Below are positions 1 through 64,000 of a stretch of 64,000 nucleotides of DNA, in pieces. This stretch comes from a virus. Within the stretch, counting starts at the first letter, position 1; every line of letters begins with the position of its first letter. Location: IMG/VR virus record IMGVR_UViG_3300025876_000005, positions 112,490 to 176,489 of that record; one strand, 5' to 3'. The notes under the pieces were generated by a model. That model was given only the letters and a program-made list of their open reading frames with translations, made no database searches and was not told the DNA's origin. The translations under genes were made by a program, and so were the position numbers.

Positions 1-156
1 ATTACGATACAAGAGATTTTATCCGAAGCTAATGCTCATGGTTTAAGACTGGAAGTCAAAGAGAGTGCTGAAAAAATATGGAAAGAACGCTCATCCGACA
101 CAGAATTTACTTTACTGGATGCTTACCATTTAGCATTTTTAGACTGGATAAAATAA
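1..156 (+). CDS. C-terminal end of an unidentified protein (5' truncated by window)
   Basis: Frame 1 is open from the first base to a TAA at 154-156, encoding 51 residues that end in LLDAYHLAFLDWIK. The reading frame ends 1 base before the ATG of the next gene, which is the tight spacing typical of a phage operon. Nothing in the fragment identifies a family. It is mostly acidic and helical in composition. Confidence 0.6.
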   Translation: MTIQEILSEANAHGLRLEVKESAEKIWKERSSDTEFTLLDAYHLAFLDWIK

Positions 157-157
157 T

Positions 158-586
158 ATGTTAGACGAAACTAAACTATTTGACTTCGTAAAGATCATGT
201 TTACGAAGCGAGATCAATTTTATAAAATTAAGAACCACAACAAGAAGCGCCATCACTTTATGATTAATCGCTTCTTTGCTATTAAGTTCCCAAGTAACGC
301 TAATCTCTTTAATCACAACGGGATCAACGGAGCTGCAGTTGTAGAATCATGGAGCATGGTCGCTATGCGATTTAAGTCTGTGCCCGGCTGGTGGTACACT
401 AAAACTAAAAAGGCTAAGACCACAGCCAAGGATAAATATATTCCAAGCGAAGGTGCCGTTAGAATCTATATGGAGAAGAATGAAATTGGCAACAGAGAGT
501 TTAAAGAACTTGAGCAGTTTGCCAAAGAAAGTCTATACGCCGACTTAAAAAAGATTGAAGAGCAGGTTGATGTTTACTCAAAATAA
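158..586 (+). CDS. Hypothetical protein, weakly clamp-loader small subunit (gp62)-like
   Basis: 142 residues, basic, one-base gap from the upstream gene. The N-terminal part (HHFMINRFFAIKFP at about 33-46) and the central run of basic residues with a WW pair recall the small clamp-loader subunits of T4-like phages, which are of similar length and share a 'MVN..ls' helix and a basic R/K-W segment. This is pattern similarity only. An unknown T4-like replication or assembly protein is equally possible. The next gene starts inside its last 17 bases, so translation is probably coupled. Confidence 0.55.
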   Translation: MLDETKLFDFVKIMFTKRDQFYKIKNHNKKRHHFMINRFFAIKFPSNANLFNHNGINGAAVVESWSMVAMRFKSVPGWWYTKTKKAKTTAKDKYIPSEGAVRIYMEKNEIGNREFKELEQFAKESLYADLKKIEEQVDVYSK

Positions 587-1220
587 AGATACATTTTCAG
601 AAGTTGTAGATATTACACTCTACAAGTATAACTCAATAGATTTAAAACTATGGGGCTTACTCAAGCGCCATTATAATTCTAAAGAGCTAGCTAAGGACTC
701 TGTCTTGATTTCTGCAAATGATCTTAAAAATGTAGTTAACGAATACTTCTATGATGATCTAAACATAATAGACTCAGTCGGTGAAAGTCTATTACACAAA
801 GAGGCAACCACAATCTACTTTATTAAAAAGATTTTTGAGAATATGACTAGTCTTAGATGGCTTAAAGTCAATCTCAATAAGAACATGAGCTATAAACGCA
901 TAGTTGAGATCGAGCAGATTAAAACTATCAAGTTCAGTATTAAAACACTAAGAGGTACTTTCAGAGTCTTTGACCATTTTAACAGCCATCAAACTTATGT
1001 TATTAATAAGCTTTTAAATAAGATGGATCTGTTAAACTCAGGTGAATATTTTAAAGTGGTTAAGACTAATGAGTTAATGAACAAGATTGATAACTATCTT
1101 GTTGCAAACAACACAAATGAAATCTTCACTATACTCAATGCGATGATACAATACTTTGAGGCATATGAGACTGATAACCCAGAAATACTCTTAATCACCG
1201 ATATTGAGTCTGATATATAA
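570..1220 (+). CDS. Hypothetical protein in the neck/terminase operon
   Basis: 216 residues from ATG 570 (MFTQNKDTF); an in-frame TTG at 555 would add five residues, but ATG is preferred. It overlaps the upstream gene by 17 bases. The sequence is mixed alpha/beta, Lys/Asn-rich, with no signal peptide, membrane segment or motif I recognise. Its position directly before the gp14-like neck gene suggests a virion or assembly role, but that is inference from neighbourhood only. Confidence 0.7.
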   Translation: MFTQNKDTFSEVVDITLYKYNSIDLKLWGLLKRHYNSKELAKDSVLISANDLKNVVNEYFYDDLNIIDSVGESLLHKEATTIYFIKKIFENMTSLRWLKVNLNKNMSYKRIVEIEQIKTIKFSIKTLRGTFRVFDHFNSHQTYVINKLLNKMDLLNSGEYFKVVKTNELMNKIDNYLVANNTNEIFTILNAMIQYFEAYETDNPEILLITDIESDI

Positions 1221-1221
1221 A
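1212..1221 (+). promoter_or_regulatory. Late-promoter-like box GATATATAAA
   Basis: GATATATAAA lies 22 bases before the ATG of the neck gene. The same box recurs at a similar distance before most virion genes here. It resembles the T4 late promoter core (TATAAATA) in being a lone -10 element without a -35. Confidence 0.5.
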
Positions 1222-1243
1222 CAAAATACAGACTTAAGCCTCA

Positions 1244-3184
1244 ATGGTAAATAATTTTACAGCAGACCAGATCGGTGATGTAATATATGCAAAGCTAGAA
1301 AATCCATACTTAAACGTACAAAGCGTTTTAAGCTGGACATCAGTTGTTGGTGTTAGTACACCAAACACTAGTGGCACTCTTAACTTTGTGGCTGCATCTA
1401 CCACAGTTACTGGCACTAACACGAACTTGAGTTTAATCTCAGGAGATCAGTTTATCGTAGGTAATGAATACTATACAGTCGACCAAGTAGTTGACGCGAA
1501 TACGTTTACAGTTACACAAGCACCGACATTTACAGCAAGTGGTCTGACTTTCTATTTACCAGAAGACGCAAACAATCTTTTTACATATCAATACCGTTGG
1601 TCACAAGGTGAAGAGCCTGGTGAAATGAGCCAGCTACTACCTTTGACAACTAACAATGGACCATATGATCTACTAGGACTTAATTTTGACCCAGATCAAC
1701 CGCTTTGGATTGAACTTAGGCTAGAAGTTGATAGACTAAGCAATGTTAACAAGATAACACTACTTTCATTGACTTATGAACTAAGTACTGCTGATGGTAC
1801 AATTATTAGCTGTCCAGAATTCTGTGGTGAATGTGTAGACCCATATGCAATGACAGGTTGTGCAAATATCATAGCAGAATGTACAGATGAAATGTGGGAC
1901 CCATATGCCTTAACTAAACCAACTTCAGTTTACCGTCAAATTACAGACGTTTCAACTGAAATGTGGGGCCATCCAGTAAAATACTTTAGAGTTGAGCCAG
2001 ATGATCGTAGTCGTGACGTAATCTTAAAAGAGTATTCACTCTATAACGTAAAAGAGTCGGCTGAGTTAAAGATCATGGTGCCGGGCAACGAATTTCCAAC
2101 AAGAGAGTTTAACTATGACATTTTTGGTATGGGCTTCGATGAGTTTGAAATCCACCTAACCAAGACGCAGTTTGAGACAGCATTTGGTATTGGGCCAAGC
2201 CCACGCAGCAGAGACTATCTCTACTTTCCAAAAATGAACCGTATGTATGAGGTTAGCTCAATTGCATATGCAGATGAGTTTAATCTGGACCTAACTTACT
2301 GGAAACTAATGCTGCGCAAATATGAAGAGCGTACTAGCAATATCCATGAAGATGAAACAGTAGAGCAAGAACTTGATGCACTAACAACTGGCGTAGAAGA
2401 AGTCTTTGGTGAAGAGAGACAAGAAGAATTCGAGAAGGTAACCAAACCAACACAGTACAAAACTGTATTTGCTGAGGTCGGCGATGGTGTTAGAGCTAGA
2501 CTACACAAGAAACTTACAATCTCAGATGCTGAATTAAGAAATCAGTGGACTGTAGTCTCTAAGAACAATTATGATCTAGACTCAACTCCGGATAAATCAA
2601 TGGAACTTGTAGCTTACAATAAGGTTTCAAGCTTAACAGAGGAAGAGAATCTTGCAGTGACTATTTGGTTTAGACCAAAGTTGGTTGATACAACAGAACA
2701 GGTTATCATCGATGGCTATTCTAATCAAAATGGTTTAAAAATAACAACCAACGGCTCTAGCATTAAAGTCTATCTTAACAACGGTACACATATATTCGGT
2801 AGTGCTTTGGCACTTGAGAATAATGTTTGGTATGGTCTAGTCTATAATCTAAGTAATAAGTACAGACAGATGTCTTGTAATTTATATCGTCTAGATCCTA
2901 ACAGCAACAGACAGGCGGCAAGTAATTCTAGTAAAACTTTAGTCTTAAAACTAAATCAAACCAAGTCGTTTACGAATGCTCGTACCTGGGAACCTACTAA
3001 GAACTGGATGTTACAGCCAGCGAAACTAGATGTGACTAACATTAGAATCTTTAGTCAGACAGTAGGCCAAGATCAACAGATGAATGTCTTACAGCAGTAT
3101 GTTGTTAGAGACTCGCAGTTAGCACATGTAATCGACAATGCTATTCCTTCAATTCAATTAAGAAGGTACAGTCAGTCTAGATAA
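1244..3184 (+). CDS. Neck protein, T4 gp14-like core with N-terminal and LamG-like C-terminal extensions
   Basis: 646 residues. The middle (about 230-400) contains PRSRDYLYFPKMNRMYEVSSI followed by an aromatic 'FNLDLTYWKLML' stretch and an acidic tail, matching the T4 gp14 pattern in which a 'GDLIYFP.DN.LFEI' strand is followed by a similar layout. T4 gp14 is only about 256 residues, so this one is extended. The N-terminus is Thr/Val/Ser-rich beta sequence. The C-terminal 200 residues (AVTIWFRPK, NNVWYGLVYNLS) look like a concanavalin/LamG sandwich, which could bind carbohydrate. It sits before small terminase, large terminase, sheath and tube in T4 order. Confidence 0.65.
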   Translation: MVNNFTADQIGDVIYAKLENPYLNVQSVLSWTSVVGVSTPNTSGTLNFVAASTTVTGTNTNLSLISGDQFIVGNEYYTVDQVVDANTFTVTQAPTFTASGLTFYLPEDANNLFTYQYRWSQGEEPGEMSQLLPLTTNNGPYDLLGLNFDPDQPLWIELRLEVDRLSNVNKITLLSLTYELSTADGTIISCPEFCGECVDPYAMTGCANIIAECTDEMWDPYALTKPTSVYRQITDVSTEMWGHPVKYFRVEPDDRSRDVILKEYSLYNVKESAELKIMVPGNEFPTREFNYDIFGMGFDEFEIHLTKTQFETAFGIGPSPRSRDYLYFPKMNRMYEVSSIAYADEFNLDLTYWKLMLRKYEERTSNIHEDETVEQELDALTTGVEEVFGEERQEEFEKVTKPTQYKTVFAEVGDGVRARLHKKLTISDAELRNQWTVVSKNNYDLDSTPDKSMELVAYNKVSSLTEEENLAVTIWFRPKLVDTTEQVIIDGYSNQNGLKITTNGSSIKVYLNNGTHIFGSALALENNVWYGLVYNLSNKYRQMSCNLYRLDPNSNRQAASNSSKTLVLKLNQTKSFTNARTWEPTKNWMLQPAKLDVTNIRIFSQTVGQDQQMNVLQQYVVRDSQLAHVIDNAIPSIQLRRYSQSR

Positions 3185-3188
3185 TCTA

Positions 3189-3198
3189 GATATATAGC
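3189..3198 (+). promoter_or_regulatory. Late-promoter-like box GATATATAGC
   Basis: Variant late box 18-27 bases before the small terminase ATG; a second CATATAAAA lies immediately downstream at 3199. Confidence 0.4.
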
Positions 3199-3215
3199 AT
3201 ATAAAAGCACAACTT

Positions 3216-3884
3216 ATGAGCGAAGATAAAAGAAGTATATCTGAGCAGGCAGACGAGATTAGACGTGAACTTGATAATCTAATCGGTGATGAAGAGTCAA
3301 TTGACGTTGAATCTGATCCAAGAGACCTGCCAGCAACACAGAGAAATACACAGTTAATGGCTCCGGCTAACTACGGTGAGATGAAAGCAAGCTCAACCAA
3401 GAAGGCCAAGAAGACCATTACAAGTCTAATGAAATTCTATCTCGATGCAGATATTATCGAGAAAGATGAATATATTCAAGCCAAAAAGAAGATGGATGAG
3501 ATGACAATGTCATCATTAATCTATCAGCTCCAAGCTGGTGAAAGAGCCCTGACTACATTATTACAAACAATTGACAACGGTGAATTAGCACCAAGAATGT
3601 TTGAAGTACTTGCAACTCTGCAGAAATCAATGTTAGACATCATCAAATCTCAAACCATGTACCTGATGGCAGCTGAAGAGGCTACTAAAAGAATAGCACG
3701 TGATATTGAGATCTATAAGAAGAGAGATGACAAACGTGAGATTGAAGAAGCCGGTGGTGACAGTAGCAGCAGAAACGTACAGCGTGGAACTAAAGATCTA
3801 ATGCATGCCATTCAGCAAGGCATTAACCAACAAGACATTGAAGACATCGAAGACGTTGAAGATGTAGAAACAGATGAAATATAA
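3216..3884 (+). CDS. Small terminase subunit, T4 gp16-like
   Basis: 222 residues with acidic disordered ends and a central helical region (about 95-165). Residues SLIYQLQAGERALTTLLQ and PRMFEVLATLQKSMLDIIKS align in pattern with the gp16 core of T4-like phages ('LIEKGQEAL...PRAYEVxGQLIKxVxDI'). Gp16 forms the DNA-recognition ring that controls the motor. The acidic C-terminus (EDIEDVEDVETDE) is also typical of gp16. It is three genes from the large terminase start and in the same operon, separated only by a 115-residue protein. Confidence 0.65.
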   Translation: MSEDKRSISEQADEIRRELDNLIGDEESIDVESDPRDLPATQRNTQLMAPANYGEMKASSTKKAKKTITSLMKFYLDADIIEKDEYIQAKKKMDEMTMSSLIYQLQAGERALTTLLQTIDNGELAPRMFEVLATLQKSMLDIIKSQTMYLMAAEEATKRIARDIEIYKKRDDKREIEEAGGDSSSRNVQRGTKDLMHAIQQGINQQDIEDIEDVEDVETDEI

Positions 3885-3886
3885 AG

Positions 3887-4234
3887 ATGAGAAAAGTACA
3901 ATTATTTGAAGGTTTTGTTAATGAGGACCCGCGTTTAAAAAGTTTAGGTAAGTCAACTTCTAAATTCTTTAAAGCTCTTGCAAAGGAGAGTAAAGAAACT
4001 AAAGATGCCTTTTCTAAAATCTACAGATCCGTAAGACATGGAGAAGAGGTAACAGACGAAGAGCGCACAGAAATTGGCAATCAACTTAAAGATGTATTAA
4101 AGACTATTGGGTTAAGTGCAATAGCAGTTATGCCAGGTGGTTTAATTGTTGGTCTTTTACTCAAAGCTCTAAAAATACAAAAGATGGTTATCCCATCTAA
4201 CTTCATGTACCTAGTTGACGAAAAAGAAGACTAA
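3887..4234 (+). CDS. Small LETM1-like protein with capsid-targeting-like N-terminus
   Basis: 115 residues, 2 bases after gp16-like and 2 bases before terL. The C-terminal half (GEEVTDEERTEIGNQLKDVL, then a hydrophobic stretch with PGG) resembles the short LETM1-type segment found in small bacterial and phage proteins. The N-terminus MRKVQLFEGFVNE resembles the capsid-targeting peptides of T4 internal proteins (for example MKTYQEF..E), which the prohead protease cuts after a Glu. It may therefore be packaged in the head, or be a membrane protein with one hydrophobic hairpin at about 74-96. Confidence 0.65.
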   Translation: MRKVQLFEGFVNEDPRLKSLGKSTSKFFKALAKESKETKDAFSKIYRSVRHGEEVTDEERTEIGNQLKDVLKTIGLSAIAVMPGGLIVGLLLKALKIQKMVIPSNFMYLVDEKED

Positions 4235-4236
4235 GA

Positions 4237-6066
4237 ATGAGCGATTACGTAGGAGATAACAAATGGATCCCAAAGGGTGAATCTGACATAGAATCGGACA
4301 GAATAGTCTGGTCTACTAAGCAGATTAATGACCTTTTATTGGCACTTGACCAAGGATATAGACCTAAAGTGAAGATGCCTTTCTATGAGGGTAAGCAGTT
4401 CCTACGCCGTGGCAATATTGTTTTTGAATATACTGATGCTGAGGTTGCTGAACTAGCAAGGTGTGCCACAGATATTGTTTACTTTGCAGAGAAGTATGCT
4501 GTTGTAATGACAGATGATGGAATTAAGAACGTTAAATTACGTGAATATCAAAAACGCATGTTGCGTAATTTCCAACATGAACGTTTTAATATAGTACTCG
4601 CGTCGCGCCAGATGGGTAAGACAATTACAGCATCAATCTATAATGCATGGTACTTAATCTTTAATACAGATAAGAATACGCTAATCCTAGCAAATAAGTC
4701 AGATACTACAAAAGAAATTATTGATAAGACTAAGGTTGTTGTTGAGAACTTACCCTTCTTTATGAAGCCGGGTATTATCAAGTATGATGTAATGAATGTG
4801 CGATGTGACAACGGTTGTCGCCTGGCCGGTCAATCAACTACAGCAAAAGCAGGTATTGGTTTTACTATTCATAATCTGTTTCTAGATGAGTTTGCACATA
4901 TCCATCCAGCGATTGTCGATGCGTTCTATGAAAACGTTTATCCAACACTGTCAGCATCTAAAGTATCTAGGATCACAATTACTTCAACACCAAATGGTTT
5001 TAATAAATTCTATCAGATCTATGCAGCTGCGGAACGAAATGAGAATGAATACCACCCGATGCGAATTGACTGGTGGGAACACCCAGATCGAGACGACGCA
5101 TGGTATAATAGAGAGCTTGCGAATTTAGGTTCTATCGAAGCTTTTAACAGACAATATGGAAATGAATTTGTAAGCTCTTCTAATCTGCTTTTAGACCCAG
5201 TTGATCTAAAGAAGATGCGCAAGTCAAAGACAAAGTATACGAGTAGAGAACTAGATCAATTTGAAGATATTAGCATTGACGTGGAAGGCTTCTTAGAATT
5301 CCACCCAGATTTTGACGTTGAAGAGTGTAGAACTGAAGATCGTTACTGGCTCTTTACTGTAGATATTGCTGAAGGTAACGGTGGTGACTTCTCGGTAATT
5401 AATATCTTTGAGATTCAACCGATGACCACCAAAGAGATTAATCTGGTGAATAATCCAGGCGCGATGTATGACTTTTTTAAACTAGAGCAGGTTGGTCGTT
5501 TTAGAAGTAATGAACATGTGATTGAAGACTTTGCAAAGATACTTTATACTTTAGCAGTTGAAGTCTTCTACAACGAAAACGTGAAGATGATTGTGGAATA
5601 CAATACTTATGGTACAGTCTTATTCAAATACCTATCAACTGTATTTCCACAAAGAAATGACTTTGACGATGAGATGATTGTAAGATTTAAACACAGACAT
5701 GATTCTAGAACTCTTAAACCAGGTATTAAATTAAAAGCAGATAATAAAGCAATATTCTGTCAGAACTTTGCAAAATTATATAAGAACAATAGAATAAATA
5801 TAACAGACGAAGAAACAGTACAAGAAGCTAGTCTTTTTGGTAAAGGTAGAAGTGGTGGTTATGCAGCTCAAATGGGCCATGACGATATTATCATTACTGC
5901 CATTACAGCGACTGAGTTTTTAAATACAACTGACTATGCAGACTACATTGAAGAACTACTTGACGTGATTGATGACAGTCTACATACAGAAATGGAAAGA
6001 GTACTTTATAAAGACAATGACGTACAAGGAGATTTACAATTCGATATTTACGATCTACTGAAGTAA
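4237..6066 (+). CDS. Terminase large subunit, T4 gp17-like
   Basis: 609 residues, almost the same length as T4 gp17 (610). The ATPase domain has Walker A SRQMGKT (about 123-129), Walker B LFLDEFA (about 213-219) and coupling motif TSTPNG (about 248-253). The C-terminal RNase H-fold nuclease shows its acidic residues in FTVDIAEG (about 375), an acidic strand VEYNTYG (about 452) and GHDD (about 547). It drives ATP-dependent packaging of concatemeric DNA into the prohead and makes the headful cut. The operon order gp14-gp16-gp17-gp18-gp19 matches T4. Confidence 0.95.
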   Translation: MSDYVGDNKWIPKGESDIESDRIVWSTKQINDLLLALDQGYRPKVKMPFYEGKQFLRRGNIVFEYTDAEVAELARCATDIVYFAEKYAVVMTDDGIKNVKLREYQKRMLRNFQHERFNIVLASRQMGKTITASIYNAWYLIFNTDKNTLILANKSDTTKEIIDKTKVVVENLPFFMKPGIIKYDVMNVRCDNGCRLAGQSTTAKAGIGFTIHNLFLDEFAHIHPAIVDAFYENVYPTLSASKVSRITITSTPNGFNKFYQIYAAAERNENEYHPMRIDWWEHPDRDDAWYNRELANLGSIEAFNRQYGNEFVSSSNLLLDPVDLKKMRKSKTKYTSRELDQFEDISIDVEGFLEFHPDFDVEECRTEDRYWLFTVDIAEGNGGDFSVINIFEIQPMTTKEINLVNNPGAMYDFFKLEQVGRFRSNEHVIEDFAKILYTLAVEVFYNENVKMIVEYNTYGTVLFKYLSTVFPQRNDFDDEMIVRFKHRHDSRTLKPGIKLKADNKAIFCQNFAKLYKNNRINITDEETVQEASLFGKGRSGGYAAQMGHDDIIITAITATEFLNTTDYADYIEELLDVIDDSLHTEMERVLYKDNDVQGDLQFDIYDLLK

Positions 6067-6083
6067 AAAACGTGAGTAGCACA

Positions 6084-6093
6084 GATATATAAA
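6084..6093 (+). promoter_or_regulatory. Late-promoter-like box GATATATAAA
   Basis: Perfect copy of the recurring late box, 31 bases before the sheath ATG. Confidence 0.55.
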
Positions 6094-6124
6094 CAAAGAA
6101 TCTAAAAAAAAAGAACAAATAACA

Positions 6125-9061
6125 ATGGCATTAAGTCCTCAATTACAACAGTTCAAGAGCTCAGGCGTATATCGTCTAGAGTTCGACAAATCACAGACGG
6201 TTAATATTCCTTCTGAGACTATCAGACTAGTTGTGGGTCGTTCTAAAAAAGGACCTTACAACACACCAGTCTTAATCGAAGATACTGAACAGTTCGTTCA
6301 AGTATTTGGCGGTATTGACAAGTCTTTAGAAAGAAATGGAATGTTCTTCCACAGATCAGCGCTTGAAGCTCTTTCAAGAGGCCCGATCTTGGCAATGAAC
6401 CTAACTGCAAAAGACGAAAACGATCTAATCAACGGCGTTTCACCAGTAACTGCAGGTGGCGATCAAGGTCTAACTGCTGCAACTCTAACTGATGAGTTTA
6501 GCAAGGCTTTCGATACCGGTAAGTTCTGGGCACCAGATGATGAAAAAGTACTAGCACTAGCTGGTAACACAACAGCATCTTCAACAAACGCTCTTACTTT
6601 CGTAAACATTAAGCAAACTCCAATCACAATCATCGTTAGACAAGCTGCAAACACAGACGGTTTTAACGTAACAGCAAGAGAGTGGTACGGAGAAGGTGAA
6701 GTACCAGAAGGTGTAGATCCACTAGAATACGTATCAGACTATATGATCGACGTATTAGTATTCAAAGGTAAGTTTGATTCAACAGAATTAAACAACGATC
6801 CAGTTTACGGTGCAATGTTTACTAGCGATGGTCTTAGAAAAGATCTTCTATCTAACTTCACAGCACTGAGAGAAGTTGAGTTAATAGCTCAATACACTGG
6901 TTCAATGATTCCAGAATTCTTAGACAACGAAGGTCGTCAGCTTTACATCGAGACCCTAATCAATAGAGAGGCTAGAAGAACTGGTCTTTTCTGTGCGGTT
7001 AATGAAGATGCAATTGCAGCAATAGACATGGTTGGTGTAGACTTTAACATCTACCAAGACTACGAACTACTTTCACACTTAGTAGTACAAGAAGACGTAA
7101 ATAACGGTATTGTATTAGAAGGTGGCGGACTTCCTGATGGTAGAATTGTTGAAATCAATCCAGCAGGTGATATGATTATCTACGGTATTACTAAAGCACA
7201 ACTTGCATTAATCGGTGTAGAAGCAGGAGAATGGTTATACTCAGAAATTGCAGGTGAATATGTACAGATTGACGGAGTTGAAGATAACGGTGGCTCTGAT
7301 TCTACTCTAATAATCGCAGGTAGTGATGCTCCAAGCAAGTCTATCTACGAAAACTTTAGCGCTGTAAGCATTCCAGCTGCATTTAACTCAGCTGTATTAA
7401 GTGTTAACAACGCCGGTGAGTTGGAAATAACAGCAGCTGGTGTATCAGCATCTTGGACTGCAGGCGGTGTAAACGGTACTACATTCTTACCTTCAGAAAA
7501 TTCAGGTGAGTACGTTAAGATTGCTAACATCGATACTTCAGATCCTAATAAGGTTGTTATTTCACCAGACGGTAACGACGGCTTCTCAGCTTCAGTATAC
7601 TCTGGACAGACTGCAGTTGCATTAACATCTTACTCAAGAGCTGTAACTGGTGATACTCTTAACAATCCGTTTAACGTAGTAACAATCGGTGCAAACGCAA
7701 GAACAGCTGAATTCCCAACTGGATGGTCTTTCTTAGATAAAGGAGCAGGTATCTTCACGATGTCTAAACTAGTTGTAGCAGGCGGTGCTGAACCAGCATT
7801 TAACCCGAACTATAACCCATTAGATCCAGATAGCGAGATGATGCACATCAAAGTTGGTATGTACTTACCAACAAATGCAGATCAAGGCGATTTGGCTAGA
7901 ATCAAGCAAATTAAGAAGTTAACACCAACAGTTGACGGCAACGGAGATACAACTTACACATTTGAGTTTATCTGCCATAGAAACATGTCAGTTGAGCCAG
8001 AGTATGCTCTTAGATCATACGAAGAAGCAACTGAAGTTTACAAGATGTTCCCGATCGAAGGTGCAACTCAAACTGATAAGACAATTGCAGAGCTTTTAAC
8101 AATGTTAAAGCCAGGTAACGGTCTTTCTAATACTCTTATCGACAAAGACGCAATCGACTTCAGATATGTTGTTGATACATTCGGTTCATTAGAAGCTGGT
8201 GGTATCTTAAACAAAGAAGAAATTGCTCAACTTTGTAAAGAGAGACAAAATGCAAGTGCAATCCTAAACGCGCCGATGGTTAAAGAACTTAAAAACTCTG
8301 AAAACCCATCGTTCATGAACGAGATCACTGGTGAATTTGAAACAAGATACGTTGGAACAAGTGGTAACTTAAATCTTAACCCAACCGCTCTATACACTCT
8401 ACCTTCACTTAACGAGGGTGCAAACTTTGCATTCTACTACGGTCCAGGTCTAAATGTACTAGAGAATGGAAGAACTAAAGTAATTCCACCAGCAGCATAC
8501 GTATCAAACAACTACATCGACAAGTATTCTGACGCTCTACCATGGTCAATCGTGGCAGGTCCAAGAAGAGGTGTTGTAGGTGGTACTGGCGTACAAGGTG
8601 TTGAATTTGCGTTCGACAAGAATGACAGAGACGTACTTGAGCCATTTGGTTACAACCCAATTGTATTCGAAAGAGGAGTTGGTATTGTAATTAAAGGTAA
8701 CAAGACTGCTCAACAGTCAATCCAGTCAGCTCTTTCATCAGCTCACGTAAGAGAGGCAATGATCTACATCGAAGATGGTCTAGCTGCAATCTTACAAAAC
8801 TACTTGTTCGAATTCAATAACGCACAAACAAGATTAGAGATCCAAACTCTAGCTGACAACTTCATGGAGTCAGTTAAGAAAGACGGTGGTGTTTATGACT
8901 ATAGAAACATTATGGACACAACAAATAACACTAACGAAGTAATCGATAACAACATGGGTATCTTAGATACATACGTTGAACCGGTTAAAGGTCTTGAAAT
9001 TCTTGTATCACGTGTTACTATTTTGAACACTGGTGAAATCGCAACAGGAAACTTTGCATAA
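6125..9061 (+). CDS. Tail sheath protein, gp18-like
   Basis: 978 residues, longer than T4 gp18 (659). The N-terminal GVYRLEFDKSQTVNIPSETI and VGRSKKGPYNTPVLI, and the C-terminal GVGIVIKGNKTAQ...VREAMIYIEDGL and tail EPVKGLEILVSRVTILNTGE, are hallmarks of contractile sheath proteins whose N- and C-terminal strands interlock between subunits. The extra length lies in the middle (about 330-620), a Gly/Ser/Asn-rich beta segment probably exposed on the tail surface. It is followed directly by the tube gene. Codon use is strongly biased, fitting a highly expressed late gene. Confidence 0.93.
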   Translation: MALSPQLQQFKSSGVYRLEFDKSQTVNIPSETIRLVVGRSKKGPYNTPVLIEDTEQFVQVFGGIDKSLERNGMFFHRSALEALSRGPILAMNLTAKDENDLINGVSPVTAGGDQGLTAATLTDEFSKAFDTGKFWAPDDEKVLALAGNTTASSTNALTFVNIKQTPITIIVRQAANTDGFNVTAREWYGEGEVPEGVDPLEYVSDYMIDVLVFKGKFDSTELNNDPVYGAMFTSDGLRKDLLSNFTALREVELIAQYTGSMIPEFLDNEGRQLYIETLINREARRTGLFCAVNEDAIAAIDMVGVDFNIYQDYELLSHLVVQEDVNNGIVLEGGGLPDGRIVEINPAGDMIIYGITKAQLALIGVEAGEWLYSEIAGEYVQIDGVEDNGGSDSTLIIAGSDAPSKSIYENFSAVSIPAAFNSAVLSVNNAGELEITAAGVSASWTAGGVNGTTFLPSENSGEYVKIANIDTSDPNKVVISPDGNDGFSASVYSGQTAVALTSYSRAVTGDTLNNPFNVVTIGANARTAEFPTGWSFLDKGAGIFTMSKLVVAGGAEPAFNPNYNPLDPDSEMMHIKVGMYLPTNADQGDLARIKQIKKLTPTVDGNGDTTYTFEFICHRNMSVEPEYALRSYEEATEVYKMFPIEGATQTDKTIAELLTMLKPGNGLSNTLIDKDAIDFRYVVDTFGSLEAGGILNKEEIAQLCKERQNASAILNAPMVKELKNSENPSFMNEITGEFETRYVGTSGNLNLNPTALYTLPSLNEGANFAFYYGPGLNVLENGRTKVIPPAAYVSNNYIDKYSDALPWSIVAGPRRGVVGGTGVQGVEFAFDKNDRDVLEPFGYNPIVFERGVGIVIKGNKTAQQSIQSALSSAHVREAMIYIEDGLAAILQNYLFEFNNAQTRLEIQTLADNFMESVKKDGGVYDYRNIMDTTNNTNEVIDNNMGILDTYVEPVKGLEILVSRVTILNTGEIATGNFA

Positions 9062-9070
9062 GAAACTAAA

Positions 9071-9080
9071 GATATATAAA
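9071..9080 (+). promoter_or_regulatory. Late-promoter-like box GATATATAAA
   Basis: Perfect copy 17 bases before the tail tube ATG, allowing separate high expression of the tube. Confidence 0.55.
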
Positions 9081-9097
9081 ATAAAAGAAAGATAAAA

Positions 9098-9655
9098 ATG
9101 GCTTTACCACATTATTCAGAAGACCAAACCAGCAAGAAAGGTAAGCAGTTCGAACCAGTACAGGCTAACCTGTTTGAGGTAACTATTTTACCTCCAGCAA
9201 ACGTATCGGGTCAATCACTGTTATTACAACACATAAACTCAATCTCGGGTTTGGAACAACTTCATAGAGAAGTTGCGGCAGTCGAGCAGAAGTATAAGTT
9301 CTCAACTAGATCTTATGCAGGTATGCCTGACAGTACTGCGATTGACGTAACAGTTAACTTTACGTTAAACCTAAATGATTCAAATCAAGCTTACTTGTAT
9401 AAGACCATGAGACAATGGTACAGAAATGCATACAACCCAGAAACTGGTGAAATGGGCTTGAAAAAGAATTATGTTGGTACTATCGTAATTGTTCAATTCA
9501 ACAGAGAAGGTGACATCTTCAGAAAAGTAACACTTGATGATTGTTTCATTACATCAGGTCTAGGTTTCACTGGAGAATTAAGCTACGAGACAACTGATCC
9601 ACAAACTCTTGAAGTTACATGGAGAAGTGACGTATACGCTGAAGAATTAAACTAA
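9098..9655 (+). CDS. Tail tube protein, gp19-like
   Basis: 185 residues, close to T4 gp19 (163). The fold signature is visible: N-terminal QANLFEVTILPP strand, FSTRSYAGMPDST, the YLYKTMRQWYRNAYNPETGE helix-loop and the C-terminal TYETTDPQTLEVTWRSDVY-type strand (SYETTDPQTLEVTW here). It polymerises into the inner tube inside the gp18 sheath. A strong terminator follows 21 bases after the stop, closing the transcription unit. Confidence 0.93.
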   Translation: MALPHYSEDQTSKKGKQFEPVQANLFEVTILPPANVSGQSLLLQHINSISGLEQLHREVAAVEQKYKFSTRSYAGMPDSTAIDVTVNFTLNLNDSNQAYLYKTMRQWYRNAYNPETGEMGLKKNYVGTIVIVQFNREGDIFRKVTLDDCFITSGLGFTGELSYETTDPQTLEVTWRSDVYAEELN

Positions 9656-9676
9656 TAAGTATTTAGAATACATAAG

Positions 9677-9709
9677 GAGAGAGGCCTTAAAAAGCCTCTC
9701 TCTTTTTTT
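9677..9709 (+). terminator. Intrinsic terminator after the tail tube gene
   Basis: Perfect 9-bp stem GAGAGAGGC/GCCTCTCTC with an 8-base loop, followed by seven T. Confidence 0.9.
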
Positions 9710-9746
9710 AAACTTGAAACATATTACAATACCAACATAATATACT

Positions 9747-9968
9747 ATGAACAACCATAAACTGACAAAGAAGTTGCAAGTACTTTTGACAGAGGATGAG
9801 GTTAATCAGGTCAATAGGATTATATTGAATGATGCATTAGAAAAGGAGGAAAGACCAGTTTCTATCAGTGCGTTTATACGTGTATTAATCCAACAAGAAC
9901 TGAGTAAACGTTCAGCCGAAGAAAAAACAACTATAAAAAGAGACCTTAAAAACTTAAAAGATAAGTAA
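9747..9968 (+). CDS. Small ribbon-helix-helix-like protein
   Basis: 73 residues. The segment KKLQVLLTEDEVNQVNRII...ERPVSISAFIRVLIQQEL has the strand-helix-helix layout of MetJ/Arc-type DNA binders: a short basic strand, a helix, then 'S.SAFIR.L'. A possible TTGAAAC box at 9714 with AATATACTAT just before the ATG could be its promoter, but the spacing would leave almost no leader. The next gene begins one base after the stop. It may be a transcriptional regulator in the tail operon. Confidence 0.7.
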   Translation: MNNHKLTKKLQVLLTEDEVNQVNRIILNDALEKEERPVSISAFIRVLIQQELSKRSAEEKTTIKRDLKNLKDK

Positions 9969-9969
9969 C

Positions 9970-10971
9970 ATGAAAGACAACAACAATATGAATCAAGAAG
10001 ATCTAGCAAAACAGTTAGATGCTAAAGACCAAGGTGTTAACACCAACGTGTATCAAGATCAAAATGCAAATGCTGAGGTAGATGCTATGGAAGCTGCTGT
10101 AGAAAAACAGGGTTTAGGCTCTGTAAGCATGGCAAACTTTGGACCAGCCGTTCCTGAGAAATCAGATAATCTATTAGGCTGGCATGAATTACCATTAGAC
10201 AGTTTACCATCTAGAGGTAGATTCTATCCAGAAGGAACAACTATCCAGATTAGATCTGCAAAAGTAGCTGAGATTAGACACTTCTCAACAATGGATGAAA
10301 ACAATCTACTAGATATTGATGAGAAGCTTAATGCAATCGTAGAATCTTGTACAAGAGTTACTAATGAAAAGTCTAGAACTTCATTTAAAGATTTATGTGA
10401 AGAAGATAGATTTATCTTAATCCTAGCAATCAGAGATTTAACATTCCCAGAACCAGAAAACAGCCTCAAAGTTGACTGGTCTAATAGGAGAGGAACTAAA
10501 CATGAGATTGAGATTAAGAGAGAATACTTTGAGTATTTCGATATTCCAGCTGAGCTTGAGAAATATTACAGCGCTGAACACAAAGCATTTATCATCAGAA
10601 CTAAATCATATGGTGAAATTATGATGAGACCACCTTCAATTGGTGTAATGTCAGAAATCACAAAATACATTAAAGATCGTAGAGATAAAGAGCAAGAAAT
10701 AGATCAGTCACTTCTACAAATTGCACCTTTCGTCGCTACAGATTGGAGAACATTCAATCAGAAAAGACTTTGGGAGCTTGAAGTTGAAATGAACGGATGG
10801 GATAACAAGAAATATTTATTACTATATAAGTTGGCAGAGCAAATGAAAATAGGAATACAACCAGAGATGAAAGTCATGGTAGAGGACGAGGAGGCCTCTA
10901 TTCCTATCAACTTTCGTGACGGCATCAAATCTCTTTTCATTGTTCAAGATCTCTCTCAAGAACTTCTTTAA
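9970..10971 (+). CDS. Tail assembly chaperone / baseplate hub assembly protein (gp26-like position)
   Basis: 333 residues. The N-terminal 60 residues are Asn/Asp-rich and disordered. The rest has LDSLPSRGRFYPEGTTIQIR, EDRFILILAIRDLTFPEPEN and RPPSIGVMSEITKYIKD, a layout seen in T4-like tail assembly proteins that precede the tape measure gene. The stop codon sits in CTT TAA A, and an open +1 frame continues for 73 codons, so a longer frameshift product is plausible, as for other tail assembly chaperones. It is not a confirmed family assignment; gp26/gp51-type hub assembly is the nearest T4 equivalent I can suggest. Confidence 0.6.
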   Translation: MKDNNNMNQEDLAKQLDAKDQGVNTNVYQDQNANAEVDAMEAAVEKQGLGSVSMANFGPAVPEKSDNLLGWHELPLDSLPSRGRFYPEGTTIQIRSAKVAEIRHFSTMDENNLLDIDEKLNAIVESCTRVTNEKSRTSFKDLCEEDRFILILAIRDLTFPEPENSLKVDWSNRRGTKHEIEIKREYFEYFDIPAELEKYYSAEHKAFIIRTKSYGEIMMRPPSIGVMSEITKYIKDRRDKEQEIDQSLLQIAPFVATDWRTFNQKRLWELEVEMNGWDNKKYLLLYKLAEQMKIGIQPEMKVMVEDEEASIPINFRDGIKSLFIVQDLSQELL

Positions 10972-11188
10972 AGTTAGGTTTTATGTGTATAAACATCTCC
11001 ATATACAGCCATCAGAGCTTAACGAGATGGAATACTATGAATACCATTACATTGTCAAAGATTTAATTGACGACTTAAAGAAAGAGAACGAGGCGAACAA
11101 GAGCCAAAACGAAGCAGCAAGCGGAGCTGCAAGCGGAATGAAGGTACCTAATATCAAGGTACCTAATATCAAAGTTCCGAAAATGTAA
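10970..11188 (+). CDS. C-terminal extension ORF of the tail assembly chaperone (+1 frame)
   Basis: The frame is open in +1 relative to the upstream gene and overlaps its end; there is no ATG near the overlap (the first is at codon 19 of this segment, NEMEYYEY). A GTG at 10985 (YVYKHLHIQPSELNEM) is the best independent start. Alternatively ribosomes shift +1 on CTT TAA A and make a fusion. The conserved-looking core is IQPSELNEMEYYEYHYIVKD, then a charged helix and a small repeat KVPNIKVPNIKVPK encoded by a 15-base direct repeat. It precedes the tape measure gene by two genes. Confidence 0.6.
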   Translation, partial: KVRFYVYKHLHIQPSELNEMEYYEYHYIVKDLIDDLKKENEANKSQNEAASGAASGMKVPNIKVPNIKVPKM

Positions 11189-11195
11189 ACTAAAG

Positions 11196-11227
11196 AATAA
11201 GGGGACCCTGCGTCTCCTTATTTTTTT
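11196..11227 (+). terminator. Intrinsic terminator
   Basis: 11-bp stem AATAAGGGGAC/GTCTCCTTATT with a 5-base loop, running into seven T. Confidence 0.9.
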
Positions 11228-11231
11228 GTGT

Positions 11232-11241
11232 GATATATACA
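11232..11241 (+). promoter_or_regulatory. Late-promoter-like box GATATATACA
   Basis: Late box directly after the terminator and 20 bases before the next ATG, so a new transcript starts here. Confidence 0.5.
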
Positions 11242-11260
11242 ATAAATTATAATTTCCAGC

Positions 11261-11707
11261 ATGAAGAAGATTAAAGGCTATAACCGGTTCTTAAATGAGG
11301 CTATGATTAACGAGTTCGTAGACCCTATTACACTAGCATTTGCTATTGCAGGTATAGGTATTGCTTTCGGTCCACAGATCAAAAATGCTTACATGAATAG
11401 AAAGATCTCAAAGGCCAATCTTAAAGAACTAGAAAAGCTTAAGAAGAAGGCAGAGGCTAAAGTTAAAAAGCTGGAAAGACAGGGTCTAGATCACCATGCA
11501 GCTGAAGCTCAAGAAAAAGTTGACCAGATTCAAGCTCAGATAGAAAGTCTAATAGATAAGAGAGAAGCTGATGATCGAACTATATCTGACTTTGAGAAAG
11601 ATTCAAGAACAAGAAAGGATCTAGAGCAAGAATTAGCATCTATGGACAACGATGAGCTAGCTAAAATATTGCAAGCTGCTAAGAAAGAAGCTAAAAGATC
11701 TGTATAA
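11261..11707 (+). CDS. Putative internal/virion protein with capsid-targeting-like N-terminus and coiled coil
   Basis: 148 residues. MKKIKGYNRFLNEA at the start resembles the T4 internal-protein capsid targeting sequence, where cleavage follows the Glu of an (L/I)xE motif (here LNE). A hydrophobic segment (about 23-40, ITLAFAIAGIGIAFG) follows, then a long charged coiled coil (about 48-140) rich in K, E and A. It has its own late box and lies between tail assembly and tape measure genes. A structural or ejected internal protein is likely; function unknown. Confidence 0.65.
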   Translation: MKKIKGYNRFLNEAMINEFVDPITLAFAIAGIGIAFGPQIKNAYMNRKISKANLKELEKLKKKAEAKVKKLERQGLDHHAAEAQEKVDQIQAQIESLIDKREADDRTISDFEKDSRTRKDLEQELASMDNDELAKILQAAKKEAKRSV

Positions 11708-11722
11708 TTTTTTAAACACTAG

Positions 11723-14700
11723 ATGGCAAAGCAAAATACTGATAAGATACTTATTGGCCATGCAATAAACACTAATTCTTTACTATCGAAGATTGAGTAT
11801 ATTGCTGCTGAGACTAAGGAGTCAATGACTAGGATTGAGGAAATCTCAAAGACTAGTCTTTCCGTTACTTCTGGTCTAGCCGCTAGTATAGCAGAAAATA
11901 CAGCAGTACTTAAAGACATTAAAGACGTTCTTATGAAAAAGACCGTCGACGAAGGAGCCAAACTAAAGACTGGTATTACTATTGAAAAGATGCTAGGTCT
12001 TGGTGGCTTAATTGCAGTGGTCGGCTTTGGTGTATTCACATTATCACAGGCATTCCAAGCAACGCGCGGTGTTTCTGTAAAAGACATAGCCATGGGTACT
12101 CTAATCATGGCAGGTTTAGTACCTATGATGAAAGCGATTGAGCCTTTATTAAACGGTGAATCAGGTGACGGTCTTTTTCGATCGACACAGAAACTTTTAA
12201 TTTTTACAGCAGGTATTATGGCCATGGTAACCATGGTGGTTGCAACATCATATGCACTTGCAGGTATGGCTGCTCCAGATGGTTCTAAACTTTTAACATT
12301 TATAGCAATCTCTGCAGCACTCTATATACAAGGTCAAATTTTTATTCAATTAATTAATGCATGGGAGTTCTCGGGTTTAATGAATAAGTTCTTGAATGCT
12401 AACAACACTAATGAGATCATGCAGGCAATGGTAGTTATGTCATTAAATACTATCATTATTGCAGGAGCATTAAGTATGATGCCCGATGTTAGCCCTAAAA
12501 CTGCAGCATCATTTGTAATTGCATCTGCAGCAATGATACCACTTGCTGGAGCACTTTTTGTTGTTAGATTTGCGTTACCGATGTTAAATAAGATTGGCCC
12601 AAAACAGGTTGCTCTATTAGGGGCTACAATGGCCGCCATGGCACTTGCTTTAATTCCAGTTGGATTAGCAGCACGTGCGCTTGCTGCGATTAATGTAACT
12701 GACGCTGACGTTGCCAAGGTTGAAGGTCTAATTAAAATATTAATTCCAATTGCTGCTCTTGTAGGGTTTATGACGGCACTCGCTAATTTAGGTAAAGAGT
12801 CCCTAATTAGTTTGAGAGGTCCAAAAGACGATAGTGTAAGTTTACTTAAGCAAGATAATTCAAGAAAGAGAAATCAAAAGATGGATCTTAAAGGAATTGG
12901 TATATTTGCACTAAAAGCAGTAACGTTTTTAGCAGCCGGTGGATTACTAGCCGTAGCATTCGCAAAAGCAGCGCCATATCTAGCACAGGGCATTTCAGCA
13001 ATGAATGGATTAGACTATACTGGTCTGGTTAAATTTATTGCAGTTGCTGGTGTTGCAGTACTTCTCTTTGGAGTCGCGATAGGAATGGTAGTAAGTATGG
13101 TTAAAGGAAAAGAGACCTCAACGCCTGGATTAATGAATTTAACAGGCTCTGCAAAGTCGAAACCTGCAAAAATGAGTACGGCAGACATTATATTTGCTGG
13201 TTTAGTATTACCTATGATTATTGGCGGTATCGTGATAGCTGCACTAGGGTTTAAATTAATAAATGCAGTAGGAGTACCAGAAGTAAGTGGAAATCTTCTA
13301 GCATTTATAGCAGTCGCCGGACTTGGAGTACTAATATTTGGAACAGTGTTGGGTGTCGTTTCAAACCTGATGAAGGGAAAGGTAAGTAAGGGACTATTTA
13401 AGGGCGGAAGACCTGCAAAAATGAGTTATAAAGATGTTTTAGTCTCAGCACTCATAATTCCAGCAATTGCACTGGGTATTGTAGCAACTGCCCTTGTATT
13501 TAAAGCACTTCCAGCTGGATTAACCGATAAAAATGCACCAGATCCTACGTGGTCTCTTACTGCTGGTTTATCAATCTTAGCGTTTGGAGTAACATTCGCA
13601 TTAGTTACTAGGGCTCTTTCAAAAGCAAGGGTAGGTTTTAAAGACATTGCTAAGGGAACAGTTGCAATGGTTGGAATTGCAGTTTCAATTGTAGCAATTT
13701 CATACATATTTCAAGCCCTTGGAAATACGCGCACAGCACCGCCTGTTGACTGGGCATTAACTGTCAGTCTATCACTCCTAGCGTTTGGTATTGGATTTGC
13801 AATGATTACTAAAGCCCTGCAAGATAGAAAAATAGGATTTAAAGATATTGCTAAAGGTGCAGTTGCTGTCGTTGGAGTAGCAGCCGCAATAGTTGCGCTA
13901 GCGTTAGCTTTTTCATTCTTACCGGGTACATATAAAACACCACCTGTAGAATGGTCATTAAAGGCCGGTCTATCAATCCTAGCGTTTGGTATTGGATTTG
14001 CGATGATTACTAAAGCCCTTCAGAAAAGAAAAATAGGATTTAAAGATATTGCTAAAGGTGCAGTTGCTGTCGTTGGAGTAGCAGCGGCAATAGTTGCGAC
14101 ATCGTTAGCTTTTTCATTCTTACCGGGTATATATAAAACACCACCTGCAGAATGGTCACTTAAAGCAGGTCTTTCAATACTTGCATTCGGAATTACATAT
14201 GCTCTAGTTACTAAAGCTCTACAATCAAGAAGAGTTGGCTTTAAAGACATTGCTAAAGGAGGAGCTACGATGCTGGCTATTGCAGCATCAATCGTAGGTA
14301 TTTCATTCATATTCGGTATGTTAGGCAATACTTGGAATGCACCACCACCTCTTTGGTCGTTGACTGCCGGTCTATCAATCCTAGCGTTTGGTATTACATA
14401 TGCACTTGTGACTAAAGCTCTACAATCAAGAAGAGTTGGCTTTAAAGATATTGCTAAAGGAGGAGCTGCGATGTTGGCTATTGCAGCATCAATCGTAGGT
14501 ATTTCATTCATATTCGGTATGTTAGGCAATACTTGGAATGCGCCTCCAGTAGAATGGACACAAACAGCTGGTATTGCACTCTTAGCATTTGGAGCTCCGT
14601 TTGCAATACTTACCGTACTCTTTGCTAAATTTAGAGTTGGCTACAATGATATGTTTAAAGGTGCTCTGGCGACTATTCTAGTTGCAGTAACCATCAGTGC

Positions 14701-16087
14701 AGTATCTTGGATATTCTCATTCTTAGAAGGTACTTGGAGCGCGCCTCCGATCGAATGGTCTAAAAGTTCAGGTATAGCTATCTTAGTGTTTGGCGTCTCA
14801 TTTGCAGTTCTGACCATGTTGTTTGACAAGATGGGAATTGGCTACGGCGGTATGCTAAAAGGAGCAATCGGTATGGTTGTAGTTGCACTTGCAATAGTTG
14901 GTGTAGCATGGATATTTACATGGATGCCAGATAGTTTTAACAGTGCGCCACCAATGGACTGGTCAATGGGAGTTGCACTTGCATTGGTATTATTTACAAT
15001 ACCAGTACTTATTATTGGCTTGATTGCAACAAGTGGTGTTGGAGCTCTTGGTATTCTACTCGGTGTTGTAGGTATAATTGTAATCGCAGCAGGTATATTA
15101 GCCGTTGCCTGGATCTTAAGCGCTATGCCAGATTTAGGTGCTATCTCGAAAAACTTTACAGATGCCTTGATGACACCGATCAATGCGATTATCGATGCAT
15201 TCGCAAGAATTAAAAATGAGCTCGGTGTTGAAAATCTATTAAGTCTTGCAGTAGGCGTAGCAGCACTTGGTGTTGCCTGGTTAGTCTTCGTCGGAGCAAC
15301 TGCAGGTGCAAGTGTTGCTGGAGGAGTAGGAAAATTAATCGGAGGCTTACTTGATGGTATTGCAGGTCTATTTGGCGCTGATACCACATCACCTCTTGAT
15401 ATTCTAGAAAAACTAGCAGAAATCGCACCAAAATTAACAGAACTTGCAAGTCCCTTAATGGATATTTCAGGCGCATTTTTAAAGTTTACGGCTTTGTTCT
15501 CTGACGGAGCTGTAGAAAAAATAGGAAAACTATTTAATGCAGTGTTGGTCCCAATGGATGTAAAAACACTTGCAATGCTTGGAGTTAATAGCATGAGTAC
15601 ATATTTAGACAAATTACAGGCCACGATGCGTCATGTTGCTGAATCGTATGGTATGATTGCGATCGCCTCTAAAGGTATGAACGTTGAGGCAATTAGGGCA
15701 TCTACTGATATGTTTAATGCACTTGCTTATCTTGCTAGTGTTGGTAAGGATAATGCTCTTGCTCAACTTGGAGATAAGCTGATCTTAGCAGTTCAAGAAT
15801 TAGCAAGTATGATTGCAGACTTTGAAGGTACTGTTGCTGAAGCTGGAGATACAAACAATCAGGCTTCATCTAACATCTCGAATGCTGCTTCTAAACTTGT
15901 GGATAAACTTTCAGGACTCGTTAGTAGTGGCATTATTTCTAAACCTGCACCTGCAACTGCAGCTCAAGCTGGTGGTGGCGGTGGAAATGCAAATACACAA
16001 GAGATCGACGTTAGTAGTATCGTTAGAGCGATCCAAGAGTTAGAAGATACTCTAACGGCACAAGGCATTAAGATCAAAGAAAGATAA
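11723..16087 (+). CDS. Tail tape measure protein
   Basis: 1,454 residues, the largest complete tail gene, in the expected place after sheath, tube and assembly genes. The N-terminus is a hydrophilic helix, followed by long hydrophobic helices. From about 610 to 1,090 there are about eight degenerate repeats of 66-70 residues, each with an LSILAFGI..A.(V/I)TKAL core, then GFKDIAKG, then an AAAIV.I.FIF helix and an aromatic-proline turn (APP.W). The C-terminus (1,180-1,454) is helical and ends in a Gly-rich linker plus a charged helix. It sets tail length and probably enters the host envelope. Several repeats are nearly identical in DNA, showing recent duplication. Confidence 0.9.
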   Translation: MAKQNTDKILIGHAINTNSLLSKIEYIAAETKESMTRIEEISKTSLSVTSGLAASIAENTAVLKDIKDVLMKKTVDEGAKLKTGITIEKMLGLGGLIAVVGFGVFTLSQAFQATRGVSVKDIAMGTLIMAGLVPMMKAIEPLLNGESGDGLFRSTQKLLIFTAGIMAMVTMVVATSYALAGMAAPDGSKLLTFIAISAALYIQGQIFIQLINAWEFSGLMNKFLNANNTNEIMQAMVVMSLNTIIIAGALSMMPDVSPKTAASFVIASAAMIPLAGALFVVRFALPMLNKIGPKQVALLGATMAAMALALIPVGLAARALAAINVTDADVAKVEGLIKILIPIAALVGFMTALANLGKESLISLRGPKDDSVSLLKQDNSRKRNQKMDLKGIGIFALKAVTFLAAGGLLAVAFAKAAPYLAQGISAMNGLDYTGLVKFIAVAGVAVLLFGVAIGMVVSMVKGKETSTPGLMNLTGSAKSKPAKMSTADIIFAGLVLPMIIGGIVIAALGFKLINAVGVPEVSGNLLAFIAVAGLGVLIFGTVLGVVSNLMKGKVSKGLFKGGRPAKMSYKDVLVSALIIPAIALGIVATALVFKALPAGLTDKNAPDPTWSLTAGLSILAFGVTFALVTRALSKARVGFKDIAKGTVAMVGIAVSIVAISYIFQALGNTRTAPPVDWALTVSLSLLAFGIGFAMITKALQDRKIGFKDIAKGAVAVVGVAAAIVALALAFSFLPGTYKTPPVEWSLKAGLSILAFGIGFAMITKALQKRKIGFKDIAKGAVAVVGVAAAIVATSLAFSFLPGIYKTPPAEWSLKAGLSILAFGITYALVTKALQSRRVGFKDIAKGGATMLAIAASIVGISFIFGMLGNTWNAPPPLWSLTAGLSILAFGITYALVTKALQSRRVGFKDIAKGGAAMLAIAASIVGISFIFGMLGNTWNAPPVEWTQTAGIALLAFGAPFAILTVLFAKFRVGYNDMFKGALATILVAVTISAVSWIFSFLEGTWSAPPIEWSKSSGIAILVFGVSFAVLTMLFDKMGIGYGGMLKGAIGMVVVALAIVGVAWIFTWMPDSFNSAPPMDWSMGVALALVLFTIPVLIIGLIATSGVGALGILLGVVGIIVIAAGILAVAWILSAMPDLGAISKNFTDALMTPINAIIDAFARIKNELGVENLLSLAVGVAALGVAWLVFVGATAGASVAGGVGKLIGGLLDGIAGLFGADTTSPLDILEKLAEIAPKLTELASPLMDISGAFLKFTALFSDGAVEKIGKLFNAVLVPMDVKTLAMLGVNSMSTYLDKLQATMRHVAESYGMIAIASKGMNVEAIRASTDMFNALAYLASVGKDNALAQLGDKLILAVQELASMIADFEGTVAEAGDTNNQASSNISNAASKLVDKLSGLVSSGIISKPAPATAAQAGGGGGNANTQEIDVSSIVRAIQELEDTLTAQGIKIKER

Positions 16088-16100
16088 ACAATCTCTAAGT

Positions 16101-16110
16101 TGATTATATA
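16101..16110 (+). promoter_or_regulatory. Weak late-promoter-like box GATTATATAA
   Basis: Degenerate copy of the late box 19 bases before the KTSC-domain ATG. Confidence 0.35.
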
Positions 16111-16128
16111 AGTTGTAAAGACTTACAT

Positions 16129-16356
16129 ATGATAACGAGCACAATTTCACATTACGATTCATCTACGGTCAAGTCAGCAGCTTACAATGTTGAGCATAAG
16201 ACTCTAACTGTACATTTCAACCATGCGTCTTACTTTTATAAAGACGTTGAATTAGCAGACTGGAATCTTTTCAATATGGCAGACTCACAAGGCAGAGCCT
16301 TGAACGAGATTATTAAGCCTAACTATGAATTTGAGAAAATACAAGAGACTGTATAA
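16129..16356 (+). CDS. KTSC-domain small protein
   Basis: 75 residues. The pattern S..V.SAAYN.E..TLTVHF..ASYFYKDVE..DW.LF..ADSQGRALNEIIKPNYEFEK is that of the small KTSC domain found in phage and bacterial proteins, of unknown function. Its stop codon overlaps the ATG of the next gene (A of TAATGG shared), so the two are translationally coupled. Confidence 0.75.
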   Translation: MITSTISHYDSSTVKSAAYNVEHKTLTVHFNHASYFYKDVELADWNLFNMADSQGRALNEIIKPNYEFEKIQETV

Positions 16357-17354
16357 TGGAACTAGGACCTAACAATAAGAATGTGCTGGTCAAGGTTTCT
16401 TGTCCAGCACTTGGTGATACATTATGTTCAACACCTACTATTAAAAAGGTAGCACTTACATATGGCCATAAAGTTGATGTAATGACACACATGCCAGAGA
16501 TCTTTAAGAATAGTCCTTATGTAGACAATATTATTCCTTATAATGAAGAATGGCCGGGTGAATATAAAGAGATCTTTGAGACATATAACCAGTGGCTGAA
16601 GACTAATTATGGGCTAGGTAGTGATAACTTCTATAATCAATCGATGGAAGTAAAGCTACATAACTTTGAAGCTCGTCAGTTACATGCAATGGGCGTCGGT
16701 ATGTATTTGTATCCTGAAGAGTTAACATGTGAGTTTATTCCAGATCCAATTACTGAAAGAGCTAGTAAGATAGACAAGAACTATCTAGTCTTTCACGTTA
16801 CTGAGAATTGGCCTTCAAGAACATGGAATATTCAGAAGTGGCAGCGTATGGTTGACCTTGTAAAGAAACATACAGACTTTAAGATTGTAACTATTGGCAT
16901 GAGCCATAAAGAGGCTACATTTAATGGTCATTTAGATAAGAAGACTATCAAGTTGGAAGGTATAGATCTAGATTACTGTGACTTAGATGGTAGTACTATT
17001 AGTGAACTTTGGCATATAATCAATAGCTCATATGGTTTAGTTACTTTTGATGCTGGTCCAATACATGTTGCAGGAACAACAGACTCAGAGATCTTTACAA
17101 TAGGTTCTTCTATTCTCCCTAAAAAGTTTGCACCTTGGAGAAATTCAAGCCAAGATTATAAATTTCACTTTATTGGCGGTGAATGTAAAATCTTTTGTGC
17201 GTCAGAGCCAAAGTACTCAGTTAAAGAATGGGGTACTATCAACTCAATCCATTATGTACCAGAATGTGCCGAAGGTTACCCTGAGTTTAAGTGTCAGCCA
17301 TCGCCGGACCAAGTATTAATGAAAATATTAGAAGTTAAAAATGAATCAAGATAA
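16356..17354 (+). CDS. Glycosyltransferase family 9 (heptosyltransferase-like)
   Basis: 332 residues. N-terminal VLVKVSCPALGDTLCSTPTI matches the start of heptosyltransferases ('..R...LGD...t.P.i..'), and the C-terminal half has a GPIHVAGTT motif equivalent to the 'TG..H.A..l' nucleotide-sugar site, with WPSRTWNIQKWQRMVDLV as in GT9 proteins. GT9 enzymes transfer a sugar from a nucleotide donor to a lipid core or protein. Because it is between tape measure and fibre-type genes and overlaps a GT2 gene by 14 bases, it may modify virion proteins rather than host lipopolysaccharide. Confidence 0.8.
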   Translation: MELGPNNKNVLVKVSCPALGDTLCSTPTIKKVALTYGHKVDVMTHMPEIFKNSPYVDNIIPYNEEWPGEYKEIFETYNQWLKTNYGLGSDNFYNQSMEVKLHNFEARQLHAMGVGMYLYPEELTCEFIPDPITERASKIDKNYLVFHVTENWPSRTWNIQKWQRMVDLVKKHTDFKIVTIGMSHKEATFNGHLDKKTIKLEGIDLDYCDLDGSTISELWHIINSSYGLVTFDAGPIHVAGTTDSEIFTIGSSILPKKFAPWRNSSQDYKFHFIGGECKIFCASEPKYSVKEWGTINSIHYVPECAEGYPEFKCQPSPDQVLMKILEVKNESR

Positions 17355-18525
17355 GAAATTTCTATTAGTAACATCATTCTATAATAACCCACAAGAACAC
17401 TTTGAACTTACTGTTAAGAATGTACTTAATCAGACTTACCAGAATTGGGTTTTAATCATTGGCGATGACTTTAGTGCAGATCCAGAATACAGAACCTGGC
17501 TTAAGAATGAGATCTTAAAGGTCAATGACCCGAGAATTATGTACTATGATGTGAAGGAGAAGCGAGAACTCTATCTCTATCAGAACTTCTTTCAACACCT
17601 AGACTATGATTACTATTTTGATCTAGACTCGGATGATCTGATTGACCCTAATATTCTACAGACGTATCACAACCACTTCGATGCATATCCAGATGCCATG
17701 AGTGTATTTAGTGATTCAACGATGACCAATGTTGAAGGTCAATTACAACAGTACTTCTTTGTCAAGCCACCTAAAGATTATGTTGCTGAGTTTAACTATC
17801 GTTCTACTAATGATGTTAACCAGCTCTGGAAAGACAGATCTTCTTATAATATGTATGGCCATGCTAGATGTATGCGCAGACCAACCGAAAGTGCTATGCA
17901 CATGAATAAGAATACTAGAACCTCAACGGACACTCTGTTTACATTCTATAATCTGACTCGAGGCAAACACCTACATATACCAAGAAGGATGTATACTTAT
18001 GTACGCAGAGATGGTTCAGATTCAGGCCGGATGTCAGCTGAAGAATATGCTGATTTTAACATGAACGCAAGTTACTATATTAACAAGTATGCTAACATGG
18101 AACCAACCGGCCACATTCCAGTCTACGACCATCTTTACAATTACACATCGGCCATTTCAGCTTGTAAATTCTTAGACTCTGTGGATCGAGTAAGCCTTAT
18201 TGCAGACATATCTGATGCAGACCAAGTGCTGATTAAGACAATTTACCACGACAAGACTATTCTCTTCAATGATTATAGCTGTCCAAATATAATTGTGCCC
18301 TGGAAAGAGTTAGCAGAAAGTAGCAGAGAACGACTTTTGGCAAACCTGAGCACATTTGATCGAGTTACAATATACAACCATGTTGAAGGTGAATTTGACA
18401 ATATGGAAGATGCTAGCAACCATTTCAATGCAGATCACCAGAAAGTACTTGATACTATCAAGGGTAAGATGTTTGGCTATGGCTGGTGGTACTTCTTTAG
18501 ACACATGACGGTTACAAAACAGTAA
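17341..18525 (+). CDS. Glycosyltransferase family 2
   Basis: 394 residues. The GT-A fold is clear: N-terminal LVTSFYNNPQEHFELTVKNV, QTYQNWVLIIGDDFS, and the metal-binding DxD region FDLDSDDLIDPNIL (about 93-106). About 200 extra residues follow the GT-A domain and resemble no family I recognise; they include YTYVRRDGSDSGRMS. It overlaps the GT9 gene by 14 bases, so the two probably act on the same acceptor. Confidence 0.85.
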   Translation: MNQDKKFLLVTSFYNNPQEHFELTVKNVLNQTYQNWVLIIGDDFSADPEYRTWLKNEILKVNDPRIMYYDVKEKRELYLYQNFFQHLDYDYYFDLDSDDLIDPNILQTYHNHFDAYPDAMSVFSDSTMTNVEGQLQQYFFVKPPKDYVAEFNYRSTNDVNQLWKDRSSYNMYGHARCMRRPTESAMHMNKNTRTSTDTLFTFYNLTRGKHLHIPRRMYTYVRRDGSDSGRMSAEEYADFNMNASYYINKYANMEPTGHIPVYDHLYNYTSAISACKFLDSVDRVSLIADISDADQVLIKTIYHDKTILFNDYSCPNIIVPWKELAESSRERLLANLSTFDRVTIYNHVEGEFDNMEDASNHFNADHQKVLDTIKGKMFGYGWWYFFRHMTVTKQ

Positions 18526-18564
18526 TTGTTAATAACTTTGTGCAAAAAAGTTGCCACAGGATTT

Positions 18565-18602
18565 TTTTATGTCAATCTTTTTGTTTATATTTATACTGTA
18601 AT
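18565..18602 (+). promoter_or_regulatory. Early-type promoter (TGTCAA ... TTATACTGTA)
   Basis: TTTTTTTATGTCAATC, then TTTATATTTATACTGTAATT, 29 bases before the ATG at 18631. It shares the TGTCA and TTATATT blocks with nine other intergenic sites in the window. The -7 half fits the Bacteroidota TAnnTTTG element loosely. Confidence 0.7.
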
Positions 18603-18630
18603 TGAAAGTTAAACATAAACAAAAACAAAA

Positions 18631-19017
18631 ATGAAAAAAGTAACATCATTCAACCGTCAAAACATCCGTCAAATCAACTCTGAACTTGAAGCAGTTATTA
18701 AGCAAGTGGCTGAAAAATACGGACTAGAAGTTAAACTTGGTAACACTCGCTTTACTGGCGATAATTTTACCACTAAAGTTCAAGTAGCTACAGTTGCTGA
18801 AGGTGGCATCACAATGTCAAAAGAGGCTACTGATTTTAATCGCTACAAGACAATCCTTGGGATTAACATGGACCTTGGACAAGAGTTCCAACGCAGCGGT
18901 AAAACATTTACTATCGTGGGTCTTAAACCACGTAGCAAAAAGTACCCAATCTTGGCTAAATGCTCTGACGGTAAGACATACAAACTTCCAGTTGATCTAG
19001 TAAACATGTACGCATAA
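18631..19017 (+). CDS. Hypothetical early protein
   Basis: 128 residues, first gene after an early-type promoter. The N-terminal helix (IRQINSELEAVIKQVAEKYG) is followed by beta sequence with LGNTRFTGDNFTTKVQ and a C-terminal GKTFTIVGLKPRSKKYPILAKC strand pair, like small phage proteins that occur widely without known function. Its stop overlaps the next ATG. Confidence 0.75.
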   Translation: MKKVTSFNRQNIRQINSELEAVIKQVAEKYGLEVKLGNTRFTGDNFTTKVQVATVAEGGITMSKEATDFNRYKTILGINMDLGQEFQRSGKTFTIVGLKPRSKKYPILAKCSDGKTYKLPVDLVNMYA

Positions 19018-19355
19018 TGGAAGCACTAATCAAATTAACAGCAGATGAAGCCCGGTACGAAGCTACTGGGACTTCACTTAAAGGCTATCTAAAGAGAGGT
19101 ATTAAATTTACTGACCTTTACAAAGTCTTAGGAGAACCAACCTTTAAACCAGAAGATTCTGGCGACGGTAAGATTCAATACGAATGGGTCCTTAAGTGGA
19201 ACGGTAATATCTATACAATCTACGACTGGAAGACCTACAACCAAGACCACACTTTAACCGAGTATGACTACTGGCACGTTGGTGCTAAAGTTTACTCTGG
19301 TGACTTTGAAGACCTAATTGAGAACATGGTAAATAAGAACTTATGCCTGAACTAG
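19017..19355 (+). CDS. Hypothetical protein
   Basis: 112 residues. Aromatic-rich C-terminal half (YEWVLKWNGNIYTIYDWKTY, EYDYWHVGA) suggests a small beta-rich domain. The start codon overlaps the upstream stop and its 3' end overlaps the glycosylase gene by 13 bases, so it belongs to a tightly packed early operon. Similar small proteins are common in T4-like phages; the function is unknown. Confidence 0.7.
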   Translation: MEALIKLTADEARYEATGTSLKGYLKRGIKFTDLYKVLGEPTFKPEDSGDGKIQYEWVLKWNGNIYTIYDWKTYNQDHTLTEYDYWHVGAKVYSGDFEDLIENMVNKNLCLN

Positions 19356-20188
19356 CAGAACTTAAACTGACAGCAGACTACGTTAATCAGTCAACACAAG
19401 GCAGAGTCTTTGGTGGGATAGAAAAGAATCCGATCCATAAAGGTGCAGAAGTCTCTGTGCCTTTCGATCAGTTTGAAATTCAGGCGAAGAGTCGAGGCAA
19501 AGAGCTCTTACTAGAGCTTAAAGACCTTAATTCAGACAGAGTCTATCCAATACGGATGGGTATGGGCATGTCAGGGCACTTCAGGCTAACTCAAAAGGCC
19601 CAAGAAGATAAACATGCACACTTAAAGTTCGGTGCCACAGACGGCCACGTATTGTCTTTTGTGGACGTGCGACGTTTCGGTAACTGGAATGCAGGTGAGA
19701 GCTGGTCAGACAAGCGTGGCCCGGATCCAACTACCGATTATAGAGAATTCTTCTTGAATGTGACGACTAATCTGACCAAGGCTAAATTTAACAAGCCACT
19801 CTTTGAAGTCCTGATGGACCAAAAGTACTTTAATGGCATTGGTAATTATCTAAGAGCAGAGATCATCTACCGTGCTGAAGTTAATCCATTTCTACCAGCT
19901 AGAGAGCAACTAACAAGCTACCCAAAGATCTTAGAGCTATGTCGAGATATTCCGATGCTGGCCTACCAAAGAGGTGGTGGCGCAATCAAAGACTGGGATA
20001 ATCCATTCGGCAAAGAGAGCCAAGTTGGTAAATTTATGCTCTGTTATGGAAACAAAGAGATGAGTCAACGTATAGACTCTACTGGGCGTCGTTTTTGGTA
20101 CGACCCACATTGGGACAAGTTAGATCTAGAATCAGAATGGGATTACTATTCAGGGCTACCGAACCCAAAAGCTTATGAAAGAACGTAA
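19343..20188 (+). CDS. Formamidopyrimidine-DNA glycosylase / endonuclease VIII-like (Fpg/Nei)
   Basis: 281 residues. The N-terminus MPELAEL keeps the catalytic Pro2 and Glu3 (usual MPELPE). SRGKELLLEL carries the conserved beta-clamp Lys, MGMGMSGHFRL and FVDVRRFG are family landmarks, and FNGIGNYLRAEILYRA-type sequence (IIYRA here) is the helix-two-turn-helix. The C-terminus has CYGNKEMSQRIDSTGRRFWY where a zinc finger would normally be, so it is probably a zincless-finger form. It excises oxidised bases and nicks by beta-elimination. A phage copy would repair its own DNA or help damage host DNA. Confidence 0.88.
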   Translation: MPELAELKLTADYVNQSTQGRVFGGIEKNPIHKGAEVSVPFDQFEIQAKSRGKELLLELKDLNSDRVYPIRMGMGMSGHFRLTQKAQEDKHAHLKFGATDGHVLSFVDVRRFGNWNAGESWSDKRGPDPTTDYREFFLNVTTNLTKAKFNKPLFEVLMDQKYFNGIGNYLRAEIIYRAEVNPFLPAREQLTSYPKILELCRDIPMLAYQRGGGAIKDWDNPFGKESQVGKFMLCYGNKEMSQRIDSTGRRFWYDPHWDKLDLESEWDYYSGLPNPKAYERT

Positions 20189-20219
20189 ACAATTTTAAAC
20201 TTAAACGTATAATACAAAT

Positions 20220-20693
20220 ATGAAATTAGTACTCGTAGGCAAAGCAGCATCTGGTAAAGACTATCTTAAGACTCGATTAAAGAAGAAGGGTTTTAAGATA
20301 GGTGTTAGCCATACTACAAGGCCACCTCGACCATCTGAAACAGATGGTGTTGATTATCGCTTTACAGACGAAGCCACCTTTAAACAGATGATCGAAAAAG
20401 ATCAGTTTGTAGAATACATGCACTTTAACGGCTGGTACTATGGCCAGACTAAAGAAGACTTCACACACGCAGAAGTTATGATTATGAGCAAAGATGGCCT
20501 AGACATTTTACCGGAACAATACCGTAAAGAATGTATGGTGATCTACTTAGATATTGACCGTAAGACTAGAGTTGAAAGACTTAATCTGAGAGAAGACCCA
20601 AATGATTCAGTTGAACGGCGTTTACTCGCAGACGACGAACAGTTTAAAGGCTTCAACGACTTTGAAATCCGCATTACTAACCCAGATTTTTAA
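20220..20693 (+). CDS. Guanylate kinase-like nucleoside monophosphate kinase
   Basis: 157 residues. P-loop LVGKAASGKD (about 4-13), then SHTTRPPRPSETDGVDYRF, the guanylate-binding segment typical of Gmk (S-x-TTR-P-R-x-G-E-x-x-G-x-D-Y-x-F), and EYMHFNGWYYGQTKE. Length is short compared with cellular Gmk (about 200) because the C-terminal helix is trimmed. It phosphorylates (d)GMP to (d)GDP and fits the nucleotide-supply role of nearby early genes. Confidence 0.85.
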   Translation: MKLVLVGKAASGKDYLKTRLKKKGFKIGVSHTTRPPRPSETDGVDYRFTDEATFKQMIEKDQFVEYMHFNGWYYGQTKEDFTHAEVMIMSKDGLDILPEQYRKECMVIYLDIDRKTRVERLNLREDPNDSVERRLLADDEQFKGFNDFEIRITNPDF

Positions 20694-20705
20694 GAATATA
20701 TAAAA
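20694..20705 (+). promoter_or_regulatory. Late-promoter-like box GAATATATAAAA
   Basis: Degenerate late box beginning just after the guanylate kinase stop and 26 bases before the next ATG. Confidence 0.35.
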
Positions 20706-20730
20706 TCAAGAATCTTAAATTTTAATAAAC

Positions 20731-21252
20731 ATGTCATTAGAAACACTCAAGACAAAAAGAACAGAGCTAATTGAAAAATTAGACGAATTACAAACCCAGT
20801 CTGCTGAAAGGCTATTTGAAATAGAACTAGACGATCGTAAGCAGATTAAAACAATTATGGAGCACTTAAACAAAGGCTTCACCTGGAAGACTCAAAACGC
20901 TGCGGTTGTTGTAGCTCTTTACGATCAGTTAAAGAAGCAGAACAAAGAGTTAACCAGCTCTGAAGAAGAGGCTACAGTAATTAAACTAAAAGCTCACGAG
21001 CTTAACGGTCTTTACCAAGCTCTTCTTAACGTAGAAGGCGTTGGTGTTGAATCAGCACGCCGTTTTATCACAATGTTAACCAACGTTGGTGAGACAGTAA
21101 CCAACGCAATGTCAGTACTTGGTGAGATGAACAAGGAGATCTCAGAGATGCACGCAGAACTAGATGCAACCGAAAGAGAGATTGCTGAGCTTGAAAACAC
21201 TGAAGAAGTAGAACCAGAGTTAGAAAGAACGACTCTAGAAAATAGAGTGTAA
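20731..21252 (+). CDS. Coiled-coil hypothetical protein
   Basis: 173 residues. Two long charged helices (about 3-45 and 130-170) flank a helical middle; there are no Cys residues and no catalytic motifs. The C-terminal region (MNKEISEMHAELDATEREIA) has a clear heptad pattern. Its stop overlaps the ATG of the PD-(D/E)XK-like gene. The function is unknown. Confidence 0.75.
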   Translation: MSLETLKTKRTELIEKLDELQTQSAERLFEIELDDRKQIKTIMEHLNKGFTWKTQNAAVVVALYDQLKKQNKELTSSEEEATVIKLKAHELNGLYQALLNVEGVGVESARRFITMLTNVGETVTNAMSVLGEMNKEISEMHAELDATEREIAELENTEEVEPELERTTLENRV

Positions 21253-21788
21253 TGAAGACATCGAGTAAGAGCAGAAAAAGATTGGACTTCCTGGATTTAA
21301 TCCAGGGAGTTCTTACTCACGATGACATCTACGAAACAATCGATTATCGCAGACAGAGTGAGGACAAGATCAAGCAGTTCATCTATCCACATTTGATAGA
21401 GAACTTGACAACACATCTTGTTGAGACAAAAGAGTTAGATAAAACCACTGCAAAAGAGCGCGTAAAAGAGGCCTTGAAATGGGAAGGTAATGTTAAGACT
21501 ACAGTCAACAACATTCTTTTCATGGGTACTCAAAACAGACCAGACATGGTACTCGAGATGAACGGGCTACGCATTGCAATTGAGTTCAAGCGTGGCGGTA
21601 AAGGTTCAGAACTGCGTAGCGGTATCGGTCAGTCAATGATCTATGCAACACATTATGACTTTGTAATCTACCTCTTTATTGATACAACAGAAGACAAGAG
21701 AATCCAAAACTCGGTTGATAGCGTAAACGAGAGTGAGTTTATCGAAGAGCTTTGGAACAGATACAACATCAAATTTATTGTAGCTTAA
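21252..21788 (+). CDS. PD-(D/E)XK-fold nuclease-like protein
   Basis: 178 residues. NRPDMVLEMNGLRIAIEFKRG (about 98-117) fits the PD-(D/E)XK active site: Asp in RPD, then Glu and Lys in IEFK on the next strand. Downstream GSELRSGIGQSMIYATHYDFVIYLFID resembles the Q-containing helix and strand of Holliday-junction resolvase/restriction-like folds. It could be a DNA nuclease or an inactive relative. It is overlapped by one base at both ends with its neighbours, so all three are probably co-translated. Confidence 0.65.
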   Translation: MKTSSKSRKRLDFLDLIQGVLTHDDIYETIDYRRQSEDKIKQFIYPHLIENLTTHLVETKELDKTTAKERVKEALKWEGNVKTTVNNILFMGTQNRPDMVLEMNGLRIAIEFKRGGKGSELRSGIGQSMIYATHYDFVIYLFIDTTEDKRIQNSVDSVNESEFIEELWNRYNIKFIVA

Positions 21789-22303
21789 TGAAGAGATTTG
21801 TAACTTCAAATATGCAGCTGGGTCGTCCAGCTGCTATTAAAACTTATAAGAGACCTTTCGAGAATGTAGATGAGATGACCGACGCTCTAATCAGAGAGTG
21901 GAATAATGTCGTCTCTCCAGGTGATCTTGTCTATCACTTAGGTAACTTTGCCTGGGATCCAAAGACAGCACAAGAGGCCTTAGATCGACTTAACGGTAAC
22001 ATTTGGTTACTGCCAGCAGAATACGATGATGCTGTAATGATCTTGGCTAGAAAAGGTCTACTAAGAGATGGTGTTAAGGTGATTAACCGAATTATGCCGC
22101 TTGAAATGATGAAGGCTAATCTAAGTTACTGGCCAATGGAAGCCTGGCCCGGCAAACAGAAAGGTTACTACTCAATCATAGGTCACCCGCAGAAGCAATT
22201 CAAGAGTGACCCAAAGAAGAAGCGCATTAACGTTTCTACTGATCTCTGGGGTTTTAAGCCACAGGATCTAGAGAAGACTTTACAGATCTTTTACGACATC
22301 TAA
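21788..22303 (+). CDS. Calcineurin-like phosphoesterase homologue lacking metal ligands
   Basis: 171 residues from the ATG overlapping the upstream stop. The frame of a small MPE (YfcE/'ITSDTHFGH' type) is clear in RPFENVDEMTDALIREWNNVVSPGDLVYHLGNFAW and ALDRLNGNIWLLPAEYDD. However the ligand residues are replaced: SDTHFGH is SNMQLGR, GDFAF is GNFAW, and the GNHD region is PAEYDD. The protein is therefore probably not a metal-dependent phosphatase; a binding or regulatory role is more likely. Confidence 0.7.
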   Translation: MKRFVTSNMQLGRPAAIKTYKRPFENVDEMTDALIREWNNVVSPGDLVYHLGNFAWDPKTAQEALDRLNGNIWLLPAEYDDAVMILARKGLLRDGVKVINRIMPLEMMKANLSYWPMEAWPGKQKGYYSIIGHPQKQFKSDPKKKRINVSTDLWGFKPQDLEKTLQIFYDI

Positions 22304-22330
22304 ACTTTTTGCAACTTTTTTGCAAAAAAG

Positions 22331-22372
22331 TTTTCTAGTGTCAATCTTTTTTATTATATTAGTACTATAATT
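22331..22372 (+). promoter_or_regulatory. Early-type promoter before the sigma factor gene
   Basis: TTTTCTAGTGTCAATC, T-run, TTATATTAGTACTATAATT, 21 bases before the ATG at 22393. Same TGTCA/TTATATT layout as the other early-type sites. Confidence 0.75.
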
Positions 22373-22392
22373 ATCACACAAAGAAAAAATAT

Positions 22393-23010
22393 ATGTCAAA
22401 AACATCCGATTTAAGCTACAGAGAATTAGCAGAGAACTTTTATGCTTCACGCAGTGAAAAAGACTACAATGTACTTTACAAGAAGGTAAAGCCAGGACTT
22501 AAGTCTTATATCTTTAACATCATTAAAGACTCAGAAGCAACTGGCGATGTCTTAGCTAATACTCTGACTAAGCTTTGGACTAAGATAGATCAGTACAAAC
22601 CAGAGTATCAAGTAACTACATGGCTTTACAAGATAGCATTCAACGAATGTCTAAGTCATATTCGTAAGCGTAATCGTAAGTACAGTCTAGATGCAATGCG
22701 AGATTATGGGATCGAAGTAACTGAAGGCAACCATACAACAAACATGGCCGACAATTTACTCTTAGACTCAGAAGAGCGCATGACTGAAGCAGACTTCTAC
22801 GAAGAAGATGAGTATTTACAAAATCGTTACGAAAGTGCAATTGAGTGTATTAACAGCCTTAAGCCAATGTACCGTGAGATTATGCAAGATCGTCTATTTC
22901 ACAATATGAAGTACGAAGACATTGCAGAGAAATACAACGTATCTCTACAGACTGTAAAGAATAGAGTACGTCGCGGAAAAGTTCTAATCCAAAGAGCGAT
23001 GGGCGAATAA
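22393..23010 (+). CDS. ECF-like sigma-70 family RNA polymerase sigma factor
   Basis: 205 residues. Region 2 is visible at about 30-95 (ATGDVLANTLTKLWTKIDQY, TTWLYKIAFNECLSHIRKRNRK) and region 4 at about 152-203 (LKPMYREIMQDRLFHNMKYE, DIAEKYNVSLQTVKNRVRRG helix-turn-helix). It lacks regions 1 and 3, as in ECF factors; the linker is acidic. It should direct host RNA polymerase to phage promoters and is the best candidate in the window to read the GATATATAAA or TTGAAAC boxes. It is preceded by an early-type promoter, consistent with making it before late genes. Confidence 0.9.
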   Translation: MSKTSDLSYRELAENFYASRSEKDYNVLYKKVKPGLKSYIFNIIKDSEATGDVLANTLTKLWTKIDQYKPEYQVTTWLYKIAFNECLSHIRKRNRKYSLDAMRDYGIEVTEGNHTTNMADNLLLDSEERMTEADFYEEDEYLQNRYESAIECINSLKPMYREIMQDRLFHNMKYEDIAEKYNVSLQTVKNRVRRGKVLIQRAMGE

Positions 23011-23012
23011 AG

Positions 23013-23046
23013 TTGAAACTTTTAAAAAGTTAACGATATATACTAT
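23013..23046 (+). promoter_or_regulatory. TTGAAAC-type promoter of the attenuator leader
   Basis: GTTGAAACTTTTA at 23012-23024 and GATATATACTAT at 23035-23046, 17-18 bases apart. Almost the same pair occurs at 24194-24227 (GTTGAAACTTTTA, GATATATACC). The leader peptide ATG follows six bases later. Confidence 0.6.
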
Positions 23047-23051
23047 CACAA

Positions 23052-23126
23052 ATGAAATTATTGAATAACATAGAGCTGAATTTAAGAAGACTAGAACCTA
23101 GTCTTGGAAGCCCTCTTATTCGATAA
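23052..23126 (+). CDS. Leader peptide (24 aa) of an attenuator
   Basis: ATG at 23052, TAA at 23124. The peptide MKLLNNIELNLRRLEPSLGS plus PLIR has seven Leu, spelled with five different codons (TTA, TTG, CTG, CTA, CTT), and three Arg including an AGA AGA pair. The coding region covers hairpin 1 and the 5' arm of the antiterminator, and the stop codon falls in its loop. That placement is the classic arrangement of a ribosome-sensing attenuator, so the peptide's translation, not its product, is probably what matters. Confidence 0.65.
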   Translation: MKLLNNIELNLRRLEPSLGSPLIR

Positions 23127-23176
23127 ACTCAGATAAGACACCAACTAACCAGAGGGCTTCAAGAAATTGAGGCCCT
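23087..23176 (+). promoter_or_regulatory. Transcription attenuator with competing hairpins upstream of the tRNA/tmRNA operon
   Basis: Hairpin 1: AAGACTAG/CTAGTCTT (23087-23094/23098-23105). Antiterminator: GAAGCCCTCT/AGAGGGCTTC (23107-23116/23151-23160). Terminator: AGGGCTTCAA/TTGAGGCCCT (23153-23162/23167-23176) with a GAAA loop and an eight-T run. The antiterminator and terminator share 23153-23160 and cannot coexist. A ribosome that reaches the stop at 23124 covers 23107-23116 and favours termination; one stalled earlier allows antitermination. Confidence 0.7.
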
Positions 23177-23183
23177 TTTTTTT
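23153..23183 (+). terminator. Attenuator terminator
   Basis: 10-bp stem closed by GAAA, followed by eight T, directly upstream of the promoter of the tRNA operon. Confidence 0.85.
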
Positions 23184-23202
23184 GCAAAAAAAGTCAAAAA
23201 AA

Positions 23203-23242
23203 GTTTTTAGTGTCAAACTTATTTGTTATATTTGCACTGTAA
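23203..23242 (+). promoter_or_regulatory. Early-type promoter of the tRNA/tmRNA operon
   Basis: GTTTTTAGTGTCAAAC, then TTATATTTGCACTGTAA. This copy has an exact Bacteroidota -7 element TATATTTG. It lies 23 bases before tRNA-Glu. Confidence 0.8.
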
Positions 23243-23249
23243 CAAAAAC

Positions 23250-23262
23250 GTTCTTTTACATA
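23250..23262 (+). promoter_or_regulatory. boxA-like antitermination element 1
   Basis: GTTCTTTTACATA, one mismatch from GTTCTTTGACATA used in Bacteroidota rRNA leaders (E. coli boxA GCTCTTTAACA). It lies between the promoter and tRNA-Glu. Confidence 0.6.
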
Positions 23263-23264
23263 AT

Positions 23265-23336
23265 GGTCCGTTCGTCTAGGGGTCAGGACATCACCCTTTC
23301 ACGGTGAAGACACGGGTTCGATTCCCGTACGGACTA
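23265..23336 (+). tRNA. tRNA-Glu(TTC)
   Basis: Acceptor GGTCCGT/ACGGACT, anticodon arm TCACC-CTTTCAC-GGTGA, T-arm with TTCGATT. No CCA encoded. First RNA of the operon. Confidence 0.95.
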
Positions 23337-23342
23337 CAATAT

Positions 23343-23416
23343 TCCTCCATAGCTCAGTTGGTTAGAGCGGCTGACTGTTAATCAGTAGGTCCCTGGTTCG
23401 AGTCCAGGTGGGGGAG
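23343..23416 (+). tRNA. tRNA-Asn(GTT)
   Basis: Acceptor TCCTCCA/TGGGGGA, anticodon loop CTGTTAA, T-loop TTCGAGT. CCA not encoded. Confidence 0.95.
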
Positions 23417-23485
23417 CAAGTTGATTGTCAATGACGCTTATTGGCAGACTGTTGGACGCGGGTTCGAATCCCGCCACCTCCACAA

Positions 23486-23498
23486 GTTCTTTTACATA
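23486..23498 (+). promoter_or_regulatory. boxA-like element 2, inside the tmRNA spacer
   Basis: GTTCTTTTACATA, identical to element 1, in the intervening segment that should be removed when the two tmRNA pieces mature. Confidence 0.5.
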
Positions 23499-23567
23499 TT
23501 ACCAAAATATGGGGGTGACCGGCTTTTGACAATGGTTGATAGCGATAGGAAGAGACGATTGGCGTAC

Positions 23568-23597
23568 GCAAACGACAACTTTGCATTAGCGGCATAA
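23568..23597 (+). other. tmRNA tag reading frame (ANDNFALAA)
   Basis: GCA resume codon to TAA, nine tag residues. The first three (AND) and last four (ALAA) match the E. coli tag ANDENYALAA. Confidence 0.88.
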
Positions 23598-23666
23598 GTG
23601 CTGCTGATCTATTAAAGTCAAGGACTTGATAGATCACGTCAGCCTAGAACGAAATCTAGGCACTTT

Positions 23667-23752
23667 GGTCGAGTGGTGGAATAGGTAGACACGTCAGACT
23701 TAAAATCTGATGGGCAGTAATGCTCGTGCGGGTTCGATTCCCGCCTCGACTA
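23667..23752 (+). tRNA. tRNA-Leu(TAA)
   Basis: Class II tRNA; acceptor GGTCGAG/CTCGACT, anticodon arm TCAGA-CTTAAAA-TCTGA, variable arm, T-loop TTCGATT. Starts six bases after the last tmRNA hairpin. Confidence 0.94.
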
Positions 23753-23800
23753 CAAAGAAACAAACAGACTCTTTATTCATATAAAGACTGTTAAATGAAT

Positions 23801-23874
23801 GGTCGCGTAGCTCAGCTGGATAGAGCATCTGCCTTCTAAGCAGACGGTCACAGGTTCGAATCCTGTCGCGATCA
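23801..23874 (+). tRNA. tRNA-Arg(TCT)
   Basis: Acceptor GGTCGCG/CGCGATC, anticodon arm TCTGC-CTTCTAA-GCAGA. Reads AGA/AGG, the codon pair present in the attenuator leader. Confidence 0.94.
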
Positions 23875-23878
23875 CTAA

Positions 23879-24010
23879 ATGATTATGAAAATGTTAAACG
23901 AAAACCAAGGTAAGAGATTAAGTCAGGTCAAAGACTCTGAGAATCTAGCAATGTTATCAGTTATACTGGTCTTAATAGGAATAGTGGTAACGGCATTTGT
24001 CATTAACTAG
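23879..24010 (+). CDS. Small single-pass membrane protein within the tRNA cluster
   Basis: 43 residues (start ATG 23879; ATG 23885 also possible). A charged N-terminus (KMLNENQGKRLSQVKDSEN) is followed by one hydrophobic helix, LAMLSVILVLIGIVVTAFVI. It begins four bases after tRNA-Arg and ends six bases before the next tRNA. No family recognised; the clean charged-then-hydrophobic layout argues that it is translated. Confidence 0.5.
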   Translation: MIMKMLNENQGKRLSQVKDSENLAMLSVILVLIGIVVTAFVIN

Positions 24011-24016
24011 AATTGA

Positions 24017-24090
24017 GGGCTCTTAGCTCAGTTGGTTAGAGCAACTGACTCATAATCAGTAGGTCGCAGGTTCGAGCCCTGCAGGGCCCA
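24017..24090 (+). tRNA. tRNA with CAT anticodon (Met elongator or Ile2)
   Basis: Acceptor GGGCTCT/AGGGCCC, anticodon arm ACTGA-CTCATAA-TCAGT. Whether C34 is modified to lysidine (Ile) cannot be told from sequence. Confidence 0.93.
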
Positions 24091-24096
24091 CAATAT

Positions 24097-24178
24097 GCTC
24101 AAGTGGTGGAATTGGTAGACACGCTGGTCTTAGGAACCAGTGCCGCAAGGCTTGAGGGTTCGAGTCCCTCCTTGAGTA
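24097..24178 (+). tRNA. tRNA-Leu(TAG), copy 1
   Basis: Class II; acceptor GCTCAAG/CTTGAGT, anticodon arm CTGGT-CTTAGGA-ACCAG, T-loop TTCGAGT. Confidence 0.94.
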
Positions 24179-24194
24179 CTAATTTTCAAAAAGG

Positions 24195-24227
24195 TTGAAA
24201 CTTTTAGCAAGTGAGCTGATATATACC
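24195..24227 (+). promoter_or_regulatory. TTGAAAC-type promoter
   Basis: GTTGAAACTTTTA and GATATATACC, same pair and spacing as upstream of the attenuator leader. Confidence 0.55.
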
Positions 24228-24255
24228 TAACAAATAACAAGAAAAACTAAGTTCA

Positions 24256-24342
24256 ATGAAACGCAGTCATACATATATGGTCGATTTTGGATGGTCACAG
24301 GCGATTAAGCCATGTGAGCTCAGAGGCCCGAATATTGTATGA
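24256..24342 (+). CDS. Possible 28-aa leader-type peptide
   Basis: ATG-to-TGA frame MKRSHTYMVDFGWSQAIKPC plus ELRGPNIV, 29 bases after a TTGAAAC-type promoter and upstream of a strong terminator, mirroring the leader-peptide layout at 23052. There is no family match, and the unit could equally be a small non-coding RNA. Confidence 0.3.
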   Translation: MKRSHTYMVDFGWSQAIKPCELRGPNIV

Positions 24343-24380
24343 ACTTAAGTAGATAGAACATATAATATAACTTAGAAATA

Positions 24381-24411
24381 AGGGCCTCATCGCAAGATTG
24401 AGGCCCTTTTT
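24381..24411 (+). terminator. Intrinsic terminator within the tRNA cluster
   Basis: 9-bp stem AGGGCCTCA/TGAGGCCCT and T-run; GAGGCCC recurs upstream at 24323 and could compete for pairing. Confidence 0.85.
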
Positions 24412-24417
24412 CATTTT

Positions 24418-24504
24418 GGAAGATTGACAGAGTGGTCGATTGTGGCTCCCTGCTAAGGAGTTGGTCCCGAAAGGGGCTCGGAGGTTCGAATCCTCCATCT
24501 TCCG
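24418..24504 (+). tRNA. tRNA-Ser(GCT)
   Basis: Class II; acceptor GGAAGAT/ATCTTCC, anticodon loop CTGCTAA, long variable arm CCCGAAAGGGG, T-loop TTCGAAT. Confidence 0.94.
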
Positions 24505-24508
24505 CAGA

Positions 24509-24521
24509 GTTCTTTAACATA
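24509..24521 (+). promoter_or_regulatory. boxA-like element 3
   Basis: GTTCTTTAACATA, matching the E. coli boxA core CTCTTTAACA closely; ends on the first base of tRNA-Trp. Confidence 0.6.
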
Positions 24522-24591
24522 CGTCTGACAGGCAAGGTGCCGCACAGGTCTCCAAAACCTCGTGGGTAGGGTTCGATTCCTTACAGGCGTG
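24521..24591 (+). tRNA. tRNA-Trp(CCA)
   Basis: Acceptor ACGTCTG/CAGGCGT, anticodon arm AGGT-CTCCAAA-ACCT, T-loop TTCGATT. Confidence 0.92.
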
Positions 24592-24620
24592 CAAAAAACT
24601 TTGAAAAAAGTTGCAAGAAA

Positions 24621-24660
24621 GTTTTTCAGTGTCAAATATTCTTATTATATTTGCACTGCA
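24621..24660 (+). promoter_or_regulatory. Early-type promoter inside the tRNA cluster
   Basis: GTTTTTCAGTGTCAAAT then TTATATTTGCACTGCAAT, with exact TATATTTG. A boxA follows 13 bases later, as in an rRNA leader. Confidence 0.8.
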
Positions 24661-24672
24661 ATAAACAAAATG

Positions 24673-24685
24673 GTTCTTTGACATA
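24673..24685 (+). promoter_or_regulatory. boxA element 4
   Basis: GTTCTTTGACATA followed by TTGGTAAAATTAAGAAA. The downstream part is shared with element 5, so the conserved unit is about 30 bases. Confidence 0.7.
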
Positions 24686-24727
24686 TTGGTAAAATTAAGA
24701 AAATGCAGATATTACTTCTGATTTGAA

Positions 24728-24785
24728 AGCTGGTCTAACGGCCCAGCCGATATGCTTAAGTAAGTCTTAAAGAGACCGGCTCTTT
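24728..24785 (+). ncRNA. Structured RNA / terminator-like hairpin
   Basis: Long hairpin closed by AGCTGGTCT/AGACCGGCT (24728-24736/24773-24781), with inner CTTAAG/CTTAA pairing, then TCTTTT. It may be a small RNA or a processing signal before tRNA-Gln. The following 50 bases hold two short hairpins (GGAG/CTCC and GTAGG/CCTAC) but no tRNA. Confidence 0.4.
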
Positions 24786-24837
24786 TAATATTTGGAGGGA
24801 TATAGATGCTCCCGAGTAGGTGCAAGGCCTACAAAAT

Positions 24838-24908
24838 TGTCCTGTGGTGTAAAGGCAGCACATCTGGTTTTGGTCCAGAGAATCGAGGTTCGAATCCTTG
24901 CGGGACAA
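24838..24908 (+). tRNA. tRNA-Gln(TTG)
   Basis: Acceptor TGTCCTG/CGGGACA, anticodon arm TCTGG-TTTTGGT-CCAGA. Confidence 0.93.
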
Positions 24909-24913
24909 CTATA

Positions 24914-24991
24914 TTGCGATGGTGGTACAGAGACAGTCTCATGAGCTGTATTGGGTAGCTCCCCTCCGAGGTTCGATTCCTCAATCGCAAC
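24914..24991 (+). tRNA. tRNA-Met(CAT)
   Basis: Acceptor TTGCGAT/ATCGCAA, anticodon arm ACAGT-CTCATGA-GCTGT, slightly long variable loop. Confidence 0.88.
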
Positions 24992-24995
24992 TATT

Positions 24996-25072
24996 TGACC
25001 TCGTAGCTCAGTTGGTTTAGAGCTTCCGACTTTTAATCGGAAGGCCGTGGGTTCGAGTCCCACCGGGGTCAC
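24996..25072 (+). tRNA. tRNA-Lys(TTT)
   Basis: Acceptor TGACCTC/GGGGTCA, anticodon arm TCCGA-CTTTTAA-TCGGA. Confidence 0.94.
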
Positions 25073-25078
25073 AAGCTG

Positions 25079-25195
25079 TTCTGCATCAGAAGTGCTGGTT
25101 AGTGAAACACCTAATCGATGAGCCCATCAAAATGTGAGGTTAGAGCTGAAATAACCTACCGCGTTATCTATAACGTAGCTATCGGATATAGTTTT
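25079..25195 (+). ncRNA. Candidate structured RNA made of six consecutive hairpins
   Basis: Between tRNA-Lys and tRNA-Leu there is no tRNA but a run of stems: TTCTG/CAGAA, GGTTAG/CTAATC, GATG/CATC, AGGTTA/TAACCT, CGTTAT/ATAACG and CTAT/ATAG. Chance could give one or two, but the ordered series suggests a conserved RNA. No family recognised. Confidence 0.4.
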
Positions 25196-25214
25196 AAAGA
25201 AAAAGCTCTCTTAT

Positions 25215-25297
25215 GCCCGAGTGGTGGAATTGGTAGACACACTAGATTTAGGATCTAGCGCCATTATGGTTTGAGAGTTCGAGTCTCTCCTTGGGTA
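25215..25297 (+). tRNA. tRNA-Leu(TAG), copy 2
   Basis: Class II; acceptor GCCCGAG/CTTGGGT, anticodon arm CTAGA-TTTAGGA-TCTAG. It differs from copy 1 through most of its length, so it is not a recent tandem duplicate. Confidence 0.93.
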
Positions 25298-25300
25298 CAA

Positions 25301-25395
25301 TGGGAATATACCGATACTGGTTAAATGGCAGTTCAATTCTGTCCGATAGTAGGTCTCCACCTTGAGACGGGTGCTACTATCGTAGGTAATTCCCA
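25301..25395 (+). ncRNA. tRNA-like element with acceptor halves in permuted order
   Basis: A T-arm GGCAG-TTCAATT-CTGTC (25327-25343) is followed by CGATAGT-A, whose partner ACTATCG lies downstream at 25376-25382 and is followed by the usual T8-A9 (TA). The ends of the segment pair with each other as TGGGAAT(A)TACC/GGTAATTCCCA. There is no anticodon arm, so it is not a normal tRNA. It has the same gene order as the permuted tmRNA, T-arm first, then acceptor 3' strand, spacer and 5' strand. It could also be read as an ordinary three-way junction. Confidence 0.4.
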
Positions 25396-25399
25396 AATT

Positions 25400-25474
25400 G
25401 CTCTCTTAGCTCAGTTGGTTCAGAGCGCTAGTTTTACACACTAGATGTCGCAAGTTCGAATCTTGCAGAGAGCA
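25400..25474 (+). tRNA. tRNA-Val(TAC)
   Basis: Acceptor GCTCTCT/AGAGAGC, anticodon arm CTAGT-TTTACAC-ACTAG. Confidence 0.94.
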
Positions 25475-25500
25475 CAAACAACCAGAGTCGACGCTGGTTG

Positions 25501-25593
25501 GATCGGGTGGTGAAATTGGTAAACACGGGGACATCCCTGCTCTATTTATGACGTCTGATATAGAGCTTGCAGGTTCGAGTCCTGCCCTGATCA
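25501..25593 (+). tRNA. Class II tRNA-like gene, anticodon not assignable
   Basis: Acceptor GATCGGG/CCTGATC, Leu-type D-arm (GTG-AAATTGGTAAA-CAC) and a good T-arm GCAGG-TTCGAGT-CCTGC. Where the anticodon arm should be, GGGGACATCCCT cannot form a 5-bp stem with a 7-base loop, and the variable region GCTCTAT/ATAGAGC is unusually long. A preceding hairpin CAACCAG/CTGGTTG is at 25479-25500. It may be a decaying tRNA-Leu or a tRNA with a non-standard arm. Confidence 0.6.
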
Positions 25594-25599
25594 CAATAT

Positions 25600-25682
25600 G
25601 GGGACTGAAAGTCGTTTGGATACGGCAGCGAGACTGTAAATCTCGTCTTTAATTAGGAGTGGTTCGAGTCCACCAGGCCCCA
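25600..25682 (+). tRNA. tRNA-Tyr(GTA)
   Basis: Class II; acceptor GGGGACT/AGGCCCC (one mismatch), anticodon arm CGAGA-CTGTAAA-TCTCG. Confidence 0.92.
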
Positions 25683-25687
25683 CAAAT

Positions 25688-25760
25688 GCACTTATAGTTC
25701 AACTGGATAGAACACTCGGCTACGGACCGAGAGATAAGGGTTCGAATCCTTTTAAGTGTA
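25688..25760 (+). tRNA. tRNA-Arg(ACG)
   Basis: Acceptor GCACTTA/TAAGTGT, anticodon arm CTCGG-CTACGGA-CCGAG. A34 would need editing to inosine to read CGC. Confidence 0.93.
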
Positions 25761-25766
25761 CAATTT

Positions 25767-25839
25767 GGTACCTTAGCTCAGATGGTAGAGCACAGGACTG
25801 AAAATCCTGGTGTCCCCAGTTCGATCCTGGGAGGTACCA
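25767..25839 (+). tRNA. tRNA-Phe(GAA)
   Basis: Acceptor GGTACCT/AGGTACC, anticodon arm CAGGA-CTGAAAA-TCCTG. Confidence 0.95.
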
Positions 25840-25842
25840 CAA

Positions 25843-25993
25843 ATACCTTAGTAGTGAACCCGAGTCCCAACGCCTGATCAGTTAGTAGGAGGAGGTAGTA
25901 ATAAAAGTGGTATCAGTAGGTAGCCCAATAGGGTGCAGATAAACTAATGCATGATGCGAGTACAGGGAACCAGCCCGATGACTCTACCTACGC
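25843..25993 (+). ncRNA. Candidate structured RNA between tRNA-Phe and tRNA-Pro
   Basis: About 150 bases without a tRNA or ORF. ATACC (25843) can pair with GGTAT (25909), and GTAGGTAG (25917-25924) pairs with CTACCTAC (25986-25993), enclosing CCC-AATA-GGG. No family recognised. Confidence 0.35.
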
Positions 25994-25998
25994 ATTTT

Positions 25999-26071
25999 CG
26001 GGATGTGGCGCAGTTGGTAGCGCACCGCGTTTGGGACGCGGGGGTCACAGGTTCGAGCCCTGTTATCCCGA
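25999..26071 (+). tRNA. tRNA-Pro(TGG)
   Basis: Acceptor CGGGATG/TATCCCG, anticodon arm CCGCG-TTTGGGA-CGCGG. Confidence 0.94.
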
Positions 26072-26077
26072 CTAAAT

Positions 26078-26154
26078 TGGAATGTAGCTCAGTTGGTTAG
26101 AGCACTTGCCTGATACGCATGTGGTCGGCGGTTCGAGTCCGCCCATTCCAACCA
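26078..26154 (+). tRNA. tRNA-Ile(GAT)
   Basis: Acceptor TGGAATG/CATTCCA, anticodon loop CTGATAC with one mismatch in the stem; CCA is encoded, unlike most tRNAs here. Confidence 0.92.
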
Positions 26155-26158
26155 ATAT

Positions 26159-26236
26159 TGCGGGATGTGTAGAAATTGGTTATCTCGTCGGTCTCATAAG
26201 CCGAAGTTCCGGGTTCAAGTCCCGGTCCCGCAACCA
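26159..26236 (+). tRNA. tRNA-Met(CAT)
   Basis: Acceptor TGCGGGA/TCCCGCA fully paired, anticodon arm TCGGT-CTCATAA-GCCGA, CCA encoded. Confidence 0.92.
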
Positions 26237-26240
26237 ATAT

Positions 26241-26315
26241 GGTGATTGTAGCTCATTTGGTAGAGCGCCTGATTGTGGTTCAGGAGGTAGCGGGATCGTA
26301 ACCCGTCTTTCACCC
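26241..26315 (+). tRNA. tRNA-His(GTG), somewhat degenerate
   Basis: Anticodon arm CCTGA-TTGTGGT-TCAGG is clear, but the acceptor stem has mismatches near its inner end and the T-loop ATCGTAA departs from TTCRANY. Confidence 0.78.
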
Positions 26316-26447
26316 AAAGGAGAGGCAGTTCAAGCTGTAGTTAGCACACCACTGATAAGGGTGACTATACTGAAAAAGGGTTAAGATTAAGTATAGGTAA
26401 AATCAGGCTGACCAGTAACCCTGTAAGACCCAGAGCCTCTTCTTTTT
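26316..26447 (+). ncRNA. Candidate structured RNA closed by an 11-bp stem
   Basis: AAAGGAGAGGC (26316-26326) pairs with GCCTCTTCTTT (26435-26445), one G-T; the T-rich 3' arm doubles as a terminator-like T-run. The 108-base interior has no ORF or tRNA. It fills exactly the gap between tRNA-His and tRNA-Cys. No family recognised. Confidence 0.45.
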
Positions 26448-26448
26448 T

Positions 26449-26522
26449 GGCGAAGTACCCAAGTGGTCTAAGGGAGCGGATTGCAACCCCGTTATTCGTT
26501 GGTTCGAATCCAACCTTCGCCT
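26449..26522 (+). tRNA. tRNA-Cys(GCA)
   Basis: Acceptor GGCGAAG/CTTCGCC, anticodon loop TTGCAAC, T-arm GTTGG-TTCGAAT-CCAAC. Confidence 0.9.
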
Positions 26523-26575
26523 CAAATGAAACAAAGAATTAAGAATGTTATATAATCAACGTTATTAAAACAATA

Positions 26576-26588
26576 GCTCTTTGACATA
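26576..26588 (+). promoter_or_regulatory. boxA element 5
   Basis: GCTCTTTGACATA followed by TTGGTATATTAAGAAA, nearly the same 30-base unit as element 4. An AT-rich TTATATAAT (26549) upstream could be a -10. Confidence 0.7.
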
Positions 26589-26608
26589 TTGGTATATTAA
26601 GAAACAGT

Positions 26609-26736
26609 AAGAGTGCTTACAGCAAATTTACAAACATTTGACTTTTATTCAAACACGTTTACGCACTCTGGTCTTTTTAAGGATGCTTCCAGCAAATTTA
26701 ACTTATACAATTAGGAAGTAAACAAGCAGCATCCTG
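26609..26736 (+). ncRNA. Twin hairpin RNA motif, TGCTTMCAGCAAATTTA
   Basis: Two successive hairpins, closed by AGAGTGC/GCACTCT (ending 26668) and GGATGC/GCATCC (26681-26734), each carry the same 5' loop segment TGCTTMCAGCAAATTTA. A repeated motif inside different stems suggests a binding element. It lies between boxA 5 and tRNA-Ala. Confidence 0.45.
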
Positions 26737-26744
26737 TTATATTT

Positions 26745-26818
26745 GGGGGTATAGCTCAGTTGGCTAGAGCACTTGCCTTGCACGCAAGGGGTCGTGGGTT
26801 CGAATCCCTCTACCTCCA
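26745..26818 (+). tRNA. tRNA-Ala(TGC)
   Basis: Acceptor GGGGGTA/TACCTCC, anticodon arm CTTGC-CTTGCAC-GCAAG. Confidence 0.95.
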
Positions 26819-26819
26819 C

Positions 26820-26833
26820 TAACTACCGTTTCC
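26820..26833 (+). repeat. Left arm of 14-bp inverted repeat flanking an ORF
   Basis: TAACTACCGTTTCC is the exact reverse complement of GGAAACGGTAGTTA at 27249-27262. Confidence 0.8.
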
Positions 26834-26853
26834 ATAAACAAAACGATAAAATT

Positions 26854-27240
26854 ATGGAACAATTAATTACATTTGTTCTAGGTGTTCTTTCAGTGGTTGC
26901 AGTCGCAGCTGTTGTGAGAGTGTTTGGGATGAAGAAGACAGTTGCCTTGATGATCGATGATCGGATAGACGACGTAACACAAGAACTACATGGTCGAATA
27001 GACATGGTAGAACGAGAACTAGAAGAGGTTGATAATAGGCTATATGAATATATAGATCAGCTACACAGTAAACACGATGAAGATGTGGATAAGATTTATT
27101 CTTACATTGATTCAAGAACGGACAAAATGGCAGACGGCACTGCTAAACATATTGCCGATATAAACGCTAGATTTAATGACAATACAGCGTTTGTAGATCT
27201 ACTTTCGCATAGAATAGAAGATCTAGAAAGTAAGTCATAA
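26854..27240 (+). CDS. Membrane-anchored coiled-coil protein inside the tRNA cluster
   Basis: 128 residues from ATG 26854 (the open frame extends upstream through tRNA-Ala but that part is not coding). An N-terminal membrane helix (LITFVLGVLSVVAVAAVVRV, 4-23) is followed by an acidic coiled coil with heptads (HGRIDMVERELEEVDNRLYE) to the end. It is flanked by a perfect 14-bp inverted repeat and sits between tRNA genes, so it may be a small inserted cassette. Function unknown. Confidence 0.75.
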   Translation: MEQLITFVLGVLSVVAVAAVVRVFGMKKTVALMIDDRIDDVTQELHGRIDMVERELEEVDNRLYEYIDQLHSKHDEDVDKIYSYIDSRTDKMADGTAKHIADINARFNDNTAFVDLLSHRIEDLESKS

Positions 27241-27248
27241 ACAAACCC

Positions 27249-27262
27249 GGAAACGGTAGTTA
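27249..27262 (+). repeat. Right arm of 14-bp inverted repeat
   Basis: GGAAACGGTAGTTA, followed by seven A. Pairs with 26820-26833 across the ORF. Confidence 0.8.
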
Positions 27263-27270
27263 AAAAAATA

Positions 27271-27330
27271 GGGACTATAATCGAGCAGCTGGAATACTAG
27301 TTAGCATAAGACTAGGATTTAAGTCCCCAT
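27271..27330 (+). ncRNA. tRNA-like remnant
   Basis: GGGACT...AGTCCC ends pair and CTAGT/ACTAG forms an anticodon-like arm (loop TAGCATAAG), but D- and T-arms are absent. It could be a decayed tRNA disrupted together with the neighbouring insertion. Confidence 0.3.
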
Positions 27331-27332
27331 TT

Positions 27333-27406
27333 GCCTCAATAGCTCAGTTGGCCAGAGCAGCTGATTTGTAATCAGCAGGTCGTGGGTTCGAATCCCTCTT
27401 GAGGCT
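27333..27406 (+). tRNA. tRNA-Thr(TGT)
   Basis: Acceptor GCCTCAA/TTGAGGC, anticodon arm GCTGA-TTTGTAA-TCAGC. Confidence 0.94.
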
Positions 27407-27413
27407 CACATAT

Positions 27414-27490
27414 AGCGGGGTGGTAGCAGTTGGTAGCTCGCGAGCCTCATAAGCTCGAGGTCGGCGGTTCGAGTCCGTCTCCCGCAACCA
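27414..27490 (+). tRNA. Initiator-type tRNA-fMet(CAT)
   Basis: The first acceptor pair is A1/A72 unpaired with GCGGGG/CTCCCGC below, as in initiators; anticodon arm CGAGC-CTCATAA-GCTCG lacks the usual three G-C pairs in GGG/CCC order. CCA encoded. Confidence 0.8.
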
Positions 27491-27511
27491 ATGAGATATA
27501 AGTCTCAACAC

Positions 27512-27596
27512 AGAGGAGTGCCAGAGCGGTCGAATGGATCGGTCTTGAAAACCGACGTACGGCAACGTACCGGGGGTTCGAATCCCTCCTCCTCTG
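27512..27596 (+). tRNA. tRNA-Ser(TGA)
   Basis: Class II; acceptor AGAGGAG/CTCCTCT, anticodon arm TCGGT-CTTGAAA-ACCGA, variable arm GTACGGCAACGTAC. Confidence 0.95.
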
Positions 27597-27602
27597 CTAA
27601 AC

Positions 27603-27676
27603 AGTCCAGTAGCTCAGCTGGTTAGAGTGCCGCCCTGTCACGGCGGAGGTCGCGGGTTCGAGTCCCGTCTGGACTG
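27603..27676 (+). tRNA. tRNA-Asp(GTC)
   Basis: Acceptor AGTCCAG/CTGGACT, anticodon arm CCGCC-CTGTCAC-GGCGG. Last tRNA of the cluster. Confidence 0.95.
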
Positions 27677-27695
27677 CAATTTATACCAATATGTC

Positions 27696-27725
27696 TTGAA
27701 ACATAACCTTAATTGGTTATATAAA
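27696..27725 (+). promoter_or_regulatory. TTGAAAC-type promoter of the terminal ncRNA
   Basis: TTGAAAC at 27696 and TTATATAAAG ending near 27726, about 15 bases apart; slightly shorter spacing than the other two copies. Confidence 0.4.
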
Positions 27726-27726
27726 G

Positions 27727-27996
27727 AACGGTTCTTGAAACAGTAATACACAAAAGCTGTGAATAGAATTTTACCGAGGGTTTAGGAATGGCTCCAGAGC
27801 AGAGCGTCACAATTGTCCCTATAAACAAAAGACGTAGATGCTTGGTTAGTAGGCAGAGTGAGCAATGACTGCCGATTTACCCTAAAAATGTTCTAGTGGG
27901 AAACCGGTTCCCTGTGAAAATCAAACTAAATTCAGGGCCTCACGACGGCGAGGCGGCAAGGAGAGTTCGGTTCGGTAAACTGGCTCTCCTTTTTTA
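27727..27996 (+). ncRNA. Unidentified ~270-nt structured RNA with its own terminator
   Basis: No ORF or tRNA. Visible helices: GAAC/GTTC-type start hairpin, GTTTA...TAAAC enclosing a GC-rich section, GGCAG/CTGCC, GGGAA-ACCGG-TTCCC, GCCTC/GAGGC, and a terminal hairpin AGGAGAG/CTCTCCT (27959-27990) with six T. A promoter-like pair precedes it. I checked it against RNase P RNA, 6S and SRP RNA landmarks and found none. Confidence 0.5.
27959..27995 (+). terminator. Intrinsic terminator of the tRNA/ncRNA region
   Basis: AGGAGAG/CTCTCCT with an inner CGGTT/AACTG stem, then TTTTTT. Confidence 0.88.
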
Positions 27997-28047
27997 TGTT
28001 TGAAACTTTGTCTAAATTTAGCATAAAACAGTTAAACAACTTTAAAG

Positions 28048-28938
28048 ATGAATATACTTGCAAATGATGGTTTACATGAACTGGCAATTAATAAATTAGA
28101 AGAGCTAGGACATAAGGTCTTCACAGAACATGTTGAGCAGAAAGACTTGGCAGTCTGGATTAATGAGAATGAGATTGAAGCACTCTTTGTACGCTCAGCG
28201 ACTAAAGTTAGAGAAGATCTAATCAAGAACTGTCCTAATTTAAAGTATATTGGCCGTGCTGGTGTGGGCCTAGATAATATCGACGTCGACCATGCTCAAG
28301 AGCAGGGTCGACATGTCTTTAACACACCAAAAGCAAGTTCAAGATCAGTGGCTGAACTGGTGATGACTTACATCTATGACTGGAGTCGTAGAGTAGGGCC
28401 GGCAAACTACATGATGAGCAACGCTGCGTTCAATGATGTTAAAAAAGGCATCTCAAGAATCTCGTATGAAGTCCAAGGTAAAACTCTAGGTGTTATTGGC
28501 TTTGGCAATATAGGTCAAACGGTGGCCAAGCTAGCTGAAGCAAACGGTATGGATATTTTAGTATATGATCCGAATGTAGACTGTAAATGGTCAACTTCAA
28601 TGGAGACACTCTTGATCGAGTCTGACTTTATTACAGTACATATTGGTGGCAAAGCTGAAGTGCTTAAGGCTGCTGATTTTGAGATGACAAAACCAAGTGC
28701 TGTTGTGATTAACACTTCTCGTGGTGGCTGTGTCAACGAAGAAGATCTACTTAATGCTATCAAAGAAAAGCAACTTGCCGGAGCATGTCTGGATGTTTTC
28801 ACGAATGAACCTGAGCCAGATCGTAGACTCTTAAACAATTCAAGAGTGATTGCAACACCACATATCGGTGGCTCAACCAACGAGGCTCAGGTTAAAATTG
28901 GACTTGAACTAGTAAGTCAGCTTGAGGAATTAGCATAA
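28048..28938 (+). CDS. serA: D-3-phosphoglycerate dehydrogenase-like 2-hydroxyacid dehydrogenase
   Basis: 296 residues, equal to the catalytic plus NAD domains of SerA without the regulatory ACT domain. NAD-binding Rossmann motif GVIGFGNIGQ (about 152-161), catalytic Arg in NTSRGG, Glu in FTNEPEP and His in TPHIGGST are all present; YIGRAGVGLDNID is a typical substrate-domain strand. It oxidises 3-phosphoglycerate (or a related 2-hydroxyacid) and would start serine and glycine synthesis. Lack of ACT suggests no serine feedback. A TTTGAAAC box at 27999 may drive it. It stands as a single metabolic gene after the RNA island. Confidence 0.85.
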   Translation: MNILANDGLHELAINKLEELGHKVFTEHVEQKDLAVWINENEIEALFVRSATKVREDLIKNCPNLKYIGRAGVGLDNIDVDHAQEQGRHVFNTPKASSRSVAELVMTYIYDWSRRVGPANYMMSNAAFNDVKKGISRISYEVQGKTLGVIGFGNIGQTVAKLAEANGMDILVYDPNVDCKWSTSMETLLIESDFITVHIGGKAEVLKAADFEMTKPSAVVINTSRGGCVNEEDLLNAIKEKQLAGACLDVFTNEPEPDRRLLNNSRVIATPHIGGSTNEAQVKIGLELVSQLEELA

Positions 28939-28953
28939 AGAAGGGCTCAGCTA

Positions 28954-28963
28954 GGATATATAG
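28954..28963 (+). promoter_or_regulatory. Late-promoter-like box GGATATATAG
   Basis: Variant late box between serA and the small membrane protein gene, 22 bases before its ATG. Confidence 0.4.
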
Positions 28964-28985
28964 TAGAAATAGACGATCTACTTAT

Positions 28986-29294
28986 ATGAAATCAAAATGG
29001 TTTTTTGGCTGGGAGAACATTAAATGGTTCATCCGTGAAATTAGAAGCTTATATAGCGGTGAAGATTCTTTCTTCTCAAAGAAAAGAATTGAGTCTGGGA
29101 TAGCATTTATTGTTGGCCAATGGGGTATGATCTATTTCTTAACTAAGAACATCAACTCTTTGACAGCTTCAGATATTGTACTATGGGCTGGTGTAGAGTT
29201 TGCAATCGCGGGCTATATGGTTAATGCGATCCAGAAGGAGAAGAAAGAGAATGCTAAGACTCCAAAAGAGTTCTTAGAGGAGAACGAAGACTAA
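28986..29294 (+). CDS. Two-pass membrane protein, holin candidate
   Basis: 102 residues. Basic/aromatic N-terminus, two hydrophobic helices (about 37-54, GIAFIVGQWGMIYFL; about 63-81, DIVLWAGVEFAIAGYMV) and a charged C-terminal tail (KEKKENAKTPKEFLEENED). Size, topology and tail fit small holins, and a late-type box precedes it, but no endolysin is next to it. It could also be an unrelated envelope protein. Confidence 0.6.
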   Translation: MKSKWFFGWENIKWFIREIRSLYSGEDSFFSKKRIESGIAFIVGQWGMIYFLTKNINSLTASDIVLWAGVEFAIAGYMVNAIQKEKKENAKTPKEFLEENED

Positions 29295-29324
29295 GATTGT
29301 TAATAACTTTTTGCAAAATAATTG

Positions 29325-29354
29325 GCCTGACATTTTTTTATGTCAGGCTTTTTT
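29325..29354 (+). terminator. Hairpin terminator fused to a promoter
   Basis: 9-bp stem GCCTGACAT/ATGTCAGGC with an all-T loop, then six T that merge directly into the promoter. Confidence 0.8.
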
Positions 29355-29382
29355 ATTATATTTACACTGTACTTAAAAACAA
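29340..29382 (+). promoter_or_regulatory. Early-type promoter
   Basis: ATGTCAGGC T-run TTATATTTACACTGTA. The 3' arm of the terminator supplies the TGTCA element. The ATG follows at 29387. Confidence 0.75.
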
Positions 29383-29386
29383 AGAC

Positions 29387-29779
29387 ATGACAAAAATACC
29401 AAAGATCTACAAGCACGGCATTGAAATTACAAAACCTTGGTCACAAGAGATGTATGACTATAATGACAATATCAGAGCTCATATGATTAAAGAGACTAAG
29501 TCTGCAATCAACACACTTCAAGATGAAGCCACTGCTAATAAGCTAGCAAAGATTATTAATCCTTATGGTTATGGTGAAGGTTATAACTTAGCCAGTATGA
29601 AGGCTGATATGTTAAAGAACGCTGATAACTTTGAAAACTACTGGTTAGCAGAGATCTGGGACGAACTAATCGACGCTGAGTTTGTAATGCCAAACTTTGG
29701 CGAGGGCAACGAGGTCTTTCACATCATTGGCTTTGAATCTCGTGAAGAAATCTTAGAACTACGTAAAAAATTCGCATAA
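29387..29779 (+). CDS. Hypothetical early protein
   Basis: 130 residues from ATG 29387, just downstream of the promoter (the frame is open further upstream through the terminator, which is not coding). Helical, acidic; ends VFHIIGFESREEILELRKKF. No recognised family. Its stop overlaps the next ATG (TAATG). Confidence 0.75.
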   Translation: MTKIPKIYKHGIEITKPWSQEMYDYNDNIRAHMIKETKSAINTLQDEATANKLAKIINPYGYGEGYNLASMKADMLKNADNFENYWLAEIWDELIDAEFVMPNFGEGNEVFHIIGFESREEILELRKKFA

Positions 29780-29994
29780 TGATAAGAGAAAAACAACCAC
29801 AATCAGAGATTGTAATTGACCTAACAGGTCCAGATGGAAATGCATTCGCACTTTTAGGAATGGCTAGAAAATTTGCTAAGCAATTAGGAATACCACACCA
29901 ACCAATTGAAGATGATATGATGTCCGGTGATTATGAACACTTAATCCAAGTCTTTGATCGTGAATTCGGTAACTTTGTAATCTTAGAGCGATGA
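29779..29994 (+). CDS. Small phage protein of unknown function
   Basis: 71 residues; EIVIDLTGPDGNAFALLGMA is a motif that recurs in small proteins of many large phages and is followed by a helix (RKFAKQLG) and a C-terminal strand (FGNFVILER). Overlaps both neighbours by a few bases, so it is translationally coupled. Confidence 0.75.
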   Translation: MIREKQPQSEIVIDLTGPDGNAFALLGMARKFAKQLGIPHQPIEDDMMSGDYEHLIQVFDREFGNFVILER

Positions 29995-30125
29995 TAATAT
30001 TTATGGAACAAACTTTGGCAATTATTGCCAACCAGAACAAGGCTTTCTTTCAAGGCCTGGTAAAACAAGGCGAGGTTAGAGAGACTGAAGCCGGCCAAAA
30101 ATATTTAAGGATTAAAGACAAATAA
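29991..30125 (+). CDS. Small hypothetical protein
   Basis: 44 residues from ATG 29991, whose ATGA overlaps the upstream stop; ATG 30003 (MEQTLAII) is the alternative start. One amphipathic helix and a basic C-terminus (GQKYLRIKDK). It lies 2 bases before the ligase gene in the same operon. Confidence 0.6.
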   Translation: MIIFMEQTLAIIANQNKAFFQGLVKQGEVRETEAGQKYLRIKDK

Positions 30126-30127
30126 AG

Positions 30128-31423
30128 ATGACAGTATTAGACAAGGTACAAGAGTTTGTAGATGCTTCTAATCTAACCAACTCAAACTCAGACAAGCTTA
30201 ACGTAATCAAGCACTTTAGCACCGACGTAGAAGTGATGAAGATGTTGAGATATGTCTATCACCCAACTAAACAGTTCTATGTAACCTCAGACAACTGTAA
30301 GAAGCGTTCTGAGCTCATCAGCTATGGTTACAAAGATATATTTACACTCTTAGATGACCTTGCAACCAGGTTCATCACAGGCCACACAGCAATTGCAGCC
30401 GTGAATGGCTTCGTGAGTGCTAATCCGCGCCATGCAGATCTAATCTGGAACATTCTAGACCGTAATCTAAAGACGCGTTCGACAACCTCAATGATTAACA
30501 AGATTGTACCAGGCTTAATCCCAACCTTTGATGTGGCCTTGGCTAAGGCTTATGATGAGAAGACTCAGAAGAAAGTAAACTGGAACGATGGTTGGTATAT
30601 GAGCCGTAAATTGGATGGAGTACGTTGTGTCTGTGTAATCGACGAGACTGGTGCCATCAATTTCTACAGCCGCCAAGGTAAAGAGTTTGAAACCCTAGAC
30701 AACGTGCGTAAAGCACTTGAGCCATATGGTCTACGTAAGATTGTACTAGACGGTGAGATCTGTATGGTAGACGCAGAGGGCAACGAGAACTTTCAAGGCA
30801 TTATGAAGGAGATCAAGCGTAAGGACCACACAATTCAGAATCCAAAGTTCTTGGCCTTTGATATTTTACACCAAGATGAATTCGAGAGCTGTACCTCAGA
30901 GCGTACCTTTTCAGAGCGCCAAGAAGAGCTCGAGCTCTTTGTTGATACTTATGACACTGCTGGTATTATCGAACATGTGGCGCAGATCAGAGTTGAATCT
31001 GACCAAGATCTACAAGACTACGTGGATCTCGCTAGCAAATCTGGCTGGGAAGGCCTAATGCTACGTAAAGATGTGGTCTACCAAGGCAAACGCAGCACGG
31101 ATGTCTTAAAGGTTAAGAAATTCCATGATGCTGAATATACCGTAGTTGCAGTTGAGAGTGATCTACACCGAGTTGTAGTCGACGGTCAAGAGGTAGAAGA
31201 AGAGATGCTCAGTCACGTGATTGTGGAACACCGTGGCAACCAGGTTCGAGTAGGCAGTGGTTTCAACCACGAACAGCGTAGAATGTATCACAGCAACCCT
31301 GAGCGTATTCTGAACAAGACGATCACGGTACAATACTTTGAAGAGAGTCAGAACAAGAACGGCGAGTACTCGTTAAGGTTTCCTGTGGTTAAGGCAATCT
31401 ATGAAAATGGCCGAGATTTTTAA
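30128..31423 (+). CDS. ATP-dependent DNA ligase
   Basis: 431 residues. The nucleotidyltransferase motifs are in order: I, KLDGVR with adenylated Lys (about 161); III, VLDGEI (about 207) preceded by FYSRQGKEF (Ia); IIIa FLAFDILH; IV, EGLMLRK (about 307); V, LKVKKF (about 327). A C-terminal OB domain follows. Length is close to T4 gp30 (487). It seals nicks using ATP in phage replication and repair. It ends its operon; a promoter for the next gene begins within 20 bases. Confidence 0.95.
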   Translation: MTVLDKVQEFVDASNLTNSNSDKLNVIKHFSTDVEVMKMLRYVYHPTKQFYVTSDNCKKRSELISYGYKDIFTLLDDLATRFITGHTAIAAVNGFVSANPRHADLIWNILDRNLKTRSTTSMINKIVPGLIPTFDVALAKAYDEKTQKKVNWNDGWYMSRKLDGVRCVCVIDETGAINFYSRQGKEFETLDNVRKALEPYGLRKIVLDGEICMVDAEGNENFQGIMKEIKRKDHTIQNPKFLAFDILHQDEFESCTSERTFSERQEELELFVDTYDTAGIIEHVAQIRVESDQDLQDYVDLASKSGWEGLMLRKDVVYQGKRSTDVLKVKKFHDAEYTVVAVESDLHRVVVDGQEVEEEMLSHVIVEHRGNQVRVGSGFNHEQRRMYHSNPERILNKTITVQYFEESQNKNGEYSLRFPVVKAIYENGRDF

Positions 31424-31441
31424 CAAAATAATTGCAAAAAA

Positions 31442-31483
31442 GTTTTCTAGTGTCAATCTTTTTGTTTATATTTACACTGTAAT
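31442..31483 (+). promoter_or_regulatory. Early-type promoter
   Basis: GTTTTCTAGTGTCAATC, then TTATATTTACACTGTAATT, 15 bases before the ATG. Confidence 0.78.
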
Positions 31484-31497
31484 TAAAAACAAACAAT

Positions 31498-31800
31498 ATG
31501 AAAACATTTAAAGATTTAGTATTCAGTAAAAAGAGAATCCATACTGGTGGTATTAACAGCCGAACAGACTTTGACAATGGATTTTCAATTAGTGTAATCG
31601 CAGGTGGGTTGGCTTACAGTACACCACGTGAAGATAAGGATAGTCCTGATGACTTTGCTTCATTTGAGGTAGCAGTATTTGCTCCTGATGGTGAGTTTAC
31701 ACGTGAATTCTTCCCTGAAGATCATAATGATGATGTTTTGGGATGGCAAGATCGAGGTCAAATCAACGCTATAATGTTATTAATCCAATCTAAAGGCTAA
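31498..31800 (+). CDS. Hypothetical early protein
   Basis: 100 residues, monocistronic between two promoters. Beta-rich middle (FSISVIAGGLAYSTP, FASFEVAVFAPDGEF) and a helix ending LLIQSK. The family is not recognised; such short early genes often encode host-takeover proteins. Confidence 0.75.
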   Translation: MKTFKDLVFSKKRIHTGGINSRTDFDNGFSISVIAGGLAYSTPREDKDSPDDFASFEVAVFAPDGEFTREFFPEDHNDDVLGWQDRGQINAIMLLIQSKG

Positions 31801-31823
31801 TTAAATTTTAAAAATAATTAACG

Positions 31824-31868
31824 CGAGATTTTTTAGTCTCGGGTTTTTTGCTTATATTAGTACTATAA
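31824..31868 (+). promoter_or_regulatory. Terminator-promoter module
   Basis: Short stem CGAGA/TCTCG with T-rich loop and GGTTTTTT, merging into TTATATTAGTACTATAATT. The ATG follows 17 bases later. Confidence 0.65.
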
Positions 31869-31884
31869 TTAAAAAACAAGCACA

Positions 31885-32262
31885 ATGGCAACACGTAGCA
31901 GAATCGGAATCGTAAAAGAAAATGGCACAGTGGAATCAATCTACTGTCACTGGGATGGCTACCCAGAAAACAACGGCCAACTCCTATTAGACAACTATGA
32001 CTATGAGATGGCACAAGGGCTAATTGAACTTGGTGATATTTCATCTTTAGGTAAATCACCAGATCACACTGAAGCATACTGCCGAGATCGCGGTGAAGAG
32101 TACAGAGACCCTAGATTTGATGAGTCGATGGATGCTTTCTTTGAGAGCGACATTGAAGAGTATGGCTACTTAATCACACCAGATGGTGAATGGTATATGA
32201 AGTCAGCAAACAGCTACAATAATGATTATATGCCATTAGGATATTATTTTGCAGAAGCTTAA
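31885..32262 (+). CDS. Widespread phage protein, 'MATRSRIG' type
   Basis: 125 residues. MATRSRIGIVKENGTVESIY and CHWDGYPENNGQLLLDNY are the hallmark of a family common in large phages and some bacteria, always with a conserved 'YCHWDGYP..G..L...Y' core, and of unknown function. First gene after its promoter, followed at 18 bases by a small membrane protein gene. Confidence 0.8.
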   Translation: MATRSRIGIVKENGTVESIYCHWDGYPENNGQLLLDNYDYEMAQGLIELGDISSLGKSPDHTEAYCRDRGEEYRDPRFDESMDAFFESDIEEYGYLITPDGEWYMKSANSYNNDYMPLGYYFAEA

Positions 32263-32280
32263 ACGTTAAAATAAATCAAC

Positions 32281-32610
32281 ATGAACAAAGGAATTATTGG
32301 CCTAGTGGCCATCGTAGCAATCGCAATTATTGGCTTTGAGATAGCCAGTTTTACCAACAAAGAAACTGTTAAGACCGCTGTAACCGACAAGGAACGCATT
32401 GTCAAAAAGAGTGGTGAGAGCATCGAATCTTACTACCTCATTTATACGGAGGCTGGCACTTTTAAACTAGAAGACGAACTATTGTATGGTAACTTTAACT
32501 CAAGTGACTGGTATGGTAAGATCAAACCTGACAGCACATATGAATTTACCACAATCGGTTTTCGTATTGGTTTTTTAAGTGAGTACCCTAACATTGTAGA
32601 ATTCAAATAA
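32281..32610 (+). CDS. Small membrane-anchored protein (DUF1523-like layout)
   Basis: 109 residues. N-terminal helix (KGIIGLVAIVAIAIIGFEIA, 3-22), then an extracytoplasmic domain with ESYYLIYTEAGTFKLEDEL, YGNFNSSDWYGKIKP and a final strand SEYPNIVEF. This order resembles short DUF1523-type proteins. Likely anchored in the inner membrane with the domain outside. Confidence 0.65.
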   Translation: MNKGIIGLVAIVAIAIIGFEIASFTNKETVKTAVTDKERIVKKSGESIESYYLIYTEAGTFKLEDELLYGNFNSSDWYGKIKPDSTYEFTTIGFRIGFLSEYPNIVEFK

Positions 32611-32611
32611 G

Positions 32612-32833
32612 ATGAAAACAAATACAACACAAGAATTTAGGTTAAATCCCAATGAAGTCAAGGACATTTTAGTAAGACATCTAATGAAGTCGGGTCATAT
32701 TAAGGGTGATGTCGATATGGATAAGGTCGCAATGTCGGATCTTACAAAGACTAGAACTGAACCCGGGGGAGATCCTCACGACGCATATTACATAGAATAT
32801 TTTGATGGACTTAAAATTACAATCTATGAGTAA
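32612..32833 (+). CDS. Hypothetical protein
   Basis: 73 residues, one base after the upstream stop; overlaps the next gene by eight bases. Helix plus beta hairpin (AYYIEYFDGLKITIYE). Not recognised. Confidence 0.65.
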   Translation: MKTNTTQEFRLNPNEVKDILVRHLMKSGHIKGDVDMDKVAMSDLTKTRTEPGGDPHDAYYIEYFDGLKITIYE

Positions 32834-33275
32834 AAAGAAACACAACCCAGTAGAGGCTTTAAAGAAGGCCTTTGAAGAAGTGGTAAACGATCCTGAGTTA
32901 CAAGGAAACTATGATCGATTCAAGAGTGCGTTAAAAAGGGCCAAGAATGAACATAATGAGCTTGTACCGGTGGTTAATAGAAACCTTGACGAGATTCTTA
33001 CCTTGAAGGAATCCATCCTAAACTTGGCAATGCTTGGTATTATCTCAACAGAGGCCAGAGACAGGGTCCTTCAGCTAGAGGCTGACAATGAAGACATGAT
33101 TCACATGATTGAGCGCTATAAATCTGAGATCGATGAAAACCAGGCCTTAATCGAAAAGTATGACAGCTTGAATGACCATAAACTTTTTGTCTGGTGGCAG
33201 GCCCTGGTTGCCGTAGATCCAGAAACCCAGCCTTGGTTTAAGTGGAAAGAAACTTTTAAAGATAAAATTATATAA
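32826..33275 (+). CDS. Coiled-coil hypothetical protein
   Basis: 149 residues from ATG 32826 (MSKKKHNPVEALKK). A long helical region (about 35-115) with heptads (LEADNEDMIHMIERYKSEID) and an aromatic C-terminus (FVWWQALVAVDPETQPWFKW). Function unknown. Confidence 0.7.
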   Translation: MSKKKHNPVEALKKAFEEVVNDPELQGNYDRFKSALKRAKNEHNELVPVVNRNLDEILTLKESILNLAMLGIISTEARDRVLQLEADNEDMIHMIERYKSEIDENQALIEKYDSLNDHKLFVWWQALVAVDPETQPWFKWKETFKDKII

Positions 33276-33280
33276 AAGAT

Positions 33281-33853
33281 ATGGGAGCAGATATACACAT
33301 GTTTGTTGAGTACCGAAACAAGAAGCGGGCTCAAGAAGACAAGACAGGAGGTCGTAAACCCTATTGGTACTCTTATGGAAACCATACAAATCCGGGTAGA
33401 AACTACACTCTATTTGGAATATTAGCGGGAGTTAGAGGTAAATATGGAGACTCATTTGAGCCTAAAGGTAAATTAGATCGTGAAGAGATGGGCTGGTCGA
33501 GCCGAGATGCTAATTGGTGCTATATTAGCAAAGATTGTGTTGAAACTGACTTTGAGAACGGCTGTACAAATCTAGAGACTGCAAAGAAATGGGAGGGTTA
33601 TGGCTGTAAGATCGAGAACGACCAGAATGGTGTGCCATCATGGGTCGAACACCCAGAATGGCACTCACACTCTTGGATGAGCATTGAAGAACTGGAAGAG
33701 GCTTTCAAACGTTATAAAGTACATGCAACTTTAGATTGGGGAGAAGACGTCACTAAACCTCCAGTAGAGTATCAGGCACTCCTAGCCTCGATGAAGGCCC
33801 TCGAAGATGATGGTGAAAATGAGGTTAGAGTAGTATTTTGGTTTGATAACTAA
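33281..33853 (+). CDS. Widespread phage protein, 'MGADIH' type
   Basis: 190 residues. The start MGADIHMFVEYRN is the signature of a family found in many phages (usually MGCDIH..VE), followed by YTLFGILAGVRG and the aromatic-rich SHSWMSIEELEEAF. No function is established. It closes an operon that ends in a terminator-promoter module. Confidence 0.8.
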   Translation: MGADIHMFVEYRNKKRAQEDKTGGRKPYWYSYGNHTNPGRNYTLFGILAGVRGKYGDSFEPKGKLDREEMGWSSRDANWCYISKDCVETDFENGCTNLETAKKWEGYGCKIENDQNGVPSWVEHPEWHSHSWMSIEELEEAFKRYKVHATLDWGEDVTKPPVEYQALLASMKALEDDGENEVRVVFWFDN

Positions 33854-33882
33854 AAAAGTTGCAAAAAATTGCAAAAAAGTTG

Positions 33883-33930
33883 GCCTGACATTTTTTTATG
33901 TCAGGCTTTTTTATTATATTTACACTGTAA
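33883..33930 (+). promoter_or_regulatory. Terminator-promoter module
   Basis: GCCTGACAT/ATGTCAGGC hairpin with six-T loop and six-T tail, running into TTATATTTACACTGTAA. Almost identical to the module at 29325. Confidence 0.78.
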
Positions 33931-33946
33931 ATCAATAATAAGAACA

Positions 33947-34132
33947 ATGAACTTAGACAGACTTAAACAGATGACGGTGCAGTTGATGGCTAACCATCCA
34001 GAGCACAAAGAAGAACTAATGGAACTCTATCAACTTGCAGTTGACGAGATCGAAGATGGTGGTAGTGAAGCTCATGAATGTGAGTTGGCTATCTCAGACA
34101 TGGAGTATTTGGTCGAGAATGGAGAGCTATGA
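33947..34132 (+). CDS. Small hypothetical protein
   Basis: 61 residues from ATG 33947. Two helices, acidic (PEHKEELMELYQLAVDEIED). Its stop overlaps the next ATG by four bases. Confidence 0.7.
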   Translation: MNLDRLKQMTVQLMANHPEHKEELMELYQLAVDEIEDGGSEAHECELAISDMEYLVENGEL

Positions 34133-34476
34133 GTAAGATAGTCTTGCCAGCTGATCCATTCTATGGAGCTGTTTTTGCAATTGTAAAGACACTTAGTGGT
34201 ACTTACGTCTGTCCAGGATGGCATCCAGTGCCATCAGGTACAACCAGAGATCAGATTGAGTTTGATATGACGTCTATACCATCTGTAGAAAAGGTCGTCA
34301 CAGAAGAGCCTAAAATGGCTAAGAAAGAATGGCAAGTTGAGTCCTCGAAGAAGAGCAAATTTTATACAGTTTCGCTTAACAGCTCAACTTGGGATTGTAC
34401 TTGCCCGGCTAAGAATTTCCACAGAGGCGACTGTAAACACATAAAAGCTCAAAAAAGTTTGCAAAAAGTTTTTTAG
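34129..34476 (+). CDS. SWIM-type zinc-finger protein
   Basis: 115 residues. The C-terminal segment STWDCTCPAKNFHRGDCKHI has the CxC...CxH spacing of a SWIM zinc finger, used for nucleic-acid or protein binding. The N-terminal half is a small beta domain (GAVFAIVKTLSGTYVCPGW). Its last codons overlap the upstream edge of the next promoter. Confidence 0.8.
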   Translation: MSKIVLPADPFYGAVFAIVKTLSGTYVCPGWHPVPSGTTRDQIEFDMTSIPSVEKVVTEEPKMAKKEWQVESSKKSKFYTVSLNSSTWDCTCPAKNFHRGDCKHIKAQKSLQKVF

Positions 34477-34510
34477 TGTCAATCTTTTTTATTATATTAG
34501 TACTGTAATT
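34468..34510 (+). promoter_or_regulatory. Early-type promoter
   Basis: GTTTTTTAGTGTCAATC, T-run, TTATATTAGTACTGTAATT, 20 bases before the ATG. Confidence 0.78.
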
Positions 34511-34530
34511 AAAACTAAAACATAAATCAT

Positions 34531-34965
34531 ATGCCTTACATCACAAAAGAACAAGTTAAAGCTAAAAGAGAAGCACTTAAGAAAGCGCTTCCAGAATTTA
34601 AACTATCAATCACTACTGAACATTATAGTGGGATTAAAGTTGCAATCATGAGAGGTCCTTCGGACTTTGGAACTGAATATTCACAACTTAACCCATATCA
34701 TGACTATAGAGCAGAAACATGGAATAGAGATACTGAAGAGTATGAAAGTAATCCAGCAATCGCAGATATTATGGATATTATTATGCCTATTTTAAACGAG
34801 GGTAAAGGAGCTTCTACTGAAGACGGCGATTATGGAATGATTCCAGATTATTATACTTGGGTACATATTGGTAAATGGGACAAGCCTTATGTTTGTACTA
34901 AGATTGCTGGTGTGGATTTTTCGGAATCTCTTAATCAATTAGATAACTTATCAATACTTTCATAA
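34531..34965 (+). CDS. LPD29-like early protein
   Basis: 144 residues. The N-terminal KAKREALKKALPEFKLSITT and the following short strand (HYSGIKVAIMRGP) are laid out like the LPD29-type domain of phage and conjugative element proteins. The C-terminal half includes an acidic loop and aromatic YYTWVHIGKWDKP. Function unknown. Confidence 0.6.
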   Translation: MPYITKEQVKAKREALKKALPEFKLSITTEHYSGIKVAIMRGPSDFGTEYSQLNPYHDYRAETWNRDTEEYESNPAIADIMDIIMPILNEGKGASTEDGDYGMIPDYYTWVHIGKWDKPYVCTKIAGVDFSESLNQLDNLSILS

Positions 34966-34992
34966 TACGACACAATTAACTATAAAAAAACA

Positions 34993-35535
34993 ATGGATAA
35001 GAATAATTTCACCGAATTTGAAAAGACTCTGTTAGAAGACATGAATCGCAGAGCAATGCTAATCGTAAAGACCGAAGAGTTCTTACGAGAGAATAAGATC
35101 TCTTTTAACAAAGATTTGCTCTATGAATTACCAGACGATACTTTAAGAGACCTGTGTGAGAACTGGAATCCAGAGAATCAAAAAAATCGCAGAAAAACTG
35201 CTATGTCTGAAACACTCAGGCCAGGTAACCATACAATTAACGGCAGTTTAGCAAAAGACAAGGTTAGTCAGCTGACCTTTAAGGATCAGAGCGATATAAT
35301 GCGCCGAATCTTGAACGATGTAGCTGCCGATTATCAGTTCGATAAAAACAGCCCAGATTATTTAGGCTTCTTAAACTGCTCACCGATCGACGACGGTTGG
35401 CCCGAGATTGAGCGCTACGTGTTGGCAGTCTTCTTGACTAGAGAACGTAGCATATTAGACTCAATGCTTAAAGAAAGAGGCCTAGACATTGAAGCCGGAG
35501 CTGACCTAGAAGAGATCATCTTTATTGAGCGCTAG
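34993..35535 (+). CDS. Hypothetical protein
   Basis: 180 residues; helical, with a conserved-looking middle GNHTINGSLAKDKVSQLTFK. No catalytic motif recognised. The next gene starts immediately after its stop (TAGATG). Confidence 0.65.
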   Translation: MDKNNFTEFEKTLLEDMNRRAMLIVKTEEFLRENKISFNKDLLYELPDDTLRDLCENWNPENQKNRRKTAMSETLRPGNHTINGSLAKDKVSQLTFKDQSDIMRRILNDVAADYQFDKNSPDYLGFLNCSPIDDGWPEIERYVLAVFLTRERSILDSMLKERGLDIEAGADLEEIIFIER

Positions 35536-35940
35536 ATGGAGATTAGAGTACCAAGACATAGGCACGACGTGCCAGAGAATAAAGTTCTGGTTCTAGGCAT
35601 CTCACCAGGCTTTGCTGGTTCTCGAGCTAACTCAAAGTCAGTGCAGAGAGTAAACCGATGGCTGGCTGAATGTGGCGTTGTTGAGACCGAATATGACTGG
35701 CAAAACTGCTCAGATCAGCCTGGAGCTCGACCTAAACAGAGCGATATTGTAAAGAACAGATATGAAGTAGCACTCTACGACAAAGTAATCTGTCTGGGCA
35801 ATTTTCCAGCGAGATGGTGTCGTTTACTTAGTATTGATCACATTAAGGTGCCACATCCAAGCGGTGTTAACCGAAAATGGAATGACCCGACAACTGAACC
35901 TGAGACTGTAGAACAGATAAGAAACTATTTAAACCGATAA
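35536..35940 (+). CDS. Uracil-DNA glycosylase superfamily-like protein
   Basis: 134 residues. KVLVLGISPGFAG resembles motif 1 of the UDG fold (GxxPG), KVICLGNFPARW the central strand, and IKVPHPSGVNRKW the HPS-x-xN motif 2. It is shorter than typical UDGs (about 200), so only the core fold is present. It could act in base excision or on a modified base, but catalytic activity is unproven. Confidence 0.6.
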   Translation: MEIRVPRHRHDVPENKVLVLGISPGFAGSRANSKSVQRVNRWLAECGVVETEYDWQNCSDQPGARPKQSDIVKNRYEVALYDKVICLGNFPARWCRLLSIDHIKVPHPSGVNRKWNDPTTEPETVEQIRNYLNR

Positions 35941-35952
35941 GATATAACCAAT

Positions 35953-36453
35953 ATGGGTACAAATTACACAAGAGTTCCGAAGAGCGACGAGATAAATGCT
36001 CGCAAACAAAAGTTAAATATGAGGCTGCAAGAGGTCGACATGTGGAACCCGGCCATGATCGAAAGAGGCTATCGCTACATTGACTGCCCAAAAGATGAAT
36101 GGGAACAACTTTCACCATGGGATGAATTCTTAGATGGCACTGCGGTGCACTTGGGTAAGCGAAGCATGGGCTGGAAATTCTGCTGGAACTTTCACAACAA
36201 CAAATGGTACTCTAATCGGGAAGAGTTAATTAAATTTGTTTTGAGTGGACGAGTAGTTGATGAGTATGGTGAAGAAATAGACTCACAAGAATTCTTAGAT
36301 ATGGCATTTAATTGGGGCGAACCTGATGGTTTAGTCGCAGATAAAGAATATTTTGATACGACCAATCACCACCATTGGATGAGTAACCCGGAAGATTATT
36401 ATGACATTGTGGTTGATGGTCTTAGAGTAAGTAGTTCAACTGAATTTAGTTAA
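35953..36453 (+). CDS. Widespread phage protein, 'MGTNY' type
   Basis: 166 residues. MGTNYTRVP at the start and VHLGKRSMGWKFCWNFHNNK are signatures of a frequent phage family (usual start MGTNYY, then HLGK.S.GW.F). Function unknown. It follows the UDG-like gene by 12 bases. Confidence 0.75.
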   Translation: MGTNYTRVPKSDEINARKQKLNMRLQEVDMWNPAMIERGYRYIDCPKDEWEQLSPWDEFLDGTAVHLGKRSMGWKFCWNFHNNKWYSNREELIKFVLSGRVVDEYGEEIDSQEFLDMAFNWGEPDGLVADKEYFDTTNHHHWMSNPEDYYDIVVDGLRVSSSTEFS

Positions 36454-36455
36454 AG

Positions 36456-36845
36456 ATGAAAAATTACTACATGACAGACGAAGACTTCACTAGTTTCTTA
36501 GATGAGATTGGTGGTCTCGAGAACGGCTACTTCACAGATCGACCTAGGATCAAAGAGGCTGGCTTTTTTGCAATTGGCCCAGGCTGGTATGGTATAGTCA
36601 AAGACTTAATTGAGAAGTCAATTGCTGCCGGCTGGGACCGTCAGATATGTCAGGTCAAAGAGAAGTTTGGTGGCCTGCGTTTCTATATCAACGGAGCTTC
36701 AGAAGAAGTTTGGGCTCTAATTAGAGAGGCTGAAGAGAAGAGCTACGAGGTTTGTGAGGAATGTGGCGAACCGGGCGAGATGCGACATGGTGGCTGGATA
36801 GTTACACTCTGTGATAAACATAACGAAGAAAGGAGTAAGAAATGA
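36456..36845 (+). CDS. Small zinc-ribbon-like protein of a common phage family
   Basis: 129 residues. IGPGWYGIVKDLIEK, QVKEKFGGLRFYINGAS and the C-terminal CEECGEPGEMRHGGWIVTLC define a recurring phage family with a Cys-rich C-terminal ribbon (CxxC...C..H). Function unknown. It overlaps the HAD gene start by four bases. Confidence 0.78.
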   Translation: MKNYYMTDEDFTSFLDEIGGLENGYFTDRPRIKEAGFFAIGPGWYGIVKDLIEKSIAAGWDRQICQVKEKFGGLRFYINGASEEVWALIREAEEKSYEVCEECGEPGEMRHGGWIVTLCDKHNEERSKK

Positions 36846-37456
36846 AAGTAATATTTTTAGATAACGATGGCGTAATCTGCCTCTCAAATAATTGGGGCTC
36901 TCGCCACAAAAAACAAAAAGAATGGGGAGGTCTCAAGCTTTCAATGAGCATGCGAGAAATCCCACTGGAGTATCGATTCGATAACTTCGATGCAAAGGCA
37001 GTCAAGGTACTTAACTCAATACTAGAGGAAACTGGAGCAGAGATTGTAGTCTCTTCGGACTGGAGACTCTATGCAAGCATTGAAGAATTGGGTGATTACT
37101 ACGAGGCTCAGGGTATTATTAAGAGACCAATTGACGGCACTGAGATATTCCACTACACTAATTGGCTCGAAGATGGACTTATTAAAGATCATGGAGAGTT
37201 TCCATGGAGTCGCAACGAAAGTCGAGAGCAAGAGAGACACTTTGAGATTAAGCGCTGGTTAAGAGACCACCCAGAAGTTACTCATTGGGCTGCTATTGAT
37301 GACCTACATATGGGCGTTCATGTTGAAAATAGTAGTTATGGTCCATTTGACCGAGAGGATTGGGGTCTTGAAAACTTTGTTTGGACGCCAAGAGACTTTG
37401 AGGGAATTAAACAATCCGGTATTAAAGATAAAGTACTTAAATTTCTAAATGATTAG
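36842..37456 (+). CDS. HAD-superfamily hydrolase
   Basis: 204 residues. Motif I FLDNDGV (nucleophile Asp7, Asp9), motif II VVSSDWR (about 62-68), and motif IV WAAIDDLHM (about 150-158) are in the right order. Probably a phosphatase; the substrate cannot be told. It is co-transcribed with the zinc-ribbon gene. Confidence 0.8.
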   Translation: MKVIFLDNDGVICLSNNWGSRHKKQKEWGGLKLSMSMREIPLEYRFDNFDAKAVKVLNSILEETGAEIVVSSDWRLYASIEELGDYYEAQGIIKRPIDGTEIFHYTNWLEDGLIKDHGEFPWSRNESREQERHFEIKRWLRDHPEVTHWAAIDDLHMGVHVENSSYGPFDREDWGLENFVWTPRDFEGIKQSGIKDKVLKFLND

Positions 37457-37790
37457 TGATATGCAGTTTAAAATGAAAGGTAAAAAGAGAAGCTACAGCT
37501 TCTGGAGTTGGGTCTTAAAAAAGGCTCAAGGAAAAGTTAAAGAGACAGAAGCGAAGACAGTTAACTTAATCTCAGTTACGTTTCCAAGCGCGTTCTGTAT
37601 GCTGATTCGGTACGAGATCATCAACACCGGTCAAAAGTACGAGATTGTGATACAAGGCGACTATCAAGATCAATATAGAGCCTGGAAGGAATCAGAGGAG
37701 CAGGAGATCCCGGAAGCAGTTATAGTGGAGTTGCTTATCACAGAGAATCATGCTAATGCCAAACAAGTTGCAGCTAAATCAATGGCGTGA
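37449..37790 (+). CDS. Hypothetical basic protein
   Basis: 113 residues from ATG 37449 overlapping the upstream stop; ATG 37461 (MQFKMKGKK) is an alternative start. Basic N-terminus, beta middle (CMLIRYEIINTGQKYEIVIQ) and a C-terminal helix. Function unknown. Its stop overlaps the next ATG. Confidence 0.65.
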   Translation: MISDMQFKMKGKKRSYSFWSWVLKKAQGKVKETEAKTVNLISVTFPSAFCMLIRYEIINTGQKYEIVIQGDYQDQYRAWKESEEQEIPEAVIVELLITENHANAKQVAAKSMA

Positions 37791-37852
37791 TGGGAGAAGA
37801 TATGATTTTTTGGGATGACCAGTGGAATGGTGAATCTGAAGAGGACTGTTAA
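37790..37852 (+). CDS. Very small acidic peptide (20 aa)
   Basis: ATG overlaps the upstream stop (TGATGG) and the frame encodes MGEDMIFWDDQWNGESEEDC before TAA. It is short, but the coupled start and position before a terminator-promoter module make translation plausible. Confidence 0.35.
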   Translation: MGEDMIFWDDQWNGESEEDC

Positions 37853-37872
37853 TAACTTTTTGTAAAATAATT

Positions 37873-37922
37873 GGCCAAACATTTTTTTGTTTGGCCTTTT
37901 TTGTTTATATTTACACTATAAT
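37873..37922 (+). promoter_or_regulatory. Terminator-promoter module
   Basis: GGCCAAAC/GTTTGGCC hairpin, T-rich loop and T tail, running into TTATATTTACACTATAATT. Different stem sequence from 29325 and 33883 but identical design. Confidence 0.75.
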
Positions 37923-37930
37923 TAAAAAAA

Positions 37931-38137
37931 ATGCTAAAACAAAATATTCCACTTATCATTGCAGAAGGGATGATAGTAAAAGAAGAATTAGAACGACAAG
38001 GAGCAAAAGAATTAACAGCTCACAGCGATTTAGGAGTAGCTTTAACGGCTAAACAAATGGATTTGGTATGTGAGTATAAAGAAGTAATTAAAACGCTTAA
38101 ACAATTAAAAAAGAGATATGGAAATAAAGAAAAGTAA
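37931..38137 (+). CDS. Small hypothetical protein
   Basis: 68 residues, helical, ending in a Lys-rich tail (TLKQLKKRYGNKEK). Overlaps the next gene by 20 bases. The region 37.9-38.6 kb is more AT-rich than its neighbours. Confidence 0.6.
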   Translation: MLKQNIPLIIAEGMIVKEELERQGAKELTAHSDLGVALTAKQMDLVCEYKEVIKTLKQLKKRYGNKEK

Positions 38138-38321
38138 TATTATCCCAACACTTATAGTAATGGGTTGGTTTGGCATCTTATTGATTGTAGCTACTATTAT
38201 GACTAGCTGTGAGAAACATGATGATTGCAAATTATACCGATGCGGAAGCAAAGAAGTTAATGTTATCAATCATGCAGCATATTACCAATCAGATAACTGC
38301 GAATGTATTGAAAAATTTTAA
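38118..38321 (+). CDS. Putative small lipoprotein
   Basis: 67 residues. A basic start, a hydrophobic helix (IPTLIVMGWFGILLIVATI) and a lipobox-like MTSC at about 28-31, then a short Cys-rich exported domain (CKLYRC, NCEC). Phage lipoproteins can block superinfection by related phages, but that role here is inference. Confidence 0.5.
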   Translation: MEIKKSNIIPTLIVMGWFGILLIVATIMTSCEKHDDCKLYRCGSKEVNVINHAAYYQSDNCECIEKF

Positions 38322-38377
38322 TTGTTGCTAACGTATTGTATAAAATGCGTTGAGGAACGAAATGAATTTTATATGGT

Positions 38378-38387
38378 GTTATGCACC
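38378..38387 (+). repeat. Left arm of inverted repeat around a small ORF
   Basis: GTTATGCACC; its reverse complement GGTGCATAAC is at 38558-38567. Confidence 0.5.
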
Positions 38388-38404
38388 GTTTAATACTTAA
38401 AATA

Positions 38405-38566
38405 ATGAATGAAGAAATTAAAAAACTTAGTTGCACCACAAGACAAAAACAAATTCTACAAATAATCTACGAATACAATGAAGGTTGGAGGGATGCACAA
38501 AGCATTGAAAAGGATTTAGGTAAATTGTTTTTGGATAAAAGACATAAGCCTAAAAATGGTGCATAA
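38405..38566 (+). CDS. Small helix-turn-helix-like ORF in a possible insertion
   Basis: 53 residues from ATG 38405 (ATG 38381 would add eight, but lies within the repeat arm). TTRQKQILQIIYEYNEGWRD and AQSIEKDLGKLF could form a winged-helix type fold. Flanked by a 10-bp inverted repeat; the surrounding 38.3-38.7 kb is otherwise non-coding. About 120 bases downstream hold no gene, only an ACAT/ATGT hairpin. Confidence 0.4.
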   Translation: MNEEIKKLSCTTRQKQILQIIYEYNEGWRDAQSIEKDLGKLFLDKRHKPKNGA

Positions 38567-38567
38567 C
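38558..38567 (+). repeat. Right arm of inverted repeat
   Basis: GGTGCATAAC, pairing with 38378-38387. Confidence 0.5.
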
Positions 38568-38686
38568 GGACGAGTGTATGACAAGTGCCAACACAGAACT
38601 TAATTAAAAAAAGAACCCAACGATTCTCTACATACCAGATAGTTTAATGTAGAAACAAAACCTAAGATCAGCATAAAAAGACTAAG

Positions 38687-39373
38687 ATGAGAATAACATT
38701 TATTTCCGACACGCACACCAAACACCGACAGCTAGATCTGCCGGGTGGAGACCTCCTAATTCATGCTGGAGACATTATGAATAGCGGTTATAGCGCGTAT
38801 GAAGTCACAGACTTCTGTAAGTGGTTTGAGGGTCAAGACTATGATGTCTCCGCTTTTATTGCCGGAAACCACGACCGTCTGTTTGAGGATGAACCTGAAA
38901 AAGTGGCTGAGATCGTCAATTCATATGGAGTTGACTATATGCAGGACAATGTTTTTGAGTATGGTCTTTTTCCGGATGAAATGGTTAAGATCTATGGCAG
39001 TCCTTGGCAGCCTGAATTTTATCATTGGGCTTTTAATCTACCCAGATGTGGTGAAGAGTTGGCCAAAGTTTGGAATGATATACCAGAAGATGTTGACATC
39101 TTAGTAACTCACGGGCCTCCACAAGGACATTTAGACATAAGTGGACCTCCATATAATGAAGGTGATCTAGGCTGTGAGATCCTAAGGGTTCGAGTAGATA
39201 AGATTAAGCCAAAGATCCACGTGTTTGGTCACATTCACGGCGGCTATGGCTATAAGTTTCATGAAGGTACGCATTTTATCAACGCAGCTGTACTAAATGA
39301 AAGGTACGTACAAGTAAATGAACCAATCACAGTAGACTGGGACCCAGTAACAAACGAAATAGAATTTTTATGA
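38687..39373 (+). CDS. Calcineurin-like metallophosphoesterase
   Basis: 228 residues. All metal-binding blocks are present: FISDTHTKH (D8, H10), LIHAGDIM, AGNHDR, VTHGPP and FGHIHGGYG. This order matches small class III phosphodiesterases that act on 2',3'-cyclic or related phosphoesters. It overlaps the exonuclease gene by four bases. Confidence 0.88.
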   Translation: MRITFISDTHTKHRQLDLPGGDLLIHAGDIMNSGYSAYEVTDFCKWFEGQDYDVSAFIAGNHDRLFEDEPEKVAEIVNSYGVDYMQDNVFEYGLFPDEMVKIYGSPWQPEFYHWAFNLPRCGEELAKVWNDIPEDVDILVTHGPPQGHLDISGPPYNEGDLGCEILRVRVDKIKPKIHVFGHIHGGYGYKFHEGTHFINAAVLNERYVQVNEPITVDWDPVTNEIEFL

Positions 39374-40056
39374 AGTACATAAGCATAGACATAGAGACAA
39401 CTGGATTAGACCCAGAGAAATGTCAAGTCTTAAGTATCGGTGCAGTTATTGAAGACACCAACGATATTAAACCACTAGCAGATCTGCCAACATTCCACGG
39501 CGTAGTTTTGCCAAACAGAATTGAAGGCGATCCTTATGCTATCAATCTGAACAGAGACCTGCTTCAGACGATCGTGCAGTATCAAACAGCACAGGATCAA
39601 GATGAGAAGAATGACATCGTGCAGATGACTGGCATGAAGTTCTATAAGAAAGAAGAGATCGTTGAAGCCTTTTATTACTGGTTAGCTGAAAATGGTTTTG
39701 TAGAGTTTAACGATATAAATTCTGGTGGTTATGCTAAGATGGAGAACGGTAAAATGTTGCCTATGATTACTAACAAGACTAAGCCGATCCATATCACAGC
39801 GGCTGGTAAAAACTTCGGCACGTTTGACCTTAAGTTCTTAGAGAAGATGCCTCGCTGGAAACAGCTAATCAAAGTACGTCAGCGTATTTTAGACCCAAGC
39901 ATAATCTATACTGAATGGAAAGAGGACGAGAGCTTGCCGGGATTAGGACTTTGTAAGAAGAGAGCTGGTTTACCAGAAGAGGTTGCGCACGACGCAGTGA
40001 AAGATGCACAAGATGTAATCTTACTCTTAAGAAAGGAATATAATCCAGGTTACTAA
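39370..40056 (+). CDS. DEDDh 3'-5' exonuclease (DnaQ/oligoribonuclease-like)
   Basis: 228 residues. Exo I DIETTG (D7, E9), Exo II GTFDLKFL (about 154-161) and Exo III HDAVKDAQD (about 210-218) form the DEDDh active site. It removes 3' nucleotides from DNA or RNA; T4 DexA is a functional analogue. Coupled to the phosphoesterase upstream and a small ORF downstream by overlapping stop/start codons. Confidence 0.88.
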   Translation: MKYISIDIETTGLDPEKCQVLSIGAVIEDTNDIKPLADLPTFHGVVLPNRIEGDPYAINLNRDLLQTIVQYQTAQDQDEKNDIVQMTGMKFYKKEEIVEAFYYWLAENGFVEFNDINSGGYAKMENGKMLPMITNKTKPIHITAAGKNFGTFDLKFLEKMPRWKQLIKVRQRILDPSIIYTEWKEDESLPGLGLCKKRAGLPEEVAHDAVKDAQDVILLLRKEYNPGY

Positions 40057-40280
40057 TGGCAAACGAGGAGATCAAGAAGAATTTAGACGAGTTTCATTAT
40101 CATGAGGCTCTAGATAGGTTACATGTGATCGCATGCAACTGTGAAGACCATTTGATGCAACATCCGGCAATTAAATTAGAGCCAGAAGTTAAACAAAACA
40201 TAGATAAGGCTATACAACATCTATGGGAAGCTTACCAACAAATCGGTAATATCTCAGATAAAAGATTTAAAGATGAATAA
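40056..40280 (+). CDS. Small helical hypothetical protein
   Basis: 74 residues with a Cys-His-rich middle (VIACNCEDHLMQHP). Start overlaps the exonuclease stop and it overlaps the next gene by eight bases. Not recognised. Confidence 0.65.
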   Translation: MANEEIKKNLDEFHYHEALDRLHVIACNCEDHLMQHPAIKLEPEVKQNIDKAIQHLWEAYQQIGNISDKRFKDE

Positions 40281-40611
40281 AATACTAAGAAAACTAGAAT
40301 GGAAGTTGCGCAAGGTTAATCTTAAGTTTAACCTATTAGATATTTTCTTACATGATGGAGATGCATGTATCGGCTTCACGTTCTTTGAATTCACAAAGGA
40401 CTTTCGACCATACGCCTTATTAGCATTTGAGTTTAGATTGCCGAATGGAGCAGACCGCAAGATCTTAAGTGTAACTAACTGGGACTTCCTTTTCTTGAGT
40501 ACACCACTCTGGAAATGGCTTGACAATACAAGCGAGAGAAAACAATGGAGCTCCAACCTAACTAAATGGGAAGAGTTCTGGTTAAAGACTCTAAGTAAGT
40601 TGTATAGATAA
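40273..40611 (+). CDS. Hypothetical protein
   Basis: 112 residues, basic and aromatic-rich (FLHDGDACIGFTFFEF, SVTNWDFLFLSTPLWKWL). No family recognised. A strong terminator follows 27 bases after its stop. Confidence 0.65.
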   Translation: MNKILRKLEWKLRKVNLKFNLLDIFLHDGDACIGFTFFEFTKDFRPYALLAFEFRLPNGADRKILSVTNWDFLFLSTPLWKWLDNTSERKQWSSNLTKWEEFWLKTLSKLYR

Positions 40612-40637
40612 AATAAGACGTGATTAACTTAACTTTA

Positions 40638-40662
40638 AGGAGGTCTCGCGACCTCCTTTTTT
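40638..40662 (+). terminator. Intrinsic terminator
   Basis: AGGAGGTC/GACCTCCT, TCGC loop, six T. Confidence 0.9.
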
Positions 40663-40673
40663 ATTTTAGAGAG

Positions 40674-41129
40674 ATGAAGTTTAAGAAATTAGCTAGCAAT
40701 ACAAATTTTGATCTAGCAGAATACACTAGAGAATACCTTGAAAAGAACAAGGATTATGAAGTAAAAATGTACCTAGGCTGTGACAGCCAAACTAAAGGTA
40801 TTACAACTACTTATGCGACAACGTTAGTATTTCACGTTGCCTCATCAGGCTGCCATGTAATCTATAAGAAAGAAGTGGTGCCTGTGGTTAGAGATATGTG
40901 GAACAGACTGTGGAAAGAAACTGAACTTTCGGTTCAGGCTGCACTCTATTTGCGTGATGCTGGAATCGAGATAGATACAATAGATTTAGACTATAACATC
41001 GACCCGGTCCATAAATCAAATAAACTGGTAAAAGCTGCGGTTGGATATGTAGAGTCACTTGGCTTTGAAGCGAGAGTTAAACCAGACTTATTGCCAGCTG
41101 TTTATGCTGCTGACGATATTGTAAACTAA
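40674..41129 (+). CDS. YkuK/DUF458-type RNase H-like protein
   Basis: 151 residues from ATG 40674; the frame is open upstream through the terminator, which is not coding. YLGCDSQTKGITTTYATTLV is a first RNase H-fold strand with Asp, EL (about 82) and LDYNIDPVHKSNKLVKAAVG resemble the YkuK family, as does the terminal KPDLLPAVYAADDIV. YkuK-like proteins are predicted RNase H-fold enzymes of unknown substrate. Confidence 0.75.
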   Translation: MKFKKLASNTNFDLAEYTREYLEKNKDYEVKMYLGCDSQTKGITTTYATTLVFHVASSGCHVIYKKEVVPVVRDMWNRLWKETELSVQAALYLRDAGIEIDTIDLDYNIDPVHKSNKLVKAAVGYVESLGFEARVKPDLLPAVYAADDIVN

Positions 41130-41139
41130 TTCCATTTAG

Positions 41140-41150
41140 AGTATATAAAC
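41140..41150 (+). promoter_or_regulatory. Late-promoter-like box GTATATAAAC
   Basis: Variant of the late box 25 bases before the Clp ATPase ATG. Confidence 0.4.
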
Positions 41151-41174
41151 AACAGAAAACAATTAACTTAATAT

Positions 41175-43184
41175 ATGTCATTAGCAGACGGTTACGAAAG
41201 TGAAAAAGGTAGAAAGGGGTCGAAGAAGAAAGCGACTCCTTTTCTAGATGAGTTTGGTGAAGATCTAACACAACTTGCCGCTGAAGGTAAGCTAGATCCA
41301 ATTATTGGTAGAGATAAAGAGATCTACCGCATTTGCCAGATCTTGTCCAGAAGAAAGAAGAACAACCCAATTATTCTTGGAGACCCAGGTGTGGGTAAAA
41401 CTGCAATTGTAGAAGCGATTGCTCAACGTATTGTTGAGAAGAAAGTAGCGAGAGTGCTCTTAAACAAGAGAGTTATCTCAATCAACATGACAACGATCGT
41501 TGCAGGTACAAAATACCGTGGTGAATTTGAAGAGCGCATGAAGAATATTGTTGACGAGCTAAAGATGGCCGACAACGTAATCGTCTTCATTGATGAGATT
41601 CATACTATTGTTGGTGCTGGAGGTGTTAGTGGAGCGCTAGATGCTTCAAACATCCTAAAGCCAGCGTTGGCCAGAGGCCAAGTACAATGTATTGGTGCTA
41701 CTACACTTGATGAATACCGCGAGAATATCGAGGATGATGGCGCATTAACACGTCGTTTTCAAGAGGTGTTTATTGACCCACCTTCAATTGAAGAGACTAT
41801 TGAGATCTTACACAGAATCAAGTCTAATTATGAAGAGCACCATGCAGTTGAATATAATGATGAGTCAATCGAAGCCTGTGTGCGCATGAGTGAACGTTAC
41901 ATTAAGCAGCGTGAATTGCCGGATAAAGCAATTGACTTACTTGATGAATCTGGCGCTAGAACGCACTTAATGGAAGTTAAAGTACCGGCTAATATCAAAA
42001 AGCTTGAGAACAAATGCGAAACTATTAAACTCGATAAGAAACTTGCAGTTGAAAAACAAGACTATGAACTTGCAGCTCAGTTGAGAGATGCTCAGATGGA
42101 ATGTGAGTCTGAAGTTTTAGAAGAGACTGAAAAGTGGGAAGCAAGCCTAAAAACAACAAAACGTAAAGTTACAATCGACGATATTACAGAGACGATTGCA
42201 ATCCAGACAGGTATTCCAGTGAATAAGCTTGGCGCTGACGACATGAAGATGATTAAGAACATGGCTAATAAGCTTAAAGAGCATATCATCGGTCAGGATA
42301 AAGCAGTTGAGGCACTTGCACAAGTTATTAAAAGATCACGTACAGGCGTGGCAAGTCACAAGAAGCCTGTGGGTTCATTTATGTTCTTAGGTCCAACTGG
42401 AGTTGGTAAAACTGAGACTGTAAAAGCACTTGCAGAATACTTGTTTGGTGACACCGATGCAATGATCCGTATCGACATGTCAGAATACCAAGAGAAGTTT
42501 AATGTCTCAAGATTGATTGGTTCACCTCCGGGATATATTGGCCATGAAGACGGTGGTCAGCTAACAGAAGCAGTACGCCGCAAGCCATATTCAGTAGTTC
42601 TCTTTGATGAGATTGAGAAGGCGCACCCAGATACATTTAATACGTTACTACAAGTGCTTGATGAGGGCCGTCTCACGGACTCTCTAGGCCGCGAGATTGA
42701 CTTTACCAATACTATTATTGTCATGACTTCAAACGTCGGCGCGCGCAAGCTAGCGGACTTTGGAACTGGCGTTGGCTTCCAGAGCGCTTCTACAATTGCA
42801 ACTGAGAATGCTAAGATGGATGCAATCATTAAGAAGGAACTCAAGAATAAGTTTAGCCCAGAATTCTTAAACAGACTAGACGATATTATTCTATTCGATC
42901 AGCTTTCAAGTGATGACATTATTAAAATCGTTGACATTGAGCTTGATCTATTCAACGAGCGTATGACAGAGTTAGACTATGTATTTAAGTTTACTAAGGC
43001 TGCAAAAGAGTTTTTAGCAGTTGAAGGTTATGACCCAGCATACGGTGCTAGACCACTTAAGAGAGCAATTCAAAAATATGTAGAAGACTTAATTGCAGAT
43101 GCGATAGTTGACGGTGATCTTAAACCAGGTAAGACTTACACTGTTAATAAGATCAAGACAGACGAGAAACTAAAGCTTAAATAA
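41175..43184 (+). CDS. ClpA/ClpC-like AAA+ unfoldase
   Basis: 669 residues with two AAA domains: Walker A GDPGVGKT (about 70-77) and B VFIDEIH (about 137) in D1; Walker A GPTGVGKT (about 406) and B LFDEIEK (about 475) in D2. A short ClpC-type middle segment (EKQDYELAAQLRDAQMECES, UVR-like) lies between. The usual N-terminal repeat domain is missing; the first 30 residues are a charged linker. These unfoldases thread substrates into ClpP. A ClpP gene is three genes downstream, so the two probably form one protease. Missing N-domain suggests altered adaptor use. Confidence 0.93.
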   Translation: MSLADGYESEKGRKGSKKKATPFLDEFGEDLTQLAAEGKLDPIIGRDKEIYRICQILSRRKKNNPIILGDPGVGKTAIVEAIAQRIVEKKVARVLLNKRVISINMTTIVAGTKYRGEFEERMKNIVDELKMADNVIVFIDEIHTIVGAGGVSGALDASNILKPALARGQVQCIGATTLDEYRENIEDDGALTRRFQEVFIDPPSIEETIEILHRIKSNYEEHHAVEYNDESIEACVRMSERYIKQRELPDKAIDLLDESGARTHLMEVKVPANIKKLENKCETIKLDKKLAVEKQDYELAAQLRDAQMECESEVLEETEKWEASLKTTKRKVTIDDITETIAIQTGIPVNKLGADDMKMIKNMANKLKEHIIGQDKAVEALAQVIKRSRTGVASHKKPVGSFMFLGPTGVGKTETVKALAEYLFGDTDAMIRIDMSEYQEKFNVSRLIGSPPGYIGHEDGGQLTEAVRRKPYSVVLFDEIEKAHPDTFNTLLQVLDEGRLTDSLGREIDFTNTIIVMTSNVGARKLADFGTGVGFQSASTIATENAKMDAIIKKELKNKFSPEFLNRLDDIILFDQLSSDDIIKIVDIELDLFNERMTELDYVFKFTKAAKEFLAVEGYDPAYGARPLKRAIQKYVEDLIADAIVDGDLKPGKTYTVNKIKTDEKLKLK

Positions 43185-43218
43185 GCATATAATAACAAAG
43201 ATAATAATTTAAAGATAG

Positions 43219-44055
43219 ATGAGTTTTTCAACTACATTCAAACAAATACTTTCACATATTAAAGAGCAAGGCACAGAGTCTCAGCCTAGAGATATGAAAG
43301 TCAAAGAAGTCTTACTAGCAGACTTCGATATTGACCCAGCTAAGCCAATTGCTAATTTTGAGAGCAGACCTTTTAACTGGAAATATCTAGCTGGTGAACT
43401 AGCATGGTATTTACACAGAGATCGAGATATTGACTACATTAGTAACTTCTCTTCATTTTGGAAAGGCATTACTAATCCTAATTCAAACGAGATCAACTCT
43501 AACTACGGCAGTCTTGTTATCAATGATGAACAAATGTCTTGGGTGATTGAGTCTCTTAAGAAAGACCTTAACAGCCGCCAGGCTATTATGTTCTTTAACC
43601 GGCCAGACTTTCAGTTTGAAGGCAACAAAGACTTTGTCTGTACCATGTATGCAAACTTCTTTGTAAGAGACAACAAGCTTATGATGAAAGTACAAATGAG
43701 ATCTAACGATGTATTCTACGGTCTTACGTTTGATGCACCTTTCTTCTCATTCTTACATCAATCAGTTTGGCATATCTTAAAGCAAACTTATCCAGATCTA
43801 GAGATTGGTTATTATTTCCACTTCGCAGACAACTTACATTTCTACGAAAGACACTTTGAGTTAGCAGATAATATTCTAGCCGAAACAGAAGACAAGACTG
43901 ATACATTCATGCTTAAAAAGCCTTTTATTGATTACAAAGACGGGCAAGTAAGCTTAAGCGACCATGGTCGTGAATTCTGCCAGCGCATTGACGCTTCAAT
44001 TGGTAAAGAAGACGTTAACTACAAAAACATCCTTGCGGACTATTTTGAACTTTAA
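43219..44055 (+). CDS. Thymidylate synthase-family enzyme, probable dCMP hydroxymethylase
   Basis: 278 residues. Catalytic Cys141 (DFVCTMY) and the RSND block (R161, S162, D164) align with E. coli ThyA C146, R166-S167, D169. At the ThyA Asn177 position, 31 residues after Cys in both, this protein has Asp172 (GLTFDAPFF). Asp at that position is the known switch from uracil to cytosine recognition in T4 gp42 (dCMP hydroxymethylase). It would make hydroxymethyl-dCMP, implying modified cytosine in phage DNA. A plain thymidylate synthase is less likely because of that Asp. Confidence 0.75.
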   Translation: MSFSTTFKQILSHIKEQGTESQPRDMKVKEVLLADFDIDPAKPIANFESRPFNWKYLAGELAWYLHRDRDIDYISNFSSFWKGITNPNSNEINSNYGSLVINDEQMSWVIESLKKDLNSRQAIMFFNRPDFQFEGNKDFVCTMYANFFVRDNKLMMKVQMRSNDVFYGLTFDAPFFSFLHQSVWHILKQTYPDLEIGYYFHFADNLHFYERHFELADNILAETEDKTDTFMLKKPFIDYKDGQVSLSDHGREFCQRIDASIGKEDVNYKNILADYFEL

Positions 44056-44060
44056 GAAAG

Positions 44061-44372
44061 ATGGCAGAACCGTTAAGAATACACATTGACCCTAGAGCTT
44101 TAACAGTAACTGATTTCGATCAGCTGTTAATGAGCAAATACGATATGTTCTACCGCAGAATAGTAGAATATGTACTTAAAGATATTGAGGAGGGTTCTAA
44201 GGATGAAATTATGGCCATCTTAGTAGATGAAGATGGCGTTGAGTATGATATGAGTCTACCAAGAGAAGGCTACCTAAAATCATTAAACAAAGCAACTGAA
44301 TACTTTAGAATGATTGAAGAGTATGAAACATGTGGCCTAATCAAAGATATGATAAAACAAATTGAGAAATGA
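44061..44372 (+). CDS. Hypothetical protein between the TS-family and ClpP genes
   Basis: 103 residues, acidic, alpha/beta (RIHIDPRALTVTDFDQLLMS). Its stop overlaps the ClpP ATG by four bases (translational coupling), so it may be linked to the Clp system, but no adaptor family is recognised. Confidence 0.7.
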   Translation: MAEPLRIHIDPRALTVTDFDQLLMSKYDMFYRRIVEYVLKDIEEGSKDEIMAILVDEDGVEYDMSLPREGYLKSLNKATEYFRMIEEYETCGLIKDMIKQIEK

Positions 44373-45049
44373 ATTACTATAGTAAAGATAAAGAATTTGA
44401 GAGATTCGCAAAGAGCGAATTTAACATCGGCTCATCAAAGCTAGATGTATATAGCAAACACATCCAAGGCTCAATGACGCCATATATTCTAGAAGAACGA
44501 GAGTTGAGAGCAACTCAAATGGACATCTTCTCAAGATTGATGATGGACAGATTGCTATGGGTTGCAGGTCCTGTAAATGACCAAATGTCAACTGTTGTCC
44601 AAGCTCAATTAATGTTTTTAGACACTACATCAAACGAAGATATTACAATGCATATTGATTCTCCAGGTGGAAGTGTTAAATCAGGACTTTCAATGGTTGA
44701 CGTGATGGAATACATTAAAGCTGACATCCGCACAATTAATACAGGTATGGCAGCTTCGATGGGTTCAGTACTTCTTGGCGCTGGTACAAAAGGTAAAAGA
44801 ATGTCATTAAGACACTCAACGACAATGTTACACCAGTCATCAGGTGGATTCAGTGGAAACATTCAAGATGCTGAAATCGACTGGCAAGAATGGAAAAAAG
44901 TTAACAATGAGCTTTTTGTCCTACTTGGATCTTACTGTGGTAAAAGTGCAGAACAAGTTAAAGAAGATGCTACGCGTGACTTCTGGTTAAATGCAGAAGA
45001 AGCTGTTAAATACGGTATCATCGACGAAGTAATTAAGCCGAATAAATAA
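44369..45049 (+). CDS. clpP: ClpP-like serine protease
   Basis: 226 residues. Triad Ser130 (GMAASMG), His155 (MLHQSS) and Asp204 (TRDFWLNAEEA) have the same spacing (25 and 49) as E. coli ClpP Ser98, His123, Asp172. The substrate-strand MHIDSPGGSV and the handle helix are present. The N-terminal extension (about 45 residues before the fold) is unusual and may be a processed propeptide or a docking element. It should assemble into a 14-mer and degrade proteins fed by the ClpA/C-like unfoldase, possibly tmRNA-tagged ones. Confidence 0.93.
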   Translation: MNYYSKDKEFERFAKSEFNIGSSKLDVYSKHIQGSMTPYILEERELRATQMDIFSRLMMDRLLWVAGPVNDQMSTVVQAQLMFLDTTSNEDITMHIDSPGGSVKSGLSMVDVMEYIKADIRTINTGMAASMGSVLLGAGTKGKRMSLRHSTTMLHQSSGGFSGNIQDAEIDWQEWKKVNNELFVLLGSYCGKSAEQVKEDATRDFWLNAEEAVKYGIIDEVIKPNK

Positions 45050-45055
45050 AATAAG

Positions 45056-45385
45056 ATGGACAAGCGAGAAAAACAAAGAGAAGTCTTTATCGAACTAGTC
45101 AACAAACAACTAGAGCCCTTTGACGTTACTTATAAGGAAGTAAGTTCAGATCCAGACTGGTATATGCGCTATCGCGTAACAGCGGATCAAGAGCAAGCTT
45201 TTATTAAATGGGGCGTTGAACTGATCAGAAAGAAGCTTAGAATGACCAAGAAAATGGCCGAGCAGGAAATGAGCTGGTTTATTTTACAGTGGGGTCTAAC
45301 TACAAATCAAATTGATCGAGTTGAACAAATAAGCTCAAAAGAGGCGCTTAAAGTTGATTTGAAAAAGACAAAAGATAATTTATAA
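45056..45385 (+). CDS. Hypothetical protein
   Basis: 109 residues, basic, helix-rich (KWGVELIRKKLRMTKKMAEQ), six bases after clpP. No recognised family. Likely the last gene of the Clp operon; a small ACGG/CCGT hairpin follows its stop. Confidence 0.65.
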   Translation: MDKREKQREVFIELVNKQLEPFDVTYKEVSSDPDWYMRYRVTADQEQAFIKWGVELIRKKLRMTKKMAEQEMSWFILQWGLTTNQIDRVEQISSKEALKVDLKKTKDNL

Positions 45386-45415
45386 CCATTTCAGGCTGGT
45401 AACGGGCTTTTCCGT

Positions 45416-45425
45416 GATAAATATC
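45416..45425 (+). promoter_or_regulatory. Late-promoter-like box GATAAATATC
   Basis: T4-like TAAATAT core only a few bases before the ATG at 45428; short spacing makes it uncertain. Confidence 0.3.
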
Positions 45426-45427
45426 TC

Positions 45428-46129
45428 ATGGAGAAGACTTACATACCAGAATGGGCTACTAAAGGCCCGATAGACTTTGAATACAGACACTATAAACTTC
45501 TAGCCGAAGTTAAGAGTCTTAAAAAAGATCTAAAGAATGGTCTATTCTCTGAAACTCTAAAAAAGGTAGACGACACGCTTGACTACCTTTACCGTTATGA
45601 TGCAGAAAAGCTTCTTTCATCCGAGGACCTTTCTAACTATGAACTTACTGGCATTAACTTCTTTAACTTTGATCTAGAATATACTCAAAAAGAATTAGAT
45701 CAGGATGAAGTAATGGACATCCTCTGTGAGGAAGCAATAGATATTTTTGAAGAATTGCACTCAAACATCAGAGACATTTGGCGTGAAATCGAGCTTGGCC
45801 TTAAGGTTGCTTATGTACCACACAAGAGATATTTCTTAAACGATGGCTTTGTCTTCATTATCACAGCAAACAACGAATTACATTCATATTATTTCAACAA
45901 GCCTTCTGGTTATATTAATGACTGGCGCTCTTTTAAGCTTGAATTCTTAAACAAGACCAAGTACACAAAAGAGGTTTATATGTCGCAGCTAGAAGACCTA
46001 AATGCTACAGAAACTGAAAAGATTATCTTTAAAGTAGAGTGTAATAACGCAACGATTATTGAAGGTTTTGCAATTGAGGTTATAAAAAGCACTATTTATC
46101 ATACTCTGCGTAAAGACTATTCATTTTAA
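45428..46129 (+). CDS. Hypothetical protein upstream of fibre genes
   Basis: 233 residues. Charged N-terminal helices, acidic middle (ELDQDEVMDILCEEAIDIFEEL) and a beta C-terminus (FVFIITANNELHSYYF). No family recognised. It may be an assembly factor for the fibre genes that follow, by position only. Confidence 0.65.
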   Translation: MEKTYIPEWATKGPIDFEYRHYKLLAEVKSLKKDLKNGLFSETLKKVDDTLDYLYRYDAEKLLSSEDLSNYELTGINFFNFDLEYTQKELDQDEVMDILCEEAIDIFEELHSNIRDIWREIELGLKVAYVPHKRYFLNDGFVFIITANNELHSYYFNKPSGYINDWRSFKLEFLNKTKYTKEVYMSQLEDLNATETEKIIFKVECNNATIIEGFAIEVIKSTIYHTLRKDYSF

Positions 46130-46133
46130 GCAG

Positions 46134-46143
46134 GATAAATAAA
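46134..46143 (+). promoter_or_regulatory. Late-promoter-like box GATAAATAAA
   Basis: Box with a TAAATAAATA core, 25 bases before the first collagen-like fibre ATG. Confidence 0.45.
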
Positions 46144-46167
46144 TAGAGAAAAATATAACAATTTCAA

Positions 46168-48987
46168 ATGCCAACAGTAAAAAGAGATAATCTTATCATA
46201 ACACAGGCCAGCTTTACAGAAGTGTTAAGAGGCCAAGAAGCATTTTTTACTTTTAACTTGTACCAAGATATACAGGGTAAAGATGTTAATACTAGTCTAT
46301 TAGATGACTATGTGTTTACGCTTAAAGATTTAGACAACCAAACAGTAAAGACTTTTTCCAAGTCATTAGGTAACGTAACGCTCGGTAATCCGATTACAAG
46401 TAGCTTTAGAATACACCTTTCTGGCGAAGAGACCCTAGAATTAAAATCAGGTAGCCTCTTCTTAACAGTGTATATTCGCATGGGCATAAAGCGTCTTACT
46501 TTTGCACCGTTTAAAACTGGTGTAATCTACGCTTATGGAGACCAGTTAAAGAGTGGTGAGATCTTAACTAGATTTACACACCCAACTACAATTTACAGAG
46601 TACATGGTTTTGACTACAGTGGTGCAAATCCAAAACTGGGTGAAGTTGTGTTAAACTCAGCACTTACACGCTCTACAACTAAAGCGCTTTTTAACAAGAC
46701 CGATTCTTTAGGTAAGATTAACGCTTATCTTGAGACAATGTTGCTTAAGAGATTCGATGAAGATGGGGCTAAACTTAATCTGATTTTAACTAACGCAAAC
46801 GACACAACACAGTATGCAATCTATAAAGTTACAGGTTGGGCAAGAGTTGACCTTAATACAGACGGCTCAAGCTCAGGCTCTTTAGACGGCATTGAAGTAG
46901 ATCTAGAATACGAAGGCGGCTCATCAATCGAAGGTGAGTCTTTCTCATTTATAGTTAACGATGAGATTGGTCTTTGGATTGAATCTTTTAGTGACAATGC
47001 AAACACAATTGAAGTTAACTACACAGGAACATCTTACGGTGACGTTGGCAGAATTGTATTTAGAGGTGGTTTCGACGTAAGACCTAATGTTAACGGTGGA
47101 GTTGACGTTTGGGTACCGGACATTCCAGAACTAGATGAGATTAGAGTTATTCACGGTGAAGACGGTACGGACGGTACGGACGGTACAAGTGGAACTTCAG
47201 GTACTTCTGGTACAAGTGGTACATCTGGTTCTTCAGGAACATCTGGAACCGATGGAACTTCAGGCACTTCTGGTACAAGTGGCACTTCTGGTACAAGTGG
47301 CACATCTGGCACAAGCGGTGTAGATGGCACTTCAATTACTATTTTAGGAACACTTGAATCTGAAGATCAATTACCAGTTGATGAAAACTCTAACGGTGAC
47401 GGTTATATTATAGCAGGCGATCTATGGACATGGAATCGTCCTCAATGGAATAATGTTGGTCAAATCCAAGGCCCTGCTGGTTCTTCAGGTTCATCAGGCA
47501 CATCTGGTTCTTCAGGTACTTCTGGCACAAGCGGCACAGACGGAACTTCAGGCACAGACGGAACTTCAGGCACAGACGGAACTTCAGGCACAGACGGAAC
47601 TTCAGGCACCTCAGGCACTTCTGGTTCATCAGGCACATCTGGTTCATCAGGTACAAGTGGTTCTTCAGGTGTAAACGGTGTAGACGGTACTTATTTAGGT
47701 ACGGATGGAACAAGCGGTTCTTCAGGTATATCAGGTACATCAGGTACATCTGGCAGTAGCGGAATAGACGGTGCACAGGCTACGGCTATAACACCAACGA
47801 TTAAAAACTTAGAATTCTTTTCATGGTCTTCCGGCTCAGCTTATGTTTCGGGAACTCCAAGTCTCCCCGGTGAAAGTTTAACTATAGAAATCCATGTAAG
47901 TGTATCTGATTACAATATTATTAGATTAGTTGCAGACGTTGAAGGTGATCTAGCTTATGCAATACAAAGATCTATTAATTCAACAAATCCTACTATAATT
48001 TATGAAGGTCAAACATATACTAACGATGTAATTAATCTTGAGTTTGTTGACTCACACGGTGCTATTGGGGGAGATATAGTTACTTATGAGATATTAGGCT
48101 ATGGTATTGGTGCGTCCAACCCACGCCTCGGAAGACTTTCGGATCTACAGCTTGTTGCATATGAATTTATGCATGCGTTAGCGGCAGGTCATTCATCAGG
48201 AACTAGTGGTTCTTCAGGAACTAGTGGCTCTTCGGGAACTAGTGGCTCTTCGGGAACAAGTGGTTCAAGTGGTGTTAATGGAACTATCGGTCCTGTTGGC
48301 AAAGACGGAACATCCGGTTCTTCAGGTACTTCTGGAAGTTCAGGAGTAAACGGCCAGGGCGTACCGACAGGTGGTACAGCCGGTCAAGCACTTGTTAAAA
48401 TTGACGGCACAAACTACAATACACAATGGTCTGATGTAGCTGCAAGCGGTGGTACAACACAAAGATTAACAGACTACTCAGAAATACACTACAATGCAAA
48501 AATTCAGAGCGGACCAGCTAATGGTTATAACACACTGCAATCCGCGCCCGGAGGTACATTTATAGATTTAAAATCTAGTTTAATGCCAATAGATGCATCC
48601 TCGGTTAACCTGTTACAGCCTATAACTACAGGTGGGCTTTATTATGCACTTAATAATATTAATGGGGAGAATATATCAAGCTGGCACAGAGTAGAATACA
48701 ATATTAATTTGACAGGGTCTGAAAGTACTGAAGTTATTACAGTCTCTGTTTTTGACGCGGCGGTAAGTGGTAGCATCTATCAAGATGAATTTACTTTACC
48801 GGCTGCTAGAACCTATGTATTTAGTGCAGAGTTTGTTGCTCAATTAAATAATACGAGCGCTCTAATACTCCAGCTATCATCTGCTACAACCAATTCATCT
48901 GTAATTATTAATCAATTTAATTTTAGAGCAGCACAGTACCAAGAAGGTACAGTACATGGCAATGATAACTGGCAGGGCTACGTATAA
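46168..48987 (+). CDS. Collagen-like tail fibre protein 1
   Basis: 939 residues. N-terminal beta domain (1-330) shared with the next gene, both containing a 'KR(F)...D.GA.LNL..TN.N.T..YAI.KV..W.RV' segment. Collagen-like tracts of GTS/GSS/GTD triplets at about 332-386, 437-534 and 676-729 are separated by small globular islands. [20 protein letters not shown] (about 730) is a frequent phage-fibre linker and precedes a C-terminal domain. Gly every third residue implies a triple helix; Pro is nearly absent, with Thr and Ser replacing it, as in other phage collagens. Probably a host-binding fibre. Confidence 0.85.
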
Positions 48988-49009
48988 GACCTTAACCTAA
49001 GATACGTTT

Positions 49010-49019
49010 GATATATAGA
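49010..49019 (+). promoter_or_regulatory. Late-promoter-like box GATATATAGA
   Basis: 28 bases before the second fibre ATG. Confidence 0.45.
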
Positions 49020-49046
49020 TAGAGACTAAAAAATAAACAATAAAAC

Positions 49047-52000
49047 ATGCCATCAGTAAATAGTAATGATTTTATTCTACAGATACCTGAGTTAGTAAAG
49101 GTTAACCGCGGCGTACAAGCCCTGGTTACTACAACATTACACCAGAATTATCTAGGTAATCTAGTAGATATTGTCAACTTAAATGACGTTACGATAAAAG
49201 TAGTTAACCACGCAGGAACGACGGTTAAAATACTTAAAAAATCAGATTCAACTTTAACGTACGGAACCGGATCTACAAAAGGTAGATTTATTATCAATCT
49301 AAGCTCAACTGAGACTTTAGGCTTACCAGAAGGCGATGTCTATCTAGACGTTGTCATCAATTCAGGTGTTAAAGTAGTTACAATGCCAAGACTAAAAGTT
49401 GGTTTCACAATCGACGGTGGCCAGGCATTACCAGACGGATCAGTTGGAGGTAGATTTACAATCCCAGCTCCGATCTATGAAGTTATATCTTTAAACTACG
49501 GTAACGATTTACCAGCAGCAGGACAAGTTGTCTTAAGCTCTTCTAATCCAAATGGTTTAACGAAGATTGTCTTAAACAACACTGATGATCTAGGTAAGAG
49601 AAATGTATATGTAGAAACATTACTACAGAAAAGATTTACTGATGATGGCGCAGAGTTAAACCTCTTTGTTACTAATGTTAACAACACAAGTGAATATGCA
49701 ATCTTTAAGGTTGTTTCATGGCAGAGAGTTGAAATTCTAGACTCAGGTGCTAGCAATAACTCTGAAATGGTGGATGGTATTGAGATTACCGTTTCACCAG
49801 AAGGTGCTTCTAGAACTGAGACTCAAGTTACTAAATTTGAAGTTGGTGATACTCTAGGTTTCTTCTTAGAGTCTTTTGCAAACAACAGCATTACAGTAGT
49901 AAATGGCTCAACAGACTACGAAGGTACAAAGAGTATTGAATTTGTTGGCGGCATGACCGTTAGTGATAACGGCAACGGCAATATTGCAGTTAACATCCCT
50001 TATTTTGACAACGTAACCGGTACTATCAACGGTGTAGATGGTCAAGATGGAACAAGTGGTTCTTCGGGTGTTAATGGTGCTGATGGAACTTCAGGAAGCA
50101 GCGGTGTTAGTGGTACAGACGGAACAAGTGGTTCTTCAGGAACAAGCGGTTCATCTGGTGTTAATGGTGCTGATGGAACAGGTGGTTCATCTGGTGTTAA
50201 CGGTGCTGACGGAGCAGATGGTCAAGACGGAACAAGCGGTTCATCTGGTGTTAACGGAGCTGATGGCGCAGATGGTGCTGACGGCCAAGATGGAACATCA
50301 GGAAGCAGTGGTATAAACGGAGCCAATGGTGTTGATGGAACAAGCGGTTCATCAGGTGTTAACGGCGCAGACGGAAACGACGGTATTGATGGTACTTCAG
50401 GTTCTTCCGGTATAAACGGTGTAAATGGTATCGATGGAACAAGTGGTTCATCAGGTGTTAATGGTTTAGACGGAACAAGTGGTTCATCAGGTGTTAACGG
50501 AGTTAACGGAGTTAACGGTGTTGATGGAACTTCAGGAAGTAGTGGTGTTAATGGTGCTGACGGCCAAGATGGTGCTGACGGCCAAGATGGAACAAGCGGA
50601 AGTAGTGGTATTAATGGTGCTGACGGCCAAGATGGTGCTGACGGCCAAGATGGAACAAGCGGAAGTAGTGGTATAAACGGAGTTGCTGGTGCAACTGGAC
50701 CTGCTGGAACTTCAGGAAGCAGTGGTGTTAATGGTGCTGACGGCCAAGATGGTGCTGCCGGCCAAGATGGAACAAGCGGAAGTAGTGGTATTAATGGTGC
50801 TGATGGTGTTAACGGTCAAGATGGGACAAGCGGCTCATCTGGTATAAACGGAGTTGCTGGTGCAACTGGACCTGCTGGAGCTGATGGAACTTCAGGAAGC
50901 AGTGGTGTTAATGGTGCTGACGGCCAAGATGGTGCTGCCGGCGAAGACGGAACAAGCGGTTCATCTGGTATAAACGGAGCCAATGGTGTTGACGGAACAT
51001 CTGGTTCATCAGGTATTAACGGAGTTGATGGCACAAGCGGTTCATCTGGTATCAGCGGAACTTCAGGTTCGAGTGGTGTTAGTGGCGCAGACGGAAATGA
51101 CGGTACAGATGGTACTTCAGGTAGTAGCGGTGTTAACGGTCAAGATGGGACAAGCGGCTCATCCGGTATAAACGGAGTTGCTGGTGAAACTGGACCTGCG
51201 GGTGCGGATGGTACATCAGGAAGTAGCGGTGTTAATGGTGCTGACGGCCAAGATGGTGCAGATGGCCAAGATGGAACAAGCGGTTCATCCGGTATTAACG
51301 GAGCTAATGGTGTTGACGGTCAAGACGGAACATCAGGTTCAAGTGGTATCAGTGGTGTTGATGGAAACGATGGTACGGACGGTACTTCAGGTTCAAGTGG
51401 TATCAGTGGTGTTGATGGAAACGATGGTACGGACGGTACTTCAGGTTCAAGTGGTGTTAATGGTGCAGACGGAAATGACGGTACGGACGGTACTTCAGGT
51501 TCTTCAGGTATCAATGGTGCTGACGGAAACGATGGTACGGACGGGACTTCAGGTTCTTCAGGTATCAATGGTGCTGATGGAAATAATGGTACTGATGGAA
51601 CAAGCGGTTCATCTGGTGTTGATGGTGTATCAAATGTACCAGGTCCTGCAGGTACTGATGGAACAAGTGGTTCTTCAGGTGTTAACGGAGCTGATGGAGC
51701 CGATGGTACAAGTGGTTCTTCAGGTGTTAACGGAGCTGATGGAGCCGATGGTACAAGTGGTTCTTCAGGTGTTAACGGTGCTGATGGAAACGATGGTACA
51801 GACGGTACTTCAGGTTCAAGCGGTGTTAATGGTGCTGACGGAAACGACGGTACAGACGGAACAAGTGGTTCTTCAGGTATTAATGGTGCTGACGGAAACG
51901 ATGGTACAGACGGAACAAGTGGTTCTTCAGGTGTTAATGGTGCTGACGGAAATAATGGTACAGACGGAACAAGTGGTTCTTCAGGTATTAATGGTGCAGA

Positions 52001-52658
52001 TGGAAATGACGGTACGGATGGTACAAGTGGTTCAAGCGGTGTTAACGGTGCTGACGGAAATGACGGTACGGATGGTACAAGTGGTTCTTCAGGTATCTCT
52101 GGTGAAGGCGTACCAACAGGTGGTACCGAAGGTCAAGCTCTTGTTAAAGCATCTGCTACAAACTACGATACAGAATGGGCTGATGCTGCAAGTGGAGTAA
52201 CAAACTATCTACTAAGACTTGAATATGATACTTCAAATCACCTTGTAAATAGTACAACAGATAATAGATTTATAGCAGCAACTGGATTTGAAACTTCAGG
52301 TGCAAGCGTGGACAGCGTAAGCGTAGATACTGGAAACACAATCTATACAATTACAGTATCGTTCAGCAACGAATCTAATCCACCACAAAACATATTAGTT
52401 TATGCATGGGATCCTGTAAACTACGACTATCAAGTACATCCATATAGAGTTGACTCTTCGGATCTAACAATTGATACAGACAACGGTGACTTTACATCAT
52501 CTAACAACCAGTTCACACCAAATATTTTTGGTAGCTTTGGTTCAACAAGTTTGACGATCGACGTAAGACAGGATTACATCAAGTACGTGAACGCAATTGG
52601 CTTAGGTGGTAATAGAAGATTCGCACACGCATATTTAATAATATCATTCAACGGATAA
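49047..52658 (+). CDS. Collagen-like tail fibre protein 2
   Basis: 1,203 residues. The N-terminal domain (1-325) is a paralogue of fibre 1. An uninterrupted Gly-x-y tract of about 690 residues follows (about 328-1,021), built from [13 protein letters not shown] and [16 protein letters not shown] units, then GEGVPTGGTEGQALVKASAT and a C-terminal beta domain of about 150 residues. The tract is richer in Asn/Asp than fibre 1. Nearly identical DNA repeats make length variation by recombination likely. Confidence 0.87.
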   Translation: MPSVNSNDFILQIPELVKVNRGVQALVTTTLHQNYLGNLVDIVNLNDVTIKVVNHAGTTVKILKKSDSTLTYGTGSTKGRFIINLSSTETLGLPEGDVYLDVVINSGVKVVTMPRLKVGFTIDGGQALPDGSVGGRFTIPAPIYEVISLNYGNDLPAAGQVVLSSSNPNGLTKIVLNNTDDLGKRNVYVETLLQKRFTDDGAELNLFVTNVNNTSEYAIFKVVSWQRVEILDSGASNNSEMVDGIEITVSPEGASRTETQVTKFEVGDTLGFFLESFANNSITVVNGSTDYEGTKSIEFVGGMTVSDNGNGNIAVNIPYFDNVTGTINGVDGQDGTSGSSGVNGADGTSGSSGVSGTDGTSGSSGTSGSSGVNGADGTGGSSGVNGADGADGQDGTSGSSGVNGADGADGADGQDGTSGSSGINGANGVDGTSGSSGVNGADGNDGIDGTSGSSGINGVNGIDGTSGSSGVNGLDGTSGSSGVNGVNGVNGVDGTSGSSGVNGADGQDGADGQDGTSGSSGINGADGQDGADGQDGTSGSSGINGVAGATGPAGTSGSSGVNGADGQDGAAGQDGTSGSSGINGADGVNGQDGTSGSSGINGVAGATGPAGADGTSGSSGVNGADGQDGAAGEDGTSGSSGINGANGVDGTSGSSGINGVDGTSGSSGISGTSGSSGVSGADGNDGTDGTSGSSGVNGQDGTSGSSGINGVAGETGPAGADGTSGSSGVNGADGQDGADGQDGTSGSSGINGANGVDGQDGTSGSSGISGVDGNDGTDGTSGSSGISGVDGNDGTDGTSGSSGVNGADGNDGTDGTSGSSGINGADGNDGTDGTSGSSGINGADGNNGTDGTSGSSGVDGVSNVPGPAGTDGTSGSSGVNGADGADGTSGSSGVNGADGADGTSGSSGVNGADGNDGTDGTSGSSGVNGADGNDGTDGTSGSSGINGADGNDGTDGTSGSSGVNGADGNNGTDGTSGSSGINGADGNDGTDGTSGSSGVNGADGNDGTDGTSGSSGISGEGVPTGGTEGQALVKASATNYDTEWADAASGVTNYLLRLEYDTSNHLVNSTTDNRFIAATGFETSGASVDSVSVDTGNTIYTITVSFSNESNPPQNILVYAWDPVNYDYQVHPYRVDSSDLTIDTDNGDFTSSNNQFTPNIFGSFGSTSLTIDVRQDYIKYVNAIGLGGNRRFAHAYLIISFNG
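50032..52110 (+). repeat. Collagen-like repeat tract of fibre 2
   Basis: Mixed triplet repeats (GADG, GQDG, GVNG, GTSGSSG) covering about 690 residues with local long identical blocks, for example around 50560-50680 and 51340-51560. Confidence 0.9.
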
Positions 52659-52660
52659 TA

Positions 52661-52675
52661 AATAAAAATAAATAG
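52661..52675 (+). promoter_or_regulatory. Late-promoter-like TAAATA boxes
   Basis: AATAAATAAAAATAAATAG between fibre 2 and the next ATG contains two TAAATA cores; only 4 bases separate the last from the ATG, so the upstream one is the likelier. Confidence 0.3.
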
Positions 52676-52678
52676 ACA

Positions 52679-54601
52679 ATGTCAGTATACGATCCAACAC
52701 ATCCACCTCTGTTTTTAACAGGTACAATTAGCAGTATCAACTCTGGTCAAACATATCCATACACGGATGAGACTGGACTTAATGCAGCGGGTGCAAAAAT
52801 AGACTATACAATTACCGTAGGTAGTATTGACCCACAAAGTGTTGGTGACGCTAGTGTTAGAACAGGTGGTTCTAAACAATATACAGCACTTGACATTAAA
52901 ACAGGCGACTGGATTGCTAATGCAAACGGTCAGATCTGTCTACAGATTGTAGGCGTTGATTCAAAAACAGACAGTGCAATCACTTTCACAGCGAAGGATA
53001 TTGACATGATCTCTTATAAGACATACGCTAATAATGCAATGTCTAACGGTGATACAGTTGTCTTCTTTGAGGTTTCAGATAACGGTCAGCCACTAATTAC
53101 AACAGCTGACATTACTGCATTCCAGAATCCAGGTTCAATTGATAAGATCCAGGGTCGTTTTGCAGCAACTGAAGAGACTGAAAGATACAGATTTGAATTT
53201 AGTGCAGCACAAACAGGTTACAACAAAGGTGATACAATTACAGTAGATACTACTGATGGTTCTTTTGTTAAGTTTGGCGCAACTAATGCTTCAAATATTC
53301 CACTAGGTATTGTTTTAGAGAAAACAATGGGCGAGCGCGTAATTTACGTTAAGCCTTTCAATACAGTTATTGACAACTACTCTAATCCAGAACTTCTAAC
53401 TGGAAGTGCAGGTGACGTTTACTATACAGATCCAGCCAATCCAGGTCAGATGACAACTACACATGCTAGCGGTTCAAAAGCAATCTTACTACAGGTTAAA
53501 GATGCTATTCCAACTGTAATCACAACTACAGTTGCGGATTACCTACCGGACGCTAACGATTCATTAATCATCAATGGTGTTGAATCTTTTGAAGGTGGTG
53601 TTGATACAACGCCCGCTGCAGTTTCAGATCTTGTAAACTTAATTAACGCAGATACTACAACACACTTTGTAACAGCAAGTAAAAGTTCAATCTACGCTTC
53701 AACAGAAACAGGCGATGGTACAGGCCCAACTAACGGTGTAGTTATTGTGACAATTACAGATGACGGTGGTTCAACTTACGACCCACTAGTAGTTACAATC
53801 GGCGACGGTACAACTTCATCTACAATTACATTTGATGAAAATACAGGCGAGACTTTAGTAGAACTTACGGCTTTAGGCGCTCCAGGCTATTTCGCATTCA
53901 CAGCAACTGAGATTGCAAATGTACTTAATGCTGACTTTACAGCCAATGGTATTAATCTAGAAGCTTCAACAGTTGATAGCGGTACAGCGGGTTTCCCGAA
54001 CCTTAAAATCTCGGCAACTAGCGCAAGTGCTACAATTAATATCTCAGGTACAGACACTGATAAACTAGCCGACACTTTCTTAACTGGAACTGGCGTGGCC
54101 GCAACAACTTCTGCTGCAAGCTCAGACTTCTTAGTCTTAACTAGAGCAGACGGTGGTGACATCTTGATTACAGCAAGCAAGGGTGACTACATTAACATAA
54201 ATGGTTTAACTTCATCTTCAATGGGCTCTTCGGCAGTCCTACTAATGATCGAAGGTGCGGGTTCTACGATTTCAGAAACTGGCGTTGAAACATCAGATGA
54301 TCTAGACTGGATCCCAAACAATACTTCAGCAGACGGCGACTATGCAGGTATCACAATCACATATACGCCATATTCAGACAGTAACGTTCAAGTTACAGTA
54401 AACGGTGTTGGTGCTAATCTAGGTGATGGAGTAAAGACAAAAGACTGTTATTTCTCAGGCGATAATGGTACAACAGCCCGCGCAATTGCAGATATTACTG
54501 CAGGGGATAAACTTTACTGGAACGGCTCAATTGCAGGTTTTGAACTAGAAGATACAGATCTAGTTGACATTATTTATGATGCTTCAAGTAATGACGTTTA
54601 A
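52679..54601 (+). CDS. Large virion beta-structural protein
   Basis: 640 residues, Thr/Ser/Asp/Gly-rich, with several beta-sandwich-like repeats (DAIPTVITTTVADYLPDAND; ITASKGDYININGLTSSSMG). Lacks a collagen tract. Composition and position between fibres indicate a fibre-tip, tail spike or surface protein. No enzymatic motif is visible. Confidence 0.75.
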   Translation: MSVYDPTHPPLFLTGTISSINSGQTYPYTDETGLNAAGAKIDYTITVGSIDPQSVGDASVRTGGSKQYTALDIKTGDWIANANGQICLQIVGVDSKTDSAITFTAKDIDMISYKTYANNAMSNGDTVVFFEVSDNGQPLITTADITAFQNPGSIDKIQGRFAATEETERYRFEFSAAQTGYNKGDTITVDTTDGSFVKFGATNASNIPLGIVLEKTMGERVIYVKPFNTVIDNYSNPELLTGSAGDVYYTDPANPGQMTTTHASGSKAILLQVKDAIPTVITTTVADYLPDANDSLIINGVESFEGGVDTTPAAVSDLVNLINADTTTHFVTASKSSIYASTETGDGTGPTNGVVIVTITDDGGSTYDPLVVTIGDGTTSSTITFDENTGETLVELTALGAPGYFAFTATEIANVLNADFTANGINLEASTVDSGTAGFPNLKISATSASATINISGTDTDKLADTFLTGTGVAATTSAASSDFLVLTRADGGDILITASKGDYININGLTSSSMGSSAVLLMIEGAGSTISETGVETSDDLDWIPNNTSADGDYAGITITYTPYSDSNVQVTVNGVGANLGDGVKTKDCYFSGDNGTTARAIADITAGDKLYWNGSIAGFELEDTDLVDIIYDASSNDV

Positions 54602-54639
54602 CGTAGTTTAGGAACACTCTTATAATATTAGTATAATAC

Positions 54640-54672
54640 AGGCCCGTCTAGTAAAATTAGATGGGCCTTTTT
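54640..54672 (+). terminator. Intrinsic terminator
   Basis: 11-bp stem AGGCCCGTCTA/TAGATGGGCCT (one G-T), 7-base loop, five T. Confidence 0.9.
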
Positions 54673-54686
54673 AATATATAAATATG
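54672..54686 (+). promoter_or_regulatory. Late-promoter-like box TAATATATAAATAT
   Basis: Starts in the terminator T-run; contains the exact T4 late core TATAAATA. It is 51 bases before the next ATG. Confidence 0.5.
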
Positions 54687-54736
54687 AGGGGTCCAATAAA
54701 GTTCCCTTTAGGCCTAAAATAAACAAACATATACAC

Positions 54737-55444
54737 ATGGCATTAATTAAAATTAAACAGGTTGAAAATTTATCTAGCGAATTATCTGGATTATCAACTG
54801 ACATCCTTGCTGCTGAAAGCACTGCAATCGTTATTGCTGGTTCTCTAGACACAGTTCAGACAACTGCACTTGAGGCTTATGCTGACTCTGCTGAAAGCGA
54901 TGCAATCGCTGTTGCTGGTTCTCTAGACACAGTTCAGACAACTGCACTTGAGGCTTATGCTGACTCTGCTGAAAGCGATGCAATCGCTGTTGCTGGTTCT
55001 CTAGACACAGTTCAGACAACTGCACTTGAGGCTTATGCTGACTCTGCTGAAAGCGATGCAATCGCTGTTGCTGGTTCTCTAGACACAGTTCAGACAACTG
55101 CACTTGAGGCTTATGCTGACTCTGCTGAAAGCGATGCAATCGTTGCTGCTAACGCATACGCAGATAGCTTAGACGTATTAATGGACGGTAGAGTAGATAC
55201 TCTTGAAGCTGCAATCATCGAAGATGATGAATTCTTCGTAGAGACGTTTACAGGCTCTCTAGTACTAGGACCTTACACTCTTGCAAATTCTGTTCAAGAC
55301 AATGAGGAAGAACTAGTATGGGCTTATGTTAACGGCATATCAGTTGAAGTTGCATCAGTTTCTGGTACTCAGGTAACTCTTACTACTCCAGGTTATGCAA
55401 TCGATGCTAATGATACAGTTAAGTTCCACTATCAAAGTGCTTAA
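54737..55444 (+). CDS. Virion protein with four 26-residue repeats
   Basis: 235 residues. Residues 35-138 are four nearly identical 26-residue units (SLDTVQTTALEAYADSAESD, then AIAVAG), Ala-rich and heptad-like, likely a trimeric coiled-coil stalk. The C-terminal 80 residues (VETFTGSLVLGPYTLANSVQ, TQVTLTTPGYAIDAND) form a beta domain common at phage-fibre ends. Followed by a terminator. Confidence 0.8.
   Translation: MALIKIKQVENLSSELSGLSTDILAAESTAIVIAGSLDTVQTTALEAYADSAESDAIAVAGSLDTVQTTALEAYADSAESDAIAVAGSLDTVQTTALEAYADSAESDAIAVAGSLDTVQTTALEAYADSAESDAIVAANAYADSLDVLMDGRVDTLEAAIIEDDEFFVETFTGSLVLGPYTLANSVQDNEEELVWAYVNGISVEVASVSGTQVTLTTPGYAIDANDTVKFHYQSA
54839..55150 (+). repeat. Four 78-bp direct tandem repeats
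   Basis: Units start at 54839, 54917, 54995 and 55073 and differ by very few bases, all in the same frame of the stalk protein. Confidence 0.92.
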
Positions 55445-55480
55445 TTTATCCTAGCTAGATTTGTTAATCTAATCTAATTA

Positions 55481-55507
55481 GAAGGGCCCCATAAGGGCCC
55501 TTCTTTG
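55481..55507 (+). terminator. Intrinsic terminator
   Basis: GAAGGGCCC/GGGCCCTTC, 5-base loop, then TTTGTTT. Confidence 0.85.
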
Positions 55508-55519
55508 TTTAATAAGACT

Positions 55520-55529
55520 GATAAATAAA
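55520..55529 (+). promoter_or_regulatory. Late-promoter-like box GATAAATAAA
   Basis: 18 bases before the DUF2827-like ATG. Confidence 0.45.
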
Positions 55530-55547
55530 ATAAAACAAATCTTAAAC

Positions 55548-56750
55548 ATGAGAGTTGGTATTACTATAGGACTAACCAAAGGCCTTTCTATCTTTAGTAA
55601 TGGTATAACACAGAATCTTTTAACCTTTTATGACGTCATGAATCAGCTAGAAGGAGTAGATAAAGTTTCACTTGTTGATCTTTACCAAAGAGACTTTGAA
55701 GAATATCAAGATTTTAAATATCTTGATGGATATGATATGGAACAATGGGACTCAGATATACAGAATAGATTTGATGTTTTAATATGTTTTGGTATTACAC
55801 CGACCATTAAATATGTAGATCAGTTTAAATCTGTTAAAAATAATAAAGTTATATCTTATAAATGCGGTAATACAGCTGCATTACAGATGGAAAACTTGAT
55901 TTTTGATAGATCATATAAGGATAAGATCAATGAAAAAGAAAATAAGACACCAATAGTAGAGCCGATTAAGTTTGATGAAATATGGTTTATACCACAACAA
56001 GAGTTTCATAACTTACAGATCTGGGAAGTTCAACATAATACTAAAGCTAGAGTAGTTCCTTTTCTCTGGTCCAGTAAATTTATTGAGCAGTCCATTGCTT
56101 TAAACAGAATAAAAGATCCAGAACTTAAAATATTTTTTGAAGAGAGAGGTGACATAGATATGTGGCGCGTAGCTACTATGGAACCTAATCAAAACGTTAT
56201 AAAAAATATGTACCCATTAATCTGGTTATTTGAATATGCAAACAGACTTAATGTAGGTCTATTTGAGAAGTTTAAGATCACCAATGCCATGGAATTCTCA
56301 AAAAATAAATATTTAATCCAACTTGTTAAAAATTTATCATTTCACAAACAAAGAAAGCTTCTACTAGCTCCTAGGTGGAACGTTATTAATCTTATGGCTA
56401 GACATGCAGATGCTGTTATTTCACATCAGTGGGGAAACCCTTTAAATTATGCTTATTTTGATGTTGTTTACCTAGGTTATCCTCTAGTGCACAATGCACA
56501 TCTATGTGCTGATCTAGGCTATTATTATGCAGATTGGAATATTAAAGATGGAGCTAGACTTTTAGTTGACGCGTGTAGCTCTAGAAAAGACGATAAAGAA
56601 TATACTGATAGAAATCGATCTATTCTAAAAAGATATACTGTGGAAAATAAAGAGATGTTAAAACAATATGAACTTTTATTAAACAATCTATGGCAAAAGA
56701 ACAAGATTGATAATAAAAAATATGATTGGAAAACAAATTTACTGAGATGA
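55548..56750 (+). CDS. DUF2827-like glycosyltransferase
   Basis: 400 residues. The N-terminal MRVGITIGLTKGLSIFSNGI, VISYKCGNTAALQMEN, FDEIWFIPQQEFHNLQIWEV and VVPFLWSSKFIEQS follow the DUF2827 pattern ('..NGI.QN..', 'RCGN', 'DEIW.IPQ.E', 'VPHLW'), a group related to GT-B transferases. The C-terminal part has HQWGNPLNYAYFDVVYLGYP. Likely transfers sugar to a phage or host surface structure. Its codon use is noticeably more AT-rich than the fibre genes. It overlaps the next gene by four bases. Confidence 0.78.
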   Translation: MRVGITIGLTKGLSIFSNGITQNLLTFYDVMNQLEGVDKVSLVDLYQRDFEEYQDFKYLDGYDMEQWDSDIQNRFDVLICFGITPTIKYVDQFKSVKNNKVISYKCGNTAALQMENLIFDRSYKDKINEKENKTPIVEPIKFDEIWFIPQQEFHNLQIWEVQHNTKARVVPFLWSSKFIEQSIALNRIKDPELKIFFEERGDIDMWRVATMEPNQNVIKNMYPLIWLFEYANRLNVGLFEKFKITNAMEFSKNKYLIQLVKNLSFHKQRKLLLAPRWNVINLMARHADAVISHQWGNPLNYAYFDVVYLGYPLVHNAHLCADLGYYYADWNIKDGARLLVDACSSRKDDKEYTDRNRSILKRYTVENKEMLKQYELLLNNLWQKNKIDNKKYDWKTNLLR

Positions 56751-57490
56751 AAACAGCCTTTATAATAACTTCTGCAATTAAATTTAAAGATAGTAGCTCA
56801 AGTGAACAGTTGGTTAGATTACAACAAACTATAAACACAATACATTCTATCAAGCTTAAAGTTAAAGATGCCCATATATTTTTAATAGAAGTTGGAAGTG
56901 ATGAGCTGAATGAAGAATGGTTAAGGCTCTTTCCAAAGGATGTTAATGTTTTATCCTTAGTGAACAACCAACGTATTAATTCGATACAAGAGGATGCTGT
57001 TGAATCTTCTGAAAGGATGTTTACAAAGTATACCAGTAAAGGTAAGACACCCGAAGAACTTAAAAAATTTATCAAAGTAGGCTATATAAAAAGCGTTACA
57101 GAGCACTTTGCTTTACAAATACTTTTTAAGGCATATGATTTTAGTTTATATGACCTGGTTTTTAAAATTTCAGGAAGATACTTTTTAAATGAAGATTTTG
57201 TTTTAAGCAATTACAGTACTAATGGTATAACTGCAAAACAGATAGGCAAAGACTCACAAGGTACTTCTTTGTGGGCATTTTCCGGCAATTATTTTAATCA
57301 ATTAGAAAATCTTTGGCCTAATGTTTTAAAAAATATGCTTATAAGATTTAAGTCAGATAAAATAACAGACATTGAACAGTGTATGTACATAACTTATTCT
57401 AAATCTGAGATACCAAATAAATACATTAACACTTTAGGAGTTACTGGTGTAATAAATAATCCATTCGGGCCATACTTATTGAGTTCATAA
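56747..57490 (+). CDS. Glycosyltransferase-like hypothetical protein
   Basis: 247 residues from ATG 56747 overlapping the upstream stop. MKTAFIITSAIKFKDSSSSE and DLVFKISGRYFLNEDFVLSN resemble sugar-transferase proteins of bacterial surface loci ('KISGRYF/L' is a recurring motif), but no DxD is clear. The last 36 bases are duplicated after the following gene (58241-58276). Part of a three-gene cassette with low GC. Confidence 0.6.
   Translation: MKTAFIITSAIKFKDSSSSEQLVRLQQTINTIHSIKLKVKDAHIFLIEVGSDELNEEWLRLFPKDVNVLSLVNNQRINSIQEDAVESSERMFTKYTSKGKTPEELKKFIKVGYIKSVTEHFALQILFKAYDFSLYDLVFKISGRYFLNEDFVLSNYSTNGITAKQIGKDSQGTSLWAFSGNYFNQLENLWPNVLKNMLIRFKSDKITDIEQCMYITYSKSEIPNKYINTLGVTGVINNPFGPYLLSS
57453..57488 (+). 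repeat. 36-bp direct repeat, copy 1
   Basis: Starts TAAATAATCCATTCGGGCCA; one mismatch to copy 2 at 58241-58276. Ends in the stop region of the upstream gene. Confidence 0.9.
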
Positions 57491-57508
57491 AATTAAATTA
57501 ACTAAATT

Positions 57509-58243
57509 ATGAAATTAAGTTATATAATGCAATCATATCTTGGAGAATATCCAGGATCTAGAGAAAAATCAGATATTAAATTCTTAAGAGCTGTTTATTC
57601 TTTTATAAACCAAGATAATAAAAATTCAGAGCTCGTTATTGTTAGTGATGGCTGTGAAATAACACACATGTTATACCTTAAATATTTTAAGAGTAATGCT
57701 AGAATTAAGTATGTATATGTTGATAAAGATACACTCAATATGTATGAAGGTAAACAAAGGTTCTATAGGGGTTTCCCTAGACAAGTTGGTAGATCTTTAG
57801 TAACCGGTGAAGTTACTACATATATAGATAGTGATGATTTTTTAATACCAAATGCAACCGATGTGTTATTAAAAACATGGGAAATTGCAACACGTCAAAA
57901 AGAATATGGATTATGTATTAATCTGGCGTGGTATGATAATGTATCTATTAATTTTCAAGATCCTGTGTTTAGTTCATTAGAATCAGATAAAAATCCTATT
58001 AAGATAGATGGATTAGATTCTAAGTGGATTTCAGTCAAATTAAAGAAAGGATTGGTTTCATATGGTACTGTTGCAATATCACATCTTAGTAATAGCCCAG
58101 TAAAATGGAAAGATGTTGTAGGTGAAAAAACCGAAGATTTCGTATTTGGAAAAGGAAATAAAGAATATTATAAAGATCTTGTATTTTACATTAGTGAACC
58201 AATTTATGTTAGATGTCATGCAACTAAATATTGGGACTATTAA
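57509..58243 (+). CDS. Glycosyltransferase family 2
   Basis: 244 residues. GT-A signature: MKLSYIMQSYLGEYPGSREK start, SELVIVSDGCE, and the metal site YIDSDDFLIPNATD (about 108-121). Shorter than the GT2 at 17341. It sits between two copies of a 36-bp repeat, so it was probably gained or duplicated by recombination. AT-rich codon use like the two genes upstream. Confidence 0.85.
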   Translation: MKLSYIMQSYLGEYPGSREKSDIKFLRAVYSFINQDNKNSELVIVSDGCEITHMLYLKYFKSNARIKYVYVDKDTLNMYEGKQRFYRGFPRQVGRSLVTGEVTTYIDSDDFLIPNATDVLLKTWEIATRQKEYGLCINLAWYDNVSINFQDPVFSSLESDKNPIKIDGLDSKWISVKLKKGLVSYGTVAISHLSNSPVKWKDVVGEKTEDFVFGKGNKEYYKDLVFYISEPIYVRCHATKYWDY

Positions 58244-58276
58244 ATAATCCATTCGGGCCATACTTATTAAGTTCAT
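58241..58276 (+). repeat. 36-bp direct repeat, copy 2
   Basis: Same 36 bases as copy 1 with one substitution (G to A), starting over the stop codon of the GT2 gene. The repeat unit flanks the GT2 gene exactly. Confidence 0.9.
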
Positions 58277-58278
58277 GA

Positions 58279-59448
58279 TTATATCAAATCATACCCATAC
58301 TTTCTACAGTACTGGTTAATCCTAATCTTGCTCTTGGCCGGTATCTCACCAAACTCAGCTATCATCTCCTCCCAGCTCTTATGTGCCCTTGTATTTTGCT
58401 TCTGGCCCAAGACCTCATCACTCCACTCTACGCCAACACCCATTGACTTAAGGTGCTCAAAAAGCTCTTGGCCCTCATCTTCTATCCTGTAGATTATCTC
58501 GGGCTCTAGCAGGCTAATCAAGTGCTCCCATCGCGCGATAGAGTTGATTGCAGTTACGATCGGGTTTTCCTTAACAACTACACCATTCTCTTTACGAAAG
58601 TCAATAGAGTGGCTCTGAATATCCTCTGTGTAAACACTAGAAGGTATAGCCTTTTTCGGGTCTCTAACGCAGTAAACGATATGTTTCCAGTCAAAGTCCT
58701 TAATGTCTACATCCTGCCAGAGCGACTTGCCAGCTGCCAGACTCCAGTCTACAGTGCCATCTTTACCCATTTTTTCATGCTTAACATCAAGGCCCCAACT
58801 CTGCAATAACTTAGCAGTATAACCAGTACCAGTCCTTGGATGCCCTAAGCCCAAGATCAACTTCTTCTTAGCAGCCTTCTTAGCCCTTAGCTCTTTAATC
58901 ATCGTGAGGTTCTTAATGTAAGTCTTAATAATTTCAGCCTTAGCATCTACATCCGCATGATAGAATTGCCATGCCGCAGAGCTGGTAGTATTCTTAATCT
59001 TCTCCTCAAGCGCTAGTGTTTCCTCTTCAATCTGTTCAACTTGATCTTCAGCCTCAGCTGGTAATTCCACACCTAACTTAATCGCGACAATAATCATCAA
59101 AGCCCAGTTCCTATCATCATGCGCCTCAATCGCCTGGTCATAGAGTTCAGCAATCCTAATCCTCTCTACATCACTTACATCAGCACCTAATTTATCTGGA
59201 TGGCATTTAACTACAACCTTACGAAACAGTTTTTTCAACTCAGCATCAGAAGCTGATTCTTCGTGCTGCTCTTCGTCTTCTTCAGCCTCTTCTGTAGTAA
59301 AATCGGACTCTAAAATATTATCAGGCTTATTAGCATGGATTTCCCTAGACATTTCTTGATTTGCAGACTGACTGATCTCTTTTACATCTTGCCAATCCTC
59401 AAGCAGGAATTCATATTTTCTAATAAGTCTTTGAAGTTGTATATTCAT
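58279..59448 (-). CDS. J-domain plus sulfotransferase-like fusion protein
   Basis: 389 residues, the only clear minus-strand gene. N-terminal acidic linker (1-70), then a J-like domain ELKKLFRKVVVKCHPDKLG with the HPD motif (about 72-90) and downstream helix. From about 195 a sulfotransferase-like P-loop ILGLGHPRTGTGYTAKLLQS (5'-PSB motif) and YCVRDPKKAIPSS (3'-PB motif). The J domain would recruit DnaK; the second domain could bind PAPS and sulfate a sugar or Tyr. The fusion is unusual. It converges with the glycosyltransferase genes. Confidence 0.8.
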   Translation of the reverse strand: MNIQLQRLIRKYEFLLEDWQDVKEISQSANQEMSREIHANKPDNILESDFTTEEAEEDEEQHEESASDAELKKLFRKVVVKCHPDKLGADVSDVERIRIAELYDQAIEAHDDRNWALMIIVAIKLGVELPAEAEDQVEQIEEETLALEEKIKNTTSSAAWQFYHADVDAKAEIIKTYIKNLTMIKELRAKKAAKKKLILGLGHPRTGTGYTAKLLQSWGLDVKHEKMGKDGTVDWSLAAGKSLWQDVDIKDFDWKHIVYCVRDPKKAIPSSVYTEDIQSHSIDFRKENGVVVKENPIVTAINSIARWEHLISLLEPEIIYRIEDEGQELFEHLKSMGVGVEWSDEVLGQKQNTRAHKSWEEMIAEFGEIPAKSKIRINQYCRKYGYDLI

Positions 59449-59469
59449 ATATTAAGCGTACTGATTTGG

Positions 59470-59482
59470 ATATATATTCCAA
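59470..59482 (-). promoter_or_regulatory. Minus-strand late-like box within a palindrome
   Basis: GGAATATATATCC read on the minus strand, centred on a near-perfect palindrome TTTGGATATATATTCCAAA, about 25 bases before the minus-strand ATG. Confidence 0.4.
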
Positions 59483-59541
59483 ACCAAAAATCTGCCCTTT
59501 AAATATTGCACGCAACATGTCTACTGACTAGTTGTGCCCGT

Positions 59542-59551
59542 GATATATAAA
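59542..59551 (+). promoter_or_regulatory. Late-promoter-like box GATATATAAA
   Basis: Perfect late box, 39 bases before the third fibre ATG. Confidence 0.55.
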
Positions 59552-59589
59552 AGGAGCAGAAAAGCATTAGAAAATAAAAATATCGTTAG

Positions 59590-62500
59590 ATGTCAAAGAT
59601 TAGAATTAAACAGATTAGTGAATTCGGTGTCACATCACCAAACCAGGGTGATTATTTAGCCTATAATTCAACATCAGGTCAATTTGAAAACCAACCAGCG
59701 CCATTAGATGGAACAAGTGGTTCCAGTGGTACAAGTGGTATCGGAGGTAACTCATTCTTCTATAACTACACAACAACAAGTCCTGCCATACTAACACAAG
59801 GTGAAGCGACAACAAACAGTAACTCAAACTGGGCTTCGGCAACAGTAATTTACTATCACAAGACAGACAATAACAGTACACAATTAGGCTCATTCTGGAG
59901 CGGTTTAGGAGCAGGCAGTGTACTTAAGATATATGCTAATGCGGCGACATACGTTTACGAAATAAATTCTACACCGACTCTAACTGCACCAACTAGCGAT
60001 GTATATGCAGTTAGTGTTACGCATCAGACCGGTAGTAGTGTACCAACATTGCCAGATGAATTACTTACAGAGGTAACATCAATAGGACAAGCAGGTACGA
60101 GCGGTTCATCCGGAACTAGTGGTTCTTCAGGAACAGACGGTACTGATGGAACTTCAGGCTCAAGCGGAACAGACGGTACAGACGGAACTTCAGGCTCAAG
60201 CGGAACAGACGGTACAGACGGAACTTCAGGCTCAAGCGGAACAGACGGTACGGATGGAACAAGTGGTTCTTCAGGAACAGATGGTACGGATGGAACAAGT
60301 GGTTCTTCAGGAACAGACGGTACAGACGGAACTTCAGGTTCTTCAGGAACAGACGGTACAGACGGAACTTCAGGTTCTTCGGGAACAGATGGAACAGACG
60401 GAACTTCAGGTTCAAGTGGAACAGATGGTACAGACGGAACTTCAGGTTCTTCGGGAACAGATGGAACAGACGGAACTTCAGGTTCTTCGGGAACAGATGG
60501 AACAGACGGAACTTCAGGCTCAAGCGGAACAGACGGTACAGACGGAACTTCAGGTTCTTCAGGAACAGACGGTACAGACGGAACTTCAGGTTCTTCGGGA
60601 ACAGACGGAACAGATGGAACAAGCGGTTCTTCAGGAACAGACGGTACGGATGGAACAAGTGGTTCTTCAGGAACAGACGGTACAGATGGAACAAGCGGTT
60701 CTTCAGGAACAGACGGTACAGACGGAACTTCAGGCTCAAGCGGAACGGACGGAACAGACGGAACTTCAGGTTCTTCGGGAACAGATGGAACAGACGGAAC
60801 AGACGGAACAAGCGGTTCTTCAGGAACAGACGGTACTGATGGAACTTCAGGTTCTTCAGGAACAGACGGTACTGATGGAACTTCAGGTTCTTCAGGAACA
60901 GACGGTACAGACGGAACTTCAGGTTCTTCAGGAACAGACGGAACAGACGGAACTTCAGGCTCTTCAGGAACAGATGGAACAGACGGAACTTCAGGCTCTT
61001 CGGGAACAGATGGAACAGACGGAACAAGCGGTTCTTCAGGAACAGACGGTACTGATGGAACAAGTGGTTCTTCAGGAACAGACGGAACAGACGGAACTTC
61101 TGGCAGCTCAGGAACAGACGGAACAGACGGAACTTCTGGCAGCTCAGGAACAGACGGTACAGATGGAACAAGCGGTTCTTCAGGAACAGACGGTACAGAT
61201 GGAACAAGCGGTTCTTCAGGAACAGACGGTACAGATGGAACAAGCGGTTCTTCAGGAACAGACGGTACAGACGGAACTTCAGGCTCAAGCGGAACGGACG
61301 GAACAGACGGAACTTCAGGCTCAAGCGGAACGGATGGAACAGACGGAACTTCAGGTTCTTCGGGAACAGACGGAACAGATGGAACAAGCGGTTCTTCAGG
61401 AACAGACGGTACTGATGGAACTTCAGGTTCTTCAGGAACAGACGGTACAGACGGAACTTCAGGTTCTTCGGGAACAGACGGTACAGACGGAACTTCAGGC
61501 TCAAGCGGAACAGACGGTACAGACGGAACTTCTGGCAGCTCAGGAACAGACGGTACAGACGGAACAAGCGGTTCTTCAGGAACAGATGGTACAGACGGAA
61601 CTTCTGGCAGCTCAGGAACAGACGGTACAGACGGAACTTCAGGCTCAAGCGGAACGGACGGAACAGACGGAACTTCAGGCTCTTCAGGAACAGACGGTAC
61701 AGACGGAACTTCAGGTTCTTCAGGAACAGATGGTACGGACGGTACAGATGGAACAAGCGGTTCTTCAGGAACAGACGGTACAGATGGTACTTCAGGAAGC
61801 TCAGGTACTTCAGGAACTTCAGGTACTTCAGGCAGCTCAGGTACAAGCGGTTCATCTGGTAATGATGGTAATACTGCTGTATGGGAGCTTTCATCTACAC
61901 AAGGTGCAATTCCAGCTAGCGGGCTTTTCTCAGTTAATAATTTATCTGATTTGAGCTTAGTAACCAATATTAAAATAAATGAAACAGATAAAAATCCAGG
62001 AATTAATAGAGAAGGTTACTTTGAAAAACTAGGTAATGGATCTATAATTACTATATCTTATAATACAAACTCATTCTTCTACGAAATAACAGGTTCGACT
62101 AATAACGCAGGTTATTTTGAGTTTACTGTAACCTTTTTAAGTGGAATTAGTACTTCAGGTTCAACTGGATCTGATTACTATGTTAAGTTCGACAGTGTAG
62201 GCGTATCAGGAACAAGTGGTTCATCAGGAACTTCAGGCTCAAGCGGAACGGACGGTACAGATGGAACAAGCGGTTCTTCAGGAACAGACGGTACAGACGG
62301 AACTTCTGGCAGCTCAGGAACAGACGGTACTGATGGAACTTCTGGCAGCTCAGGAACAGACGGTACAGATGGAACAAGCGGTTCTTCAGGAACAGACGGT
62401 ACAGACGGAACTTCTGGCAGCTCAGGAACAGACGGTACAGACGGAACTTCTGGCAGCTCAGGAACAGACGGTACAGATGGAACAAGCGGTTCTTCAGGAA

Positions 62501-64000
62501 CAGACGGTACGGATGGAACAAGCGGTTCTTCAGGAACAGACGGTACAGACGGAACTTCTGGCAGCTCAGGAACAGACGGTACTGATGGAACTTCAGGCTC
62601 AAGCGGAACAGACGGTACTGATGGAACAAGCGGTTCTTCAGGAACAGACGGCACAGACGGAACTTCAGGTTCTTCAGGAACAGACGGAACAGACGGAACT
62701 TCAGGCTCTTCAGGTACAGACGGAACTTCTGGCAGCTCAGGAACAGACGGTACAGATGGAACAAGCGGTTCTTCAGGAACAGATGGAACAGACGGAACTT
62801 CAGGCTCTTCAGGAACAGACGGTACTGATGGAACAAGCGGTTCTTCAGGAACAGACGGTACAGACGGAACTTCTGGCAGCTCAGGAACAGATGGAACTTC
62901 TGGCAGCTCAGGAACAGACGGTACTGATGGAACTTCAGGCTCTTCAGGAACAGACGGAACTTCAGGCTCAAGCGGAACAGACGGTACAGATGGAACAAGC
63001 GGTTCTTCAGGAACAGACGGTACTGATGGAACTTCAGGTTCAAGTGGTACAGATGGTACAGATGGAACTTCAGGTTCAAGTGGAACAGACGGTACTGATG
63101 GAACTTCAGGTTCTTCAGGAACAGACGGTACAGACGGAACTTCAGGTTCTTCAGGAACAGACGGTACTGATGGAACAAGTGGTTCTTCAGGAACAGACGG
63201 TACAGATGGAACTTCTGGCTCAAGCGGAACAGACGGTACTGATGGAACTTCTGGCAGCTCAGGAACAGACGGTACAGATGGAACTTCTGGCTCAAGCGGA
63301 ACAGATGGCACAGACGGAACAAGCGGTTCAAGTGGAACAGATGGAACAGACGGAACTTCAGGCTCAAGCGGAATAGACGGTACAGACGGAACTTCTGGCA
63401 GCTCAGGAACAGACGGTACTGATGGAACTTCTGGCAGCTCAGGAACAGACGGTACAGATGGAACTTCAGGCTCAAGCGGAACGGACGGTACAGATGGAAC
63501 AAGCGGTTCTTCAGGAACAGACGGTACTGATGGAACTTCTGGCAGCTCAGGAACAGACGGTACTGATGGAACAAGCGGTTCTTCAGGAACAGACGGTACT
63601 GATGGAACTTCGGGAACAGACGGTACAGATGGAACAAGTGGTTCTTCAGGAACAGACGGTACAGATGGAACAAGTGGTTCTTCGGGAACAGATGGAACAG
63701 ACGGAACTTCTGGCAGCTCAGGAACAGACGGTACTGATGGAACTTCAGGCTCTTCAGGAACAGACGGTACAGACGGAACTTCAGGCTCAAGCGGAACAGA
63801 TGGAACAGATGGAACTTCAGGTTCAAGTGGAACAGACGGTACAGACGGAACTTCAGGTTCTTCAGGAACAGACGGAACAGACGGAACTTCTGGCAGCTCA
63901 GGAACAGACGGTACTGATGGAACTTCAGGCTCTTCAGGAACAGACGGTACAGACGGAACTTCAGGCTCAAGCGGAACAGATGGAACAGATGGAACTTCAG
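59590..64000 (+). CDS. Giant collagen-like fibre protein 3 (3' truncated by window)
   Basis: Frame 1 is open from ATG 59590 (MSKIRIKQISEFGVTSPNQG) to the window end, at least 1,470 codons without a stop. A short N-terminal domain (1-165) includes one early collagen-like patch. Tract 1 (about 168-757) and tract 2 (about 873 to end) are almost pure [12 protein letters not shown] (12-residue period). A globular island (about 758-872, WELSSTQGAIPASGLFSVNN) separates them. Pro is rare, as in fibres 1 and 2. Triplet-level synonymous variation (GGA/GGT, TCA/AGC) breaks exact DNA identity. Confidence 0.9.
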   Translation, partial: MSKIRIKQISEFGVTSPNQGDYLAYNSTSGQFENQPAPLDGTSGSSGTSGIGGNSFFYNYTTTSPAILTQGEATTNSNSNWASATVIYYHKTDNNSTQLGSFWSGLGAGSVLKIYANAATYVYEINSTPTLTAPTSDVYAVSVTHQTGSSVPTLPDELLTEVTSIGQAGTSGSSGTSGSSGTDGTDGTSGSSGTDGTDGTSGSSGTDGTDGTSGSSGTDGTDGTSGSSGTDGTDGTSGSSGTDGTDGTSGSSGTDGTDGTSGSSGTDGTDGTSGSSGTDGTDGTSGSSGTDGTDGTSGSSGTDGTDGTSGSSGTDGTDGTSGSSGTDGTDGTSGSSGTDGTDGTSGSSGTDGTDGTSGSSGTDGTDGTSGSSGTDGTDGTSGSSGTDGTDGTSGSSGTDGTDGTDGTSGSSGTDGTDGTSGSSGTDGTDGTSGSSGTDGTDGTSGSSGTDGTDGTSGSSGTDGTDGTSGSSGTDGTDGTSGSSGTDGTDGTSGSSGTDGTDGTSGSSGTDGTDGTSGSSGTDGTDGTSGSSGTDGTDGTSGSSGTDGTDGTSGSSGTDGTDGTSGSSGTDGTDGTSGSSGTDGTDGTSGSSGTDGTDGTSGSSGTDGTDGTSGSSGTDGTDGTSGSSGTDGTDGTSGSSGTDGTDGTSGSSGTDGTDGTSGSSGTDGTDGTSGSSGTDGTDGTSGSSGTDGTDGTSGSSGTDGTDGTSGSSGTDGTDGTDGTSGSSGTDGTDGTSGSSGTSGTSGTSGSSGTSGSSGNDGNTAVWELSSTQGAIPASGLFSVNNLSDLSLVTNIKINETDKNPGINREGYFEKLGNGSIITISYNTNSFFYEITGSTNNAGYFEFTVTFLSGISTSGSTGSDYYVKFDSVGVSGTSGSSGTSGSSGTDGTDGTSGSSGTDGTDGTSGSSGTDGTDGTSGSSGTDGTDGTSGSSGTDGTDGTSGSSGTDGTDGTSGSSGTDGTDGTSGSSGTDGTDGTSGSSGTDGTDGTSGSSGTDGTDGTSGSSGTDGTDGTSGSSGTDGTDGTSGSSGTDGTDGTSGSSGTDGTSGSSGTDGTDGTSGSSGTDGTDGTSGSSGTDGTDGTSGSSGTDGTDGTSGSSGTDGTSGSSGTDGTDGTSGSSGTDGTSGSSGTDGTDGTSGSSGTDGTDGTSGSSGTDGTDGTSGSSGTDGTDGTSGSSGTDGTDGTSGSSGTDGTDGTSGSSGTDGTDGTSGSSGTDGTDGTSGSSGTDGTDGTSGSSGTDGTDGTSGSSGTDGTDGTSGSSGIDGTDGTSGSSGTDGTDGTSGSSGTDGTDGTSGSSGTDGTDGTSGSSGTDGTDGTSGSSGTDGTDGTSGSSGTDGTDGTSGTDGTDGTSGSSGTDGTDGTSGSSGTDGTDGTSGSSGTDGTDGTSGSSGTDGTDGTSGSSGTDGTDGTSGSSGTDGTDGTSGSSGTDGTDGTSGSSGTDGTDGTSGSSGTDGTDGTSGSSGTDGTDGTS
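60091..61860 (+). repeat. Collagen-like tandem repeat tract 1 (36-bp period)
   Basis: About 49 copies of a 36-base unit encoding [12 protein letters not shown]. Synonymous changes make the units imperfect DNA repeats. Confidence 0.93.
62206..64000 (+). repeat. Collagen-like tandem repeat tract 2 (36-bp period)
   Basis: Same unit as tract 1, continuing past the window end; a few 24-base shortened units (for example near 62713 and 62887) show unit loss. Confidence 0.93.

What the first reader, a model, noticed from the sequence alone, without database searches (positions are those of the whole stretch)
23421..23661. Circularly permuted, two-piece tmRNA gene in a phage
The T-arm and 3' acceptor strand (ending 23482) precede the 5' acceptor GGGGGTG (23511) and the tag frame ANDNFALAA. 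The 7-bp acceptor pairing, the D-like GACCGGCTTTTGACA and the ALAA-ending tag together make tmRNA nearly certain. Permuted ssrA is established for alphaproteobacteria, some cyanobacteria and some betaproteobacteria; Bacteroidota hosts are generally reported with one-piece tmRNA, so this phage copy probably was not simply taken from its host.
Basis: partly seen in the sequence, partly recalled or inferred. Interest (0 to 1): 0.92.

Follow-up and report, generated by a model that had tools for sequence, protein, structure and literature searches.

The report
Compact two-piece tmRNA of Bacteroidota phage
A phage that very probably infects Bacteroidota bacteria carries, inside its tRNA gene cluster, a scrambled-order (two-piece) gene for tmRNA, the RNA that rescues stalled ribosomes; the gene is real and conserved, and it is unusually stripped down, with a helix that normally sits far away ending just four bases before the tag's first codon.

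Summary
Window 23420-23661 is a circularly permuted tmRNA gene: Rfam RF04321, 67.6 bits against a cut-off of 47. It has a 7-bp acceptor with G3-U70, a T-arm, helix H2, tag ANDNFALAA and a stop in H5. Eight distinct relatives support the fold: 32 of 63 pairs change on both sides, reached by 0 of 500 shuffles. The host is very probably Bacteroidota: phage kin, no Shine-Dalgarno, and a flavobacterial rRNA-type promoter with boxA-like boxes before the array. Such hosts have one-piece tmRNA; the only permuted hit in 395 Bacteroidota genomes lies in a prophage. Permuted tmRNA in phages is not new: it is published for marine phages (PMC9004378), and crAss-like phages carry unremarked ones. What seems new is the architecture: pseudoknot PK1 is absent and H2 ends exactly 4 nt before the resume codon in all relatives, while the frame-setting A at -4 (E. 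coli A86) is not kept. The phage also encodes ClpP and a ClpC without N-domain, but no SmpB. Origin, two-piece processing and function are unproven.

The parts
23418..23482 (+). Acceptor piece of the tmRNA: H2 3' strand, T-arm, 3' acceptor strand, discriminator A (about 65 nt plus an added CCA; CCA is not encoded, the DNA reads A-CA)
   Evidence: RF04321 match; fold and relatives; piece ends inferred, not mapped
23420..23429 (+). H2 distal 3' strand, pairs with 23554-23563
   Evidence: 10 bp, 97.5% of cells paired, 5 pairs with two-sided change
23437..23443 (+). H2 middle 3' strand, pairs with 23543-23549
23447..23453 (+). H2 proximal 3' strand, pairs with 23531-23537
   Evidence: 5 of 7 pairs with two-sided change
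23458..23474 (+). T-arm GCGGG-TTCGAAT-CCCGC
23475..23481 (+). 3' acceptor strand, pairs with 23511-23517; includes G3-U70, the alanyl-tRNA synthetase identity pair, invariant in 8 of 8 relatives
23483..23510 (+). Intervening segment predicted to be removed on maturation; contains boxA-like GTTCTTTTACATA at 23486-23498
   Evidence: position between acceptor strands; boxA-like repeat
23511..23661 (+). Coding piece: 5' acceptor, D-like loop, H2 5' strand, tag, H5, two 3' hairpins; 3' end lies between 23661 and the tRNA-Leu 5' end at 23667
   Evidence: ends inferred
23564..23567 (+). 4-nt linker GTAC between the end of H2 and the resume codon (normally the place of PK1 plus about 11 nt)
   Evidence: 4 nt in all relatives of the clade
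23568..23597 (+). Tag reading frame ANDNFALAA-stop, resume codon GCA
   Evidence: FALAA kept through synonymous changes in relatives
23588..23605 (+). H5 hairpin carrying the stop codon
   Evidence: 7 bp, 96% of cells paired
23606..23635 (+). 3' hairpin A (GATCTATTAA-A-GTC / GACTTGATAGATC)
   Evidence: 10 of 13 pairs with two-sided change
23642..23661 (+). 3' hairpin B with invariant ACGAAA loop
   Evidence: 5 of 7 pairs with two-sided change
23343..23417 (+). tRNA-Asn(GTT) directly upstream; its 3' processing would create the 5' end of the acceptor piece
   Evidence: processing inferred
23667..23753 (+). tRNA-Leu(TAA) directly downstream; RNase P cut at its 5' end would bound the coding piece
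   Evidence: processing inferred
23227..23262 (+). Bacteroidota rRNA-type promoter -7 box TATATTTG(CACTG) followed by boxA-like GTTCTTTTACATA (23250-23262), in front of the tRNA/tmRNA array
   Evidence: TANNTTTGCA upstream of 43 of 45 flavobacterial 16S loci
41175..43184 (+). ClpC-type AAA+ unfoldase without N-domain, ClpP-binding loop GVGF; possible consumer of tagged proteins
   Evidence: link to the tag is inference
44369..45049 (+). ClpP peptidase with Ser (ASMGS) and His (LHQ) motifs present
   Evidence: PF00574 6e-59, sequence, PDB ClpP 2.8e-47

Best explanation
The feature is a functional, circularly permuted ssrA gene of a large T4-related phage of Bacteroidota. It is transcribed with some 25 tRNAs from flavobacterial rRNA-type promoters with boxA-like boxes (sequence shown, activity inferred). 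tRNA-processing enzymes cut it into an acceptor piece (23418-23482, about 68 nt with added CCA) and a coding piece (23511 to about 23666, about 155 nt) that stay joined by the acceptor helix and H2 (inferred). Host alanyl-tRNA synthetase charges it through G3-U70, and host SmpB and EF-Tu bring it to ribosomes stalled on broken mRNA. Translation then resumes at GCA 23568, and the chain receives ANDNFALAA and is degraded by host Clp or Lon proteases or by the phage's own ClpC/ClpP (inferred). The clade has lost PK1: H2 runs to 4 nt before the resume codon, so the helix end, not an upstream A at -4, may help place the codon (spacing shown, role inferred).
For: RF04321 67.6 bits, GA 47. Eight distinct relatives: 92.7% of cells paired, 32 of 63 pairs with change on both sides, 0/500 shuffles, slid controls 36-51% paired. 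G3-U70, T-loop and resume GCA invariant; FALAA kept with synonymous changes. Clade single, 95/89. H2-to-resume spacing 4 nt throughout. Host: terminase and sheath nearest to Tenacibaculum, Flavobacterium and Prevotella phages besides PAU; SD-like upstream of 3 of 52 genes, background 8.6% (Bacteroidota lack SD, PMC6847099); promoter and boxA-like boxes. Flavobacterial tmRNA is one-piece. ClpP and ClpC.
Against: No RNA data: cleavage at 23482/23483 and 23510/23511, charging and tagging are unproven. ARAGORN does not call the window copy. The tmRNA is patchy in the phage lineage (11 of 33 records, many of them fragments) whereas ClpC/ClpP is near-universal there, so the gene looks dispensable and the Clp link is not specific. 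No SmpB in the phage. With extra upstream tRNA-Asn sequence the single-sequence fold of the window copy prefers another pairing.
Confidence: 0.85

Rival explanations
1. Decoy or saboteur: the RNA is made and charged but, lacking PK1 and A86, tags poorly and serves to occupy host SmpB or stalled ribosomes, dampening host trans-translation.
For: Loss of PK1 and of the A at -4, both conserved in most tmRNAs (PMC4236655, PMC2481249). Precedent: phage DS6A tag-less tmRNA inhibits the endogenous tmRNA (PMC11915505).
Against: The tag frame, its FALAA end, the stop in H5 and H5 itself are conserved with synonymous and compensatory changes, which a pure decoy would not need. PK1 can be replaced by single-stranded RNA without loss of tagging in E. 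coli (PMC4236655).
Confidence: 0.1
2. Recently captured bacterial gene (alpha- or betaproteobacterial type) now decaying as a passenger in the tRNA array.
For: Tag start GCAAACGAC resembles the permuted-tmRNA consensus in RF04321; patchy presence; reduced structure.
Against: Strong covariation and a conserved tag in a clade diverged to 77% mean column identity show purifying selection; 0 of 84,980 genomes hold the clade's signature pattern.
Confidence: 0.06
3. The host is not a bacteroidotan but a bacterium that itself has permuted ssrA (for example an alphaproteobacterium such as Sphingomonas), and the phage simply copied its host.
For: Sphingomonas phage PAU is among the nearest terminase relatives.
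Against: Flavobacterial rRNA-type promoter and boxA-like boxes, no Shine-Dalgarno, other relatives infect Tenacibaculum, Flavobacterium and Prevotella; LR756500, the nearest relative in the named collection, carries a one-piece tmRNA with a Gly-resume tag.
Confidence: 0.06

Closest known systems
Two-piece tmRNA of alpha- and betaproteobacteria and cyanobacteria (Rfam RF04321, RF01849-RF01851)
   Same: Permuted gene order, split tRNA-like domain, H2, Ala resume codon GCA, tag in the coding piece, H5 with the stop codon
   Different: No PK1, H2-to-resume linker of 4 nt, A at -4 not kept, two simple 3' hairpins, and a score below the beta-specific cut-off
ssrA of Methylophilales phage Melnitz and SAR11 phages (PMC9004378)
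   Same: Permuted tmRNA in a marine phage, argued to be not from the present host
   Different: Alphaproteobacterial type, riboswitch-controlled, other phage group and host phylum; the longer permuted phage tmRNAs start their tag 65 nt or more after the 5' acceptor against 47-50 nt in this clade
tmRNA of crAss-like phages cr10_1 and cr60_1 (MT774382, NC_055891)
   Same: Crassvirales phages of the human gut; permuted layout by ARAGORN 'tmRNA*', cr10_1 over the RF04321 cut-off and cr60_1 below it; cr10_1 has a similar 3' CACGTG-hairpin-ACGAAAG element
   Different: Gly resume codon, Bacteroidota-like tags (GNNFVTDYTQLAVA, GNTSYVMDYTRLAA), A at -4 kept
One-piece tmRNA of Bacteroidota and of phage LR756500
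   Same: tRNA-like domain, G3-U70
   Different: Standard gene order, longer layout with the tag in the middle, Gly resume codon GGC (tags such as GNEEFALAA in L414, GNNAEMRMAA in LR756500)

Membership tests
Permuted (two-piece) tmRNA, RF04321 | Covariance-model score above the curated cut-off | tested here: met
   67.6 bits vs 47, full length
Permuted (two-piece) tmRNA, RF04321 | 3' half of the tRNA-like domain precedes the 5' half | tested here: met
   T-arm and 3' acceptor 23458-23481, 5' acceptor 23511-23517
Permuted (two-piece) tmRNA, RF04321 | 7-bp acceptor with G3-U70 and T-arm | tested here: met
   100% of cells paired, U-G invariant in 8 of 8
Permuted (two-piece) tmRNA, RF04321 | Tag frame with stop in H5 and a degradation-type end | tested here: met
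   ANDNFALAA, H5 7 bp
Permuted (two-piece) tmRNA, RF04321 | PK1 upstream of the tag (typical, PMC3985003; not part of the RF04321 definition, which models the tRNA-like domain only, PMC11915505) | tested here: not met
   4 nt between H2 and the resume codon in the whole clade
Permuted (two-piece) tmRNA, RF04321 | Precursor cut into two stable RNAs | not testable with these tools
   needs RNA from infected cells
Permuted (two-piece) tmRNA, RF04321 | Works with SmpB | tested here: inconclusive
   no SmpB in the phage or in 39 related or tmRNA-bearing phage records; host SmpB would have to serve
beta_tmRNA, RF01850 | Score above cut-off 84 | tested here: not met
   52.2 bits
Standard one-piece tmRNA, RF00023 | Score above cut-off 47, contiguous gene order | tested here: not met
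   no RF00023 match over cut-off in the window; the relative contig with the same tmRNA sequence reaches only 39 bits

The most novel reading that the evidence does not exclude
In this clade the tmRNA sets its reading frame by a different ruler: the end of helix H2, fixed 4 nt before the resume codon with an invariant A at -2, replaces PK1 and the A86-type upstream signal. The phage thereby runs its own tagging system, with its own ClpC/ClpP as degrader.
Probability: 0.25. Interest if true: 0.8.

Novelty: new variant of a known kind. Interest (0 to 1): 0.57.

Why it matters
How tmRNA places its first tag codon without a start signal is a long-debated question; work in E. coli points to A86 and about five upstream bases, perhaps read by SmpB (PMC2481249, PMC4236655). 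A natural, selected tmRNA family that has dropped PK1 and does not keep the A at -4, but holds a helix end at a constant 4 nt, is a direct test case. It also adds permuted tmRNA of Bacteroidota phages as a group: this clade, a second group with tags like GEQVELAMAA, a Flavobacteriaceae prophage and crAss-like phages. It suggests that phages are a reservoir of tmRNA forms that their hosts do not use.

Tried and rejected
(1) Plain tRNA or one-piece tmRNA: rejected by RF00005 and RF00023 results. (2) Chance: E = 7.5e-11, single RF04321 hit beside 25 tRNAs, covariation. (3) Pairing GGCGT (before the tag) with ACGTC (after hairpin A), seen in the window MFE: not kept in relatives, dropped. (4) Direct named homologue of this tmRNA in 50,697 phage records: none. 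(5) Donor in bacteria: signature pattern in 84,980 genomes, no hit (an exact pattern, so diverged donors would be missed); tree of tRNA-like domains does not resolve the origin. (6) Strict TTTG-N-TANNTTTG promoter count over the window is not enriched; only the specific TATATTTGCACTG units before the tRNA arrays are informative. (7) tmRNA-ClpP linkage: Clp genes are present in relatives without a tmRNA match too, so no specific link is claimed. (9) Supplementary table S2 of PMC11915505 (taxa with permuted form) could not be read.

Full report
OBSERVATION. The window is the last 64 kb of a 176,489-bp virus record of IMG/VR. At 23423-23597 Rfam's tmRNA_permuted model (RF04321) matches over its full length with 67.6 bits (cut-off 47; E = 7.5e-11 for the window) and nowhere else in the record, although the window holds 25 ARAGORN tRNAs. 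beta_tmRNA (RF01850) reaches 52 bits, below its cut-off of 84. ARAGORN misses the window copy but calls the relative L263 as permuted tmRNA with the same tag.

ANATOMY. In gene order: H2 3' strand (23420-23453), T-arm (23458-23474), 3' acceptor strand CACCTCC with discriminator A23482, a 28-nt intervening segment (23483-23510), 5' acceptor GGGGGTG (23511-23517), D-like loop, H2 5' strand (23531-23563), GTAC, tag GCA...TAA (23568-23597, ANDNFALAA), H5 with the stop codon, and two further hairpins ending at 23661. CCA is not encoded (sequence). tRNA-Asn ends at 23417 and tRNA-Leu starts at 23667, so ordinary processing of the two neighbours would bound the two pieces; this is inference.

IS IT UNDER SELECTION? 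Pattern scans and phage relatives gave a clade (window, L206-L208, L262-L269) in IMG/VR. On eight distinct sequences the proposed structure pairs in 92.7% of cells, 32 of 63 pairs change on both sides, and none of 500 shuffles reaches either value; sliding the partners drops pairing to 36-51%. G3-U70, the identity pair for alanyl-tRNA synthetase (own knowledge), is invariant. The tags are ANDNFALAA, ANDEFALAA, ADGEFALAA and ANDKFALAA, with FALAA kept while its codons vary. The clade is single with support 95/89. It is therefore a working gene family, not a relic (inference from conservation).

WHAT IS ODD. Two-piece tmRNAs typically keep PK1 and PK2 in the coding piece (PMC3985003), and in E. 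coli 11 nt separate PK1 from the resume codon, with A86 (position -4) as the main frame determinant (PMC2481249); SmpB contacts at least five upstream nucleotides (PMC4236655). Here there is no PK1: H2 runs, with covariation, to exactly 4 nt before GCA in all relatives. The base at -4 varies (G, C or A), while A at -2 is invariant. Other permuted tmRNAs in the same virus collection either start the tag 65 nt or more after the 5' acceptor or, in the second short group (tags like GEQVELAMAA), have a linker of about 11 nt that ends in AACT and so keeps the A at -4. That PK1 is dispensable in E. coli and that plastid tmRNAs may lack pseudoknots is known (PMC4236655, PMC3985003); I found no description of an H2-to-resume spacing of 4 nt in the papers I could read.

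HOST. Terminase and tail sheath are nearest to the uncultured phage LR756500, Sphingomonas phage PAU, Tenacibaculum PTm1, Flavobacterium MaF61 and Prevotella Lak phages. SD-like motifs precede only 3 of 52 genes, no more than background; Bacteroidota lack SD sequences (PMC6847099). Two units, at 23227 and 24646, read TTATATTTGCACTG followed by GTTCTTTTACATA or GTTCTTTGACATA. TANNTTTGCA lies upstream of 43 of 45 flavobacterial 16S loci, and GTTCATTGACATA-type boxes lie in the rRNA operons of many of them. The box occurs 4 times in the tRNA array, with 0.0035 expected. Calling it boxA rests on my own knowledge of rRNA antitermination signals. Together these make a Bacteroidota host very likely.

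NOT FROM THE HOST? Of 395 Bacteroidota genomes, one passes the RF04321 cut-off, and the same one is the only hit in 399 genomes of the family of Polaribacter irgensii (only the five best candidates per genome were scored, so weak copies may be missed). There the gene (tag GKVIQMNNAPVRLAA) lies among phage genes (integrase, RIIA/RIIB, primase, DNA polymerase A) on a 1.6-Mb contig next to metabolic genes, that is, in a prophage. The same genome has its own one-piece tmRNA. The clade signature is absent from 84,980 genomes. The nearest relative in the named collection, LR756500, carries a one-piece tmRNA with a Gly-resume tag GNNAEMRMAA. So the permuted form is a phage trait here; its source is unresolved.

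WIDER SETTING. Phages with permuted tmRNA are published: 53 two-piece structures, mostly aquatic (PMC9004378). crAss-like phages cr10_1 and cr60_1 carry genes annotated only as tmRNA that ARAGORN lays out as permuted (cr60_1 is below the RF04321 cut-off). The window phage also encodes ClpP and a ClpC without its N-domain but with the GVGF loop. Both are conserved in nearly all large relatives, including those without a tmRNA match, so a tag-to-Clp route is possible but not shown. No SmpB is found in 39 related or tmRNA-bearing phage records, so host SmpB must serve.

MECHANISM (inferred). Co-transcription with the tRNAs, excision of two pieces by tRNA enzymes, CCA addition, alanylation, entry with host SmpB at ribosomes stalled on broken mRNA, tagging with ANDNFALAA, proteolysis. 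The likely benefit is keeping ribosomes free while mRNA is being broken during infection.

VERDICT. Identity certain in practice; new structural variant of a known kind; function likely but untested.

Noticed in passing
window 23210-23262 and 24629-24685: Two near-identical promoter units (TTATATTTGCACTG plus GTTCTTTKACATA) resembling flavobacterial rRNA promoters with boxA stand before the tRNA arrays; further boxA-like copies at 23486 (inside the tmRNA intervening segment), 24509 and 26576.
   Followed up: partly
window 41175-43184 and 44369-45049: Phage-encoded ClpC without N-domain and ClpP, with thymidylate synthase between them; present in nearly all large relatives.
   Followed up: partly
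window 22393-23010: Sigma-70-like factor (regions 2 and 4) encoded directly upstream of the tRNA/tmRNA array.
   Followed up: no
window 24524-24596 and 24917-24990: tRNA-like sequences not called by ARAGORN, the first with a CCA (Trp) anticodon loop, the second with CAT; the array probably has more than 25 tRNAs.
   Followed up: no
L002, L011, L020, L030, L054, L057, L063, L069, L100: A second group of PK1-less permuted phage tmRNAs with Bacteroidota-like Gly-resume tags (GEQVELAMAA, GESVYMAMAA and similar).
   Followed up: partly
L446 (G336:C1:976200-996100): Flavobacteriaceae prophage carrying a permuted tmRNA (GKVIQMNNAPVRLAA) in a genome that also has a one-piece tmRNA.
   Followed up: yes
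L450 (NC_055891), L451 (MT774382): crAss-like phages with permuted tmRNA genes annotated only as 'SsrA'.
   Followed up: partly
L280 (LR756500.1:94509-94921): 462-kb uncultured phage related by terminase carries a one-piece tmRNA (95.5 bits) with tag GNNAEMRMAA.
   Followed up: yes
window 60121-64000: Long 36-bp-period array (about 108 copies) in a collagen-like coding region running off the window end; long ORFs open on both strands. Similar collagen-like tail genes at 46168-52658.
   Followed up: no
G056:C1:160080-161910: Terminase large-subunit gene of a relative appears in two pieces with TAG stops in one of them, perhaps an insertion or intron.
   Followed up: no
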